Under the pieces are notes generated by a model. That model was not told the origin of the DNA. It saw nothing but the letters and a program-made list of their open reading frames with translations, and made no database searches. This document shows positions 1-64,000 of a stretch of 64,000 nucleotides of DNA, piece by piece (within the stretch, counting starts at the first letter, position 1; each line of letters begins with the position of its first letter). Both the position numbers and the translations under genes were made by a program. The stretch is taken from positions 1 to 64,000 of the forward strand of contig JARXAE010000002.1 of NCBI GenBank assembly GCA_029866005.1. The letters run 5' to 3'. This DNA is from Fimbriimonas sp. (GTDB taxonomy: Bacteria > Armatimonadota > Fimbriimonadia > Fimbriimonadales > Fimbriimonadaceae).

Positions 1-1
1 C

Positions 2-1054
2 CCTGCTGACCACCCAACGGTGTCGAAAGAGGAGCTTGAGTACATCCGTCAAGACGGTGAGGAGGAGACCGAAAAGATGACGTACTCCACGCTTTTGGGA
101 CTTCGTCCGGTCTACGCCATCGCCCTCGCCAAGGGCCTCAGTGAGTCCCCCTGGTGGTTCTATCTCACATGGCTACCCAAGTTCTTATCCGACGAGTTTC
201 AACTCAACGCGACGTTCATGCGGATCGCAATTCCCGTCGTCTATCTCATCGCCGACTTTGGTGCGGTAGGCGGAGGATGGCTTTCCTCCCGCTTGATTCA
301 ACGGGGTTCCGAGGTTGGCAAGGCGCGTAAAACCGCCATGCTCGTATGCGCGCTCAGCGCGGTTCCGGTGATGGCGGTCGGTTCGCTGATGAAGACCAAG
401 GAGATCGTCGGAATCCCAACCGTCGCAATTGTCATCTTCCTTGTGGCAATTGCCGCATCGGCTCACCAAGGGTGGAGCTCGAACGTTTACGCTCTCATCA
501 CCGACACCGTTCCAAAATCAGGGACGGCGATGATGGTTGGAATCGCCACGGCTGCAGGTGTAACTGGGGCGTCGGTGTTCCAAGTTTTCGTTGGCAAGTC
601 AGTCGAACTGACGGGTTCCTATGCGATCTGTTTCGTCATCGCAGGGGGACTTTACTTGATCGCTTTGCTCGCTCTCCATCTCCTCTTGCCAAAGGTAGAA
701 ATGAGCCAGCCCAAGCGCCGAGTTTCCCCTCCCCTTGTTGGAGGCATCGCGGCTTCACTGGTCATTGTTCTTTTGCTCCTTCAGACCCAGCTCACCAAAC
801 CTGCGTTTCAGACTCAGGCCGACTATGAAGCCAAAGTTGCCAGCAAAGGAGGATCGTCGAAGCAAATCACCGATGCTCAAGTTGGCTGGATGCGAGCCTC
901 CTGGTTCAAAATTTCCGAACCGGGTAAGCCCGACCGTTTTGAGCTTGTAAAGTTCGATGACGCGGGGCGCCCGGTCATCGAAAAGAAGCCGATCAAGGAT
1001 CTCAAGAAGTACAAGGGACCGACGATGGAACAGTTGGCGGCGGGTACCTTTTAA
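2..1054 (+). CDS. MFS transporter, ACS/hexuronate-like family (5'-truncated by window start) with a C-terminal soluble tail
   Basis: Open frame continues upstream of position 20 (P-A-D-H-P-T-V-S-K-E...). Multiple hydrophobic segments and the region ADHPTVSKEELEYI resemble the ExuT-like central loop; about 70-residue hydrophilic tail after the last TM. Confidence 0.8.
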   Translation, partial: PADHPTVSKEELEYIRQDGEEETEKMTYSTLLGLRPVYAIALAKGLSESPWWFYLTWLPKFLSDEFQLNATFMRIAIPVVYLIADFGAVGGGWLSSRLIQRGSEVGKARKTAMLVCALSAVPVMAVGSLMKTKEIVGIPTVAIVIFLVAIAASAHQGWSSNVYALITDTVPKSGTAMMVGIATAAGVTGASVFQVFVGKSVELTGSYAICFVIAGGLYLIALLALHLLLPKVEMSQPKRRVSPPLVGGIAASLVIVLLLLQTQLTKPAFQTQADYEAKVASKGGSSKQITDAQVGWMRASWFKISEPGKPDRFELVKFDDAGRPVIEKKPIKDLKKYKGPTMEQLAAGTF

Positions 1055-1084
1055 GCGGCTACCCAGTGGCCACTGAGGTTCGAT

Positions 1085-2773
1085 TTGTCCACAACAACGC
1101 CGTTGAGTTCCACCCGCACCGTCCGCGCACCGCGCGGCACTGAAATATCGTGCAAGAGCTGGCTGACCGAAGCTGCTTACCGAATGATCCAGAACAATCT
1201 GGACCCTGATGTCGCTGAGCGTCCGGAGGACCTTGTCGTCTACGGAGGCATCGGAAAGGCTGCCCGGAACTGGGCTTGCTTCGATGCAATTTTGTCAGCC
1301 CTCAGAGAGTTGAACGACGACGAAACACTCCTCGTCCAATCGGGCAAACCTGTTGGCGTCGTTCGCACCCACCCAGACGCTCCGCGCGTCCTGATTGCAA
1401 ATTCTAACCTCGTGCCTAAATGGGCAACCTGGGAGCATTTCAACGAGCTCGACCGCAAGGGGCTGATGATGTACGGCCAGATGACCGCCGGTTCGTGGAT
1501 CTACATCGGCACCCAGGGCATCGTTCAGGGAACTCACGAGACGTTTGTGGAACTTGGACGGCAGCACTACGGTGGCGATTGGAGTGGAAAGTGGATTCTC
1601 ACCGCGGGACTCGGCGGAATGGGTGGCGCTCAGCCTCTTGCCGCAGTCATGGCGGGTGCTCACTGCATCGTGATCGAATGTCAGGAATCGAGAATTGACT
1701 TCCGACTTCGAACGCGATACGTTGATCACAAAGCTCAGACAATCGACGAAGCACTTGCGATCATCAAGAACGCAAGCGAACCGACATCGGTTGGTCTCCT
1801 TGGCAATGCCGCCGAGCTAATGCCGCAATTCGTTGAGCTCGCAAGGAATGGTGGTCCGCGACCTCACGCAGTAACCGATCAGACGTCCGCACATGATCTT
1901 TTCAACGGCTATCTGCCCGCCGGTTGGACGGTCGAACAGTGGGAAGTCCACCGAAAAGGAAGCGAGGCGGAACGATTACTGTTGGTCAAACACGCCGCCA
2001 TGGGGTGCGCGACCCATGTCCGAGCCATGCTTGATTTCCATGAGATGGGCGTTCCGACGATCGACTACGGAAACAACATTCGTCAAGTGGCCCTTGATGA
2101 GGGTGTTGAGAACGCCTTCGACTTTCCCGGCTTCGTCCCTGCCTGTATCCGTCCGCTGTTTTGCGAAGGCAAGGGTCCCTTCCGCTGGGTTGCGCTGAGC
2201 GGTGATTCCGAAGATATCTACAAGACCGACGCAAAAATAATAGAGTTATTCCCCCAAAACGTACCTCTCCATCGCTGGCTCGACCAAGCTCGCGAGCGAA
2301 TCGCATTCCAGGGTCTCCCCGCCCGAATCTGCTGGCTCGGGCTCGGTGAGCGCCACCTCGCCGGACTCGCCCTCAATGAAATGGTTCGCACCGGAGAGCT
2401 TAAAGCCCCGATCGTCATCGGTCGAGACCACCTCGACTGCGGCTCGGTCGCAAGTCCGAACCGCGAAACGGAGGCGATGATCGACGGCTCGGATGCGGTT
2501 TCAGATTGGCCCCTGCTGAATGCGATGACCGCCGTGAGCGGTGGAGCGACATGGGTCAGCCTTCACCACGGGGGCGGAGTTGGCATGGGTTATTCCCAGC
2601 ATTCTGGGGTCGTCATCGTTGCCGACGGCTCATTTGAAGCTGACGAGCGCATCAAGCGTGTTCTTTGGAACGATCCGGCGATGGGTGTATTCAGGCATTT
2701 TGATGCCGGATACGAGATCGCCAAGGACACGGCGTCGAAACAAGGCGTCAAGATTCCAGGGGTGAACAATTGA
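1085..2773 (+). CDS. hutU: Urocanate hydratase
   Basis: Full-length urocanase-like translation ([50 protein letters not shown]); followed by hutH/G/I. Confidence 0.97.
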
Positions 2774-4299
2774 TCCGGCCAGGCCAGCTATCGTTGGACG
2801 AACTGCGTGCGCTCGCAAATCGTTTTGAGCGTGTTGAATTAGATCCTAGCTGTTGGCCAGCAATTGATGCTTCTTCCCAAACGGTACAAGAAATCGTCAA
2901 GAAGGGCGATCCTGCTTACGGAATCAATACCGGTTTTGGCAAACTGGCCAAAGTCCAAATTCCCAACGATCAGCTTTCACAGCTCCAGCTCAATCTTGTC
3001 CGTTCGCATGCCGTTGGTGTCGGCGAGCTCCTCGACACCGACACCGTTCGACTTATCCTGGTTCTGAAAATCGCCTCTCTCGCTAGAGGATATAGTGGCG
3101 TCCGTCGCGAAGTGATCGAAGCTCTGATCAACCTGCACAATGCTGAAGTTTGGCCATGCATTCCTTGCCAGGGTTCCGTCGGCGCATCCGGCGATCTCGC
3201 CCCGCTTGCTCACCTCGTTCTCCCTTTGCTTGGCGAAGGAGAAGCCCTCTACCACGGCGAGCGGCTTCCTGCTTCCCAAGCCCTCCGCAAGGCTGGCTTA
3301 GCACCAATTTCTCTCGGCCCCAAAGAAGGTTTAGCTCTTCTGAACGGCACCCAAGTTTCCACTGCCATCGCCCTCAAAGGGTTGTTCTTAACTGAGCAAG
3401 CCTTTGCCGCCGCCGTAGTCTCGGGAGCAATGAGCGTTGACGCCGCAAAAGGATCGGATGAGCCATTCGATTCACGAATCCACGAGGTGCGTGGTCACCA
3501 AACCCAAGTCCAAGTTGCCCGACTATACCGTGAGCTTCTCCAAGGAAGTGAGATTCGAGAATCGCATCGTGATGGGGACGATCGGGTGCAAGACCCTTAC
3601 TCTCTCCGTTGCCAACCGCAAGTGATGGGTGCCTGCCTAGAGATCATCCAAAACGCCGCTCGAACCCTCACAATCGAAGCCAACGCGGTCAGTGATAACC
3701 CACTCGTTTTCTCGGACACCACCGAAGTACTTAGCGGCGGAAACTTCCATGCCGAACCCGTCGCCTTTGCTGCCGACACCCTCGCTCTCGCTTGCGCCGA
3801 AATTGGCTCGCTTGCCGAAAGGCGAATTGCCCTCCTCATTGACTCCGCAATCTCCGGTCTCCCCGCGTTCCTTGTGGCAAAGCCCGGTCTGAACAGCGGA
3901 TTTATGATCGCCCATGTCACTGCGGCGGCACTGGTCAGCGAGAACAAAACCCTCTGTCATCCTGCCAGTGTGGACTCGATTCCCACCAGTGCAAATCAGG
4001 AAGATCATGTTTCCATGGCGACCTTCGCCGCCCGAAAACTTGCCGCAATTGCCCAGAATGTCCGCCATGTGATTGCCATCGAGCTTCTTGCTTCCGCCCA
4101 AGGAATCGAATTCCATAGACCGCTAAGATCCTCAAACAGTCTTGAAAGAGTGCACTTACTCATTCGCGAGCGAGCCGCTTCATACGACGAAGACCGCTTC
4201 TTCGGTGGCGATTTTGCGGCTATCGAGAAGCTAATTCACGAGGATCACCTGACTCCTTACAGTCAAGCGATTCTTCCATCGTTCCAGGAGGGATATTGA
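2770..4299 (+). CDS. hutH: Histidine ammonia-lyase
   Basis: MIO-forming motif [17 protein letters not shown] start overlapping the hutU stop (TTGA). Confidence 0.97.
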
Positions 4300-5195
4300 A
4301 CGTTCCTGGCTGGCATGGTCGGACTGATGAACCCGGTGAGCGGTGGCATCAGATCGTCCAGCCTTGGACCGCCGCTTCGCAAGGCGGAATTGCGTTCACC
4401 GGATTCGGATGTGATGAAGGTGTGCGGCGCAATCAGGGGCGCATCGGGGCCGCCGAGGGTCCATCAGCCCTGCGCGCGATGATGTCCAACCTGGCCACTA
4501 CACGACCTGACCTGTACGACTGCGGTGACATCACGGTCAAGAGCCAAGAGTTTGAAGTAGCCCAGCTCATTTACGCCGATAAGATCGCTCGAAGCATCGA
4601 TGCGGGAAGCCTTGCAATCGGTCTGGGTGGCGGACATGAGATCGCCTATGGCTCTTACATGGGGCTTATCAAGTCGGAGCGAACGAGCAAAGACGACAGA
4701 ATTGGCATCCTCAACCTTGATGCGCATTTCGATCTTCGCGCCGGCGAGCCATCCTCGGGAACCCCCTTTGCCCAGGCTCTCGAACTAGGAGGGGGCAACA
4801 CCCGATACCTCGCCGTCGGAATCAGTGAGGCCGCCAACGGCCAGTCACTCTTTGAGCGAGCCGACGCTCTAGGCGCCCAATACGTTCTCGACCACGAACT
4901 CACGCAAGTACCGACCGAACAGATTCAAAAATCCTTCGATCAGGTTGATCACTTGTACGTTTCCCTGGATCTGGATGTCCTTCCTGCAAGTATCGCCCCT
5001 GGAGTCTCGGCCCCTGCTGCCCGAGGCGTCTCCTTAGAAGCAGTCTCCCAGATTCTCCAACTCGCCGCCGCCAGCGGGAAATTGCGCCTTTTCGACGTCG
5101 CCGAGTTGAACCCTCGTTTTGATCTCGACAATCGCACGGCTCGCACCGCAGCACGCCTTATCTGGGAAGTTGTCAAAGCCTGGAAGTCGTCATGA
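4296..5195 (+). CDS. hutG: Formimidoylglutamase / arginase-family ureohydrolase
   Basis: Arginase-fold metal motifs [22 protein letters not shown]; position in hut operon; TTGA overlap with hutH. Confidence 0.93.
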
Positions 5196-6361
5196 GTTTC
5201 GACCTGCTGATCGAGAATGTGAACATTGCCACGATGGTCGGCGATGACTACGGAGTCCTTGCTCATTACGATATCGGGGTCACCGGTGGTCGAATCATCC
5301 ACCTCGCTCCAACCTCAAAACCCACTCCGACCCGAACTTGGCTCACTCCTGGTCTCATCGACTGCCACACTCACCTCGTCTATGCTGGGAACCGCGCAAA
5401 CGAGTTTGAAGCAAGACTCAACGGCAAAACTTACCAAGAAATTTCCGCTGCTGGCGGCGGCATCCTGAGCACTGTGGCTGCAACTCGAGCAGCAAGCGAA
5501 GATGCACTTCTCGAATCGGCTCAGAATCGCCTTGCCCAACTTTGCCGAGAAGGCGTCACAACCGTCGAAGTCAAATCTGGATATGGCCTTGACTTTGAGA
5601 CCGAATCGAAGATGCTCCGAGTCGCGGCAGAGCTGAAAGGGGCAAAGATCTGTCGTACGCTACTTGCAGCGCATGCCGTCCCTTCTGAGTTCAGTGGTGA
5701 CAAGGAAGGCTACGTGGCATACGTAGCAAACAAGATGATTCCCGCTCTTGCCTCGGAGTGTGATGCAGTTGACGCCTTCTGTGAAGGCATCGCATTTTCC
5801 CCGACTCAGACCCAACTCATCTTCGACGCTGCCAAAAAGTTTGGTCTGCCCGTTAAGCTTCACGCAGACCAACTTTCCGATCTGGGCGGAGCAGGGCTAG
5901 CCGCTGATAATCATGCGCTGTCGGCGGATCACGTCGAATTCACATCTGAAGAGTCCGTCCAAAGGATGAAACAGAGCGGAACCGTTGCCGTTCTGCTCCC
6001 CGGAGCGTTTTACTACCTGCGTGAGACCCAAAAGCCGCCGATCGATTATTTCCGAAAATGTGGAATTCCGATGGCCGTTGCGACGGATCACAACCCCGGC
6101 ACCAGCCCGTGCTTGTCGCTTCTCCTCTGTATGAACATGGCCTGCGTCCTGTTTGGTCTGACGCCGCTCGAGGCACTGCAGGGAGTGACTAAAAACGCCG
6201 CCAAAGCACTAGGGCTAGAGGTTGAAATTGGCACCGTTGACCTCGGCAAGCGAGCCGATTTCGCGCTCTACGAAATCAATCACCCTCGCGATCTTGCCTC
6301 GAAACTTGGTACAAACCCCTGCGTGGGACGCTATATCGGGGGCGTCAGGCAGCCTGATTGA
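5192..6361 (+). CDS. hutI: Imidazolonepropionase
   Basis: Amidohydrolase motifs LIDCHTHLVYAGNRANEFEARLNGKTYQEI, KLHADQLSDLGGAGLA, ATDHNPGTSP; ATGA overlap with hutG. Confidence 0.97.
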   Translation: MSFDLLIENVNIATMVGDDYGVLAHYDIGVTGGRIIHLAPTSKPTPTRTWLTPGLIDCHTHLVYAGNRANEFEARLNGKTYQEISAAGGGILSTVAATRAASEDALLESAQNRLAQLCREGVTTVEVKSGYGLDFETESKMLRVAAELKGAKICRTLLAAHAVPSEFSGDKEGYVAYVANKMIPALASECDAVDAFCEGIAFSPTQTQLIFDAAKKFGLPVKLHADQLSDLGGAGLAADNHALSADHVEFTSEESVQRMKQSGTVAVLLPGAFYYLRETQKPPIDYFRKCGIPMAVATDHNPGTSPCLSLLLCMNMACVLFGLTPLEALQGVTKNAAKALGLEVEIGTVDLGKRADFALYEINHPRDLASKLGTNPCVGRYIGGVRQPD

Positions 6362-6872
6362 TTTCTTCAAACTTGCCCAAAATTAAGCCGAGCCAAGGCG
6401 CAAACTGCTCCGGGAACGCGCTCATCTCTTCTTGCAATTGCCCGAGTGAGATCCATCTGATCGCCGAGACCTCACTCTCAGCAAAAGGCACCTTTGCATC
6501 CCATCTTCCAACAAACACATGGTCATGCTCTTTCTCGGCCAACCCACTCTCGGGGTCGGAGGCACTATATCGGAACACTCCAAGCTCCCTCAGCTGAAGC
6601 ACGATACCTAACTCTCGTTCCGTCGTTCGTGTTGCTGCGGAAATCGTTGCCTCACCCGGCCAAGGGTGGGAACAACAGCTGTTTGCCCACTTACCCGCAA
6701 AATGGTACTTTTCGAACGAACGTTGCTGGATCAGTAGTTCTCCAATGGGGTTAAAGATAAACACCGAAACTGCCCGGTGCCAAGTGCCACCGTTGCGATG
6801 AGCTGCCAACTTGCCTATCGAGCCAATCGTCTCGCCGCGCTCGTTCACCACCTGCAAAAGTTCGTCAACCAT
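6345..6872 (-). CDS. idi: Isopentenyl-diphosphate delta-isomerase (type 1, Nudix)
   Basis: GKWANSCCSHPWPGE and Nudix-like ATRTTERELGI; next to carotenoid genes; 3' end overlaps convergent hutI by 17 bp. Confidence 0.93.
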   Translation of the reverse strand: MVDELLQVVNERGETIGSIGKLAAHRNGGTWHRAVSVFIFNPIGELLIQQRSFEKYHFAGKWANSCCSHPWPGEATISAATRTTERELGIVLQLRELGVFRYSASDPESGLAEKEHDHVFVGRWDAKVPFAESEVSAIRWISLGQLQEEMSAFPEQFAPWLGLILGKFEEINQAA

Positions 6873-7761
6873 GAGTCACCAAGTGAGTCAAAACGCGTTC
6901 ATCATCCGCGACGACTCGCGCAGCACAAAGAAGCTTCTGACGTCGTGACGTACGAGCTCGCTTTGTAAACACATCGTAACCGTTCGCCTCAATCCGCCCA
7001 AGAATATCCGAGTAGAGAATCCGAGCGACCAAAACCGCCTTTCTCATTCGTCGAGGGAGTCGATAGGTTCCGGCGTCAGAAAATCTATATAGTTCGCGCG
7101 TTCGTTCAATCTCAAACTTCAGCAGTGCCTCGATTTCTGGCGTGACAACCCCCGCCTCAAGTGCTGCATGTGTAACCCCGAATCGCGCAAGGTCTTCCTG
7201 AGGCAAGTACACCCGCCGACGATCCCGTAAGTCCTCTCCGACATCACGCAGAAAGTTGGTCATCTGCATCGCCTCGCCCAGTGCCTTTGCCCGGGCAAGT
7301 GTGTCCTCGTCGGTCGGGGCATCCATGGCATAGCACATCATCACCCCAACGGCACTCGCCGACCCGCGCATGTAGTCACAGAGATCCGCATAGGTTGGAT
7401 ACTCTGCCTGGTCGATATCTTGGATCATCGCATCAATGAAGAAGTGTGCTTCCTCAACCGGAATCTTGCATTCGCGAACGGTATCACAGAACGCTCGCAT
7501 CGCCCAGTGGCTTGGACATTCCCCAGCTAAACCCAACACCAACTGCTGTCGCCAATCTTCGAGATTGGCTCTTTGCTCCTGAGGCGAAAGCTCTCCTGGG
7601 TTATCTACCCACTCATCGGCGATCCGTACGAAGCCATAGATGGCGTGAACATGCCGCCTGATTCGGGCCGGAAAGCGCAGTGTGGCGTAATAGTAGGTCG
7701 TCCCGAATTTCTTATGGACCTGACGGCAAAGCTCGATATCTGCAGGGCTGGCAAAGCTCAT
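6865..7761 (-). CDS. crtB: Phytoene/squalene synthase family, phytoene synthase
   Basis: YYYATLRFPARIRRHVHAIYGFVRIADEWVDN and NFLRDVGEDLRDRRRVYLPQEDL are characteristic trans-isoprenyl diphosphate head-to-head synthase motifs. Confidence 0.95.
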   Translation of the reverse strand: MSFASPADIELCRQVHKKFGTTYYYATLRFPARIRRHVHAIYGFVRIADEWVDNPGELSPQEQRANLEDWRQQLVLGLAGECPSHWAMRAFCDTVRECKIPVEEAHFFIDAMIQDIDQAEYPTYADLCDYMRGSASAVGVMMCYAMDAPTDEDTLARAKALGEAMQMTNFLRDVGEDLRDRRRVYLPQEDLARFGVTHAALEAGVVTPEIEALLKFEIERTRELYRFSDAGTYRLPRRMRKAVLVARILYSDILGRIEANGYDVFTKRARTSRRQKLLCAARVVADDERVLTHLVTHG

Positions 7762-8429
7762 TTCTTTGCAAACCTCTTCATGCTCATCCGCTCGTTCACG
7801 TCGCCTGTCCCTCGAGCAAGAATCGGAAATTCTTCGTTGTTGCCCACCCGCTCTCTCAGTTTGACTAGCTCACTCTCCAGTCGAGACTGGCAATCGTCAA
7901 TTGACGAAAAAGCGTGCGAGGTGCCTAGGCTCACCCAAGCCTCCGGTCTCTCATGGATCGAGTGCTCATAGTAGATCGCTGTCGGAACCAGGGTAACCCC
8001 TTTCACTTTCTCAGCGACGAGCTGAAGTGCCTTCCCGAGTGGCCAAATCGTTGGCGGACGATGCAAGACCCCTTCCGCAAACAGCATGAGAGAGAACTTC
8101 TCGGAATTCATCAGTCGGATTGTCTTCCGAATCGTCGTCGCACGTCCGGTGGTGTCACCGGCGGCGTAGCGCATTCCACCCACTCTCGCAAACAGTGGGA
8201 ACGCATCGAACTCTTCGATCCAGTCGAGTGCTTTGAGTTTGAGCCTCTCGACAACGTGGAACAGTATGTAGCCATCCAACCATCCGTGGTGATTGCAGTA
8301 AAAGATGACTGGAGCGGTCAGAGGCTCCTGTGGAGAAGACCAGTAGAGATTTCGTAGGCGCGAACGGGTAGAGCGGCGAATCATGCCACCAACCAGCCAG
8401 CCTATAAACCCCTCGGTCTGCGTGCTCAC
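7758..8429 (-). CDS. PlsC-like acyltransferase (lysophospholipid acyltransferase family)
   Basis: NHHGWLDGYILF (HX4D-type) and LFAEGVLHR motifs; 4-bp overlaps with crtB and crtI. Confidence 0.85.
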   Translation of the reverse strand: MSTQTEGFIGWLVGGMIRRSTRSRLRNLYWSSPQEPLTAPVIFYCNHHGWLDGYILFHVVERLKLKALDWIEEFDAFPLFARVGGMRYAAGDTTGRATTIRKTIRLMNSEKFSLMLFAEGVLHRPPTIWPLGKALQLVAEKVKGVTLVPTAIYYEHSIHERPEAWVSLGTSHAFSSIDDCQSRLESELVKLRERVGNNEEFPILARGTGDVNERMSMKRFAKK

Positions 8430-9877
8430 CCCGCGATGACTCCTTCATGAATCAGGCGCTCCTCAATGAGCTCAGCCGAAATCAAAACCATCGGCAGCCC
8501 ATTTCCAGGAACAGTGCTCGCACCGACGAAGTAGAGATCCGGGTTCGCTTTGCTTCGATTTTGCGGGCGCATGAAAGCACTTTGGAAGAGATCATGACTG
8601 ATTCCAAACGCCGCCCCACGCTCAAGGTTCAGTTCACTCTTCCACTCGTTCGGTCCCCGTCGCTTAATTTCACGAATTTTGCAGCGATCAAATCCACCCT
8701 CTTTGGTAAGACGGTCGAAAACGGTTCCTTCCAATTGGTCAATCATGGACGCGTCCATTGGGAAGTCGAGGTTTGGGCAAGGAACCAATACGAACAAATT
8801 AATCCTTCCTTCAGGTGCCGCATCCGGGTCGCTTCGCTTAGAAATGCAGACATAAAAGGCAGGATCTGTTGGCACCTTGAGATCGTGGAAAATCGAATCC
8901 AAGTTGCCGTCAAAGTCGGCTCCGAACACCACGTTGTGGTGTTCAAATCCTTCAAGATCACCTTCGTAGTCGATGTACATCAGGTGCGCTGAGCAAGAGT
9001 AACGCAGGTTGCGTTTTGAAGGCGCTGCCGAGAGTTCGCGCTGGGCGTAAGGCATATCCGCATTTGCGACAACGATGTCTGCCTCGATGACTTCGCCACC
9101 AACCAGGTGAACTCGCTTGCCCTCAATCCGATCAACGGGACAATTCAGACGGATTTGGACTCCTTTCTCATGGGCAATCTCTGCCATCGTATCCGAAATC
9201 GACCCCAGACCACCCTCTGGGTAAAAGATTCCTTCGCCGTACTCCATGTATGCCAAAGTCGCGTAGACCCAAGGGGCATCGTTTGGCGAGAGTCCCAGAT
9301 ACATTGTCTGGAAACTGAAGATCATCTGCAAGCGTTTGTCATCAAACCTTTGCTTGACCCGCTTCGCCAGGTTTCCTAGCATGTTGTGCTGAAGTACTCG
9401 CCGTAGCTGAGACGGACTAGCAAAATCCCAAATCGAACGGTAGTTCTTGCGAACAAAATTCGGGATCGACTCCTCGTAAAGATCTTTCAGCTCGGCCAAG
9501 AATCCTGGGTACTTGGCGGCCTCCTTGTCTCCGCTCATTTCTCGAATACGCTCGGTCATTACCGGAACATTCGTCGTTCCATCAAAGCGCGTTCCGTCAG
9601 CGAAAAATACTCGGTAGCTGGGGTCGCAAAGCTTATTTGGAACTCGAACATCGAAATCCTCGCCAATATCTTTGAAGAGCTTCTTGAACGGATCCATCAT
9701 CATCAACAGGGTTGGACCGCCGTCAAAACGGCACTCGCCAACCTGTTCGCGGCGATTTCGTCCACCGACTGCGTCAGTCTTCTCGAGCACCGTCACGCGA
9801 TGGCCCCGATGCGCCAAACGCATCGCAACGCCAAGGCCACCCACACCGGCGCCCACTACAACAAAGTGCTTTGACAT
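8426..9877 (-). CDS. crtI: Phytoene desaturase family oxidoreductase
   Basis: N-terminal FAD-binding VVGAGVGGLGVAMRLAHRGHRVTVLEKTDAVGGRN; C-terminal YFVGASTVPGNGLPMVLISAELIEERL. Confidence 0.95.
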   Translation of the reverse strand: MSKHFVVVGAGVGGLGVAMRLAHRGHRVTVLEKTDAVGGRNRREQVGECRFDGGPTLLMMMDPFKKLFKDIGEDFDVRVPNKLCDPSYRVFFADGTRFDGTTNVPVMTERIREMSGDKEAAKYPGFLAELKDLYEESIPNFVRKNYRSIWDFASPSQLRRVLQHNMLGNLAKRVKQRFDDKRLQMIFSFQTMYLGLSPNDAPWVYATLAYMEYGEGIFYPEGGLGSISDTMAEIAHEKGVQIRLNCPVDRIEGKRVHLVGGEVIEADIVVANADMPYAQRELSAAPSKRNLRYSCSAHLMYIDYEGDLEGFEHHNVVFGADFDGNLDSIFHDLKVPTDPAFYVCISKRSDPDAAPEGRINLFVLVPCPNLDFPMDASMIDQLEGTVFDRLTKEGGFDRCKIREIKRRGPNEWKSELNLERGAAFGISHDLFQSAFMRPQNRSKANPDLYFVGASTVPGNGLPMVLISAELIEERLIHEGVIAG

Positions 9878-9922
9878 ATCAGCGTTCTACGGATGCCCTC
9901 GTAAATCATTCGCTCCCATGAA

Positions 9923-10660
9923 TCATTTGCTCTCGAGGTTCGATTTTTGGGGTAGCCCAAGCCAAACCGCAAATGCAGCTAGGGCAACCCATGCCGGATC
10001 AAATCTACTCAAAAACCCATTCCAAGCCACGAACCCACAGAATAATGGCAACACGATTCCACTCCGCTGCTCTGCCGCTTGAACATGGCGGAACCCAAGT
10101 ACGGCGATTCCGCCAACCGCCATCCAACCGAATGCATTCCAAATCGGAGCTCCGTAAATCGGACCTGAGGGTAGCCACCTCCAGTACCCAAAAACGTCCG
10201 TCATTGCACGCTCCATCGGGATATCAATCGCAGTTGCCAGGATCGCCGTCCCAACAAGTAACCGCCACCCTTGCCAGTATCGAGACACAAACAAATAGCT
10301 TCCGCCCACCATCATCAGCCAGGCGAGAGGAAGCAATAGCGGGAACCGATGCCCAACCCCGAGCGACACCGTCGGCACCCAGCGGTCTGTATACTCATAT
10401 CGACCAAACGGAAATCCGGTGAACAGCCCCACGATCTCCCCGACTGCGCCGACGACCAAAACCCAGCAAACAGCTCGCCAAGACCGTATGGACAACGCCA
10501 CCGAACTCGCCCCACTGAGCATGATGACCGCGCTCATAATTGGGGCAATCGGCCCCGGGTCTGCCTTCAAAAACTTCTGGGCAGCCACTCCGCAGCAGGA
10601 AAACAGGATCGAAGCGATGTACAGCTTCACTAATCTCCCCCGCCAAAGTTCCGTTTTCAA
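9923..10660 (-). CDS. Carotenoid biosynthesis membrane protein, CruF/DUF422-like
   Basis: Polytopic; GEIVGLFTGFPFGRYEYTDRW and PLAWLMMVGG resemble the CruF-type carotenoid hydratase family; carotenoid cluster context. Confidence 0.8.
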   Translation of the reverse strand: MKTELWRGRLVKLYIASILFSCCGVAAQKFLKADPGPIAPIMSAVIMLSGASSVALSIRSWRAVCWVLVVGAVGEIVGLFTGFPFGRYEYTDRWVPTVSLGVGHRFPLLLPLAWLMMVGGSYLFVSRYWQGWRLLVGTAILATAIDIPMERAMTDVFGYWRWLPSGPIYGAPIWNAFGWMAVGGIAVLGFRHVQAAEQRSGIVLPLFCGFVAWNGFLSRFDPAWVALAAFAVWLGLPQKSNLESK

Positions 10661-10693
10661 TTCTATTCAAGATACCAAGGAGCTCTGCCTCGG

Positions 10694-11722
10694 ATGATTG
10701 TCCTTTTCGGACTCTATGGATTTCTCGTGGCGGTTGCGGCGGGAAATCTGCTCTTCATGCGGCGCACCAAGATTTCCGCTCAGGTCTGTTTTGAAGCAAT
10801 GATTCCGGCGCGAAACGAGGCCGAGAGTCTGCCGATTATCATTCCACCTCTCATCGAAAGCGGGGTGCGGGTGACCGTTTTCGACGACGATAGCTCCGAC
10901 GAAACTGGTGACATTGCATTGAGGCTTGGAGCCGAAGTCATTCGACCAACTCAACCCCTTCCCGCCGGCTGGACGGGCAAGAACAATGCGTGCCACCAGC
11001 TTGCCCGGAGCGCTACCGCTGAATGGATCGTCTTCATGGACGCCGATACCCACCCACTTGCCGACTTTGCCGAGCGGCTCTCTGGTCACCTTCGGACAAC
11101 CGACGCCGAAGTTGTCACCGGTTTCCCGCGCATGCATCCTGGCGAAGGATTTGAACCGGCCTACCTCGGCTGGGTGCCCTGGATTCTCCTAGCGACCAAC
11201 CCTTTCGGACTTGTTACGGCGACGGGCAAGGGACACAATCGCTTCACCAACGGCCAGTTCGTCGCTTGGCGCAGATCGACTTTGGAAGAACTCCAGCCTT
11301 TTGAACAAGTCAAAGGCGAGATTCTCGAAGACGTTAAGATCGGTCGCCTGCTTGCCAAGCAAAACCGAAAAGTTGACGTTTTGCTTATCTCGGACATCCT
11401 CGAAGTCCAGATGTACAAGACCTTGCGAGAGGCTTTTCAGGGCATGTGCAAGAACTCTGCCGACATTGCTGGTCACCCAGCCGCCTCATTGTTCCTCGTG
11501 CTGTTACTATTGTTCATCGCCTGGGGCTGGGTGCTTGGTGGAGTCGGCTGCTACGCCCTCCTTGTCCTCAGTAAAGCACTGACGGATCGCATCACCAAGT
11601 TTGCCCCTTGGACAGCTCTGCTGATTCCCCTAACCATCACCGGTGCCGCAGTGACGATCATCGTTTCTCTCATTCAAAAGCGCAAAGGCACCCGAACCTG
11701 GAAAGGTCGAACCTACTCCTGA
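10694..11722 (+). CDS. Family 2 glycosyltransferase, CruG/CrtQ-like
   Basis: IPARNEAESLP, VFDDDSSDETGDIA, FMDADTHP GT2 motifs plus C-terminal TM segments; divergent from the cruF-like gene. Confidence 0.85.
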   Translation: MIVLFGLYGFLVAVAAGNLLFMRRTKISAQVCFEAMIPARNEAESLPIIIPPLIESGVRVTVFDDDSSDETGDIALRLGAEVIRPTQPLPAGWTGKNNACHQLARSATAEWIVFMDADTHPLADFAERLSGHLRTTDAEVVTGFPRMHPGEGFEPAYLGWVPWILLATNPFGLVTATGKGHNRFTNGQFVAWRRSTLEELQPFEQVKGEILEDVKIGRLLAKQNRKVDVLLISDILEVQMYKTLREAFQGMCKNSADIAGHPAASLFLVLLLLFIAWGWVLGGVGCYALLVLSKALTDRITKFAPWTALLIPLTITGAAVTIIVSLIQKRKGTRTWKGRTYS

Positions 11723-14700
11723 GCCTTCTTTGCCGCAAACCTAGCTTGCAGGTCATCAAACAACGAGTAAACGACTGGCACGATCAATAGCGTCAAAGCC
11801 GTTGAAGTAATCAGTCCACCGATGACGACCGTGGCAAGTGGAACATACATTTCCGAACCTGAGCCGATGCCAGTCGCCAGCGGAAGCATCCCAAACACCG
11901 CGCAGAGAGTGGTCATGAGGATCGGCCTCAATCGAGTCTGGCCAGCCTCCAAAAGTGCCTCTTTCCGTTCGAGCCCGCCCGCACGAAGCTGATTCGTATA
12001 ATCCACCAGCAAAATTCCGTTCTTGACGACAATGCCTACGAGCATCAAAAGTCCAATGAATCCGGTCAGACCAAAAGAGCGATCTGTGAAGAACAGGGCC
12101 AGGACCAAGCCGATTCCGCAAAGTGGAACCGAGACCAGCACAACCAGCGGATAGACAAAGGACTCAAACTGCGATGCCAGCAACATGTAGATCAGGGCAA
12201 CGGCGAGGAAGATCGAGACCCCTAATCCGGCATATTCTGCCTGTTGGGTTTGTTGCTGGAAGCCGATTTCCCAGCTTGTCGTCGGTGGGATGTCTACCTT
12301 CGCAAGCGCGGCTTCAACTTCGGCTTGGACTTCACCCGATGGGCGGTCCAAGACCGTGCCAGAAACCGTGACGATACGCTGCCCCCGCTGACGTGAGATC
12401 TGGTTTGGTGCAACACCGAACACTGGGGTGGCCACCTGGCCTAAAGTCACTCCGGCCCGATCACCGACCCGTGGCAAGACGACCAATTGTTTGATCTCCT
12501 CGGTGGTGTTGCGAAGAGCTTGCGGGACTTGGACAAAGATCGGATACTGGAAGCCATTCTCTTGATAGAAAGTCGCCTGACGACCATTCGTCGCGGCCGC
12601 AATCACGTCGGCAACCGCACTAAACGTAATCCCCAAGCTCTGAGCTTTGTCTCGATCAATCTGCCACTGAACCTCCGGCAACGCGTCCTGAACGTTCATA
12701 TCCACGTTTTGGAGGCCCGGAACGTCCGACATCGCCGCCATGATCGTCCTTGCGCTCTCTGTCAGTTCGTCAAGGTTCTGACCGTAAACATCAATCGAAA
12801 TTCCGCTGTTGTTACCCAAAATTCTCTGGACAACGTCAAGAACGCTCATCTGGATCCGAGCCCCGGGAATGCTTGCAAACTGCTTCTGAAGCCGCTTGAT
12901 CACGTCGGAGGTCTTCTCCTTTCGATCATCCTTGAGCTTAATCGTTGCTGACCCTTCTTGCGGAGCCCCGCCGCCCGCTCCGCGAAGTCCAACGTTAGCT
13001 CCGGCTCCGGCAATCACTGTCTCGACAACCTTGTCCTCACGCAGAGTTTTTTCGATCTTCCGCATCACTTCGTCGGTCTTCTCAACTTGAGTTCCGATCG
13101 GAAGCTTTAAACGAAGATCGATGTTTCCCGAGTCGGATGGAGGAAGAAGCTCGCGCGGCACCAACGGCCAAAGCAGCATCGCCAACACGGTTGAAACCAC
13201 TCCGATTCCAACGACTCGTAGCCGTCGAGAGAGCGCCCAATCAAGAGTTTCGCGGTACTTCCGATCTAACCGCTCAAGTCGAGCTCCTGACCAGTCGAAA
13301 AGCTTCACCAGCGGTGATAACTTCTTAGAAGGATCCCTCAGTTCGGGATGTGACTCTTCGAGTACCTCTTGAGCGGAAATCATTCGGGACGCCAGCATCG
13401 GTACGACCGTTGTTGCGTCCAGAAGAGAAATCCCGATTGAGAAGATCACGACCAGCGCAAACTGGGTGAACACCTGACCCGTCTGTCCGCTCAGCAAAAT
13501 TAGCGGAAGGAACACGATCATGACTGTGAATGTGGACGCCAGAACCGCCGTCAGAATCTCGTTCGTTCCCGTCTCCGCCGCCTCGCGGGCACTTGATCGG
13601 TTCCGCTCGATGTGCCGGTAGATATTCTCCAGAACAACAATCGCGTCATCGACGATCAAGCCCGAAGCTAGAGCTAATCCACTCAAAGAGATTGTGTTCA
13701 GCGTAAATCCGCAGAAGTACAACAGCGAAAAAGTCGAGATCATGCTGATCGGAATCGAGAGCGCAACAACGAATGTGCTCTTGAGATTCCTCAGAAAGAA
13801 GGTGATGATCAGGATCGCGAGTACCGCGCCGATGATTGCTGTTTCTTGCAGATCCAGGATCGATTTCTCAATGAAAGACGACTGGTCATAAGCCATCTGA
13901 AATTTCAGATCAGGGAACCGGGTCTCAATCTTCGCGATTGCCTCTCTCACCCCTTTGGCGACTTCGACCGTATTCGCACTGCTCTGGCGGGTGATGCCAA
14001 TGCTCATGGCAGGAGTGCCGTTCGCACGGATAAAATTCGTCACATCCTGGCTGGCATCGCGAACATTCGCGACCTCACTCAGGCGGACAAGTTGACCATT
14101 TGCGTTCGTCAAAGGGAGCTTTCGCAACTCTTCAACGGATCGGAAGTAGCCCACACTGCGAAGGTTGTACTGCGACTTTCCTTCCTTCACAATTCCCGCT
14201 GGTTGAGAAACGTTCTCCTGCTCAATCCGTTGGGCAACCTGACTGATCGTCAAACCGCGTGCATCCAGCTTCCCCGGATCAACATCAATCATGATTGCCC
14301 GGTCCTGGCCGCCGCCGATGGATACGGACGCCACTCCACCAGCTGATTCGATCAGCGGCGAAATCTCGTTGATCAGCCGTTTGCGAAGCGTGACGAGGTC
14401 AGACTTCTCCGAGGAAACTGAGAACAGAAGAATCGGGGTTGTCGAGGGGTCAAACTTAAAAATGTTCGCTGAGGCGATATTGGGGTCGCGCGGAAACGAA
14501 CGTTGAGCCCGCTGAACCTGCTGGAAAACGTCGACCGCTGCGTTGTCGATATCAACGCCATAGTCGAATTGACAACGGATACTTGTGAATCCCAGCCCAG
14601 AGTTTGAGCTGACCATCCTCAAGCCCTTGATGGTGTTGACCGCCTGCTCCACCGGACGGGCGATCTGGACCTCCATCACCTCGGGGCTGGTGTTGGGCCA

Positions 14701-14850
14701 ACTCACGTTGACGTTCACTGTGGGAATATCGACCTTCGGGAGAAGATCGATCGGGAGACGTAGAAAGAGGATGAAACCGAGCAGGACGAGCGCCGCGATG
14801 CGCATCGTCACCGCGACCGGACGGGTAACTGCTAACCGCCCAATGTTCAT
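11713..14850 (-). CDS. Efflux RND transporter permease (AcrB/HAE-1-like)
   Basis: 1045-aa RND architecture (MNIGRLAVTRPVAVTMRIAALVLLG, FIGLLMLVGIVVKNGILLVDYTNQLR). Confidence 0.97.
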   Translation of the reverse strand: MNIGRLAVTRPVAVTMRIAALVLLGFILFLRLPIDLLPKVDIPTVNVNVSWPNTSPEVMEVQIARPVEQAVNTIKGLRMVSSNSGLGFTSIRCQFDYGVDIDNAAVDVFQQVQRAQRSFPRDPNIASANIFKFDPSTTPILLFSVSSEKSDLVTLRKRLINEISPLIESAGGVASVSIGGGQDRAIMIDVDPGKLDARGLTISQVAQRIEQENVSQPAGIVKEGKSQYNLRSVGYFRSVEELRKLPLTNANGQLVRLSEVANVRDASQDVTNFIRANGTPAMSIGITRQSSANTVEVAKGVREAIAKIETRFPDLKFQMAYDQSSFIEKSILDLQETAIIGAVLAILIITFFLRNLKSTFVVALSIPISMISTFSLLYFCGFTLNTISLSGLALASGLIVDDAIVVLENIYRHIERNRSSAREAAETGTNEILTAVLASTFTVMIVFLPLILLSGQTGQVFTQFALVVIFSIGISLLDATTVVPMLASRMISAQEVLEESHPELRDPSKKLSPLVKLFDWSGARLERLDRKYRETLDWALSRRLRVVGIGVVSTVLAMLLWPLVPRELLPPSDSGNIDLRLKLPIGTQVEKTDEVMRKIEKTLREDKVVETVIAGAGANVGLRGAGGGAPQEGSATIKLKDDRKEKTSDVIKRLQKQFASIPGARIQMSVLDVVQRILGNNSGISIDVYGQNLDELTESARTIMAAMSDVPGLQNVDMNVQDALPEVQWQIDRDKAQSLGITFSAVADVIAAATNGRQATFYQENGFQYPIFVQVPQALRNTTEEIKQLVVLPRVGDRAGVTLGQVATPVFGVAPNQISRQRGQRIVTVSGTVLDRPSGEVQAEVEAALAKVDIPPTTSWEIGFQQQTQQAEYAGLGVSIFLAVALIYMLLASQFESFVYPLVVLVSVPLCGIGLVLALFFTDRSFGLTGFIGLLMLVGIVVKNGILLVDYTNQLRAGGLERKEALLEAGQTRLRPILMTTLCAVFGMLPLATGIGSGSEMYVPLATVVIGGLITSTALTLLIVPVVYSLFDDLQARFAAKKAQE

Positions 14851-16457
14851 TTCTTTTCGCCCTTTCTGCCTTCGCCTTTTTCGCCTTTTAAGACCGGCTT
14901 CTTCGCTCCGGGAACCTTGACCTCCTGTCCATCCTTCAGCCGGCTATAGGTCAATGTAACGACCTTCTCGCCCGCAGTGACTCCTTCAAGGATCTGAACC
15001 CGCCGACCGTCAGTTTCGCCAACCTTCACTGGTCTCAGGGCCACCTTGTTGTCCGCACCGAGCACCGCAACAACACCCTCGATAACGGCCTCCTTTGGAA
15101 CGACGCAATCAGCCGCAACTCGCTTGAAAACAAATGTTGCTTCGCCAAACGCTCCTGGTTTCAACTGCTTTCCGCCGTTTTCGACCCGAATTAGAACGTT
15201 GATGCGACGATTCGTCGCATCGGCCACACCCGCTATGGACGCGACTTTGCCGGAAAATTTTTCACCACTCGCAAGATTCAGTGCCACCGGAAACCCGACC
15301 GCGATCTTTCCGGACTGCTCAACCGGGAGCGACGCTCGGAAGAAGAGCCAACCGTCTGATTGAATGATCAAGACCGCCGTTCCCGGTGATGCGAGCGCAC
15401 CCGGATCGGCTGATCGAGCTGAGACAACCCCATCTACCGGAGAGCGGAGCGAAGTCTCTCCGATGGCGACTGTTGCTGACGAGACCTGAGCTTCCGCCGC
15501 CGCAACCGAAGCGGCCAATGCCCGAATGTTCTCATCAAACGCAGGGGACTGGGCTCTGTTCCCCTTCGCCACGCGAACTGACCCATTCGCCTGCTTAAGC
15601 CTCGCCTGAGCGTTCGCAATCGCGGTCTGCCCGGTACGACGAACTTGCCCCAAAGATGCTCTCGCTGAACCTAAGTCAGCCTCAGCCGACTTCACCTGCT
15701 GACGAGCAGACTCCGCTCCCGAGACAACAACCTCAAGTTGCCGCTTCTGCACTTCTAGGGCTGTCGTGGCGTTATTCAGCACCTGTTCTGAGATAAAGCC
15801 TTTATCAAACAATGACTGCTGACGGTCAACGATGCTCTTTTGGTTGGCGAGAGACGCCTGCTCGCGCGCAACCGTTGCCTCGGCTGATTTCAGAGCGGCC
15901 CTCGCGGTCCCGACCCCCGACTCTGCTACCTTCACGGCAGCCTCCGCAACTTCTACTTGGCTCTTCAGATTCTGATTCGCCAAATCAAAATCATTCTTTG
16001 CCGCCACAAGGATTGCGTTTTGCTGATCGAGATTCCCGGCAACTCCGGAGTCTGTCGCGCCCTTCTGAATCTTCGCCTGCGCCAGCCGAGACTTCGCCTC
16101 GGCGAGCCCGGCCTTGGCGGTAGCCAAACTCGCGAGAGCTGTCCCCTCGTCCAGCTTCACCAGCACTTGACCGGCCGTGACGCGATCGCCTTCACGCACC
16201 GAAATTGAGGCTATCTGCCCGGAAGTGCGAGGAGCAAGCTCCACTCGATTGGGAGATTCCAGAGCCCCGGAAGCGGTGAGTTTGAGAACAATTTCGCCGG
16301 CCGTTGCCTCAGCGACCTCAACGGTGGGTGTTCGTGCACCTTTCGGAGGGCCTCCCTTCGTTTCGGCTTCGGCGGCACCTTTTGCTTTGTACTTCCAGCC
16401 GATCGCCCCGCCTAGCAGAACAACCAACCCCCAACCCAAGACAGTACCGCGTTTCAT
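14847..16457 (-). CDS. RND efflux periplasmic adaptor (membrane fusion protein) with long coiled coil
   Basis: N-terminal TM, VEVAEATAGEIV, lipoyl/barrel-sandwich VREGDRVTAGQVLVKLDEG, Ala/Gln-rich coiled coil; ATGA overlap with the RND permease. Confidence 0.94.
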   Translation of the reverse strand: MKRGTVLGWGLVVLLGGAIGWKYKAKGAAEAETKGGPPKGARTPTVEVAEATAGEIVLKLTASGALESPNRVELAPRTSGQIASISVREGDRVTAGQVLVKLDEGTALASLATAKAGLAEAKSRLAQAKIQKGATDSGVAGNLDQQNAILVAAKNDFDLANQNLKSQVEVAEAAVKVAESGVGTARAALKSAEATVAREQASLANQKSIVDRQQSLFDKGFISEQVLNNATTALEVQKRQLEVVVSGAESARQQVKSAEADLGSARASLGQVRRTGQTAIANAQARLKQANGSVRVAKGNRAQSPAFDENIRALAASVAAAEAQVSSATVAIGETSLRSPVDGVVSARSADPGALASPGTAVLIIQSDGWLFFRASLPVEQSGKIAVGFPVALNLASGEKFSGKVASIAGVADATNRRINVLIRVENGGKQLKPGAFGEATFVFKRVAADCVVPKEAVIEGVVAVLGADNKVALRPVKVGETDGRRVQILEGVTAGEKVVTLTYSRLKDGQEVKVPGAKKPVLKGEKGEGRKGEKK

Positions 16458-16533
16458 AATCTCACCCCAGCATATTCAAACACAATCGAACAATTTGAGT
16501 TCAGCAAGAACTTTCCCAAAACTTAACCCAGAG

Positions 16534-17352
16534 CTACTGCGATCGCTTCCGCATGAACTCGAGAAGAATCGGAAAGCCCGGCGCAGTCATCCCGCCGTGG
16601 TCGTATCCCTGAAACTCCAACAGCTCGACCGAGGTGTGCCCCACCTCCTTCAGCATCCGCCAGAAGTAAGCAGATTCCTCAAATCGCCCGTAAAGCTCTC
16701 GATTTCGATCTGCTGAGAGGAGGAGAATCGGCGGAGCATCCTTCCGCACATGAAACTGAGGAGCTAGCTCGTCTACCACTGGCTGACGCTCCGAAATCCC
16801 GCGCTCTTGCCGGATCGTGTAGTGGGTGATTGACTGCCCACTGAATGGAATCAGCCCCGCAAAGGAATCTGGATCAATGCCGTACGGCTTCAACCACTTC
16901 TTATCCAGAGTCACCATACTCGCCAGGTATCCACCCGCCGAGTGACCGCTGAGAAAGATCTTGCGCTTAGAGCCACCAAACTTCTCAATGTTCTCAACCG
17001 TCCATGCCACCGCCGCCGCAGCGTCCTCAATATATGCCGGAGCTTTCGCCCTCGGACTCAGTCGATAGCCAGCGGCAACTATCGCAATCCCTTGATTTCT
17101 CAAAGCCTCTGGCACCCATTTCGACCCTCCAGTCAGTCCACCTCCGTGAAACCAAATCACCGTCGCAAACTCCTTCACACCTTTCGGAACATACAGATCG
17201 AGCTTGCATTTCTCGTTAACGTAAGGATCCTCCGACTTGGAAACAAAAGGCAGATCTCTGGTCAGTTCGCCAGAATTTTGTGGCTGTTGACCGAAAATCG
17301 CAATAGAAAGAAGGGCCGTGATCATGCCTTTGGAGTTTAGCCTTTTGACCAC
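16534..17352 (-). CDS. Secreted alpha/beta hydrolase (esterase/lipase-like)
   Basis: Signal peptide-like N-terminus, oxyanion HGGG (WFHGGGLTGG), nucleophile elbow GHSAGG. Confidence 0.9.
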   Translation of the reverse strand: MVKRLNSKGMITALLSIAIFGQQPQNSGELTRDLPFVSKSEDPYVNEKCKLDLYVPKGVKEFATVIWFHGGGLTGGSKWVPEALRNQGIAIVAAGYRLSPRAKAPAYIEDAAAAVAWTVENIEKFGGSKRKIFLSGHSAGGYLASMVTLDKKWLKPYGIDPDSFAGLIPFSGQSITHYTIRQERGISERQPVVDELAPQFHVRKDAPPILLLSADRNRELYGRFEESAYFWRMLKEVGHTSVELLEFQGYDHGGMTAPGFPILLEFMRKRSQ

Positions 17353-17457
17353 GAAGTCTCAGTTAAAGCGCAAGTCATGTTTTTGTGGACACACAGAGTA
17401 CAGCCACATATATGCAAATAGGAGCGACAACTCCTGTTATGGGGAGTAGCCAGGTTT

Positions 17458-19704
17458 ATGCCAAGTCTCAAAAGCCGAACTGAAGTCCACACCGTCGCGA
17501 TCCTTGGCACCTACCCCCCTCGGCGATGCGGAATCGCCACCTTCACCGCCGACTTGGCAGGATCGTTCCAAACGGCGGACCCGTTCGTTCAGGTTGACCC
17601 AATCGCAATGAGCGACCAAGCCTATTCGTACCCCGCTGAGGTGTCGGAACTGAGAGTTGACGACCGAGCGAGCTACACCCAAACCGCCGCAAGGCTCAAC
17701 GCCAAGCGATATGACGTGCTCTCCATTCAGCACGAGTACGGCATCTTCGGCGGAGACGCTGGAAGATACTTGTTGGATTTGATCCGCGCAGTCAAAATGC
17801 CAGTCGTCACCACGCTCCACACCGTCCTGAGAAACCCCACTCCCGACCAGCGGGCTGTCATGGACGAACTTCTCCAACTCTCGACGAGGGTCGTGGTTAT
17901 GAGCAGGACCGCAATCGACCTGCTCAGCCGGGTTCATTCTGTCGACGCGACCAAGATTGACTTTATTCCCCACGGCATCCCCGAAATCCCCGCGACTGCC
18001 GGTATCGAAACAAGGCAAAAGATCGGTGGAAAGGGACCCATCCTGCTGACCTTTGGTCTTCTTTCGCCAGATAAGGGCATTGAGCAGGTTATCAACGCTC
18101 TGCCCGCCATTCTCGCTCAGCATCCGGAAGCAAAGTATCTCGTTGTCGGGGCAACTCATCCTCATGTCAAGTCGTTTAGCGGAGAGACATACCGAGAGAG
18201 CCTGGCTCAACTCGCGAGAGATCTCGATGTCGAACGAAGTGTCGAGTTCGTGGATGAGTTCGTTAGTATCGACCGGCTAGTCGAGTACCTCTCCGCGACC
18301 GACTACTACATCACGCCGTATCTGAACCCTGCCCAAATCACCTCCGGAACTCTCGCCTATTCGATGGGGGCCGGAAAGGTTGTTATCTCGACCCCTTACG
18401 AGTACGCCAAAGAGGTTCTGGCCAACGGTCGCGGCATCCTCGTCCCATTCTCCGATTCCGTCGCTATCTCCGACGCTATCCTCAACAGCTGCGCCACCTC
18501 GAATGCCCGGCAAGAAATGGGTGAACGCGCCTCTAAATATGGCTCTCTCATGTATTGGAAGCGAGTTGGTCAGTTGTACTTAGACAGCTTTAATCGGGCA
18601 ATCGACGAGTCAAGAATTGTTCCGCTTGCTGCTAAATCCGTCGTCTGTGACACACTTCCACAGATAAATTTCGGACACCTCGAAGCTCTCACCGACGACA
18701 CAGGCATCCTGCAGCATGCCACTTTCGATATCCCAAATCGACACGAAGGCTATTGTGTCGATGACAACGCCAGAGCTCTGTTGCTCACGCTTGACTATCC
18801 TCAAAACCCTCGAATGGTGCAGCTCCAAGCCAGATACCTCGCCTTCGTCGCCCATGCCCTTAACCCAATCAACCAACGATTTCGCAATTTCAAGACCTAC
18901 GAGCGCACCTGGCTAGAGTCAGAAGGGTCGGAAGATTCTCAGGGACGCGCACTTTGGGCGGTTGGAGCAACCGCCGCGCGGAGTACCGTTCCCGGGCACA
19001 CTAAGCTGGCCTCCAAACTCTTCGAATCAGCCGCTCCCAACTTACTCACCGCCGAGAGTCCTCGCACCTGGGCATACTCCATGCTCGGCGCCGCCGCCTA
19101 CGTTGAACGATTCCCGGACTCGCTCCTCGCTCTCGCGATCCTCGAAAACGGCGCGGAGAGATTCAAAAACTGGTTCCTCAATGTAAGCACTCCAGAATGG
19201 AAGTGGTTTGAACCCAGACTGGCGTACGCGAATGCCCGAATTCCTCAAGCTCTGATTCTTGCGGGATCCATTCTAGAGCGTCCAGCGCTGATCGGCACCG
19301 GAGTGAGTTGCCTCGCATGGCTGGTGGAAAAGCAACAAACGCACACCGGCGACTTCAGCCCTGTCGGAGCAGCTGGTGCATCACCCACCGACTTCGGCAC
19401 AATACAGTTTGACCAACAGCCAATTGAAGCGAGTAGCACCCTCTCTGCCTGCCTGACCGCCTACAAAGTCACTCACCAACACCGATTCCTTGATTCTGCA
19501 AATCGATGCCTAGCTTGGTTTAGCGGGGGAAACATCCTTGGAGTGCCGCTTGCAAACCATTACTCCGGCGGCTGTGCCGATGGTCTTGAGCCGATGGGAG
19601 TGAATCAGAACCAAGGAGCCGAATCAACTCTCGCCTATCTTGCCGCCCTTACCGATATGAAGTCAGTCACCACACCAGCTTTGGGAGTCTATGAAGCCAA
19701 GTGA
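17458..19704 (+). CDS. GT4 family glycosyltransferase with C-terminal alpha-helical extension
   Basis: GTYPPRRCGIATFTADL, QHEYGIFGGDAG, TFGLLSPDKGIEQVINALP; then an extra ~350-aa region (GYCVDDNARALLL...). Confidence 0.9.
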   Translation: MPSLKSRTEVHTVAILGTYPPRRCGIATFTADLAGSFQTADPFVQVDPIAMSDQAYSYPAEVSELRVDDRASYTQTAARLNAKRYDVLSIQHEYGIFGGDAGRYLLDLIRAVKMPVVTTLHTVLRNPTPDQRAVMDELLQLSTRVVVMSRTAIDLLSRVHSVDATKIDFIPHGIPEIPATAGIETRQKIGGKGPILLTFGLLSPDKGIEQVINALPAILAQHPEAKYLVVGATHPHVKSFSGETYRESLAQLARDLDVERSVEFVDEFVSIDRLVEYLSATDYYITPYLNPAQITSGTLAYSMGAGKVVISTPYEYAKEVLANGRGILVPFSDSVAISDAILNSCATSNARQEMGERASKYGSLMYWKRVGQLYLDSFNRAIDESRIVPLAAKSVVCDTLPQINFGHLEALTDDTGILQHATFDIPNRHEGYCVDDNARALLLTLDYPQNPRMVQLQARYLAFVAHALNPINQRFRNFKTYERTWLESEGSEDSQGRALWAVGATAARSTVPGHTKLASKLFESAAPNLLTAESPRTWAYSMLGAAAYVERFPDSLLALAILENGAERFKNWFLNVSTPEWKWFEPRLAYANARIPQALILAGSILERPALIGTGVSCLAWLVEKQQTHTGDFSPVGAAGASPTDFGTIQFDQQPIEASSTLSACLTAYKVTHQHRFLDSANRCLAWFSGGNILGVPLANHYSGGCADGLEPMGVNQNQGAESTLAYLAALTDMKSVTTPALGVYEAK

Positions 19705-20674
19705 TTACGAGGTGCTCCTCAACAGGCACCCAAAGAACCCAATCCTGACCGCCGCCGATTGGCCGTATCCTGTTCATGCAGTCTTCAATCCCGGAGCAAC
19801 CACACTTAAGGACGGAACTACTCTGCTGCTTTGCCGAGTAGAAGACCGCCGGGGAATCTCACACCTGTGTGCGGCCAGATCGAAGAATGGTGTCGACGGC
19901 TGGGAGATAGATCCAGAGCCCACATTCGTATCTGATCCACATAATTATCCCGATGAGCTTTGGGGAATCGAAGACCCTCGGATCACGTACGTCTATGAAC
20001 TCGAAGAGTATCTAATAGCCTACACCGCCTTTGGCAAAGCTGGCCCTGGTGTAGCGATTGCCTCAACGAAAGACTTCAAGACGTTCGAGAGATTCGGTCT
20101 TGTCATGCAAGCCGATGACAAAGACGCCGCACTCTTCCCGCGCCAATTCAACGGAGAGTTTGCTCTCATCCACCGCCCATCGAACGATAGCGGCGCACAC
20201 ATGTGGCTATCGTTCTCGCCTGACTTGCATAACTGGGGTGGACACGTGATTATGCTCCCGGCTCACAGAGGAGCTTGGTGGGATGCTAACAAAATCGGGC
20301 TCTCACCTCCTCCAATCGAGACCGATCGCGGCTGGCTTGTGATGTACCACGGAGTCCGCCACCACGCCTCTGGCTCGCTGTACCGGGTCGGGCTCGCCCT
20401 CTTCGACAAAGATAATCCCGAAATCTGTCTCCTGCGAGGTCAGCCATGGATATTCGGTCCTGAGGCTCAGTACGAGGTCACCGGAGACGTCAGCCACGTA
20501 GTCTTCCCAACCGGGTACACCGTTGGTGCAGACGGCGATACGATCAATATCTACTATGGAGCCGCCGACACGAGCATCTGCCTAGCTACTGGGAGCATTA
20601 GCCAGATGCTCGACTGGCTAGATCGAAACGGTACCGAGGGCATCAGCACTCAGGAACCCGTACCAATCGCCTAG
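19691..20674 (+). CDS. GH130 family glycosidase / beta-mannoside phosphorylase-like
   Basis: NPILTAADWPYPVHAVFNPGATTLKDGTTLLLCRVEDRRGISHL, WGIEDPRITYV, YHGVR typical of GH130; overlaps the GT gene by 14 bp. Confidence 0.9.
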   Translation: MKPSDYEVLLNRHPKNPILTAADWPYPVHAVFNPGATTLKDGTTLLLCRVEDRRGISHLCAARSKNGVDGWEIDPEPTFVSDPHNYPDELWGIEDPRITYVYELEEYLIAYTAFGKAGPGVAIASTKDFKTFERFGLVMQADDKDAALFPRQFNGEFALIHRPSNDSGAHMWLSFSPDLHNWGGHVIMLPAHRGAWWDANKIGLSPPPIETDRGWLVMYHGVRHHASGSLYRVGLALFDKDNPEICLLRGQPWIFGPEAQYEVTGDVSHVVFPTGYTVGADGDTINIYYGAADTSICLATGSISQMLDWLDRNGTEGISTQEPVPIA

Positions 20675-20684
20675 ATTCTTGGGG

Positions 20685-23423
20685 CTACCGCACATCGAAC
20701 ACGTAGCCCCCAGATCCGACTCGGAAGGTTGGGGAACCGTTCGGTAACCGCTCAACCTGTGGAAACGGGCGGTTACCCTTGAACGAAACCTGATGCAAGC
20801 CGCTAGGTAGCACCACCCCAGCCGAACAGTTCGGCGGAATCACAACCTCGAAGCGAACCGAATCACCAACCCGCTTCCAGTTGCTGGTGATCTGCCCACG
20901 AACAGACCTGTAACTCGAGTTCACCCAATCCAGCCCCTTCGGTGTTTGGGGACGAATCACGATCTGATCGTAGCCAACCGCCGATGAATCCGGCTGAATG
21001 CCACCGAGCCAATTCATCATCCACTGGCTAACCGAGCCAAACATAGGGTGATTGTGTGAGAACGTGTTATCACTAAACTCCCAGTGCTCCCATAGCGTCG
21101 TCGCTCCGTTCTTGAGCATCCAGCCCCAACCGGGGAAGTCCGACTGCGTCGCGATCTTGTAAGCCAACTCCGTCTCGCCTGCCTCGGAGAGAACTTGAAG
21201 CATGTATTTAGTGCCCAAAATCCCAGTTGTAAGGTGATCCTTGGCCTTGTGAATCTCATTGACAAGGTAGACGAGTGCCTTTGATCGGCTAGATTCGGCA
21301 AGGATGCCGGTGTAAAGCCCCACGGCCTGACTCGTCTGAGTCCCCGGTCCCACTCGACCCGTCGTCTCATCAAAGAATTCAGCGAGATAGACTCGCTGAA
21401 TGGATTTCGCCAGGGCGGCGTAATGAAGGCTGTCGCCAGCCTTTCCGATTCGGGCTGCCGTCTTCGCCATGAGGTTAGCGGCCTGGTAGTAGTGGGGTGT
21501 GACCAGCGGTGCTGAGGGAGTTTCAGCCAACCCTTCATGATCACTCAGCCCGTCGGTCACGATCCCACGTGGATACTTTGCTTCGACCAAGTCCATCCAT
21601 CTTTTTGCCGCCGCGTACTCCGCTGATCCGATCTCTTTGTCGCCGTAGTATTGGTGCAACTGATCTGCCAGTAGCACGGGAGCCATCGCCCACACCAAAC
21701 CGCAATACTGGATGCCCATTGACGGTGCTGTGTCGGTGAACATCCCATCTGCCTCGGCACTATCGGACCAGTCTCGAACTGCCTTGGCATAGAATCCGGC
21801 CATGTCGAAGTTGGCCATGTACGCTTCACTAGTTGCGACGATGTCGCCCCCGTACCCAAGTTTCTCACGATGCGGGCAATCTGACTGAACGCTGAAAATG
21901 TTCGACAAGAACGTGCGACGGCACATCGTCTGAATGTCGTTTAACACCGTATTCGAGCATTCAAAATTCCCAACACTCTCAACATCGGAGTTCAATCGCA
22001 TTGCTCTCACTGAACTGAGCGGCACCGGGGCGGGCAACCCGGTGACCTCGACATATCTAAAGCCGTGGTAAGTGAACTTAGGCGTGTAGGTCTCCTTCCC
22101 ACCTTTGGCAATGAAAGTATCGCTCTGTACGGCAACCTCTGGTGCACCTGGTCCGCCGACACTCTCCCCAGTCTCTTTTCGCTTATATTTGATCTGTCCT
22201 GCAACGCTTGTCATCGGGTTCAGCGAGCCGTCTTTGGATAGCAACTCTCCGTACCGTAGCCGAATCTCGGTTCCCGCCAGGAGATCTGTTTTCAGCTGGA
22301 CCCATCCGGCGAAATTGACTCCCATGTCATAGATGAAAACTCCTGGTTTCGGCGAAGTCATTTTCACTGAGTCCCAGGTTGAAGTCACCCGAATAGGTGG
22401 CTGAGACTGCGAAACAAGACGCCCAACATCCCCAACCGCCGGGCTCGCATTCCGCCATCTTTGATCATCAAACCCAGCCCGGTCCCAACCTGATTGCTCC
22501 TTCCTGGCGTCATAAACCTCGCCGAGATAGACGTTATTTCGCAAAAGTGGGCCCTCACCCACTCGCCATGCCTCATCCGTTGCCACCACTTCAGACGACC
22601 CATCCTTGTACTCAATCTGTAACTGAGCGATGACTCTCGGCCCCCCAACGGTCAGGTGGTTACGTAAGTTGAACGACCCAAAGAGACGCAACGGGAGCGG
22701 GTTGTACCAACCATCACCAAGCATCACACCAAGGCAGTTCTCACCCTTTGCAAGCTGACGTGTCACATCATAGACGCTGTAAAGCACCCGATCTTCAACC
22801 CGCGTCCAACCCGGATCAAGGACATGATCACCCACTTTCGTCCCGTTAAGCGACGCTTCGTAATAGCCCAGCCCCGCAATCGCCAGCCGAGCCCTGCTGA
22901 CCTGTCCTTTCACTCCAAACTCTCTTCTGAACAGCGGATTCGGATTGTCTTTGTAGAAGTCCGGATCACTTGTTGGAGCGACTTTCCCATCGCTGATCCA
23001 ACGTCCGAGCCAATCCCCAGCTACCATGGGTCCCATTTCCCACCGGGCAGGCTTACTCCAACCGGCCACTCCGTTGGAACCCCAAACCTTTACCTTCCAA
23101 AAGCACTGCTGTCCGAAACGGAGCGCCCGACCTCCGTAGACGATGTTGTTTTGAGATGAGGTGGCTACCCTTCCACTGTCCCAAAGAGTTCCACGATCCT
23201 TTTGCAACTCGGTCAGGGAAGGGGCGACCAGCACTTGATAAGCCGCCTGCTTCAAATCCCTCGCGCTTGACTTTTCATCCAGAACCCAGCTCAGCCGAGG
23301 GTGCGGGACATCTACACCGAGCGGATCCACGCTTGATTCACATCGCAACTGAACGGCTGTCATCTTGGCGCTACCTTGGGGGACACCCAAAACCACGAAT
23401 CCGGCAAGCATTACCCCGAGCAT
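20685..23423 (-). CDS. Secreted alpha-L-rhamnosidase, GH78 family
   Basis: LRCESSVDPLGVDVPHPRLSWVL, YQVLVA, DCPHREKLGYGGD, GATTLWEHW motifs; N-terminal signal-like segment. Confidence 0.95.
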   Translation of the reverse strand: MLGVMLAGFVVLGVPQGSAKMTAVQLRCESSVDPLGVDVPHPRLSWVLDEKSSARDLKQAAYQVLVAPSLTELQKDRGTLWDSGRVATSSQNNIVYGGRALRFGQQCFWKVKVWGSNGVAGWSKPARWEMGPMVAGDWLGRWISDGKVAPTSDPDFYKDNPNPLFRREFGVKGQVSRARLAIAGLGYYEASLNGTKVGDHVLDPGWTRVEDRVLYSVYDVTRQLAKGENCLGVMLGDGWYNPLPLRLFGSFNLRNHLTVGGPRVIAQLQIEYKDGSSEVVATDEAWRVGEGPLLRNNVYLGEVYDARKEQSGWDRAGFDDQRWRNASPAVGDVGRLVSQSQPPIRVTSTWDSVKMTSPKPGVFIYDMGVNFAGWVQLKTDLLAGTEIRLRYGELLSKDGSLNPMTSVAGQIKYKRKETGESVGGPGAPEVAVQSDTFIAKGGKETYTPKFTYHGFRYVEVTGLPAPVPLSSVRAMRLNSDVESVGNFECSNTVLNDIQTMCRRTFLSNIFSVQSDCPHREKLGYGGDIVATSEAYMANFDMAGFYAKAVRDWSDSAEADGMFTDTAPSMGIQYCGLVWAMAPVLLADQLHQYYGDKEIGSAEYAAAKRWMDLVEAKYPRGIVTDGLSDHEGLAETPSAPLVTPHYYQAANLMAKTAARIGKAGDSLHYAALAKSIQRVYLAEFFDETTGRVGPGTQTSQAVGLYTGILAESSRSKALVYLVNEIHKAKDHLTTGILGTKYMLQVLSEAGETELAYKIATQSDFPGWGWMLKNGATTLWEHWEFSDNTFSHNHPMFGSVSQWMMNWLGGIQPDSSAVGYDQIVIRPQTPKGLDWVNSSYRSVRGQITSNWKRVGDSVRFEVVIPPNCSAGVVLPSGLHQVSFKGNRPFPQVERLPNGSPTFRVGSGGYVFDVR

Positions 23424-23499
23424 TGCGCGAGTCTATCTCAATCGTCGCGAACAAAGAGACTTTACATTCCCCTAACAATTTCCAATTACAATCCGCGCA

Positions 23500-24765
23500 A
23501 TGTCCGCCGACAATCCAACACCTCCAAAGTCCTCAATCAGAGTTGATTTGTGGGCGATCGTCGCGACCTTCGGGGCTTACTTCTGCATGTATATGTATCG
23601 CAAGCCCTTCTCCGCGGCGACATTCGAAGAGCTGACTTTCATGGGGATGGCCTACAAGCCAATCGCCCTCATCTCTCAAGTGTTGGGTTACACCGTTTCA
23701 AAATTCGTCGGAATCAAAGTCATCAGCGAACTCTCCCCCGGAAAGAAGGTGAGTTACTACCTGGCAATGATCGCCGTTGCCGAAATCGCCCTAATTCTCT
23801 TCGGTATCACGCCTGCGCCATTTAACGTCGTTTGGCTCTTTCTCAATGGATTGCCTCTGGGAATGGTGTTTGGACTCGTGCTTTCCTCCCTCGAGGGCCG
23901 AATGAGAACCGAGGCCCTGACCGCGGCGCTTTGTGCCAGCTTCGTCATCGCCGACGGAGTTGCCAAGTCAAGCGGCCTGTGGCTGATCGGCCAAGGCGTG
24001 AGTGAGCAATGGATGCCAGCCGCAACCGGCATCATGTACCTACCCGGAATCGTCGTCTTTGGGTGGATGCTCTCAAGAATTTCGCCCCCATCGAGTGCCG
24101 ACGTTGAAGCTAGAAGTGAGCGAACTCAGATGGATAAAACCGCAAGGCAAGAGTTCTTTCGAAAGTTCGGATTTGGCCTCACCTTGCTCATCACGACCTA
24201 TGCATTGGTCGGAGTCCTACGCGGGGTTCGTAGCGACTTCTCGCGCGAGATATGGGAGGCGATGGGCACAAAAGTCGACGCTGCCCTGTTTACGCGAAGT
24301 GAGTTTATTGTCGCCTTTGCCGTCTTGATCGTCATCGGATTCCTCGTTGTCATCAAAGACAATGCGAAGGCATTTCAGACTGGCTTGCTTCTTTCCGGTT
24401 CCGGGCTGGGCATAGTCATCCTCTCGCTCCTCGCCCGCCAAGCGGGGATTCTTGATCCCTTCGCCTTTATCGTCGCCATTGGATTTGGTCTCTATCTGCC
24501 GTACATCGCGATCCACGCAACTGTATTCGAGCGGCTGATTGCCTACACCCGAGAAAAAGCTACCATTGGTTATCTCATGTACGTTGCCGATGCCGTCAGC
24601 TATGCCGCTCTCGTTGGAGTCTTTCTTCTCAAAAACTTTGGGAAGGCCGATGCTGCCCAAGTCCTGCCGTTCTTCCTTGGCCTCGCGTGGCTGGTAGCGG
24701 TCGCCGGCATCCTCATGCTGATTCCAACTGCGAGGTTCTTTGCCAACAAAGGTCGCAACGCGTGA
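23500..24765 (+). CDS. MFS-like membrane protein, DUF5690-type
   Basis: About 12 hydrophobic segments; FGAYFCMYMYRKPFSAATFEE and GYTVSKFVGIKVISEL recall DUF5690/GlpT-like proteins. Confidence 0.7.
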   Translation: MSADNPTPPKSSIRVDLWAIVATFGAYFCMYMYRKPFSAATFEELTFMGMAYKPIALISQVLGYTVSKFVGIKVISELSPGKKVSYYLAMIAVAEIALILFGITPAPFNVVWLFLNGLPLGMVFGLVLSSLEGRMRTEALTAALCASFVIADGVAKSSGLWLIGQGVSEQWMPAATGIMYLPGIVVFGWMLSRISPPSSADVEARSERTQMDKTARQEFFRKFGFGLTLLITTYALVGVLRGVRSDFSREIWEAMGTKVDAALFTRSEFIVAFAVLIVIGFLVVIKDNAKAFQTGLLLSGSGLGIVILSLLARQAGILDPFAFIVAIGFGLYLPYIAIHATVFERLIAYTREKATIGYLMYVADAVSYAALVGVFLLKNFGKADAAQVLPFFLGLAWLVAVAGILMLIPTARFFANKGRNA

Positions 24766-25802
24766 CGGCTCGCATTGCAGTTTTTCACGGATTTGGGCAG
24801 CCGCTAGAACTCGTCGAATGTCCCATTCCTAATCTGCAGGAAGGCGAAACGCTGGTCAAGATCAATTGCTGTGCACTCTGCCGAAGCGACCTTCATACCT
24901 ACGAAGGGCGAAGAACCGAGGCGACACCTGCAATCCTCGGGCACGAAGCTGTCGGGCAAGTCATTGAATCCCGAGCAGGACTGGCCCCGGGCATGAGAAT
25001 CACCTGGGGAATCTTCGCTTGCTGCAGCGAATGCTTCTTTTGCTGCAATGGGCTCCCACAAAAGTGTGAATCTCTGTTCAAGTACGGTCACGCCCGGCTC
25101 ACCGACGAGCAGCCTCTTTCGGGAGGTCTCGCCACCCATATTCTTCTTCGCAAAGGAACTCCGGTCGTTCCCCTCCCCGACTCAATTCCCGATGAGATCG
25201 CTGTATTGGCCAACTGCTCGACTGCAACGGCTTTTGCCTCGATCCGCAATGCCGATTTGCGCACGAACGCAGTCGTTGCAGTTCTCGGAATGGGAATCCT
25301 CGGCCTCACCGCCGCCGCAATCCTGTCGTCCCAAGGACACCAAGTCATCGGCTTCGATCCAGACCCTGCCAAAGCGGAACTCGCCAAAGACTTTGGCTGT
25401 ACCGATTTCTTCTCCGACGTGGACGCCTTCAAAAGTGCCCTTTCGAACCAAACTCAAGGCCGAGGTGCCGATGCCTGCCTCGAACTCGCAGGCTCGCAGG
25501 CTGCCGCTCAACTCTCACTGACTAGCGTCCGCATCGGCGGAACGATCATCTGGACCGGCGCCGCCGCCCCGGTGGGCGAAGTCTCGATCCAGCCCGAGCA
25601 AATCCTCCGCCGCCAACTCACGATCAGGGGCGTCCACAACTACATTCCTGGCGACCTGACGGACGCGGTCGAATTCCTATCCGCTTTCTCGCAACAGTTC
25701 AGGTTTGAGGCACTTTTCGGGGCTACCTTTTCCCTCGATGAGATCGAGACAGCTCTCCAATTCGCAGCAGTATCAACCAGCCGAGTCATGGTCCGGCCTT
25801 GA
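24762..25802 (+). CDS. Zinc-dependent alcohol dehydrogenase family protein (phosphonate-associated HpnZ-like subgroup possible)
   Basis: GHEAVGQV, zinc-site LCRSDLHTYEG, Cys-rich CCSECFFCCNGLPQKC, Rossmann VLGMGILGLTAA; GTG start at 24762 overlaps the upstream stop (GTGA), preferred to the 24687 ORF start. Confidence 0.85.
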   Translation: MTARIAVFHGFGQPLELVECPIPNLQEGETLVKINCCALCRSDLHTYEGRRTEATPAILGHEAVGQVIESRAGLAPGMRITWGIFACCSECFFCCNGLPQKCESLFKYGHARLTDEQPLSGGLATHILLRKGTPVVPLPDSIPDEIAVLANCSTATAFASIRNADLRTNAVVAVLGMGILGLTAAAILSSQGHQVIGFDPDPAKAELAKDFGCTDFFSDVDAFKSALSNQTQGRGADACLELAGSQAAAQLSLTSVRIGGTIIWTGAAAPVGEVSIQPEQILRRQLTIRGVHNYIPGDLTDAVEFLSAFSQQFRFEALFGATFSLDEIETALQFAAVSTSRVMVRP

Positions 25803-25809
25803 GAACTGC

Positions 25810-27210
25810 TTAAGGATAGACCCAGAGTCGAGAAGGAGAAATCCGCTTGTTGTAGACAAGAATATCGTGACTTGGAATCGTAGCAATGGAATCCATTGTC
25901 GGGTCGACCATGAAGTTCTTCGGGTCAAAGATCCAGCCAATACTCGCTCGATAATAGGCATTCTTCCCCCAAAGCTCCGTCGGACGATCTGCTTTTCGAA
26001 AATCGACATAGAAGTTGTCCGGACCGATACGCGAGAAGAACTCACCTAAGTCGCCCTTCTGCTTGGAACTCACTTTTACGAGCGGAATTTCACCCTTCTG
26101 GGCGCCCGCCACACTGAGATCATTGGCGGCGCCTGTTTTCACACGAATGATGCCGTCGGACCACGTGAATCCAACGGTGGTGTAAGTACTCTTTAGCGTC
26201 TTCTTCAACTCCGCTCCAAGAGTCACGAATCCTACTTTTTTCGCCTGCTCCGGCATTTCACCGAGGACGTGCAAATCGTGGGCCCACAGGCAAGCTCGGT
26301 TATCACCAATGCGCTTCAAAAGATTTTGCGCCATGAACTTGTCACGCCGGCTGTAATAAGCAGGAGTCATCTTGAACATGTTCTTAGTGCTATCACCAAA
26401 TTCGAATTCAAAAGAGTTAAATGCCTGGTACGCAGTGTCCGCGGCGTATGCCGCTTCATCATAGCCAGGAAGTTTCGACCATTCGCCCTGTTTATCTGCC
26501 AGCAGCTTTGCGGCAGCTCGAATCGGGTCCACGTTCTTTTTGTAGTCGCCGTTTCCTTGAGCTTCGAGCCAAGCAGCAAAGGTCTTGCCCTTTTGGTCAA
26601 ATTCAAACAGAGACGGATAGGCTGAGCTCAAACTGGTGGACGCCTCTTGATCGACGCTTTTGAGGAATTCCGCGACGAGACGGATGTCCTTCGCTGGTAA
26701 TTGACAGTCAATCCCATAAATCCTGATCTGACGTCCGGACTTAACAACATAACCGCGCATCCACCCAATCAGCGAAGCAAATTCGTCTGTCTGCCAGATC
26801 TTAAAAACTCCTTGATTCCGTATGACGTCGGAAAACTCACCCTTTCCAAGATTGACGTACTCATCCAGAGCCTGCCCGGCACTGCGATTGATCTCAAAAA
26901 CGACCGTGTCGAGTTTTTGGACGGAGATCAGTCTCCGGATCGCTTGGGACTTAAACTCTTGCGATTGGTGGTCACCGTGCGTCGACTCACCCAAGCCGAT
27001 CACTTTGCTAGCCGCGAGGCTCTTCAGCAGTGGCTCGAACTCATCCTCAGTCGGAATGTCTGTCGAAAGCGCTGTGAGATTCGAACGAATCCACACTGCC
27101 GCAGCTGGCTCCGTAGCTTCTCGAGATGCCTTCGGTGACGGCTCCTTCCTTGGCTCATCAACGACAAAAGGAAACACCAGCGCCGACGCCAATGTGGCAA
27201 GAAGAACCAT
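25810..27210 (-). CDS. Erythromycin esterase-like family protein (secreted)
   Basis: LGESTHGDHQSQEFKSQAIRRL and WAHDLHV motifs typical of the erythromycin esterase-like superfamily; N-terminal signal segment. Confidence 0.85.
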   Translation of the reverse strand: MVLLATLASALVFPFVVDEPRKEPSPKASREATEPAAAVWIRSNLTALSTDIPTEDEFEPLLKSLAASKVIGLGESTHGDHQSQEFKSQAIRRLISVQKLDTVVFEINRSAGQALDEYVNLGKGEFSDVIRNQGVFKIWQTDEFASLIGWMRGYVVKSGRQIRIYGIDCQLPAKDIRLVAEFLKSVDQEASTSLSSAYPSLFEFDQKGKTFAAWLEAQGNGDYKKNVDPIRAAAKLLADKQGEWSKLPGYDEAAYAADTAYQAFNSFEFEFGDSTKNMFKMTPAYYSRRDKFMAQNLLKRIGDNRACLWAHDLHVLGEMPEQAKKVGFVTLGAELKKTLKSTYTTVGFTWSDGIIRVKTGAANDLSVAGAQKGEIPLVKVSSKQKGDLGEFFSRIGPDNFYVDFRKADRPTELWGKNAYYRASIGWIFDPKNFMVDPTMDSIATIPSHDILVYNKRISPSRLWVYP

Positions 27211-27312
27211 GTCGAAATTCTATACAAGTCCCTAACTGAATGAAGTGAAGGTTAAGACTCGAAAGGCTTTAAGCTTGCGAAAAATCGCGATTTCTGCGAT
27301 TTCGAATCCTAG

Positions 27313-27350
27313 AGTTGGTGGAGGATAGGGGATTCGAACCCCTAACCCCC
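27313..27350 (-). repeat. Orphan 3' fragment of tRNA-Ala (CCA end, T-arm, variable loop), 38-bp exact direct repeat of 29403-29440
   Basis: agttggtggaggataggggattcgaacccctaaccccc is identical at both sites; here it runs into a 13-C homopolymer instead of the anticodon stem. Confidence 0.95.
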
Positions 27351-27421
27351 CCCCCCCCGTCGGACGATAGGCTTCAAACCCATGAATTGACGGTGATGGA
27401 ATGGCAAAATTCAGGTAAAAA

Positions 27422-29140
27422 ATGATCATGCTTGCAAGTGCTGCGTTTATGGTTGGGATGTTACGAATGGGTACAGAGACGGTCATGCCCCAAGGCGCGG
27501 TGTTCGCCGATAAGATCTATTACGGCGGCGACATGGTCACCATGGTCGGCTCGCGCCCGCAATACGTTGAGCGGCTCGCCGTGCGGGATGGCAAAATCCT
27601 GTTCGCTGGTGAGGCAAAGAAAGTCGGCAAGTTCAGAGGACCAGCCACGGTCGCAGTCAATTTGCGCGGTCGGTTCTTGGCACCGGGCTTCTTCGATGCC
27701 CACAGCCATCTGGTAACCGTTGGCGTCCAGGCAATCAGCGCGAACTTGCTACCCCAACCAGATGGCACTGTAAACTCGATTTCACAGCTTCAGAATGAGA
27801 TGCGCAATCACCTGGCAAGCTCACAAGTCGTCAAGAAATTTGGTGTCGTCATCGGGTTCAACTACGACGACTCTCAACTTAAAGAGAGGCGCAGCCCGAC
27901 TGCGGCCGAACTTGATGCCATCTCAACGACGATGCCAGTTGTGGTCATCCACCAGTCAGGCCACCTTGGGGCGATGAACTCAGTGGCGCTCAAACTGGCG
28001 GGCGTAACTGAGAGCTCCAAGAACCCCCAGGGCGGCATAATCCAGCGAAAACCCGGAACGTCCATCCCTAATGGAGTGCTTGAGGAGACTGCATTCTTCG
28101 TGGCCCTGTTCAAAGTTCTTCCGGATTTCAGCGAAGCCGACAAGTTGGAGCAGGTTTTGGCTGCCCAGAAGATCTATGCCGCCAACGGGTTCACGACCGT
28201 CCAAGAGGGCCGAGCAGAGCCAGAAATGCTCTCGACATTGCAGGCGGGAGCCAACAGCAAGAAGTTCGTTATTGACGTCATAGGCTTTCCGGCTCTCGAT
28301 ACAAACGGCGAGGAGCCGATCAAGCAGAGCCCGCTGATGTCGAAGTACTACACAAACCGTCTCCGATATGGTGGAGTAAAGCTAACTTTTGACGGTTCGC
28401 CACAAGGCAAAACCGCGTACTTTACAAAGCACTACTTCAAAGTTCCAGAGGGCCAGCCGAATTCCTACCGTGGCTACCCGGCTTTTCAGGCGGAAGTTGC
28501 ACAGAAGTGGGTAACTACGGCTTATAAGAATCACTGGAACCTGCTCGTTCATGCCAATGGAGATGCAGCCATAGACGAGCTTATCGCTGTCGTGAAGAGT
28601 GCGCGCGCGCAGTTCCCGCCGAAAGGGAACCGAACAGTATTGATCCACGGACAGTTCTTGCGGCGCGACCAAATCTTGGAGCTCAAGCGCTTAGAAATCA
28701 TGCCATCGCTTTATCCGATGCATACCTTCTACTGGGGTGACTGGCACCGCGAGTCGGTTGCAGGGCCCGAGCGGGCGGAGAATATCTCCCCGACTGGCTG
28801 GGTGCTCAAAGCCGGAATGAAATTCACCATCCATACCGACGCGCCCGTCACCTTCCCGAATTCGATCCGAGTTCTCGACAGTGCCGTCAACCGGACCACG
28901 CGTTCAGGCTACGTACTAGGGCGCTCACAGCGGATTAGCCCTTACGTTGCCCTTCAATCGATGACCAGTTGGGCCGCATTTCAGCACAGGGAGGATAATC
29001 AGAAGGGCACCTTGGAGGTTGGGAAACTCGCTGACTTCGTGGTGCTTGACCGCAACCCAATCAAAGTACCTCGCTCGCAACTCCTTAGCCTGAAGGTCGT
29101 TGAGACGATCAAGGAAGGGGTGTCAATCTACAGCCGCTGA
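27422..29140 (+). CDS. Amidohydrolase family protein (YtcJ-like metal-dependent hydrolase)
   Basis: ADKIYYGGDMVTM, FLAPGFFDAHSHL, LVHANGDAAIDELI, HTDAPVTFPN, LEVGKLADFVVLDRNP. Confidence 0.92.
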   Translation: MIMLASAAFMVGMLRMGTETVMPQGAVFADKIYYGGDMVTMVGSRPQYVERLAVRDGKILFAGEAKKVGKFRGPATVAVNLRGRFLAPGFFDAHSHLVTVGVQAISANLLPQPDGTVNSISQLQNEMRNHLASSQVVKKFGVVIGFNYDDSQLKERRSPTAAELDAISTTMPVVVIHQSGHLGAMNSVALKLAGVTESSKNPQGGIIQRKPGTSIPNGVLEETAFFVALFKVLPDFSEADKLEQVLAAQKIYAANGFTTVQEGRAEPEMLSTLQAGANSKKFVIDVIGFPALDTNGEEPIKQSPLMSKYYTNRLRYGGVKLTFDGSPQGKTAYFTKHYFKVPEGQPNSYRGYPAFQAEVAQKWVTTAYKNHWNLLVHANGDAAIDELIAVVKSARAQFPPKGNRTVLIHGQFLRRDQILELKRLEIMPSLYPMHTFYWGDWHRESVAGPERAENISPTGWVLKAGMKFTIHTDAPVTFPNSIRVLDSAVNRTTRSGYVLGRSQRISPYVALQSMTSWAAFQHREDNQKGTLEVGKLADFVVLDRNPIKVPRSQLLSLKVVETIKEGVSIYSR

Positions 29141-29175
29141 CAGAAGCGATTCGTGCCCGGAGTTCAGTGGACAGC

Positions 29176-29220
29176 ACTATGAACTCCCCTTGGAGGTTCA
29201 TTCCAAGGGGAGTTCACAGT
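29176..29220. terminator. Strong inverted repeat / hairpin downstream of the amidohydrolase gene
   Basis: actatgaactccccttgga-ggttcat-tccaaggggagttcacagt: 19-bp arms with one mismatch, 7-nt loop; no clear T-tract, so terminator function is tentative. Confidence 0.55.
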
Positions 29221-29405
29221 ATCAGAGATTTAGTGCGGAAGCGCTGAAAATGACCACGAAGATAACAACTACGCCGAGGAAAGATGCGAAACTCAAAGCC
29301 GAGTCATCCGAACCCTCTGTTTTGATACAAAGTTTGGTCGGTTCCGCCCATAAAAAACTAAAGCGAGACGGTCGAAAACAGTTTCGCCAGAGTAAAACCT
29401 GAAGT

Positions 29406-29480
29406 TGGTGGAGGATAGGGGATTCGAACCCCTAACCCCCTGCTTGCAAAGCAGGTGCTCTCCCATTGAGCTAATCCCCC
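29406..29480 (-). tRNA. tRNA-Ala (anticodon TGC), CCA encoded
   Basis: Reverse complement folds as cloverleaf: GGGGGAT/ATCCTCC acceptor, CCTGC-TTTGCAA-GCAGG anticodon arm, AGGGG-TTCGAAT-CCCCT T-arm, A-CCA end. Confidence 0.97.
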
Positions 29481-29551
29481 ACGCAGGAAGAAAGAGTATA
29501 CCAACAAACTTTTCTTCTTGCAACGCCTCTGCAGGTGTAAGATGCAGTCAA

Positions 29552-32500
29552 ATGCTCGCAACTGTTGCCGTCCTTGTCGCTCTCAGCCAAGACAAAACTA
29601 CGACCGACCTCGCGGCTAACTTCAAAAACCCGCCTACATCGGCCCTCCCTCACACCTGGTGGCACTGGATGGGTGGAAACGTCACCGAAGAAGGCATCAC
29701 GGCTGATCTTGAAGCCATGAAGCAAGGCGGAATCGGCGGAGCCCACATCTTCGACGCTGGGCAGGGCATCCCCGACGGACCCATCAAATACAACTCTCCT
29801 GAGTGGCGCACTCTGATGGTGCACGCCTTGGTCGAAGCCAAGCGACTCGGACTCGACATGACCATGCACAACAGCTCCGGCTGGTCCAGCAGTGGCGGAC
29901 CGTGGGTCACCAAGGAGGACGCGATGAAAAAGATCGTGTTCGCCAAAGCAATCGTGCAAGGCGGCGAAAAGGTCAAAATCCCCTTGCCGACCATCAACCA
30001 GGGCTACTACAAAGACCTGCAAATCGTGGCTTTGCCCACACCTGATGTGCCTAATCAAGACCGAATGAACGAGCTATCTGGCTTGGGTGCAAACCCGGGT
30101 CCTCGGCCCAACATCGCCTGGCCCCGAGTCGATATCGCTGAGTGCATCCAGATTCCGCTCACATCGACCGAAGTCGAACTGCCCGAAGGTGCCTGGACCA
30201 TCCTTCGCATCGGAGTCACCCTCACCGGAGCCCTCAACGTCGCCAGCCGACCGACCGGCGAAGGTCTCGAAGTCGACAAACTCAGTTCCGAATCCCTTGA
30301 CCGCTTCTTCGCCGGTGGCCTCGACCTGCTCTTCAAAGAAGTTAGTCCCAATAGTTCCCTTCACACCGTCCTGATCGATAGCTACGAAACCGGCTACAAC
30401 AACTGGACCCCCAAGCTCTTCGAGGAATTCAAGAAGCGCCGAGGATACGACCCAACCCCGTACCTTCCCTGCCTCGCTGGCTACTCGGTAACCGGCGCCG
30501 ATACCACCTTTGGCTTCCTCTTCGACTGGCGCAAAACCCTCTCCGAACTCTGGGCCGAGAACTACAGCGGACACTTCGCCAACAAGCTCAAGCAACAAGG
30601 TCTCGAACTCGCTATCGAACCCTACGGCAATGGAAACTTCGACCCATTCTCCTATGGAAAACCTGGAGGACTGATCATGGGTGAGTACTGGGTCGGCGAG
30701 GGCCGAATCAACGCCGCAGTGAAAGTCGCCGCTTCCGTCGCCCACGTCTACGGCAAGAGCGTTGTCGGTGCCGAAGCCCTCACCGCCAGCCCCGAACAAG
30801 CTGGATGGCGCAATCAACCCCGCCAATGGAAAGCCTTCGCCGACCGGGGCATGACCACCGGCGTCAACCGGATCATCTACCACCGCTTCGCCCACCAACC
30901 CTGGGTCAGTGGAGTCAACCCCGGAATGACCATGGGACCCTGGGGTTCCCATGTCGACCGAACCAACACCATCTGGCCCTATATGGCAACCTGGGACCAG
31001 TATGTCTCCCGCTGCCAATACATGCTCCAAAGCGGCACCTTCGCCGCTGACATCCTTCTTTTCTCCGGCGAAGACACGCCCCAAAACTACGCCGGTGAAG
31101 GCCAAAACATCCCGGAAATCCCCGCCGGACATGACCACGACTTCATCGGACTTGATCCGCTCATGTCGCTTACCGTCAAAAACGGCAAACTCACTCTGCC
31201 CAATGGCGCAACCTATGCGGTCCTCGCTCTGCCAAATACGCAGTACATGACGGTCGAACTCGCTCGAAAAATCAAGCAACTTGTTCAAGACGGCGCAACC
31301 GTCGTCGGTCCTCGACCAGCGCAAACCCCGAGCCTCCAAGAAGCCTCCAATGGCGCACAGCAAGAACTGGAGAAGATCACCCTTGAACTCTGGGGACGCA
31401 ACTGGGAACAGCCTTCCAGTTCATGCAGTTTCGGAAAGGGCCAAATCGTCTGGGGCAAAACTCTTGGGGATGTGCTCGCCACAAATGAGGTCGCGCCTGC
31501 TTTTGCGACCAAAGCCATCGACGTGAGCTCAATCCGGCGACGCATTGGCAACACCGACGCCGTATTCGTCGCTTCGTCCCAGCCCTACCCGCGAACAGTC
31601 AATTGCAGCTTCCGAGTGAATCCAGAAAACACCAAAGCTCAGCTCTGGCACCCCGAGACCGGACTGATCGAAGATGCGCCAGTCTGGAAGGCAACTAAAA
31701 CCGGGATTGAAATTCCGTTGCGCCTGGACGCCGACGGCTCGGTTTTCGTCGTTTTCTCTCCCGCAACGGCGCAGTCGAAACACATCACCGAAGCCCGGGA
31801 AATTGTCGCCGCCGAAAACGAGGAGCCCGCACCAACCCTCACGATCCTCAAAGCAATCTACGGCGATACCGCTACCGGTCGAATCAAGGACGTCACGAGC
31901 ATCGTCGCGAGCGCAGCCACTGCCACCACCGTACGCATCAGTGCCTCTAACTCCGAACTCGGCGGCGACCCCGCAGTCAACACCGTCAAAACCCTCACCG
32001 TCACCTACAAACTCGGCGATGAAACCAAGACCATCACACTTCCTGAAAACGGCGCATTCATGATCGGCGCCTTTCCCAACGCCGGAACGCCCCCAGTCTC
32101 CGAATTCCAGGGCAATACCCTCAGAGTCTGGAAGAACGGGGCCTTCAGCCAAACCTGGTCAACCGGCCAAAAGATGCAGTTCCAAGTCAAGGACCTTCCC
32201 CAACCCACCGAGCTCACCGGCCCCTGGCAAATCAAGTTCATTTCAACGTACGACCCTGTCCGAACCGCAACCTACAACAATCTCAAATCCTGGACCGAGG
32301 ACGAGAACTTCGACACCAAATACTTCTCCGGAACTGGAACGTATTCCAAATCGATCCAAGTGAACAAGAGCCTCCTAGGAAAAGGCAAACGCTTATTCCT
32401 CGACCTAGGCGACGTACGCGAACTCTGCCGAGTCCGCCTCAATGGCAAACCCGTCGCCACCCTTTGGAAGTCGCCCTTCCGAGTCGACATCTCCGATTTC

Positions 32501-32776
32501 GCCAAACCCGGAGCAAACGCCCTGGAAGTCGACGTTACCAATCTCTGGACTAACCGCCTTATCGGAGACGAGCAATTCCCCGATGACATGGGCTGGAACG
32601 GAGCCCAACTCAAAGGTTGGCCTCAATGGTTCCTGAGCAACCAACCCCGCCCCGAGCCTCGTCGAAAGACCTTCACCACCTGGCGGCACAACTTTAAGGA
32701 AACTCCGCTGCTGCCCAGTGGCCTCCTCGGCCCTGTCACGCTGAGACCCGTCAAAGTCATCACTCTGCGCCCGTAA
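29552..32776 (+). CDS. Secreted glycoside hydrolase, GH106 alpha-L-rhamnosidase-like
   Basis: PHTWWHWMGGNVTEEGITADLEAMKQGGIGGAHIF, MHNSSGWSSSGGPWV, DSYETGYNNWTPKLFEEFKKRRGYD typical of GH106-like proteins. ORF track start 29405 lies in antisense tRNA; ATG at 29552 is better. Confidence 0.92.
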   Translation: MLATVAVLVALSQDKTTTDLAANFKNPPTSALPHTWWHWMGGNVTEEGITADLEAMKQGGIGGAHIFDAGQGIPDGPIKYNSPEWRTLMVHALVEAKRLGLDMTMHNSSGWSSSGGPWVTKEDAMKKIVFAKAIVQGGEKVKIPLPTINQGYYKDLQIVALPTPDVPNQDRMNELSGLGANPGPRPNIAWPRVDIAECIQIPLTSTEVELPEGAWTILRIGVTLTGALNVASRPTGEGLEVDKLSSESLDRFFAGGLDLLFKEVSPNSSLHTVLIDSYETGYNNWTPKLFEEFKKRRGYDPTPYLPCLAGYSVTGADTTFGFLFDWRKTLSELWAENYSGHFANKLKQQGLELAIEPYGNGNFDPFSYGKPGGLIMGEYWVGEGRINAAVKVAASVAHVYGKSVVGAEALTASPEQAGWRNQPRQWKAFADRGMTTGVNRIIYHRFAHQPWVSGVNPGMTMGPWGSHVDRTNTIWPYMATWDQYVSRCQYMLQSGTFAADILLFSGEDTPQNYAGEGQNIPEIPAGHDHDFIGLDPLMSLTVKNGKLTLPNGATYAVLALPNTQYMTVELARKIKQLVQDGATVVGPRPAQTPSLQEASNGAQQELEKITLELWGRNWEQPSSSCSFGKGQIVWGKTLGDVLATNEVAPAFATKAIDVSSIRRRIGNTDAVFVASSQPYPRTVNCSFRVNPENTKAQLWHPETGLIEDAPVWKATKTGIEIPLRLDADGSVFVVFSPATAQSKHITEAREIVAAENEEPAPTLTILKAIYGDTATGRIKDVTSIVASAATATTVRISASNSELGGDPAVNTVKTLTVTYKLGDETKTITLPENGAFMIGAFPNAGTPPVSEFQGNTLRVWKNGAFSQTWSTGQKMQFQVKDLPQPTELTGPWQIKFISTYDPVRTATYNNLKSWTEDENFDTKYFSGTGTYSKSIQVNKSLLGKGKRLFLDLGDVRELCRVRLNGKPVATLWKSPFRVDISDFAKPGANALEVDVTNLWTNRLIGDEQFPDDMGWNGAQLKGWPQWFLSNQPRPEPRRKTFTTWRHNFKETPLLPSGLLGPVTLRPVKVITLRP

Positions 32777-32798
32777 GGCGCAGAGTGGGAGCGACTTC

Positions 32799-34259
32799 CT
32801 ACTGACCTTGGCCCAGCGAGTAACCAGCGACGCCATCGAAAGTGCACAGGTTCTCGTGCTTGATCACCTCAAGCCCCGCCTCCACAACTCGACCGAGCAG
32901 AGACACCACATCTGTTCCCGATAGCTCACCGCCATCCCGCGCCATGAACCGGCAGCGGTAGTGGTCAACCAAAGTCGTCTCAGCGAAGCCGTTCGGCCAA
33001 ACCTTTACCCCCCGGCAAGTGATCATCGCCAACTCAAGCTCTCCAGCGCACTCCAAGAGGCGTGATCCCAGCTCATCCGGCGTCCCGTTCCATTGAACAA
33101 AAACGTCCGTTCCCACGGTTTGCTTCGCAGCTGGGGCAACCGGACGAACACCGAGATTCATTGGCTTCGCCTCACCGTACTTGACCGGACTCAATACCGT
33201 CGGCCCCTGTCCCAATCGAGCAATCACAGCCTCGCCAAACTCTCGAGTTCCGACCAGTTTGGTGCTGGTCCCTTCCCGATAGATGTCACTGGTGTGGATT
33301 CCATCCTCAATCGTCTTTAGCCAAGCGTTGTGGATGCGCTCGGCAACCTCTGGCTGTCCGATGTGAACCAGCATCATCACCGCCGCCAACAACAGACCGG
33401 AAGGGTTTGCCGCGTTCAATCCCGACAGCAGGGGTGCGCTGCCGTGAATCGCTTCAAACATTGCGCAATGCTCGCCAATATTCGCCGACCCCGCCAGCCC
33501 GACCGAGCCCGCGACCTCCGCCGCGATATCGCTCAGAATGTCGCCGTAAAGGTTCAAAGTAACGATAACATCAAAGTTCTCCGGGTGCGTCGCAACTTTC
33601 GCCATCCCAATATCAATGATCCAGTGCTCCTTCTCAATCTCCGGGTACTCCGCCCCGATCTCATCAAATATCCGATGGAATAATCCATCCGTCAGCTTCA
33701 TGATGTTGTCCTTGCTCATGCAGGTGACTTTCTTGCGGCCGTTCGCCTGGGCGTACTCAAAGGCGTACCGAACAATCTTCTCGCATCCCGAACGGGTGAC
33801 CAACTTCAGACACTGATAAACCTCTTCCGTCTGCCGGTGCTCAATCCCTGCGTACAAATCCTCCTCGTTCTCGCGGATGATCACCAAGTCCATTCCCGGT
33901 CCTGACTTCCCGGCGAATGGAGCGTAAGTGACGCAAGGTCGAACATTTGAGTACAAGCCAAGCGTCTTGCGAATCGTGACGTTCAAGCTCTTGTAGCCGC
34001 CGCCCTGAGGGGTCGTGATCGGAGCTTTTAAGAGCACCTTTGTACTTCGTAACGAATCCCAAGCTTCGGGTTTGATCCCTGAAGAGAATCCGGATTTGTA
34101 GACCGACTCACCAATCTCGATCACATTGGGCTGAATTGCGGCTCCGGCTTGCTCCAAAACGTTGAGCGTTGCCGCCATGATTTCCGGCCCAATTCCGTCA
34201 CCATATGCCACGGTGATCGGGGTTTTTATCATTCCTGTGAGAGAGTCCTGAGAAGTCAT
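32799..34259 (-). CDS. icd: Isocitrate dehydrogenase (isocitrate/isopropylmalate dehydrogenase family) with C-terminal extension
   Basis: ITVAYGDGIGPEIM, ENEEDLYAGIEHRQ, NLYGDILSDIAAEVAGSVGLAGSANIG, AIHGSAP; C-terminal ~130-aa extension. Start at ATG 34259 chosen over ORF start 34364. Confidence 0.9.
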   Translation of the reverse strand: MTSQDSLTGMIKTPITVAYGDGIGPEIMAATLNVLEQAGAAIQPNVIEIGESVYKSGFSSGIKPEAWDSLRSTKVLLKAPITTPQGGGYKSLNVTIRKTLGLYSNVRPCVTYAPFAGKSGPGMDLVIIRENEEDLYAGIEHRQTEEVYQCLKLVTRSGCEKIVRYAFEYAQANGRKKVTCMSKDNIMKLTDGLFHRIFDEIGAEYPEIEKEHWIIDIGMAKVATHPENFDVIVTLNLYGDILSDIAAEVAGSVGLAGSANIGEHCAMFEAIHGSAPLLSGLNAANPSGLLLAAVMMLVHIGQPEVAERIHNAWLKTIEDGIHTSDIYREGTSTKLVGTREFGEAVIARLGQGPTVLSPVKYGEAKPMNLGVRPVAPAAKQTVGTDVFVQWNGTPDELGSRLLECAGELELAMITCRGVKVWPNGFAETTLVDHYRCRFMARDGGELSGTDVVSLLGRVVEAGLEVIKHENLCTFDGVAGYSLGQGQ

Positions 34260-34306
34260 GGTAGAATCCGAAGTGATTTGCATTACAGGAATATGATTAC
34301 ACGAAA

Positions 34307-34609
34307 ATGATATCGCATGATACTGATTCTCTAAAATTTGCGAACGGCTGGACGTTTCTGACAAATCACACCCATGTTCTGGTGTGTTTGCTCCGCAATC
34401 CGGAAACGCGGCTCCGAGATGTCGCCATCCAGGTCGGTATCACCGAGCGAGCCGTTCAGCGCATCGTTGCCGAACTCGAGCAGTCCGCCGTCATCACCCG
34501 TGAGAAAGACGGAAGACGAAATCGATACACGATCAACACTCAAACTGCCCTTCGCCACCCCCTCGAACAAGGGGTCACGGTAGCCGAACTTCTCGAGAAA
34601 ATCATCTAG
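34307..34609 (+). CDS. Winged helix-turn-helix transcriptional regulator
   Basis: [55 protein letters not shown] is a typical wHTH; divergent from icd. Confidence 0.85.
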
Positions 34610-34820
34610 TTCAAAGCCCGTGCCATTGCCCCTCGCGAAACTACGGTAAACCGGAAAACTAGGAACGTTTGCTAGGTCGGATAGGTTCATTTATCTGAGA
34701 TCATTTCCTCATTGCTTTACTCGAAGCACAAATTGAGGTTTGCTTTTGATATTCCCGATACAATTACGTGGTCTAAAAGATTTGAACGATTCTGGCTGGC
34801 AAGCTCCGGAAGGTAGCAAT

Positions 34821-35930
34821 ATGGAACAACCCCAACTCGAATTAGTCGAGGGACTTAACCTTGCGTCGACCGAAGCTGAGCCAATCGTTCCCGAAAGAGC
34901 CATCATTCCGGACGCCTTTGATCAAGTGCTTGCGCGGGTCGAAGCGGAACAGAGTCCCGCTCACGTCGCCGATCAAGAACCCATCTACAAAAGCCGACCT
35001 CTCATTGCCGCCCTATGTATGATCGGTGGCCTCCTCCTCGGCCGACTGACAATGGAGCCCCAGACGAGTACCAAGTACATCGAAAAGGTTGTTCCTGCCG
35101 TCGCCACCGTAAAGCCTACAGCACCCCTGCTCTCAGTCTCAAACCCATTCCGGAAGCTCGCAAGTACTGGGGAGTTTGACCCCTGGATGCCTCTCAACGG
35201 CGGTTTTCCAATCCCACCTCCGCAAACTCAAGGCAAGCTTCTGGATCGACCCACAGGCAGCTTTAACCCCGAAGATTTTAACTCACCCACCCCGATCCGT
35301 GGTCAAGTCGGAGGCATGATGCCGTTTGACCCAGGTGCGCCGCTCAAGCCGGGCATAGGCCTCCCCGATGCAAATGGCAATTCGGTTCAACCCTCAGCTG
35401 ATCCTAATCAGAGCCTCCCAGATGCAAACGGCAAGAAGCCAACTGCGTCGGATAGCCCAGGGACTAAGATTGCGAGTGAGAAATACGTTGCGATGTCGCT
35501 CAGCGGTCCTGAACCCTCCAGCGGGCAAAGCCGAATCCTGGGCATCGCTTCTGCGAATGGCGGGACCGGACGCAGCTTCACCCACATGAGCGAAGAAGGA
35601 TCAATCGAAGCCCAAGGCGTCCTCATTATCGTCCCCGCAAGCGCGGCCGAGAAAGTACAGAACGCCATCGAGGCTCTTGGCGGATCCGCGGTTGATGCGT
35701 CGAACGAGGGTAATGCCAGCGCGTTTCAAGGCTCCATCTCGGGGATCTTCAGCACTCGCCTTAAGAGGCTAAGAGACAAGAAAGAAGAGCTTCTGAAGGA
35801 CTTTGAAGAAGGCGCTCAACCTGTCAAGCAGATCATTGAGGCCATCGACATGGAATCCCGCGCCGTCTCCGCAACCCGCCTCCCAGGCGGACTGAGCGGC
35901 AAGGCCGTGTTTCGGATTCTTTTGAAGTAA
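34821..35930 (+). CDS. Hypothetical single-pass membrane protein
   Basis: Single TM (PLIAALCMIGGLLLGRL), low-complexity linker, conserved-looking C-terminal domain (YVAMSLSG...); ATG 34821 preceded by GGAAGG. Confidence 0.7.
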   Translation: MEQPQLELVEGLNLASTEAEPIVPERAIIPDAFDQVLARVEAEQSPAHVADQEPIYKSRPLIAALCMIGGLLLGRLTMEPQTSTKYIEKVVPAVATVKPTAPLLSVSNPFRKLASTGEFDPWMPLNGGFPIPPPQTQGKLLDRPTGSFNPEDFNSPTPIRGQVGGMMPFDPGAPLKPGIGLPDANGNSVQPSADPNQSLPDANGKKPTASDSPGTKIASEKYVAMSLSGPEPSSGQSRILGIASANGGTGRSFTHMSEEGSIEAQGVLIIVPASAAEKVQNAIEALGGSAVDASNEGNASAFQGSISGIFSTRLKRLRDKKEELLKDFEEGAQPVKQIIEAIDMESRAVSATRLPGGLSGKAVFRILLK

Positions 35931-35964
35931 TCGGTTCACTCCTTGAAACTGCTAAAGTCAAATC

Positions 35965-36705
35965 ATGCAGTTTCACGGAGTCGACTTCACCTCGTCCCCG
36001 CATGCGAGTAAATCGATCGTTGTTGCTTCCGGAGAAGACCACTACTGCGAAAACATCACCGAGTTACTTTCGTTTGGCGACTTCGAAAGGTGGCTGAGTG
36101 AGGCAGAAGGCATCATCGGAATAGATGCTCCGTTCGGCTTCCCCTCGCTCTTCTGCGCCAAAGCATATCCAGGGCTCTCATGGTCGGGCATTGCGGCATC
36201 TTTGGGACTCGCCTCCGGCTTCGACGATTTCCGGGCGAAGGTGACAGACTTCAAAACAGGGCGCCAACCAGGCAGTCTCGAATTCCCACGCATCACCGAC
36301 CGAGAAGCGGGCGGAGTCAGCTCGATCCATATCGGTTTCCCACCCGTGGGACTCATGGCGGCGAGGTTGCTACCCATTTTGAACCGGGCACCCCACTCGA
36401 TCCTCCCCGTAAGACCGTCACTGTCCTCAACAAAAGTGGTGGAGGTTTATCCCGGAAAAATCGCCAAGTCGCTCATTGGCCCGCAATCTTACAAGGAAAA
36501 GAAGGGCACACCAGAAGTACGCAGACACTTAATGGACCAGCTGACCATCGAACTCTCCGACCCCGTTCGCCAGGCAGCCGAAAGGGACGCTCTAGGTGAT
36601 ACCATCGACGCCGTTCTTGCCTTCCAACAGGTTAGAACTTGGTTCGAGGCCGATATGCCGATTCCGAGCGGTCCAACCTTTGAACTCGAAGGCTGGATTG
36701 TCTAG
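35965..36705 (+). CDS. DUF429-like (predicted RNase H-fold nuclease) protein
   Basis: MQFHGVDFTSSPHASKSIVVA, GIDAPFGFP, VVEVYPGK, DTIDAVLAFQ typical of DUF429-like proteins. Confidence 0.75.
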   Translation: MQFHGVDFTSSPHASKSIVVASGEDHYCENITELLSFGDFERWLSEAEGIIGIDAPFGFPSLFCAKAYPGLSWSGIAASLGLASGFDDFRAKVTDFKTGRQPGSLEFPRITDREAGGVSSIHIGFPPVGLMAARLLPILNRAPHSILPVRPSLSSTKVVEVYPGKIAKSLIGPQSYKEKKGTPEVRRHLMDQLTIELSDPVRQAAERDALGDTIDAVLAFQQVRTWFEADMPIPSGPTFELEGWIV

Positions 36706-38441
36706 CGACCACCCAGCCCGGAAAGAGTTACGCCCTCGATGAAGTACCGCTGAGCGAATGCAAACAGTGCAACAACCGGGATGACGGTCAGCGTCGAGAA
36801 CGCCATCAGCAATCCTGGCTCTCCACTCCGATCTCCCTTGAAGAGCGCAAGCGAGTAGCTCAGCGGCATGTTCTCAGGTGAGTTGATGTAGATGAGTGGC
36901 CCCATGAAGTTGTTCCAAGCCCCCATAAACGTCCAGATCGCGATCACCGCAAGGGCGGGTTTGATCTGCGGAATCATGATCGACCAGAACGTCTTCACGT
37001 AGGTACACCCGTCAATCTTCGCCGCGTCCTCTAGTTCCATTGGAATCTGTGAGAAGAACTGCCGAAGCAAGAAGATGTTAAATGCCGACCCAAAGAACGC
37101 CGGAACCCAGAGCGGATACAGGGTATCGATCCAACCCAGCGTTCGGAAAATCAAGAACTGCGGAAGCAGCGTAATCGCCCCCGGAAGCATCATCGTCGCC
37201 AGCAGTATGGAGAACATCTTTTCCTTGCCGGGGAACTTCATGCGCGAGAACGCATACGCCACGATGCTTGAACCGAGAATCGTCCCGACGACGTTCATCA
37301 CAACCAAGATAAGTGTGTTCTTGACGTAAACCAGACCATTAAGCGTCTCTGGAGGCAAATAGCTCAGCGCCTCCGAGTAGTTCTCAGTCCGCAGTCCGAC
37401 ATGTCGTACGGCCTCGGTTTGGTCAGGAGAAACGGTTACGGTTGTTCCCTTCCTGGAATCAGGCTCGAGCACTTTGAGCACCCGCGATCCATCCGCCAAA
37501 CTATCCGATTCGAACCCTTTGATTATCTCGTTACCGACTTTTGCAGTGTAAACCTTTGCCTGCACCGGCACCTCTTTCAGTTCAGCTCGGTCGACCAGGA
37601 ACGTCGTACCTCGAATTGAGATCGGTTTGAAGATGTCGATCTTGACCTTGCCACCCTCCTCTCCAATTTCGAGCCCTTCCACGGTTTTGCCCTCAAAGGT
37701 GGCCTCGAAGTGCTTTTTCGCCTTGTCTGGACTGAGATAGGGAACCGTCTCAGTAACTCTAGGAATCCAAACAATTCCATTCGGCGAACTCATGTCCTTG
37801 TCCTCTTTGAATGAGGTCACCAACAAGAACACGAAGGGAACGCCAAAGACCACCGAACCCGCGAGAAGCGCGAGCTGCGTAATGATCGTCTTGCCCAGTC
37901 CCCGTGCATTCGCCGAGTGGGCAGTCACAACCATCGCCCCAACTGCAGCGATTGCTATCGCGAGGACACCGACCAAGCCCAGCAAGGAGAACGGAACCCC
38001 GCCCTCGATGATCGTGATCTTATTGGTGGGATCAGACAAGTAAAGTCCGGTAAAAACCAGAGCGGCGATGAATAAACCAAAAGCAGCCTTGAGTTTGTGA
38101 GTCCGCTCCTCAGCAGAGATAGAAGTGGTCGACTGGATCAGCCGTGTGATAATCAGTCCGGTACATGCGGCGGCCAACCAAGCCGTCCAAGGCATCACAA
38201 ACCATACAAGCGGAAGCTTGAACATGCCTGACACAAATGGCTTAGTCAGCACGACCCCTATGACCGCAAGGACGGCAGTCAAGATCGTATTTGATAACAG
38301 GTCCACCCTTGTTCGGGATGGATCAGAATCAAGTTGGCGAGTTCCAATAAAGAACAGGCGCCCAACCATTTTAAGTCCAAAGAAGATAGCCAGCCAAGAA
38401 GCAAGAACTCCAACCGCGAAAAGGGTTCCACTCGGCATCAC
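36702..38441 (-). CDS. Carbohydrate ABC transporter permease (MalG-like) with extra N-terminal TM region and inserted soluble domain
   Basis: EAA-type loop MELEDAAKIDGCTYVKTFWSIMIPQIKPALA; C-terminal MalG fold; ~220-aa N-terminal TM region and ~130-aa insertion after the SFKE segment. Confidence 0.9.
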   Translation of the reverse strand: MMPSGTLFAVGVLASWLAIFFGLKMVGRLFFIGTRQLDSDPSRTRVDLLSNTILTAVLAVIGVVLTKPFVSGMFKLPLVWFVMPWTAWLAAACTGLIITRLIQSTTSISAEERTHKLKAAFGLFIAALVFTGLYLSDPTNKITIIEGGVPFSLLGLVGVLAIAIAAVGAMVVTAHSANARGLGKTIITQLALLAGSVVFGVPFVFLLVTSFKEDKDMSSPNGIVWIPRVTETVPYLSPDKAKKHFEATFEGKTVEGLEIGEEGGKVKIDIFKPISIRGTTFLVDRAELKEVPVQAKVYTAKVGNEIIKGFESDSLADGSRVLKVLEPDSRKGTTVTVSPDQTEAVRHVGLRTENYSEALSYLPPETLNGLVYVKNTLILVVMNVVGTILGSSIVAYAFSRMKFPGKEKMFSILLATMMLPGAITLLPQFLIFRTLGWIDTLYPLWVPAFFGSAFNIFLLRQFFSQIPMELEDAAKIDGCTYVKTFWSIMIPQIKPALAVIAIWTFMGAWNNFMGPLIYINSPENMPLSYSLALFKGDRSGEPGLLMAFSTLTVIPVVALFAFAQRYFIEGVTLSGLGGR

Positions 38442-40861
38442 TTCACCTCCTCATGCACCCAGCGATCTTTCAGCTTAAACTGCATGAACGTAATCATCAC
38501 AACAATGACAAAAACAAGCCAGGCTAAAGCAGACGCGTATCCCATTTTGAACAAACCAAACCCGTTGTTGAAGAGCATATAGACAGGTGTCATCATCGAG
38601 TCATCCGGTCCCACCGGACCATCCAGAGAAGGTCGCATAACGTACACGCGGTCGAACTCCTGGAGCGATCCAATAAAGCCCATTACCGTGTTAAAGAAGA
38701 CCAGTGGGGTCAGGTGCGGGAACGTGATCGACCAAAACGTCTGTTTGGCATCCGCGCCGTCCAACGAAGCCGCCTCGTACAAACTTGTCGGGACTCCCTT
38801 TAGGCCCGCAAGCCACAAAACCATTCCACTTCCGGCACCCCATAGTCCCATCAAGATCAGAGCTGGCTTACACCACTCCGCCGACTGAATCCAACCCGGC
38901 GGTTGGATGCCCATCCAGGGAGTCAGGGTCACGTTCCAGTAGGCATTGATGAGGCCCTTCACTGGCTCGGGATTCAGCACCCAAGACCACAGTACGGCAC
39001 TCGCAATGCCCGGGACAATTGCCGGTAAGTAAAAGATGGTTCGATAACCCCGAATCCCCCGGGCAGCTGCATTCAACAACAGCGCAACCAGCAGACCTGT
39101 CATCAATCCAAGTGGAACACCAACGCCCGCCAGGTAAGCCGCATTGCCCAGCGCCTTGCTCACCATCTTCCAATCGCTTCCGAACATGTCTTGGTAGTTC
39201 TTGAGTCCCACCCAGCGAGCCTCATTGAGAACGTCCCACTGAGTGAAAGTGAAGAAGAGCGACGCCATCATCGGTCCGATCGTCAGGAGCATGAACCCGA
39301 TGACCCAAGGCGAGATGAAGAGGTAAGCCCACTTCGCCTCCTGCCTCTCGAGCTTGCCAATTCGCTCCCTCTTAAACTGCCACACAAAGAAACCGATAAA
39401 CCCAGCGAGTCCGAGCACCCCAACCAAGCCCGGAAGCCGCAAGTCAATCACGGGATACTGGCTCTTGTTGTGAAAGGCGTCGAGATCGCGCTGAACATTT
39501 GCCTGGGCCGAGGCGAGCGCCTTCTGGCTCGACTCCTTACCAAAACAAGCCGCTTCCATCGCCCGAACGTGCTCTTGCCAAATCAGCTGCCCAACGAAGG
39601 TCGCCGGACGAATTCGGCTGTAGTTCGCCATCTCAGTGTGCATCGCGAGTGCCTGGCCATAGTTTCCGAACTTAGGCGCAAATCTCTCGGAGGCTTCCTC
39701 ATTGCCTTCTTTGTGAGCCATTTGGCGAGGCATAAAGGTGCGATCTCTAAGTTTCTCCCAAGCTGCCTGCGCCGAATACTCGATCATCCGCCCCTCTTTC
39801 GAGGTCATAAACTTGATGAAACGCCAGGCATCATCTGGATTTCTCGCACCCTTCGGAATCGCTAAAGACGAACCCCCAACCCAAGTAATAAATTGATCCT
39901 TCTCTTCCTTGAATCGCCCGATCTTATTGTAACGATCGTCAGGAACGGGTGGCGGGGCGCACTGGAAATCAAGCGAAGGCGAGTAGCGTGCAAGATCGTT
40001 CAAAATCCATTCGCCGTCGATCTTCATCGCGACCTGACCAAGGATGAAAGGGTCGTTCTCTTTGCCCTGGAATCCGCTCTTGAACTTCTCCGAGTTCTCG
40101 TAGCCCCCTACAATCTTGTAGCCCTCGACCATGAAGTCCAGAGCCTCACGCGCCTCGGGCGTATCCATAGTACATTTCTTGCCGTCCTTACTCAGGAACG
40201 CGGCATTGTTCATGAACGCAAACATGTAAAGCCAGGAGTTACCGAAATTTGGCATGAAGCCAGCCCGAATCAACCGACCATTCTTGTCTAATTTGGTAAT
40301 TGCTTTGCTGTATTTGAGCAACTCTGACCATGTGCGGGGCGGCCGAGTAGGATCACACCCATTTCGTACAAGCTCCGACTCACTTTCTTTAAAAATTTTA
40401 CGATTCCAATACAAGACTCGATTATCAGCCCCGGTGGGGATCGCATATGTCTGGCCTTCGTACTGAGCCTCCGCCCAAGTCGCTGGATAGTATTGGTCAG
40501 GCGTTGGGCAAAGCGGATCCTTGCCTTTGTCCTTGGCGATGTAGTCGTTTAAGGAGAGGAACGCACCTCGTGAAGCCCAGTCCGAAATTGTGAATCGGTC
40601 TTGACTGATCACGTCCGGGGCTACGTTACCAACGATCGAAGTCATCAGCTTTTGGGGGTCCATCCGACCTGCTCCCATACTCAGGAGTTTGATCTTGAGG
40701 TCCGGGTTCCGTCGCTCGAACTCCCTGAGAACCGCATCCTGCCCTTTTGAGTCCGGCCCCATCGAAAGCCCCCAGAAAACAACCTCGCGGCGCGCCGGCT
40801 GAGCGCTCACGCTTACCAGCAGCCCTAAAAGGCAACCAACGACAGAAAGAAAGCGGCTCAT
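38438..40861 (-). CDS. Fused extracellular solute-binding protein + MalF-like sugar ABC permease
   Basis: N-terminal signal + SBP_1-like domain (VVFWGLSMGPDSKG... AMKIDGEWIL... WRFIKFMTSKEG) then TM permease with EAA loop SLYEAASLDGADAKQTFWSITFPHLTP in one frame. Start probably MMSRF/MSRF (~40861) rather than 40897. Confidence 0.9.
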   Translation of the reverse strand: MSRFLSVVGCLLGLLVSVSAQPARREVVFWGLSMGPDSKGQDAVLREFERRNPDLKIKLLSMGAGRMDPQKLMTSIVGNVAPDVISQDRFTISDWASRGAFLSLNDYIAKDKGKDPLCPTPDQYYPATWAEAQYEGQTYAIPTGADNRVLYWNRKIFKESESELVRNGCDPTRPPRTWSELLKYSKAITKLDKNGRLIRAGFMPNFGNSWLYMFAFMNNAAFLSKDGKKCTMDTPEAREALDFMVEGYKIVGGYENSEKFKSGFQGKENDPFILGQVAMKIDGEWILNDLARYSPSLDFQCAPPPVPDDRYNKIGRFKEEKDQFITWVGGSSLAIPKGARNPDDAWRFIKFMTSKEGRMIEYSAQAAWEKLRDRTFMPRQMAHKEGNEEASERFAPKFGNYGQALAMHTEMANYSRIRPATFVGQLIWQEHVRAMEAACFGKESSQKALASAQANVQRDLDAFHNKSQYPVIDLRLPGLVGVLGLAGFIGFFVWQFKRERIGKLERQEAKWAYLFISPWVIGFMLLTIGPMMASLFFTFTQWDVLNEARWVGLKNYQDMFGSDWKMVSKALGNAAYLAGVGVPLGLMTGLLVALLLNAAARGIRGYRTIFYLPAIVPGIASAVLWSWVLNPEPVKGLINAYWNVTLTPWMGIQPPGWIQSAEWCKPALILMGLWGAGSGMVLWLAGLKGVPTSLYEAASLDGADAKQTFWSITFPHLTPLVFFNTVMGFIGSLQEFDRVYVMRPSLDGPVGPDDSMMTPVYMLFNNGFGLFKMGYASALAWLVFVIVVMITFMQFKLKDRWVHEEVK

Positions 40862-40899
40862 CATCGAACTCAGAACCATTATTACACTAGTTTGCAATT

Positions 40900-40919
40900 T
40901 TGTGAATACGAATTCACAA
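40900..40919. promoter_or_regulatory. Operator-like palindrome in divergent intergenic region
   Basis: TTGTGAAT-ACGA-ATTCACAA: perfect 8-bp arms, between the ABC fusion gene and the divergent MFS gene. Confidence 0.5.
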
Positions 40920-40966
40920 GTTCATTTTCTCAAAATCAAGACTCGATAGGTATTCTCAACTTCCGT

Positions 40967-42244
40967 ATGTCAGACCCTGCTACAACGAAAAAAAACTCTC
41001 CCTCGTTGTTGCCACTGATCTTCACTGTCTTCCTTGATCTTCTCGGCTTTGCGATGTTTATCCCTGACCTCCAACTGCGAGGCGAGGGTTTAGCTACTCA
41101 GTTTCTTGGGAAACCCAGCACCGCCGTCGAGGTAGGGCTGATGGTTGGTTTCGGTCAATCTGTCTACTCCATCGCTCAACTTCTCACCGGGACTTGGCTT
41201 GGTCGGCTCAGCGACATCAAAGGTAGAAGAATCATCCTTTTGGGATCGAGTGCACTAAGCGTCTTCGCCTACGCTCTCTACGCCCACGCCGACACCATCT
41301 GGCTCCTATGGCTCTCACGCGCGCTCAGCGGAATCGCCGCCGCGAACCTGGGTGTTGCCTTCGCCTATGTTGCTGATGTCACCACACCCGAAGAGCGCGG
41401 TCCAAAACTCGGACTCTTGGGAGCCGCATTTGGAGTCGGGTTCATTATTGGTCCTGCTCTCGGTGCCGGACTTCTGGTCCTGGGGAAAGACAGCCCATTG
41501 CTGCTCGGATACACCGCCGCGATCCTCTCCGCCATTAACTTCGTCCTGATCTACTTGCTTGTCAAAGAGTCAAACACCACCCGCCAGGATGCTGGCAAAA
41601 AGTCTTTTATCACAACTCTCAGAGAAGCCCTCAACGTTCCTGGGCTGGCCATCCTGCTCGGAATGTTCTTCATGATGAACCTCACGTTCACCAACCTCGA
41701 GACCACCTACTTCCGACTGCTCGCTGATCCAAATTGGATCTTCAAGGTTGCCCAAGAAAACGTCAAAACCTTCGGCTCGGTCATCCTCCTCGTCGTCGGA
41801 ATCACGGGAGCGATCACCCAAGGCGGCCTTTCCCGCGTCATCATTCCTAAGCTGGGTGAACTCAAAACGGTCCGGATTTTCTACACCGCGTTCATTCCCG
41901 TCTTCGCCTCCGTCCCGTACATTCCCATGTACTTCCCCGGCATCTTCGGAACCATCGCTCTCGGACTGACGAACGGTCTGGCGATGCCCAGCATGAATAG
42001 CCTCGTGTCTCGCCGCGCACCACGTGAGATGCAGGGCAGCATCATGGGTCTCACCCAGTCTCTCGGCTCGCTGGCCCGCATCATTGGTCCCCTTTTTGCG
42101 AACTGGCTCTTCCAGATGAAGCCGAGTTATCCCTACCTCTACGGCGCGGCTCTCGCTCTGATCCCCGCCGTCCTCGCATGGTTTGTTTTGAAACCATCAG
42201 ACCCAGCAACCGACAATGAACCGACCGTCGGCATCGCGCACTAG
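40967..42244 (+). CDS. MFS transporter (TetA/multidrug-like)
   Basis: 12-TM MFS with GTWLGRLSDIKGRRIILLGSSALSVFAYALYAHADT motif A; ATG 40967 chosen over ORF start 40892. Confidence 0.9.
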   Translation: MSDPATTKKNSPSLLPLIFTVFLDLLGFAMFIPDLQLRGEGLATQFLGKPSTAVEVGLMVGFGQSVYSIAQLLTGTWLGRLSDIKGRRIILLGSSALSVFAYALYAHADTIWLLWLSRALSGIAAANLGVAFAYVADVTTPEERGPKLGLLGAAFGVGFIIGPALGAGLLVLGKDSPLLLGYTAAILSAINFVLIYLLVKESNTTRQDAGKKSFITTLREALNVPGLAILLGMFFMMNLTFTNLETTYFRLLADPNWIFKVAQENVKTFGSVILLVVGITGAITQGGLSRVIIPKLGELKTVRIFYTAFIPVFASVPYIPMYFPGIFGTIALGLTNGLAMPSMNSLVSRRAPREMQGSIMGLTQSLGSLARIIGPLFANWLFQMKPSYPYLYGAALALIPAVLAWFVLKPSDPATDNEPTVGIAH

Positions 42245-42250
42245 GTTAAT

Positions 42251-42607
42251 ATGAATGGAATGAGCGACGAACTCACTGAAGAGGAAAGCACTCACCAAGG
42301 CAAAAACTCGGGATCCATCCCGCCACGACGGCGCGACTGGCTCGGCTCACTCGTTGGACTCGCTATCTTCCTCGGCGGAATTGCTCTCATCGTGATGGTC
42401 TTCCGGCTGGCGTACGATATGTACAAAGTTCCCCCCAAGGTCGCTCTAAAAATCGAACCCGGCAAACCCCTCGACGTCGCCACCACCGTCAACGCCCTCG
42501 CTGACATCGTCGTCAAAATCGTCTTCCTCCTCTTCATGGCAGGCTCGGGCTCAATGGTCGCCAACCGAGGAATTTACTTGTACTCAAAGAGCCGTGGCAG
42601 GCACTAA
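42251..42607 (+). CDS. Hypothetical two-TM membrane protein
   Basis: 118-aa ORF with two hydrophobic segments, 6 bp after the MFS gene, same strand. Confidence 0.6.
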   Translation: MNGMSDELTEEESTHQGKNSGSIPPRRRDWLGSLVGLAIFLGGIALIVMVFRLAYDMYKVPPKVALKIEPGKPLDVATTVNALADIVVKIVFLLFMAGSGSMVANRGIYLYSKSRGRH

Positions 42608-42723
42608 GTCCTAACCCTCTTTGCCAGGTTTTCCACAGATAGATAATGTGCTAACCAAACCCTTCAGTGGTGTGTTAGACTCCGTTACAATTCGAATTCT
42701 GTTCGGGTGTTTTGGTATTCGTT

Positions 42724-43407
42724 ATGATAACGGCAAATCGATTCCTTATTGGTGCAATGATCCTAGGCGGAGCAACGCTCAGCCAGGCACAAACTCTTAG
42801 CTACTGGGTGAACAAAACGGGCGACGCCTCGAACCTCACTCCCTCAACAATTTACGTCATGCCAAACTCGACAATCTCTCTGGCTGTCTACGCGCAAACG
42901 TCAGGCATGGGCAATCTCATCGGACTTGACACCTTGTTCGGGTACGACCAAACGTCTACAGTTGGTGCGAGCGCTACTCCGGCAGGTAGCGGTCTTAGCT
43001 TCAATTCAATTTCTTGGAATGCACCCTTCTCGACAGGTGACCTCAGCGTCCAGCAAGGTGGCGGCTTCGGAGCATCCGGAACCCGTCCCTACGGAACCTA
43101 CGCAAGTTCGACGTTGCTGACTGGCAACTTCGGATCATTAGACGGAGCCGGCGCAAAAGTTTTCGACATCGTTCTCAATATCGGCGCTCTCGCCAACGGT
43201 GACTCCCGAACCGTAACTGTGTTCTCCGCAATGAACGGCGCGAACCCCGCCGACAACTGGAGCTCCTCCGCGCTGAACGAATCGTTCACCGCCGCGGGTT
43301 CCAGCAACTACACAGTCAACATCGAAGTCGTCCCCGAGCCGGCAACCCTCGCCGTCCTCGGCCTCGGCCTCGCCACCCTCGCGCGACGAAAGAGGAACAC
43401 AGCATGA
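42724..43407 (+). CDS. Secreted PEP-CTERM sorting-domain protein
   Basis: Signal peptide and C-terminal VPEPATLAVLGLGLATLARRKRNTA. Confidence 0.93.
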   Translation: MITANRFLIGAMILGGATLSQAQTLSYWVNKTGDASNLTPSTIYVMPNSTISLAVYAQTSGMGNLIGLDTLFGYDQTSTVGASATPAGSGLSFNSISWNAPFSTGDLSVQQGGGFGASGTRPYGTYASSTLLTGNFGSLDGAGAKVFDIVLNIGALANGDSRTVTVFSAMNGANPADNWSSSALNESFTAAGSSNYTVNIEVVPEPATLAVLGLGLATLARRKRNTA

Positions 43408-45812
43408 AACTAACTGCAGCCTTTTCAATCCTCTCCCTCTCCTTGCTAGCTGGAGCGTTCGCTCAAGATCGTGTTGGTAAACCGATCACGCTGAAATCCG
43501 CGCCGATCAGGGTGACGACCGCCGAGATTATGAGAGTAACCGCTGTGTTGGGACCACAAAAGTGGTACGAGACCAAGCGAAATGAGGTCGAAGTCGACCG
43601 AGAAAATTTACCAGGTGCTCCTGGTGCCCCTCCTGTCTCTTCCTGGCCCTTCGGCGAAAAGGTAGATCTTGGTCGGGAAGCAAATCCCTTGGCGAAGATA
43701 ATTCCGGGTAAGGGTGGCATAAACACACCGCTTTTCAGCCTTGGTTTGAGCTTTAATGGTCCAACATATCCAGCAGGCGGTGGACCGGTTCCACCCGATA
43801 GCACGGGCGACGTCAGCCCATCCACAGTGCTCATCGCATCGAACGGTCAAATCAAGTCGTACACTAAATCTGGCGCGGCAGGAGCTCTTAGCACAACAGA
43901 CTCTTCTTTCTTCGCCTCAGTTCGAGGCGGATCCGGACTCAGCGATCCTAGAGTCGTCTTTGATCGGATCAGCCAACGCTGGTTCGTTGAGGAAATTACA
44001 ACTTCTCTAGCGGACGGCAATAACAGGATTCTTCTTGCGGTCAGTGACAGTGAGAACATTACTGCCTCGACCGTATGGAACTACTACTCATTTGTCCAAA
44101 ATGTGGGCGGAGGTGCGAACGGTCTTGCTGATTATGCCACCCTCGCCGTCGACGCGAATGCAATTTACATCGGCACAAATGTGTTCGCTGGGGGAAGTAG
44201 TTTCATCGGTTGCGACGTCTTCGTCATTCGGAAGAGTTCCGTGCTCAGTGGCGGTCCAATGGTTGTTACCCCTTTCCACACGATCACGCCTGCAAGCGGA
44301 GCAGGAATATACACCCCGTGGGGATGCACAAATGACGACCCAACTGCAACGTCAGGGTTGATCGTCGGCGTGGACAATGCTGCCTTCAATCTGATACAGA
44401 CCAGAAGGGTTAATAATCCCGGCGGGACTCCTACTTTGAGCGCTGCAGTTTCGATCACTGTCCCGACAACTCGATTCCCGATTGCGATGCCGATTTCGAC
44501 ATCAGCGGCCACCACAGGATCGGTGGATTCTTTAGACGATCGGATGTTTTACACTCGAATCTACAAGAATCAGACAACCGGCGTGCGGTCACTTTGGACC
44601 GCTCATAACATCGGTGTAGACGCCTCTGGCGTAGCAGGAAGTTCGAACAACCGCACCGCGTCGCGTTGGTACGAGATCGGTGATCCTTTCGGAACTCCAA
44701 CGTTGGTGCAAGCCGGAACAGCGTATGACAATGCCGCGAGCAACCCAAGATTCTGCACGATTCCTTCAATTGCGATGAACCTCCAAGGTCATGCATTTGC
44801 CGGATTCTCGCTCGGCAATGTCGCTAATTCGCCAGGGCTAGGTGGTGCATTTCGGCTCTCCGGTTCGACCCTGGGAACGATAGGAAATCCGACATCTCTC
44901 GTGTCAGGAGCAAATTACTATAACATCCAGTCCGGTACAGCATTTGGAAAGCGATGGGGCGACTACTCGACAACCGTAGTTGATCCGGCGGACGGAATGA
45001 CTATCTGGACATTCCAAGAAATTGTGAGCGCAAACAACCAATGGGGTGTTCGAGCGGCAAAGATGATGGCTCCAGTTCCGACGGCCACGATGTCGGCAAC
45101 GAACATCACCCAGGGTGCAACGCAGAACATCACGATCGACGGAACGGGCTTCTTCGATCCGGATGTCAGCTACCCTAATCACCTCAGCATCAACGCTGGA
45201 GCTGGAGTCACTGTGAACTCGTTCACCTGGACCCCAACCCAGATCATCGCCAACGTCACCGTTGCCGAATCAGCCGCCCTCGGAGCCCGTAACGTCACCC
45301 TTACCAACCCCGATGGACAATCGATTACCGTCACGAGCGGAATCACCGTCACTCAGCTCGTCAAAAACGTCAACGGATCGCTGACGCTCTCGAACTACCT
45401 TGGTTCAAGTGCCAACCTTACGTTCACGATCGAGCTTCGAAATGCAACGACAAACGCAGTCATCCAAACCGTCAACCTATCCGGTCTCGGCGCAGGAAAC
45501 ACGTTCGCGTTCACCACGACCCAACTCTCGGGCAACTACAAGCTCAGAGTCAAAGCTGGCAAGCGATTCCTTGGTGTTGTAAATAACGTCACTCTCAGCC
45601 TCAGCGGTGCTAGCGGACTCAGCTACACCTTGACGAACGGCGACGTGGACGGTAACAACACCGTCAACAACACCGACTTCACCCTCTTGCGCGCAGTGTG
45701 GGGATCAACCGGTAACGGCGCGAATGACGGAGCCGACCTTAACGGGGACGGAACCGTCGGCAACCTAGACTTTGCCATTCTAAGAGCAAATCTAGGCCAA
45801 AGCGGACAGTGA
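43404..45812 (+). CDS. Large secreted protein with IPT/TIG-like and C-terminal dockerin-like repeats
   Basis: Signal peptide; TIG-like region PTATMSATNITQGATQNITIDGTGFF; GDVDGNNTVNNTDFTLLRAVWG...ADLNGDGTVGNLDFAILRANLG dockerin type I-like; ATGA overlap with PEP-CTERM gene. Confidence 0.85.
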   Translation: MKLTAAFSILSLSLLAGAFAQDRVGKPITLKSAPIRVTTAEIMRVTAVLGPQKWYETKRNEVEVDRENLPGAPGAPPVSSWPFGEKVDLGREANPLAKIIPGKGGINTPLFSLGLSFNGPTYPAGGGPVPPDSTGDVSPSTVLIASNGQIKSYTKSGAAGALSTTDSSFFASVRGGSGLSDPRVVFDRISQRWFVEEITTSLADGNNRILLAVSDSENITASTVWNYYSFVQNVGGGANGLADYATLAVDANAIYIGTNVFAGGSSFIGCDVFVIRKSSVLSGGPMVVTPFHTITPASGAGIYTPWGCTNDDPTATSGLIVGVDNAAFNLIQTRRVNNPGGTPTLSAAVSITVPTTRFPIAMPISTSAATTGSVDSLDDRMFYTRIYKNQTTGVRSLWTAHNIGVDASGVAGSSNNRTASRWYEIGDPFGTPTLVQAGTAYDNAASNPRFCTIPSIAMNLQGHAFAGFSLGNVANSPGLGGAFRLSGSTLGTIGNPTSLVSGANYYNIQSGTAFGKRWGDYSTTVVDPADGMTIWTFQEIVSANNQWGVRAAKMMAPVPTATMSATNITQGATQNITIDGTGFFDPDVSYPNHLSINAGAGVTVNSFTWTPTQIIANVTVAESAALGARNVTLTNPDGQSITVTSGITVTQLVKNVNGSLTLSNYLGSSANLTFTIELRNATTNAVIQTVNLSGLGAGNTFAFTTTQLSGNYKLRVKAGKRFLGVVNNVTLSLSGASGLSYTLTNGDVDGNNTVNNTDFTLLRAVWGSTGNGANDGADLNGDGTVGNLDFAILRANLGQSGQ

Positions 45813-45826
45813 GTTAACCCTTCCAA

Positions 45827-45858
45827 AAAGCCCCTCTCGCCGACGTGAGAGGGGCTTT
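45827..45858 (+). terminator. Rho-independent terminator-like hairpin
   Basis: AAAGCCCCTCTC-gccgacgt-GAGAGGGGCTTT, 15 bp after the dockerin-protein stop. Confidence 0.85.
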
Positions 45859-45923
45859 GTCATTTGCTGTTGGAATCAATGGCCCACTTCGTGCGTCATA
45901 ATCAAAGCAAAGCAATCGGAACC

Positions 45924-46208
45924 ATGTTCCAGGCACTACCGCTCCTCATCCTGATGATCCTTCAGGGGCTGGGTTCGCACAGCGGTGCGAACACCCAAAG
46001 CCTCGAAGTTCAGTTGCGTCTCCAAAACCGCTTCTACGCATCAGTCATCAAGCAAGAGCGCGAGCAACAAGAACTGCAAGCTCCCCAGGAAGAAGCCGCC
46101 AAACCTAAGGTCGCTTTTATCCAACCCGCCAGCTTTCGCGAGTGCACCAAGCTCAAACAGTCCGGTTTCGCAACCTCGCTGCGCTCCCGAGACGGCCCGA
46201 CGAGCTAA
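45924..46208 (+). CDS. Hypothetical small secreted/membrane-anchored protein
   Basis: N-terminal hydrophobic segment (MFQALPLLILMILQGLG) in an ORF before secA; no family recognised. Confidence 0.4.
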   Translation: MFQALPLLILMILQGLGSHSGANTQSLEVQLRLQNRFYASVIKQEREQQELQAPQEEAAKPKVAFIQPASFRECTKLKQSGFATSLRSRDGPTS

Positions 46209-46285
46209 CCAAACCCAAGCTCGTCCACACGGTTGAACTCCGGCGCATCCCGCCGCCAACCGAAAACCGCCAACCGAAAACCCAA

Positions 46286-49200
46286 ATGATTAAATTTCTC
46301 CGCCAACTCTTCGACACCTCCAAGAAGGATGTCGAGTTCGTCATGCCGATCGTCGAGCAAATTAACGCCCTCGAAAAAGAAATCGAAGCTCTCACCGAAG
46401 AGCAACTAAAAGATCGCTGCCACACCCTCCGCCACCGAGCCATGGGCGGTGAGAAACTTGACGCGCTCACTGTCGAAACTTTTGCCTGTGCTCGTGAAGT
46501 CAGCCGACGAACCCTCGGCATGCGCCACTTTGATGTTCAGCTCATTGGTGGACTCGTTCTTCACCAAGGCCGAATCGCCGAAATGAAGACCGGTGAAGGA
46601 AAAACCCTCGTCGCTGCCGCTCCCCTCGTCCTCAACGCCCTCACCGGAAAAGGCGCCCACCTCGTCACCGTCAACGACTACCTCGCCCGACGCGACGCGG
46701 TCTGGATGGGGCCAATCTATCACTTCTTCGGCCTCAGTGTCGGCATCATCCAGGGCCAAGGCGAAGACTCCGACGAACTCGGCGGTAGCTACAAGTACGA
46801 ACCCGGATGCGACGAGCTCGGCGACCCTCGCTACCTCAACCTGCGCCCATCCACTCGCCGAGAAGCCTACTCCTGCGACATCACCTACGGAACCAACCAC
46901 GAATTCGGATTTGACTATCTCCGCGACAACATGGCGTTCAGCGAAGAAGACCTCAGCATGTCCGAGCTTCACTTCGCCATCGTCGACGAAGTCGACTCCA
47001 TCCTTATCGACGAAGCCCGAACGCCACACATCATCAGCGGCCCGTCGATGGAGGACGTCAGCGTCTACGCCTCGATCAACGAGATCGTGATCCAGCTTGA
47101 ACCCGAGACCCACTGGACCGCCGATAAGAAGAACCACAGCGCCAGCCTTACCGAGGTCGGTATGGACCGCGTCGAAGAGCTGATGGGCATCGACAACATC
47201 GCCAGCGATCCCAAGATCTTCCACTACATCAACGCCAGCGTCAAAGCCCACGGCCTCTTCACGCGAGACATCGACTACGTCGTTCGAAACGGCGAAGTCG
47301 TCATCGTTGACGAGAACACCGGACGAATGATGTTCGGTCGCCGGTTCAGCGACGGCCTACACCAAGCCCTGGAAGCCAAAGAGCGAGTCAAGGTCCAGAA
47401 TGAAAGCCAGACGATCGCGACCATCACCTTCCAAAACCTCTTCCGACTCTACGAAAAGCTCGGCGGAATGACCGGTACGGCCAAGACCGAGGAGGACGAG
47501 TTCCGCAAGATCTACGGCCTCGACGTCGTCACCGTCCCCACCCACCGACCAAGCTCCCGACTCGACCAACCGGACGTCATCTACAAGTCACACGAAGCCA
47601 AGTTCCGGATGATCGCCTGGGAAATCCTGCGTCTCTACACCAAGCACCAACCCGCCCTCGTCGGAACCCGTTCGATCGAAATGTCCGAGCTCGTCTCCAC
47701 TCGACTCCAGCCCGACTTCCTCCAAAAGCTCATTGTCACCCGGCGACTGCAGACCATGGTCGAAGTCAGCAAGGAGATCAAAGGCGACAACGCCAAAGAC
47801 GCCCGCCGATTCTTCGAAACAACTCTCGAAGAGCTCAACATGAGCGAAGTCGCCATGCTCCTCGGCAAGATCAACATCCCAAGCGATCCCACCAACAAGG
47901 AGTGGACCGACTGGTGCCTCAAGGAGTGGGGTGTTGAAGCAACCAACCTCGAATTCCTCAACGAAGCCCTCCAACACGGCATCCCCCACAACGTCCTCAA
48001 CGCGAAGTTCCACGAGCAAGAAGCGCTCATCATCGCCGAAGCCGGTCGAAAGGGCGCCATCACCATCGCCACCAACATGGCTGGTCGTGGTGTCGACATC
48101 CTCCTCGGAGGACGTATCGAAGACGACCTCGTCCGAATGGCGCGAGACCAAGTCAAAACCGCCCAAGACGGCATCGACGAGTACGGCGACACCTACAAAT
48201 CCTACCGCCGAGGCGGCCACGAGCGCGCCGCGCCTCCGTTGCCACTCAGCGACCAAGAGCGAAGAACCCAAGCCGAAGAAGTCCGCGCCCTCGGTGGCCT
48301 CTTCATCCTTGGAACCGAGCGACACGAGTCGCGCCGAATCGATAACCAGCTTCGAGGCCGCGCCGGACGCCAAGGCGACCCCGGTGAGTCCAAGTACTTC
48401 GTCTCGCTCGAAGACCACCTCTGGAAGATCTTCAACCCGAACATGATGGACAACCCCATGCTCAAAGCATGGCCTCCGATGGAAGAAGTCACCGCTGGCT
48501 TCCTCAGCAAGATGATCGCCAAGACCCAAGAGCGAATCGAGAACCACTACTTCGAAGCCCGAAAGAACGTTCTTGAGTACGACGACGTCCTTAACGCTCA
48601 GCGCGAGCACATCTACGGCCTCCGCCGCGAAATCCTGCTCGGAAAGGACATCCGAACCGAGCTCCGCACCTATCTCGATGAAGTCATTGCCGAAATGTGC
48701 GACAACGCATGGATGATCGACGAGACCGACGGCCGAGTCTTCGACCACTCCGTCCTCTTCGAAGACGTCAACGAGATCTTCCCGCTGGTTGACTACGCAA
48801 CCATCGGCGACCTCGAAAAGTTCGAACCGGGTCAGCCCGTCATCGAAGAAGTCCAACGCATCGCCCAAGCCGCCTACGAAGCCAAGATCGCCGAAGCCGG
48901 CGAGGCAATGATCGAAGCCGAGAAGTACGTCATGCTCCGCAGCGTGAACGACCTCTGGATGGAGCACCTCCAGATGATCGAGTACATCCGCGAAGGCATC
49001 GGCCTCCGTGGCTACGGCCAAGTCGACCCGCTCGTAGCCTACAAGCGCGAGACCTACGACACCTTCCAGGGAACCCTAAAGCGCATCCGAGAGCAAGCCT
49101 CCAAGATGATCTTCCACATCCGCATCCAACCCGAAGTCACCTCCGAGATGATGATGGGCCTCGAAGGCGAAGCCGCCGAGATGCTGATGCAGGAGCTCCC

Positions 49201-49339
49201 CGCCACCGGCGCAACTGCCGAGCCAGGCACCCTGCCCTGGCCAGAAGGCATCGACCCCAAAAAGGTCGGCCGAAACGACACCTGCCCATGCGGCAGTGGC
49301 CTCAAGTTCAAAGCCTGCCACTACTCGGTCGTCAAGTAA
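46286..49339 (+). CDS. secA: Preprotein translocase subunit SecA with C-terminal SEC-C zinc motif
   Basis: [71 protein letters not shown], terminal [18 protein letters not shown]. ATG at 46286 chosen over ORF start 46142. Confidence 0.97.
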   Translation: [1017 protein letters not shown]

Positions 49340-49347
49340 TCCGAAAA

Positions 49348-49388
49348 CCCCCTCTCCATTCATGGAGAGGGGGTTGGGGGTGAGGACG
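49348..49388 (+). repeat. REP-like palindrome copy A
   Basis: CCCCCTCTCCAT-TC-ATGGAGAGGGGG + TTGGGGGTGAGGACG, 9 bp after secA stop. Confidence 0.9.
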
Positions 49389-49420
49389 CCTACTCACCAA
49401 CTTGGAGTCCAGAAAAAGCC

Positions 49421-49765
49421 ATGATTGACCAATCAAAAGCCCTGGACTTGCTACCCGGATTTCTAGTCATGGCTCTGGTTTGGTGGTTTCTCAACAACCA
49501 AACAGTCACGTACGGAGTCAGGCTGCTGAACTGGCAGATCACCGATAGTCTTCAGCGTAGTGCCGGAATGGACGGTAATCGAAGGCTAAAGCCAACTGAA
49601 GAAACCGCCGCAATCCAAAGTAGGGTTGCACGCGCGCTCGGGCTCGGCGCGCTCGGCTCCATCTTTTGGTGGGAAGTCGGCCAAGACAGTTGGAAAAGCA
49701 TTCTAGCCGGAGGATGGGCTCTCCTAAGCCTGCTCGTTGGGCTAAAGGTGCGTCGGAGCACGTAG
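49421..49765 (+). CDS. Hypothetical membrane protein
   Basis: 114-aa ORF with hydrophobic segments; GTG/ATG context plausible; no family recognised. Confidence 0.55.
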   Translation: MIDQSKALDLLPGFLVMALVWWFLNNQTVTYGVRLLNWQITDSLQRSAGMDGNRRLKPTEETAAIQSRVARALGLGALGSIFWWEVGQDSWKSILAGGWALLSLLVGLKVRRST

Positions 49766-49774
49766 CTTCGAAGT

Positions 49775-49796
49775 CCCCCTCTCCACTCATGGAGAG
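49775..49796 (+). repeat. REP-like palindrome copy B (partial)
   Basis: CCCCCTCTCCACTCATGGAGAG, lacks the closing GGGG and tail. Confidence 0.8.
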
Positions 49797-49808
49797 CCCA
49801 TTCCGGCT

Positions 49809-49850
49809 CCCCCTCTCCATTCATGGAGAGGGGGCTGGGGGGTGAGGACG
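49809..49850 (+). repeat. REP-like palindrome copy C, left end of DUF559 unit
   Basis: CCCCCTCTCCATTCATGGAGAGGGGG + CTGGGGGGTGAGGACG; nearly identical to copy A. Confidence 0.9.
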
Positions 49851-49887
49851 GATGCGTACCAGACCGGAAACACGCCTGGAAAAATTC

Positions 49888-50286
49888 TCAATCGCCAAGA
49901 GCTGTCGCCCTCTCTGCACAAATCTTGAGCGCGACCCCCAAGTGATCCACCATCCGGCCCTCACCGTCAATCTCGAAAAACTCCCGATTCGGAATCCGGT
50001 AAACCAAAATCCCGAAACGAGCAAGGTAAGCATCCCGAACCGCATCGCGTTCGGGATCATGTTGCTCCCCATCAAACTCGATCGCAAACTTAGCCTCGGC
50101 GCAGTAGAAATCCAGCCGATAGGGCCTGACCGGATACTCACGTCGGAACTTAAATCCCGTCTTCCGATCCCGAAGAATCTCCCAAGCAATTTGCTCCGCC
50201 ACTGAAGCCTGCTTCCGTGCCTTTCTCGCCCGAAGCGTCTCTTTCCGCGTCGGAACCGGAATGCTCTCAGAATCCGCCAAGCTCAA
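49888..50286 (-). CDS. DUF559 (PD-(D/E)XK, Vsr-like fold) endonuclease-like protein
   Basis: GFKFRREYPVRPYRLDFYCAEAKFAIEFDGEQHDPERDAVRDAYLARFGILVYRIPNREFFE matches the DUF559 pattern; TTG start with GAGGA just upstream. Confidence 0.88.
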   Translation of the reverse strand: MSLADSESIPVPTRKETLRARKARKQASVAEQIAWEILRDRKTGFKFRREYPVRPYRLDFYCAEAKFAIEFDGEQHDPERDAVRDAYLARFGILVYRIPNREFFEIDGEGRMVDHLGVALKICAERATALGD

Positions 50287-50290
50287 TCTT

Positions 50291-50331
50291 CCTCATCCCC
50301 TAAATCCCCTTCTCCATGAATGGAGAAGGGG
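50291..50331 (-). repeat. REP-like palindrome copy D, right end of DUF559 unit, inverted
   Basis: Reverse complement: CCCCTTCTCCATTCATGGAGAAGGGG + ATTTAGGGGATGAGG; stem keeps pairing through C-to-T/G-to-A covariation relative to copies A and C. Confidence 0.85.
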
Positions 50332-50470
50332 ACTTACGATTCATCCCAATTTAACAACTTCAATCTCTCGTGTCAAGTCATCCGAGCACGTTACGGTATC
50401 ACGCTGAGATCTCCCTAGAATCAGATCAACAGGTCAATGCCGGGAACTGACGAAACCACTCCAACCAGAG

Positions 50471-50568
50471 AGTAACATCCCTCCACAGATGCTCTCATTC
50501 ATCGCCGCGCTAGCCATGAACCCAACCGTCACCCAGCTCATCGAACAGTACAGAGTCGACCTAGGGAG
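50471..50568 (+). pseudogene. Detached duplicate of the 5' end of the DUF885 gene (98 bp, ungapped match to 51381-51478)
   Basis: atcgccgcgctagccatgaacccaaccgt.acccagctcatcgaacagta shared; about 83/98 identical by hand count; followed by unrelated sequence. Confidence 0.85.
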
Positions 50569-51367
50569 TGAACCGTCCTGCACCTTCGATCCAACCCGTG
50601 AGCATTTCCACGGTCTTCGATTCCCAAGTAGCCTTGTTAGATAACTGATAGGTTGCCACCTTCGCAACCACCAAGGGGTGCATGTCATAGTGGGTGGGAT
50701 CCGCACTCGCCTCCCGAGATTTCTTGGAATAAGGGCTTTTCCACGCAGACCCGAAACTTAACACGAGTTCTGCCGAAGGATCGACATCAATCGCGGAAAG
50801 ATCCCACCTAAGCCGACTCTGATCAAATCTCGCCACACAACCTCCCCCAGAACCTCCCTTGCCTTTGTACTTCAGAGGCAACTCCTCCATACGAACTGAT
50901 TTGCTGACAACAGCCCATCCCGGCTCCAGCTTCGGCACTTGCTCCTCAACCCAGTACACCTCTCCACTCATCGTCCCGCGTGGCGCATACTTCGGCGGAT
51001 TTGCGGAGCCCGGCTCTATGCCGACGAGAAGCTTGCCGACTAAGCGAATGAATCCTCGCTGCTCCGGGTCTTTTAGTTTTTTCGCTGCGGCTGGCCAGCG
51101 CTTTAAAGTTTCTTCACGCTCAAGCACATCTGCTACCAATGCCGTATTCGTTGCGCCCTTCCGTTTACTGAATGGATCGTCATCAACTCGAGTACGAGCA
51201 GTGCTGCCGTAAAACCCAGGCGAGAGCGGCGTCTGCGAAGGCATCGCCCACTCCTCGTTGACCAGCACCAGACCCTTCTGATCAACGCTGGGTGCGTCGC
51301 AGCCCACCAAAACTATCGTAATAACCAGAAAGACGAGTCCGCGCACGCCCCCATTATACAAAACCAT
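50561..51367 (-). CDS. Hypothetical lipoprotein
   Basis: Signal with lipobox-like FLVITIVLVGC; ORF start further upstream (51451) is antisense to the DUF885 gene; stop codon lies in the DUF885 duplicate. Confidence 0.65.
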   Translation of the reverse strand: MVLYNGGVRGLVFLVITIVLVGCDAPSVDQKGLVLVNEEWAMPSQTPLSPGFYGSTARTRVDDDPFSKRKGATNTALVADVLEREETLKRWPAAAKKLKDPEQRGFIRLVGKLLVGIEPGSANPPKYAPRGTMSGEVYWVEEQVPKLEPGWAVVSKSVRMEELPLKYKGKGGSGGGCVARFDQSRLRWDLSAIDVDPSAELVLSFGSAWKSPYSKKSREASADPTHYDMHPLVVAKVATYQLSNKATWESKTVEMLTGWIEGAGRFTP

Positions 51368-51398
51368 CCGGTGCAAACCAAGTAACATCCACTCATAA

Positions 51399-53051
51399 AT
51401 GCTTCCCTTGATCGCCGCGCTAGCCATGAACCCAACCGTAACCCAGCTCATCGAACAGTACCAAGCCGACCTCGGCAGCCTCGAGCGATTCTACAAAGTC
51501 GAAATCTCCGACGAACGCACCAGCAGGTTCAAAAAGTTCTACGAAGAAGCCGAAGCCAAACTCGAACAACAAGACTTCGACAAACTCAACCAAGGCCAAC
51601 GCGTCGACTACCTCCTCTTCAAAAACCATCTCGACCGCAACCTCGCCAAGCTCGACGCCTTCCAAAAGCAGATCGACGAAACCAAGCCCTTCCTCCCCTT
51701 CGCAACCGACCTCATCAAGCTCGGCCAAGACCAGCGGCGCAGCAACCCCATCCAGCCCCAACTCGCCGCCGCAACCCTCGCGAAAATCGAAACCGATCTC
51801 CCCAAGCTCAAACAAAAACTCGAAGCCAACAAAACCAACGACAAGTTCGCCGCCTTCCGCAGCGCCCGCTTCAACGACCAACTCCTCCGAAACCTCGCCG
51901 AGTGGTACCGGTTCTACAACACCTACGACCCCCAGTTCGGCTGGTGGGTCACCGAGCCCTACAACCGCACCACCAAGGCCCTCCAAGAGTTCAGCACCTT
52001 CCTCAAAGAGCGAATCTGCGGCCTAAAACCTGGCGACAATAGCCCCATCGTCGGCGACCCAATCGGCCGCCAAGCCCTCCTCAACGAGCTCAAATACGAG
52101 ATGATCCCCTACTCCCCCGAGGAGCTCATCGAGATCGCTAACCGGCAGTACGCCTGGTGCGAAACCGAAATGAAAAAGGCCGCCAAAGAGATGGGCTACG
52201 ATGACTGGCACCAGGCCCTCGAAAAGGTCAAACAAGACTACGTCCAACCCGGCGACCAGCCCCAAATGATCCGCGACCTCGCCGAAGAGGCGATCAAATA
52301 CGTCGAAGACAACGACCTCGTCACCGTCCCCCAACTCGCCAAAGAGACCTGGCGAATGACCATGATGCCCCGCGAACAGCAAAAGGTCAGCCCCTTCTTC
52401 CTCGGCGGCGAACAGATCATGGTCAGCTTCCCCACCGCCGAAATGGAGCACCAAGAAAAACTCATGAGCCTGCGCGCCAACAACATCCACTTCGCCCGCG
52501 CAACCGTCCACCACGAGCTCATCCCGGGTCACCACCTCCAGCAGTTCTACGAAAACCGCTTCAACCCCCTGCGCCAGCTCTTCTACACCCCCTTCTGGGC
52601 CGAAGGCAACGCCCTCTACTACGAATTCCTCTTCTGGGAAATGGGCTTCCCAAAAACCCCGCAAAACAAAGTCGGAATGCTCTTCTGGCGCATGCACCGC
52701 TGCGCCCGAATCATCTTCTCCCTCAGCTTCCACCTAAAGAAGATGACCGTCGAAGAGTGCGTCACCATGCTGGTCGAAAAAGTCGGCCACGAACGCGCCT
52801 CTGCCGAAGGCGAAGTCCGCCGCTCATTCGGAGGCGGCTACTCGCCTCTGTACCAAATCAGCTACATGATCGGCGCCCTCCAACTCTGGTCCCTCCGGAA
52901 CGAATTGGTCGATAGCGGAAAGATGAAGCAGAAGGACTTCCACGACCAAGTCTTCCAACAAAACAGCATCCCCATCGAAATGACTCGGGCACTGCTGACG
53001 GATCAGGCGTTGACGAAGGACTTCAAGTCATCGTGGCGGTTCTCGAACTAA
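51399..53051 (+). CDS. DUF885 family metallopeptidase-like protein
   Basis: VHHELIPGHHLQQF (HExxxGH-type), FWAEGNALYYEFLFWEMGF, GGYSPLYQISYMIGALQLWSLR typical of DUF885. Confidence 0.92.
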   Translation: MLPLIAALAMNPTVTQLIEQYQADLGSLERFYKVEISDERTSRFKKFYEEAEAKLEQQDFDKLNQGQRVDYLLFKNHLDRNLAKLDAFQKQIDETKPFLPFATDLIKLGQDQRRSNPIQPQLAAATLAKIETDLPKLKQKLEANKTNDKFAAFRSARFNDQLLRNLAEWYRFYNTYDPQFGWWVTEPYNRTTKALQEFSTFLKERICGLKPGDNSPIVGDPIGRQALLNELKYEMIPYSPEELIEIANRQYAWCETEMKKAAKEMGYDDWHQALEKVKQDYVQPGDQPQMIRDLAEEAIKYVEDNDLVTVPQLAKETWRMTMMPREQQKVSPFFLGGEQIMVSFPTAEMEHQEKLMSLRANNIHFARATVHHELIPGHHLQQFYENRFNPLRQLFYTPFWAEGNALYYEFLFWEMGFPKTPQNKVGMLFWRMHRCARIIFSLSFHLKKMTVEECVTMLVEKVGHERASAEGEVRRSFGGGYSPLYQISYMIGALQLWSLRNELVDSGKMKQKDFHDQVFQQNSIPIEMTRALLTDQALTKDFKSSWRFSN

Positions 53052-53055
53052 GAGT

Positions 53056-53081
53056 CCCCTCTCCATCCATGGAGAGGAGGG
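53056..53081 (+). repeat. REP-like palindrome copy E (degenerate)
   Basis: CCCCTCTCCAT-CC-ATGGAGAGGAGGG, 4 bp after DUF885 stop. Confidence 0.75.
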
Positions 53082-53093
53082 TCCAAGTTGGGA

Positions 53094-53149
53094 CACTGGT
53101 AAGCAGATTCTCGGAATCTCAAATAGGTTCCTGTTCGTGCTTACCAGTG
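53094..53149. other. Nested inverted repeat (structured element)
   Basis: CACTGGTAAGCA ... TGCTTACCAGTG perfect 12-bp arms, with inner GATTC-tcg-GAATC hairpin at 53106-53118. Confidence 0.7.
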
Positions 53150-53380
53150 CCACCCCTGCTACTTCTGCTTACGCAGCCCACAAGAGTGGCGCGCCGTCAA
53201 CGGTGTGCGAAGTTCCAAAGCTGTTCACGGACAAACTAGACTTCATCTCAAACACCTTCTCAACATCCGTCCGTTTGTCCGTGCCACCCTAAACTACTTC
53301 TGCTTACCCCGCCCACGTCAGTGGCCCGCCAGTGCCACCCCGGCTACTTCTGCTTGCCCTGCCCACGCCAGTGGCTCGCC
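53147..53380. repeat. Three ~50-bp degenerate repeats (53147-53196, 53281-53330, 53332-53380)
   Basis: Consensus GTGCCACCC..GCTACTTCTGCTT.CCC.GCCCACG.CAGTGGC.CGCC; last two nearly tandem. Confidence 0.8.
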
Positions 53381-53409
53381 GTTGTAAGTATTTTGCCTCA
53401 TGCGAGTCT

Positions 53410-53853
53410 TCAGATGATCGTCGATCGAGGTTCTGCATAAGCTGTATACGCTTCGTGCGCCTCGACTGCCGCGCGAAAATCCGACCAGGCTTTCAATAAG
53501 GCATCATCATTCTCACACTCCAGAAGGTCTTCATAAAGTGAAGGGCATTCTGAGAACAACTTAGAAGATAGAACTACTCGGCGGCAACCATCATAGTCGT
53601 CTATCCAAAAATGGAACATAGACGGAAAGCTGCCTACCGGAGTTCCAAAGCATACTGAAGGCATCAGCACGGGATGCAGTATGTCCCGTGCTTGATGAAT
53701 CAAGTAAAAGACTTTTCCATTCAAAACCATCATGCCGTAGACAAGATACCAACGCTGCTCAACGAGGCCAGAATCATACTCGCCTGACTCAGGGATCCTC
53801 CTTACCAAGGTTTCCTCTACCGATACTCGTCTTCGTTGACATAAGACCTTCAC
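53410..53853 (-). CDS. Hypothetical protein, candidate immunity protein for the adjacent RHS protein
   Basis: 147-aa ORF 26 bp downstream of the RHS stop, same strand; no family recognised. Confidence 0.6.
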   Translation of the reverse strand: MKVLCQRRRVSVEETLVRRIPESGEYDSGLVEQRWYLVYGMMVLNGKVFYLIHQARDILHPVLMPSVCFGTPVGSFPSMFHFWIDDYDGCRRVVLSSKLFSECPSLYEDLLECENDDALLKAWSDFRAAVEAHEAYTAYAEPRSTII

Positions 53854-53879
53854 TTAATCACTTCCTTTACATCCAGGAG

Positions 53880-56800
53880 CTAAAGTTTCCACGACGAACT
53901 AGAACCTCTAGTGTGAAATTTAAAAGGGTCATTTCCGTAACTAATGGGATCGTTCTTGAATTTAAAGATACTCCCTTCTCCCGTTTTTATATTTCTAAAG
54001 TAATGGATGTTGATTGTCTCTAGAACTCGTTTACCGTGTTCATTGAAACCGACATACTCCTCGATGACCTGGACCTTCTCGTGCGTTCCTGCATACCGAG
54101 GATCGCTCATTCGTCCCATTATGACCTCTCCACCTCCATTTCTCGCGTTTCGCATCGCAAGTTGTTCGGCAAAATTTGCCGCATAAGGCCTAAACCCTCG
54201 AGCAGCTGTTTCAGCTTCATCAGCAAGTTCTGCAATTGACCGCTGAAGGGTATACGCATTACGCTGGAGGGTATCTCGGGCAGACTGAGCGCTTACGCCA
54301 AAAAGACCCAGAACACTTTGTCCCAACCGAGTCCGTATAAGGAAACCGAAAATGGAACTCTGAATTCGGAGGCCTAAGTTCCGGATGCCTATGCTCAGTG
54401 CAAACCCCGTACCGCTGCACCTCAGACCATCAGCATCAACCGCATTGATCGGATTGTTCTCACAATACGCATACCAGTTCCTGCCGTCCTTAATCGGATC
54501 CCGCGTAATGAACCGCCCTGTGCTGGAATCGTAGTAGCGGTGCCCCAGAAGCTGGAGGCCAGTTTCGTCTTCTTGGTATCCAGCAGAGCCTGAGTAGCCG
54601 AAGGGGCCCTTCCAGGTTCCGGTGGAGCCGATGACCATTCCGTAGGCGTCGTACTTACGAGTCGCCGTCACGTTGCCCGAGATATCTGTCTGCTTAGCAA
54701 CATCCTTCAGCCCAGCATTCAGGAACGTACTCACCCCGTTACGCCGCTCCGAAACTCCAGGAGTATAAGTCGCACCAGAATCCGAAATGAGAGGCGCAGT
54801 GACGCCGGTTCCATCGCGGTGATACGTCATCCCGTTCTTACCCACCCGGGTATCGAACCCGTTGTACGTATACGTCTGACCCATGAACGTCTTCAGCCGG
54901 TCTTCATCGTCATAAGTCAGAACCGAAGGAGCGCCCATGCCGACCTTCACCGACGTCGTTCTTCCCGCCAGGTCGTAAGTGTAAGTCTTCACCCCCGCAG
55001 ACAAGAGCTTGTCGCCGTCATCATAGCTGTAGAACTCCGTCGCGCCATTAACAGTCTTACTCAGCCGGTTCCCGTTACCATCAAACGTGTATCCAGCCGA
55101 ATACCCCGGCCGAGTCTCACTCGTGAGCTGAGACGCCGCGTCATAACCATAACTCGTCGTCTCACCGTCAACGGTGTGAGAAAGAACCTCCGACACTGCA
55201 TTGTAGTTATAGCTCTCTGCCGAGATCTGCACGTTGGTCGAGATCTTCATCGTCGACTTCACCGATAGACGGTCGAGCGTATCGTAAGAGAAGAACTCCG
55301 TTGTGAACGGGTTTTGGTTGTTAGGCGCAATCTGCTTCTTCTGGCTCACCCGGCTCAGTGCGTCATAGCCTATCTCCGTTACTTCATCAAACGGATTCTT
55401 GAGCGATTTGAACCGACCGTACTGGTCGTAAGTGTAAGTCGTGGTCCCTGCAGGCTGTGTCATCGTTGCCCGCGAACCGTCAATATTGTAGGTGTAAGAA
55501 GTCACCTTCCCCGCCTGGTTCAAACTTGTCAAACGACCAACCGTGTCATAGAACCAAGAAGTCTGACCCGAAGTGTCGGTCATTGAGATCCGCCGACCTG
55601 CCGCATCGTAGGTGAACGTCGTATCCGTCATGTTCGGGTAGTCGATGACCGAGAGACGACCGAGATTGTCGTACTGATAGGAGATCTTGTTTCGACCCGA
55701 ACCCCGAAAAGCAGAGACATTCCCGTCACCGGCGTACTCATAGAATTCGGTCGTACCGTCCGGCAGGTACATGTACTTCAACTCGCCCCGATCCGTGTAT
55801 TGGTAGGAGCGGGTTTTGAGGCGTCCGTTCCGAACCGTCTTGAGCTGACCGAGCACTGTGTAAGTGTAAAGCTCCTGGTCTCCACGCGGGTTAGTCGAAG
55901 ATGTGAGCTGGTTCAACACATCGTAACTCATGTTGGAGGTGCGGTTTAAAGCATCCTTTACTTGGGTGACGTTGTCATTCAGATCGTAGGTGAATTGAGT
56001 CTGCCCACCTGCCGGGTCGGTCACTTTCCAGACGCGCAGCAGAATGTCGTACTGAATGGTCGTCGTCTTGTTCCCCGGTGCAGTCGCACTCGTTGGGAGC
56101 CCCGCGTTGTTATATACGGCGGTGGAAGTGAGACCTTCCGGGCTCGTTGTGCTGATGAGGTCGCCATCAGCGTTGTAATTCATGGTTGACGTTCGGCCGC
56201 CCGCGTCAGTAACTGAACTCGGCTGACCCCACTGGTCGTAGTTAACACTAAAGACCTGCTGTTGGAGGGCGTTGTAAGCCGTTTTGATGCTGTTCCCTTC
56301 GTAGCTGAACGTCACCGTCTTACCCATCGGGTTGGTCTTGGTTAGGACATTCCCGCGGCTATCGTAGGTGAACGTCGTCGTTTGGTTTAGCGGATTCGTT
56401 GTACTCAGCGCGTTGCCATTGGCATCACGAGTGATGTTCCAAGTTTGGTTTCGCTCGTTGCGGTACTGGGTCACATCATGCTCGGCGTTTCGGGTGATGA
56501 CCGTGGTGAATCCAGCTTCGTCCTTTCCGCCGATGTACTGGCCGTTGCTAAAGTAGTCCCAGCTCGCCTTGCCATCTTCGTTCGTGATCTTTGTCTGACC
56601 ATCCGAAACGTACTGATAACTGACGACCTTCTGGTTTGGATTAACAACAGAAACAACCCTTCCCTGTGAATCGTAGTTGTAGCGATATCTCAAAGTTGAG
56701 CTCGCTGCTACCTGCTTTGAATCTTGGTATCCCGTAAACCGAGCTCCTCCTGGGCCGCTGTACACACCACCACCGGGAAGAACCCCTTGGTTCGTAAAGT

Positions 56801-57980
56801 TGTAGTAGAACAGCCGGAACTTCTTCGCGCCGCCTGCATACTCAACATCCAGCGGATACTCGCCTTGGTTGTTGTTTCCACCTTTGACGTCAACAATTCC
56901 AGTCGGAGTCAAAAATCTGGCTTGAGTATTTGCAGGAAGATTGATACCGCTCGTAATGATGGTTGCCGTGCGGGAGCCACCAGCATCGATGACGACATCG
57001 GCGCCATTGCGCTGAATGGTCACGACTCCACCGGTTCGGTTCCGGATGCTGTAGAGAAAACCTGGGACCGTTCCAAACGGAAGCGACGTACTTGGCGTTG
57101 CGAATCTCCACGTGTCTCCGTTTTGCCAGTTCAGGCTCGCAAATCCCATTGTGGTGGTGGTGAGCGTAGCGCGAACACCCATCGGTCCGGTGTACGTTGT
57201 GAACTGGTTATGTCCTCCCGGCACCCCTGTTCGAACAAACGGTAGCGAGAGCCCGCTGGGAAGAGTCACGACGGCTTTGCCTGCGATCGTCGAGATATCG
57301 AGGCGCACGTCGTAACTATGCGTCCAAACCTTGGTTGTCCATCCTGGCGTGAGCGCCTTTAGTTGGAGTTGCAAGTCGACTGATGCTCCGCCCGGACCAG
57401 TAAAGCTTGTAACTGGAACTTGGAGGTTCATTCGGCCCGTATGAGTGTTCATCTGGCCCGAGATTTCGCCTCGACCCGCTCCTGAACCTCCGCCGCTACC
57501 TCCGGTCCCAGGAGGAGAGATGATGCCACCTCCAGATCCGCCGCCACCCGAAGGAGGTGTGGGATTGATGAGTTCATTACCACCGATGATGGATCCACCG
57601 CCGCCTTCCCATGGCACGGGCGGTCGTTCTGGGCGACCGAGCTGCATTCCGCCGCCGTTACCACCGCCAGTCCAAGTATCTGGAGGCAACGGATTCTGGC
57701 TGAAGTCGATGCCGTTATAAAAGTCAGCCATTGGCTGAGGCCACATGTAGTTTGCTCCCGGATCTGCATTCGTACTACCGACGCCAGGGTGCGCAACAGG
57801 GAGGTCTGTGTAGGTATCAGGAACGATGATGTCGCCTGGATCTGTTGGGACGACGACTATCGGATTGACTGGCTGCTGCTCGTCATCTCCTCCGCCCTGC
57901 TGAGCGTATGCAAGCGGCGCAAGTGTTTGAGCAAACAGCGCACTCACCAAGAACAATGACACAGACTTTCGGAATCTCAT
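53880..57980 (-). CDS. Secreted RHS/YD-repeat protein with variable C-terminal (toxin-like) domain
   Basis: Signal peptide; many YD repeats (GRVVSV, TFTYDSRGNVLTKTNP); RHS core end GHRYYDSSTGRFITRDPIKDGRNWYAYCENNPINAVDADGL followed by ~190-aa tip. Confidence 0.95.
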   Translation of the reverse strand: MRFRKSVSLFLVSALFAQTLAPLAYAQQGGGDDEQQPVNPIVVVPTDPGDIIVPDTYTDLPVAHPGVGSTNADPGANYMWPQPMADFYNGIDFSQNPLPPDTWTGGGNGGGMQLGRPERPPVPWEGGGGSIIGGNELINPTPPSGGGGSGGGIISPPGTGGSGGGSGAGRGEISGQMNTHTGRMNLQVPVTSFTGPGGASVDLQLQLKALTPGWTTKVWTHSYDVRLDISTIAGKAVVTLPSGLSLPFVRTGVPGGHNQFTTYTGPMGVRATLTTTTMGFASLNWQNGDTWRFATPSTSLPFGTVPGFLYSIRNRTGGVVTIQRNGADVVIDAGGSRTATIITSGINLPANTQARFLTPTGIVDVKGGNNNQGEYPLDVEYAGGAKKFRLFYYNFTNQGVLPGGGVYSGPGGARFTGYQDSKQVAASSTLRYRYNYDSQGRVVSVVNPNQKVVSYQYVSDGQTKITNEDGKASWDYFSNGQYIGGKDEAGFTTVITRNAEHDVTQYRNERNQTWNITRDANGNALSTTNPLNQTTTFTYDSRGNVLTKTNPMGKTVTFSYEGNSIKTAYNALQQQVFSVNYDQWGQPSSVTDAGGRTSTMNYNADGDLISTTSPEGLTSTAVYNNAGLPTSATAPGNKTTTIQYDILLRVWKVTDPAGGQTQFTYDLNDNVTQVKDALNRTSNMSYDVLNQLTSSTNPRGDQELYTYTVLGQLKTVRNGRLKTRSYQYTDRGELKYMYLPDGTTEFYEYAGDGNVSAFRGSGRNKISYQYDNLGRLSVIDYPNMTDTTFTYDAAGRRISMTDTSGQTSWFYDTVGRLTSLNQAGKVTSYTYNIDGSRATMTQPAGTTTYTYDQYGRFKSLKNPFDEVTEIGYDALSRVSQKKQIAPNNQNPFTTEFFSYDTLDRLSVKSTMKISTNVQISAESYNYNAVSEVLSHTVDGETTSYGYDAASQLTSETRPGYSAGYTFDGNGNRLSKTVNGATEFYSYDDGDKLLSAGVKTYTYDLAGRTTSVKVGMGAPSVLTYDDEDRLKTFMGQTYTYNGFDTRVGKNGMTYHRDGTGVTAPLISDSGATYTPGVSERRNGVSTFLNAGLKDVAKQTDISGNVTATRKYDAYGMVIGSTGTWKGPFGYSGSAGYQEDETGLQLLGHRYYDSSTGRFITRDPIKDGRNWYAYCENNPINAVDADGLRCSGTGFALSIGIRNLGLRIQSSIFGFLIRTRLGQSVLGLFGVSAQSARDTLQRNAYTLQRSIAELADEAETAARGFRPYAANFAEQLAMRNARNGGGEVIMGRMSDPRYAGTHEKVQVIEEYVGFNEHGKRVLETINIHYFRNIKTGEGSIFKFKNDPISYGNDPFKFHTRGSSSSWKL

Positions 57981-58301
57981 AGCAGAACCTTGTCAGCCAG
58001 TATAACCAGACCAATTCCTAATTCTCATTTTTATTTATAATTTAACAATAGAATTCACACTTTTGGACAGTAACATCTATTTCATGACTTATTAATACAA
58101 TGAAATATTTTCCGCCTAAGTTTGCCTACCCGTGACGCCCCCGCATTTTATCCGGCTCTGGACGCCAATTGAGAGGTCAGCCAGCCACGAACGTGGGGCA
58201 CGGTAAAGCGGCCCCCCTCCGCCCACCACCCTTCCACGACAACCAAGCTTGTCAGTGAAAAGCCTTCCGACCATGCCCCCCAACTCCCGCCCCCGCTCCC
58301 A

Positions 58302-58326
58302 CCAGGGCGGATTCCACCCGCCCTGG
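58302..58326. other. GC-rich hairpin in unexplained intergenic region
   Basis: CCAGGGCGG-attccac-CCGCCCTGG, perfect 9-bp stem. Confidence 0.6.
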
Positions 58327-58743
58327 GGCACGGGTCCCGAAGTGGCGGCGAGGGTCGAACGCCAGAGAGACTCTCGCCGACACTTTGGGTTGGGTGTGGC
58401 TCATCCCATGAATATTCAGGAGGCAGGCGGGTGGAAATCCGCAAATCCCTGGTTGACAAACCCCCGATTTCATCGCCTAGAGATTGATGACGCAAAACGC
58501 AACAACTGCCTCGCGCAGCCGCAGACAAACCCGTGGGCACCAATACGTCACTCAGTTACACCAGTTAGGTTCAATTTTTTGCACCGACTTCACCGAACTT
58601 TGCCCCGAAGCAGAGTCTCGTCGAACCCAAATGCACCGACTTCACCAACCCCCACATCTAACCGCGCCCTTTCGCGCCCAACTTTCGCCCAGCATCCAAA
58701 CCTTTTGAACCTAAGCCGCCCATCTAACTCTACACACGCAAAC

Positions 58744-58771
58744 GAGCGCGGGACCCAAAAGTCCCGCGCTC
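58744..58771 (-). terminator. Terminator-like hairpin downstream of secreted protein gene
   Basis: GAGCGCGGGAC-ccaaaa-GTCCCGCGCTC, perfect 11-bp stem; 25 bp after the stop of the minus-strand CDS. Confidence 0.65.
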
Positions 58772-58795
58772 AAGCTACTTCTGAAACTAATCCGA

Positions 58796-59317
58796 TCAGA
58801 TCGGTCGGATTCGTAGCGAGTCCATTCCGACAATCCCCTGAATCCCCGGGATCGTCCCGCCGATCTCAACTCGGCTCCACTTCGGGAAGGTGGTAAACCC
58901 AACCCACTGCATCGTCGGCGTCATCGGAACCGTCGCCGATCCAATCGGATTATTCGCCGCGTCAAAGAATCGGAAGGTGGCCGAGCCCGAGAACAACCCA
59001 AAGAACCCGCTGTTGAAGAACCCGCCAAACCGCCTCATCGGCACCCCGACCTTGATCTGGACGTCAGCGCCTCGGCCAACCAAAAGGTGCGGAATCGACA
59101 CCACACTCGGATCAGTCATAACTGCCATCACCCCCGGTCCAAGGGTCGCCGCAGTACCTAGACCCGTGAAGACCGGAATGTTGGTGTATGCACCAGCGGT
59201 GTTAGCGTCGAAGGTGTGCCGCAGTGGTGCCGGTGTCGCGAAGAACGGGCTCGGGAAGATCACGGCGTGGGCCGAGACAGCGGAGGTGGCGAGGGCGAGA
59301 ACAGCGATCTGCTTCAT
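58796..59317 (-). CDS. Hypothetical secreted protein
   Basis: Signal peptide MKQIAVLALATSAVSAHA; beta-rich body; start at 59317 chosen over ORF start 59419. Confidence 0.75.
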   Translation of the reverse strand: MKQIAVLALATSAVSAHAVIFPSPFFATPAPLRHTFDANTAGAYTNIPVFTGLGTAATLGPGVMAVMTDPSVVSIPHLLVGRGADVQIKVGVPMRRFGGFFNSGFFGLFSGSATFRFFDAANNPIGSATVPMTPTMQWVGFTTFPKWSRVEIGGTIPGIQGIVGMDSLRIRPI

Positions 59318-59467
59318 GATTGGCGGTATGACACGTGCAACTCGGCCGATCGTTCCGCCCTGGGCACAGAGTCCTGATTCAATCGGCCCACGCCGAACCT
59401 GACATCCGACGATTTTCAAGAACTTCTTGCGCTTTCCTCCAAAAAGTGCTTAAAGGAAAATGCTTGG

Positions 59468-59914
59468 TCAATCCGCGATCGAAAACAGCAGCGACATCTC
59501 CGGCGACTCTGGAAAAGTCTCCGGATACAATTCCAGAAACGGCCCCGACCCCGCCGACAACCCGCTCTGCGGCAACCAAGTCTCCTGGAACACCCCAATC
59601 GTCGGCCGAATCGATTCCAGCGCCGAGATCTCGACCCGGGCATACCGACCCGCCGGCAACTCCCAAGCCTCCATCCCCTCCGGCGCTTCCATCGAAGACT
59701 CGAAGCAAGCCATGTAAGCAAACTTCCCCTCCGCCAGCCCAGGGTAATCCCACCGGACAACGCCCAAGCAATCCCCCTCGATCGCCACCTCTTGAATCCG
59801 AGGCACAAACGCATCCCAAGCCGTCGGACAAAGATTCGGCTCCATCCCCGAAATCACCACCATTCCAACCACCCGCCGCGCCGGAACATCTACAATCACA
59901 GGGTCAATCATCAT
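59468..59914 (-). CDS. GyrI-like / AraC effector-binding-domain protein
   Basis: RRVVGMVVISGM...YMACFESSMEAPEGMEAWELPAGRYARVEISALESIRPTIGVFQETWLPQSGLSAGSGPFLELYPETF resembles stand-alone GyrI-like domain; start 59914 or 59911 rather than 60202. Confidence 0.75.
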   Translation of the reverse strand: MMIDPVIVDVPARRVVGMVVISGMEPNLCPTAWDAFVPRIQEVAIEGDCLGVVRWDYPGLAEGKFAYMACFESSMEAPEGMEAWELPAGRYARVEISALESIRPTIGVFQETWLPQSGLSAGSGPFLELYPETFPESPEMSLLFSIAD

Positions 59915-59941
59915 CCCGCCAGCATATCTCACCGCTGACCA

Positions 59942-60550
59942 ATGAACCTCCTCGCCCACGCAATTCTCTCCCCAAATCGTCCGCTGGTCCGGATCGGCAA
60001 CGTCGCCGCCGACTTCATGAGCCGCCCCGAAGAACAATCCGCCACCGGCGACCTCGCCGAGGGAATCCGGCTCCACAAGCAAATCGACTCGTTCACCGAC
60101 AACCACCCCGTTGTCCAACGGGCCATCCACCGCCTCACCGGCTACCAACGCTTTGCCAACCCCATCGTTGACGTTTTCTTCGATCACTTCCTGGTCAAAC
60201 ACTGGCCCCTAACCGAACCAGTCGAGATCTTCGTCCAAACCCTCCGCTCCGAGCTGCTAGAGAACCTACACCTTCTTCCAACCAACAGCCAGTTAATCCT
60301 TCGGAGAATGATCCAAGACGAATGGCTCCTCAGCTACTCCGACTTCCATGGTCTCCGAACCACGTTCGGCCGAATGGAGAAGCGAATCCTCCACCGCTCC
60401 CGACGAGAGGTCGATATGGCAGGATCGGTAGCCCTGCTCGAAGCCAACTACTCCGACTTCGAGCAGGATTTTGAAGAGTTTTGGCCGCAACTCGTCACCG
60501 AAATCAGTGAGGGAAAATGGCGGACAGGGTGGGATTCGAACCCACGGTAA
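59942..60550 (+). CDS. acpH: Acyl carrier protein phosphodiesterase (DUF479)
   Basis: MNLLAHAILS...RIGNVAADFM, GIRLHKQIDSFTDNHPVV, FDHFLVKHW; reading frame stops inside antisense tRNA-Ser. Confidence 0.85.
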   Translation: MNLLAHAILSPNRPLVRIGNVAADFMSRPEEQSATGDLAEGIRLHKQIDSFTDNHPVVQRAIHRLTGYQRFANPIVDVFFDHFLVKHWPLTEPVEIFVQTLRSELLENLHLLPTNSQLILRRMIQDEWLLSYSDFHGLRTTFGRMEKRILHRSRREVDMAGSVALLEANYSDFEQDFEEFWPQLVTEISEGKWRTGWDSNPR

Positions 60551-60605
60551 GTTGCCCTACTCCGCATTTCGAGTGCGGTGCACTAGACCACTATGCGACC
60601 TGTCC
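60518..60605 (-). tRNA. tRNA-Ser (anticodon CGA), CCA encoded
   Basis: Reverse complement: GGACAGG...CCTGTCC acceptor, CCGCA-CTCGAAA-TGCGG anticodon arm, long variable arm, GTGGG-TTCGAAT-CCCAC T-arm, G-CCA. Confidence 0.96.
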
Positions 60606-60646
60606 ACCGGATATTATGACCCAATGCGGCAATCTTGCGCGACGGC

Positions 60647-62659
60647 TCAGCGCTCGGCTAGCTTGAACCTGGCTTCCGCCACCGTATATGGACCAGAGCG
60701 CGTGCCCGCTTTAAAGATGTAAATTCCTCCCTTCGCAGGTGCCTTGGCTCTCAATGGAATCACAAACTCAAGAGGAAACTCAGCCGGAATTTTGCCCATC
60801 GGGCCAGCGACTTCAAGTCTCCTTCCTCGCAATACCGAGAGCGCTTCTCGAACGATCCCACTGGCGGGGATCTGCGCCCCCGCGCTTAGAGCTCCGACAC
60901 GGGACACCATTAGATCGACCCGTTCACCGAGTACCTTCGCGAGTTCTCGGTCTTGCAACAGTGGCTCGTAGTGGCTAAGAACCCGAATCGCGGTTGCGGT
61001 GGTTGACTCATAACTCAGGTCTGACAGATCGGGTGATGATCCGCTTAATCCCGGAATCGGACTTTCTCCATCGATCGTGGTCGTTAGCCAATCTGGTTGC
61101 GTTGACCCGAATCGAGCGAGCATCTCCCTCAGGATAGGCTGGGCGACATTCAAACCCTGTTGCTCCCCAAAAACGAGGTACTGCTGAAGAAGAGCATCGG
61201 CCACCGCGAGGTAGCTCCCTAACCAACCCTGACCAAATGATGGCTGGCGGGAGATGCGAAAAACCGTACCTGCTTTAATGCACCCGTTGAGCGCGGGTTC
61301 TAGCTGGCGAAACAGATCAAGGGCCAGTTGGTTTTCTGTCAGTTGGTAAATCCGCAAGAGTCTGGCGCATACAAAGCCGATGACAAAAGCACGGTCCTCG
61401 CGAGTGTGCTGCCCAGCGATAGCCGAGGCAGGACGTAGTTTTTGCCGCACTCGGTTGAGGATTGGATCGGCTAAAGTTTCAAGGCTTTTAAAGCGACCAA
61501 TGTAGTCGTCAGGTACCGGACTCGGAAGAAGGTTCTTGCGGACCCAAGCTGCCGAGTCAGCGTTCAGTTGGGAGTCGATCCGAGACCCCGTCAAGCTAAA
61601 GGATTGGCTCAATCCAGATACTTCGACGTCCGAAACTCGGCCCTCAAAGATACTGCCTCCAGAGACAAACTCCCTCGCAACGCTCTCCAAGACATCCTGG
61701 AGAAGCAGAGCTAGACTTGGGTCATTCTGCACGGCGAAGAGCTTTGCGATAGTTTCGGCAAAAGCGGCATTTGTTAGGACCGATTTGGACGCAATGGTGC
61801 GGTTTGGTTTACTTAGCTCAATACCGTCAAAAATCCCGCCACCGATGACATCGTAGCCCACCGATGCGCAATAGGTTTTGACGTTCTTCGTCACCGTTTC
61901 AACATCCCCGATTTCGAGCAACAAATCAAGCGTGGAAGGGCGGAGTTCGCAGTACCCGCTTGAGTTAAACGCTCCGTAGCTCTGGACCGTCGACTTAAGA
62001 ATGTTTGCGCGCAACCCGCCTACTTCAAGTACAGCTGAAGGATTGAGAGTCGCAAGACGTTCACTTTCCGCGACCGCAATCCTGTCGAGTTCCAACACAG
62101 ACTCCGGATTCGAAACGTGGTTATCGAGCTTCCTTTTCATCTCCAAGAGCTGGATTAGAACGCTAGGCGTGGACATCCTATCGCCTGCTCCGCGCGGGCG
62201 AACCATTCCGATGAGGCGTCCGGGTGGAGTCGTTGCAAGAATGGTTGCCCCGGGACGGAGGTAGGATTGCAGACGGCTAACCGGAAAAACAAGCCTCTCC
62301 GCTTCAGGATAATCGTCGTAGTTAAGCTTGACCGGGACAAAGTAACGATTGATCAGCCGTACAATTTCTGGGTCACGGAGGGCAAGCGTTTCCATATCTC
62401 GGGCGTTGGAGTCGCGAGGGTCGATGATCACCCAAAGCAGAGCTTTTCTAAACTTGATGGCCACGTTAACGGCGTTTTGTGGATCGGTCTGCCACGCGAG
62501 TTCCACGGCAGAAGCGGGAGGAGCCTTTCGACGATCCACCGTCACCAGCCTCTCCGACTTAGAGGGCGGAAGATAGGGGTAGAGCAGAACCTTTCCGACG
62601 CAGATAATCGTGAGGACTGTGGCCGTAAATGCCGTCACGCCAAACTTCGGGTTCTGCAT
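60647..62659 (-). CDS. Membrane-anchored/secreted protein with N-terminal thioredoxin-like (DUF255-like) region and alpha-helical body
   Basis: N-terminal TM; AVNVAIKFRKALLWVIIDPRDSNARDMETLALRDPEIVRLINRYFVPVKLNYDDYPE resembles the DUF255 thioredoxin-like domain without a CxxC. Confidence 0.6.
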   Translation of the reverse strand: MQNPKFGVTAFTATVLTIICVGKVLLYPYLPPSKSERLVTVDRRKAPPASAVELAWQTDPQNAVNVAIKFRKALLWVIIDPRDSNARDMETLALRDPEIVRLINRYFVPVKLNYDDYPEAERLVFPVSRLQSYLRPGATILATTPPGRLIGMVRPRGAGDRMSTPSVLIQLLEMKRKLDNHVSNPESVLELDRIAVAESERLATLNPSAVLEVGGLRANILKSTVQSYGAFNSSGYCELRPSTLDLLLEIGDVETVTKNVKTYCASVGYDVIGGGIFDGIELSKPNRTIASKSVLTNAAFAETIAKLFAVQNDPSLALLLQDVLESVAREFVSGGSIFEGRVSDVEVSGLSQSFSLTGSRIDSQLNADSAAWVRKNLLPSPVPDDYIGRFKSLETLADPILNRVRQKLRPASAIAGQHTREDRAFVIGFVCARLLRIYQLTENQLALDLFRQLEPALNGCIKAGTVFRISRQPSFGQGWLGSYLAVADALLQQYLVFGEQQGLNVAQPILREMLARFGSTQPDWLTTTIDGESPIPGLSGSSPDLSDLSYESTTATAIRVLSHYEPLLQDRELAKVLGERVDLMVSRVGALSAGAQIPASGIVREALSVLRGRRLEVAGPMGKIPAEFPLEFVIPLRAKAPAKGGIYIFKAGTRSGPYTVAEARFKLAER

Positions 62660-62699
62660 TGTCTAGCTCCATTATGAGCCTGTGCTAAAATCAATCTCT

Positions 62700-62990
62700 A
62701 TGGCGATTTCGCTCGATGAAGTAAGGCATGTTGCGAAACTCGCTCGTTTGGACCTCGACGAGCCGGAAATGATGTCACTTCAGACTGAGCTCAACGCGCT
62801 CATCGGACACTTTTCTGACATCCAAGCGGTTGATTTCGGTGGCATCAACCCAAAGCTCCACGCATCTAACCTCACCAATGTTTGGGCCGAAGATGTCCCG
62901 CGCGCATCCTTCAAACGCGAACTCGCCCTCAAAAACGCCCCGATGAGCAAGGCAGGCCTGTTCCTCGTTCCCATGATCATTGAGGATTGA
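62700..62990 (+). CDS. gatC: Asp-tRNA(Asn)/Glu-tRNA(Gln) amidotransferase subunit C
   Basis: MAISLDEVRHVAKLARLDLDEPEMMSLQTELNALIGHFSDIQAVD; overlaps gatA. Confidence 0.95.
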   Translation: MAISLDEVRHVAKLARLDLDEPEMMSLQTELNALIGHFSDIQAVDFGGINPKLHASNLTNVWAEDVPRASFKRELALKNAPMSKAGLFLVPMIIED

Positions 62991-64000
62991 TGTCGATTAC
63001 ATCGCTTACCGCCGTTGAGATTGCAGCAAAGCTGCGATCAAAAGAAGTTTCTGCTGTTGAGGTCACCACGGCTTTTCTAGACCGTATCGACACAGAAGAT
63101 TCAAAGTACGGGGCATATTTAGCGGTTGACCGAGATCGGGCGTTGGCCGAAGCGGCCGCGGCTCAGATTAGACTTGAGACTGGCGACGCTTCGTTGCTGA
63201 CCGGGGTACCAGTTGCCATCAAGGACAACATGTCCACGGAGGGCATTGAGACGACGTGTGCCTCGAAGATTCTGAAAGGCTACGTTCCGCCGTTTGATGC
63301 GACCGTCGTTGAAAAGCTGAAAGCCCAGGGCGCGGTGATTCTTGGGAAGACGAACCTCGACGAGTTCGCGATGGGGTCGTCGACCGAGACGTCGGCCTAC
63401 AAACTTGCCCATAACCCTTGGGACGTGACCCGCACTCCAGGCGGTTCCTCAGGTGGATCGGCAGCGGCGGTTGCGGCTGATCTGGCTCCAGTTTCTTTGG
63501 GTTCCGACACTGGCGGTTCGATTCGGTTGCCGGCCTCCTTTACCGGAACAGTGGGTTACAAGCCGACCTATGGCCGGTGTTCCAGGTACGGATTAGTTGC
63601 GTTCGCTTCGTCACTTGATCAAATTGGTCCGATCACCAAGACAGTTGAGGATGCAGCAATTCTGGCCGAGGCCACAACTGGCCACGACGAGCGGGATGCG
63701 ACATCAAATCCGGCCCCCCCGGTTTCGGCTCGCGAACTTAAGAATGGCTCATTGAAAGGCCTCAAAATGGCGTTCCCGCGCGAGATGTACGGTGAGGGAA
63801 CCGATCCGGAAGTTCAGAAGACGATTGAAACTTCGCTGGAAGCACTGCGACGAGAAGGCGCAACGGTCGACGAGATTTCTATTCCTTCGATTCCATTGGG
63901 TGTCACGACTTACTACATCATCGCTCCTGCTGAGGCATCATCTAACCTTGCCCGATTTGATGGCGTTCGATACGGGCCCCGATCCCAAGGTCAGGGGCAC
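62990..64000 (+). CDS. gatA: Asp-tRNA(Asn)/Glu-tRNA(Gln) amidotransferase subunit A (3'-truncated by window)
   Basis: Not in ORF track (no stop in window). ATG at 62990; amidase signature [46 protein letters not shown]. Confidence 0.97.

Follow-up and report, generated by a model that had tools for sequence, protein, structure and literature searches.

The window, that is, the whole 64,000-nucleotide stretch of Fimbriimonas sp. DNA analyzed here, carries a DUF559 nuclease gene bracketed by two inverted copies of the BoxC/PIT/TM triplex repeat, and DUF559 genes with triplex palindromes almost certainly constitute a recurrent unit. Our preferred reading, to which we assign a probability of roughly 60%, is that the locus is one copy of a widespread element made of a single-domain nuclease and triplex-forming palindromes, in which the nuclease moves the repeats. 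The first-pass annotation of this DNA had proposed a REPtron-like unit of a DUF559 gene and paired palindromes; such a unit indeed recurs, is present or absent between relatives and has gene-less copies. The repeat that the annotation took to be new and REP-like is instead the known BoxC/PIT/TM repeat, and the element that it presented as a local novelty occurs in many phyla and includes E. coli ycjD.

Table 1. Repeat copies and the nuclease gene, in window positions.
Feature	Position	Strand	Description
Copy A	49348..49386	+	Tailed, gene-less; directly after secA
Copy B	49775..49796	+	Truncated palindrome without tail; 12 bp before copy C
Copy C	49809..49848	+	Hairpin 49809-49834; purine tail GGGGGGTGAGGA at 49837-49848, tail toward the gene
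DUF559 (PF04480) nuclease gene	49888..50286	-	132 aa, listed start TTG
Copy D	50290..50331	-	Hairpin 50306-50331 (read 50331-50306); tail GGGGATGAGGA at 50300-50290, tail toward the gene
Copy E	53055..53081	+	Degenerate palindrome without tail; after the DUF885 gene

DUF559 is the sole gene between palindromes C and D in the list of open reading frames of the window. The two palindromes share one plan and are inverted, with both tails pointing inward at the DUF559 ORF, as previously described. The compensatory pair between their stems (CCCCCTCTCC/GGAGAGGGGG versus CCCCTTCTCC/GGAGAAGGGG), also reported in the first pass, is real and extends to the tail: the C>T/G>A change in the stem of D is matched by G>A in its tail (GGGGG to GGGGA), so that three positions co-vary between C and D. 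An exception is the orthologue of copy A in the related genome G012, which combines an A-type tail with an unchanged stem. Folding of copies A, C, D and E as single strands yielded z-scores of -2.3 to -5.5. The hairpins of A, C and D are each followed by a mirrored purine third strand of 10-12 nt without a REP-type GTAG/CGTC tag, and B and E have no tail. What had been read as a G-run/TGAGGA tail is the mirror of the stem and the putative third strand of a triplex.

A search with the core TCTCCATTCATGGAGA, allowing at most one mismatch, returned five matches in the 2.81 Mb genome, all at window positions 49353-53075 and at most 3.7 kb from the DUF559 gene. The letter type of the window is therefore local, with five copies, and up to 415 motif matches per genome occur in the phylum. 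Copies A, B and E, initially termed solitary, all exist; the term does not suit B, because it begins 34 bp before C. Copy A is also found in G012 and is absent from G173, and copy E is common to G173 and absent from G012.

Knowledge of BoxC repeats in E. coli goes back to the 1990s. Later named PIT and then TM-ECO, the family was found in E. coli and in over 260 further genomes; the purine arm of its hairpin is mirrored by a third strand, it forms an intrastrand triplex in vitro and it has been linked with genome instability, without a known source or partner (Holder et al. 2015, PMC4666352). That study found no association with mobile elements, and its text mentions neither DUF559, nor ycjD, nor endonucleases. 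If the family is defined by a C-rich/G-rich hairpin of 7 bp or more with a downstream purine third strand mirroring its 3' arm, copies A, C and D of the window are members, with the triplex itself predicted from the letters. They share with BoxC/PIT/TM-ECO (Hoyne and Maher 2000, 2002; Holder et al. 2015) the hairpin CCCTCTCC..GGAGAGGG, the stem-mirroring third strand GGGTGAGGG, a short second loop (TTA, CCG, CT and so on) and an intergenic, multicopy distribution that is patchy among bacteria and often comprises inverted pairs. They differ in that the DUF559-side repeat is linked to a specific nuclease gene and in that its letters change by locus while the mirror rule stays. Among 300 purine-arm hairpins beside DUF559 genes, 71% showed a stem/tail mirror match of at least 0.8, as compared with 36% (maximum 42% in 200 shuffles) after swapping tails between loci.

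A single further DUF559 gene exists in the genome (contig C1, L009 4760-5108), and it also lies between inverted palindromes with inward tails, which differ in their inner letters (CCCCTCTCCCATC..GATGGGAGAGGGG). Across the two DUF559 loci, the rule is conserved and the letters are not. We extended the comparison to about 75 DUF559 loci from the phylum, 12 from a plasmid collection and 80 named loci picked by similarity to a hand-typed consensus, the latter spanning, for example, Pseudomonadota, Desulfobacterota, Nitrospirota, Chloroflexota, Elusimicrobia and Omnitrophica. Flank-to-flank inverted repeats (score of at least 30) were detected at 67% of 70 phylum loci versus 4.7% in a cross-locus control, and at 60% versus 17% in the named and plasmid sets, in which the consensus CCCTCTCC..GGAGAGGG, common to unrelated loci, raises the control. 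Perfect 8-bp hairpins reach 0.45-0.68 per 100 bp beside the DUF559 gene versus about 0.05 beyond 600 bp, and inward GGGnTGAGG reaches 0.18-0.27 per 100 bp beside the gene versus about 0.00-0.01 in the background and reversed controls. A mirror-tailed palindrome lies within 260 bp of the DUF559 gene at 53% of the phylum loci and 85% of the named loci, whereas the same holds for 3% of 231 other ORFs from the same loci, 0 of 16 GIY-YIG genes and 0 of 20 Y1_Tnp/RAYT genes. The hairpin density profile and the control genes rule out chance or local coincidence.

Orientation follows the gene as well, since the nearest clearly oriented palindrome directs its tail toward the DUF559 gene in 114 cases and away from it in 26 (P = 2e-14). 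Consecutive repeats are tail-in across the gene (34/48) and tail-out between gene-less neighbors (38/58), and orientations therefore alternate as in BIMEs. Flanking palindromes near close DUF559 homologues, the first check suggested for the proposed unit, are the rule in the phylum and among the named loci. About 14% of 162 DUF559 loci have no purine hairpin, and flank symmetry is weak at the DUF559 loci of the Azospirillum chromid, which were left out of the empty-site comparison. Some DUF559 genes of the congener G202 (loci L064 and L095-L099) are accompanied by palindromes of another style, GCGCCACCTTCCC..GGGAAGGA, flanked by a GACTGGCGC-type sequence, and these may represent a second class of DUF559-associated repeat.

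Related species differ in whether an orthologous site holds the unit. We compared five genomes from one genus of the phylum (G020, G034, G154, G162 and G178). G020 harbors a palindrome-DUF559-palindrome unit between two genes; the flanking alignments are separated by 481 bp in G020 and by 7 bp in G034, G154 and G162 are likewise empty, and G178 has a lone hairpin at the junction. The flanks in this comparison are about 79% identical, a divergence of some 20% that renders the exact boundary and any target-site duplication unreadable; no locus yielded a readable target-site duplication. The C1 unit is shared by the genome under study and G012 and is absent in G204, G078 and G173, and two DUF559 loci of G138 are 75% alike over 577 bp (gene and palindromes) with outer flanks that are not collinear. 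Empty sites, which the first-pass annotation had suggested looking for in relatives, are thus found at DUF559 loci other than that of the window. The window and G012 match through secA, copy A and a small gene as far as about 49782, beyond which they diverge, and the DUF885 side has other neighbors in G012 and G173; this places the unit at a synteny breakpoint, where no empty site can be read. Between G147 and G114, the missing segment is untidy and does not amount to a clean empty site.

At the orthologous C1 site (L140), G173 carries a different, RAYT-type-looking hairpin pair, GGAGTGCGGAAACTTGTT..AACAAGTTTCCGCACTCC, with a core that resembles the palindromes beside the Y1_Tnp gene on contig C31 of the studied genome (L318). 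These sequences suggest that the intergenic C1 site may be a shared hotspot.

To relate copy number to the gene, we searched 200 genomes with the pattern GGAGAGGGN{0,15}GGGTGAGG, which gave 4,424 matches versus 29 for the reversed control. The median is 15 copies in genomes with a clear DUF559 match and 0 in those without (P = 9e-12), with an odds ratio of 7.6 for at least five copies, values that are uncorrected for kinship among the genomes. Within the family of the window, the medians are 10 and 0, respectively (P = 0.0015). The dependence of palindrome density on DUF559 implied by the first-pass proposal therefore stands in that palindromes are far rarer without the gene, but it is incomplete, as some DUF559-less genomes are rich in copies (130 in G044 and 43 in G154). 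Such exceptions indicate that copies can outlast the gene or do without it. G173 possesses several window-type copies, though a palindrome of another type accompanies its one full DUF559 gene.

DUF559 is a very widespread family of 'unknown function'. The window protein matches PF04480 in a profile search with 76.6 bits (cut-off 20.6), retains an intact PD-(D/E)XK-type motif (D..E-x-D-G-x-x-H) and includes all alignment-invariant residues (F47, D59, F60, E70, D72, G73, H76, D81 and R97); the catalytic-type residues show little or no variation across an alignment of 49 sequences. The best folds for its AlphaFold2 model (pLDDT 88) are NGO0050 (3HRL) and I-Bth0305I (3R3P), and sequence profiles agree with both structure matches. 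NGO0050, which belongs to the same DUF559 family as the window protein, as does E. coli YcjD, has a profile E-value of 4e-44 and about 31% identity to the window protein; I-Bth0305I has a profile E-value of 2e-5 and a Foldseek E-value of 3e-4 (prob 1.00). PvuRts1I/AbaSI, Hjc and Vsr are weaker structural matches, the last (1VSR) with a Foldseek prob of 0.90 but an E-value of 0.19. As modeled, DUF559 shares its fold and active-site layout with the Vsr-like (EDxHD) homing endonucleases. I-Bth0305I is an intron-borne homing endonuclease, whereas the window DUF559 gene is free-standing between palindromes. We found no function for NGO0050 or YcjD in the searchable literature. A defense-system gene was rejected, with only a weak, DpdF-type PADLOC match, as was a phage origin, with DUF559 in only 3 distant phage records.

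The more alike two DUF559 proteins are, the more alike are their palindromes (Mantel rho 0.38, exceeding every one of 300 permutations), a correlation that is uncorrected for kinship and to which shared ancestry contributes. Comparison of the C1 DUF559 gene with its G012 counterpart (dN 0.057, dS 0.571, dN/dS 0.10) shows purifying selection on this gene pair.

In each palindrome of the element, a hairpin is followed by a tail that mirrors its G-rich arm, and we propose that the strand could fold as an intrastrand triplex. The DUF559 nuclease would recognize the hairpin or triplex when extruded, on the lagging strand or as a cruciform, and would cut there. Through host repair and recombination, the palindrome, alone or as palindrome-gene-palindrome, could then be copied to another intergenic site or into a palindrome already present; homing into existing palindromes would be an equally workable version. 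Gene-less palindromes would be passengers or relics, and the nuclease itself would presumably move the repeats. This logic is akin to that of REP/RAYT systems, with a homing-endonuclease-like cutter instead of a HUH transposase. PD-(D/E)XK enzymes are not known to join strands by themselves, which counts against the nuclease moving the repeats. By extension, and with the odds about evenly balanced, DUF559 proteins could be structure-specific nucleases for extruded hairpin or triplex DNA that spread BoxC/PIT with host repair across phyla, in other words a transposase-free class of mobile elements with triplex-forming ends.

The presence of a lone hairpin in G178 where G020 has the full unit, the repeat-rich genomes without DUF559 and the kinship of DUF559 with the homing endonuclease I-Bth0305I in sequence and fold could also be accounted for by targeting without mobilization, in which a selfish DUF559 homing gene lands in or beside palindromes that others make and spread. 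We consider this unlikely: the palindromes of one locus are more alike than those of different loci, which argues that they travel with the gene, palindrome type tracks protein type, and most genomes without DUF559 have few or no copies (median 0).

A resident function is less probable still. Under this alternative, the palindromes would be bidirectional terminators or would otherwise control expression of a potentially harmful nuclease, or the nuclease would be a domesticated housekeeping trimmer of triplexes or cruciforms, and the pairing would reflect regulation or substrate instead of mobility. The strong hairpins and purifying selection are compatible with such a role, as is the conserved site of ycjD, the E. 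coli DUF559 gene. This gene is flanked by sapF and fabI, and BoxC copies are found on its fabI side, in the stretch separating the two. At least 80% of the query for this locus is present in 3,325 of 5,426 complete genomes, and in many of the others the match is confined to the end of sapF. Three of the latter that we retrieved have efflux-pump genes at the site, which PMC12817139 describes as the eefRABCD operon, swapped with ycjD. The sapF-fabI interval is therefore not a bare empty site. That article, together with our genome comparison, indicates that ycjD is conserved at one site in phylogroups A, B1 and C, and its passages on the swap contain no mention of BoxC repeats. A repeat element may mark a deletion event in the sapF-fabI interval (L251-L256). 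A terminator, however, has no need for a third strand that mirrors the stem and changes together with it, PIT elements had neither terminator nor promoter activity in the hands of Hoyne and Maher (cited in PMC4666352), and a resident function sits poorly with presence or absence at orthologous sites and with tens to hundreds of dispersed copies.

Mobilization in trans by RAYT/Y1 or another transposase, with DUF559 as cargo or helper, is the least probable of the alternatives and appears very doubtful. The unit does resemble the REPtron and REPIN of REP/RAYT systems (Nunvar 2010, PMC2817692; Bertels and Rainey 2011, PMC3116915) in that (i) two inverted palindromes flank a gene, (ii) gene-less copies are dispersed, with new copies near the gene, and (iii) palindrome and protein types co-vary. 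The enzyme is an HUH Y1 protein there and a PD-(D/E)XK protein (DUF559) here, and the tetranucleotide tag contrasts with the triplex third strand of the DUF559-side palindrome. Y1_Tnp genes are available, with 2 in the genome and others in most of the genus, but no HUH Y1_Tnp (PF01797) gene lies between C and D, where DUF559 is alone. Twenty Y1 loci of the genus have their own palindromes (for example CCTAGGGC.., CCGTGGGTGC.. and GCGGAAAT..), none mirror-tailed, which implies that two palindrome-gene partnerships coexist in one genus and rules out an ordinary RAYT REPtron. Moreover, G078 lacks a Y1 match, yet it contains 83 motif copies and 3 DUF559 matches.

DUF559 offers a plausible enzyme for this repeat family, for which no origin has been established since the 1990s. 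The tie between DUF559 and BoxC gives both a testable role, including in E. coli K-12, in parallel to RAYTs for REPs, and a nuclease that reads triplex DNA would be a natural triplex-targeting enzyme. The searchable literature contains no paper that joins DUF559 with palindromes or BoxC/PIT; subscription journals lie outside that search, and priority is uncertain.

The surroundings of the window unit contain further repeats. A 98-nt direct duplication of the DUF885 start region (50471-50568 and 51381-51478, 85% identical) brackets an orphan ORF of 296 aa (50561-51451, minus strand), and upstream of DUF885, G012 and G173 carry another gene. Next to copy E, at 53880-57980 on the minus strand, the ORF translation predicts a 1366-aa Rhs/YD-repeat-like protein. 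A further dispersed repeat, about 54 nt long (CCAGTGCCACCCCTGCTACTTCTGCTTACGC..CAGTGGC), has three copies in the window (53144-53382) and occurs on both strands in relatives (L088 9650-10434 and L093 7790-7854).
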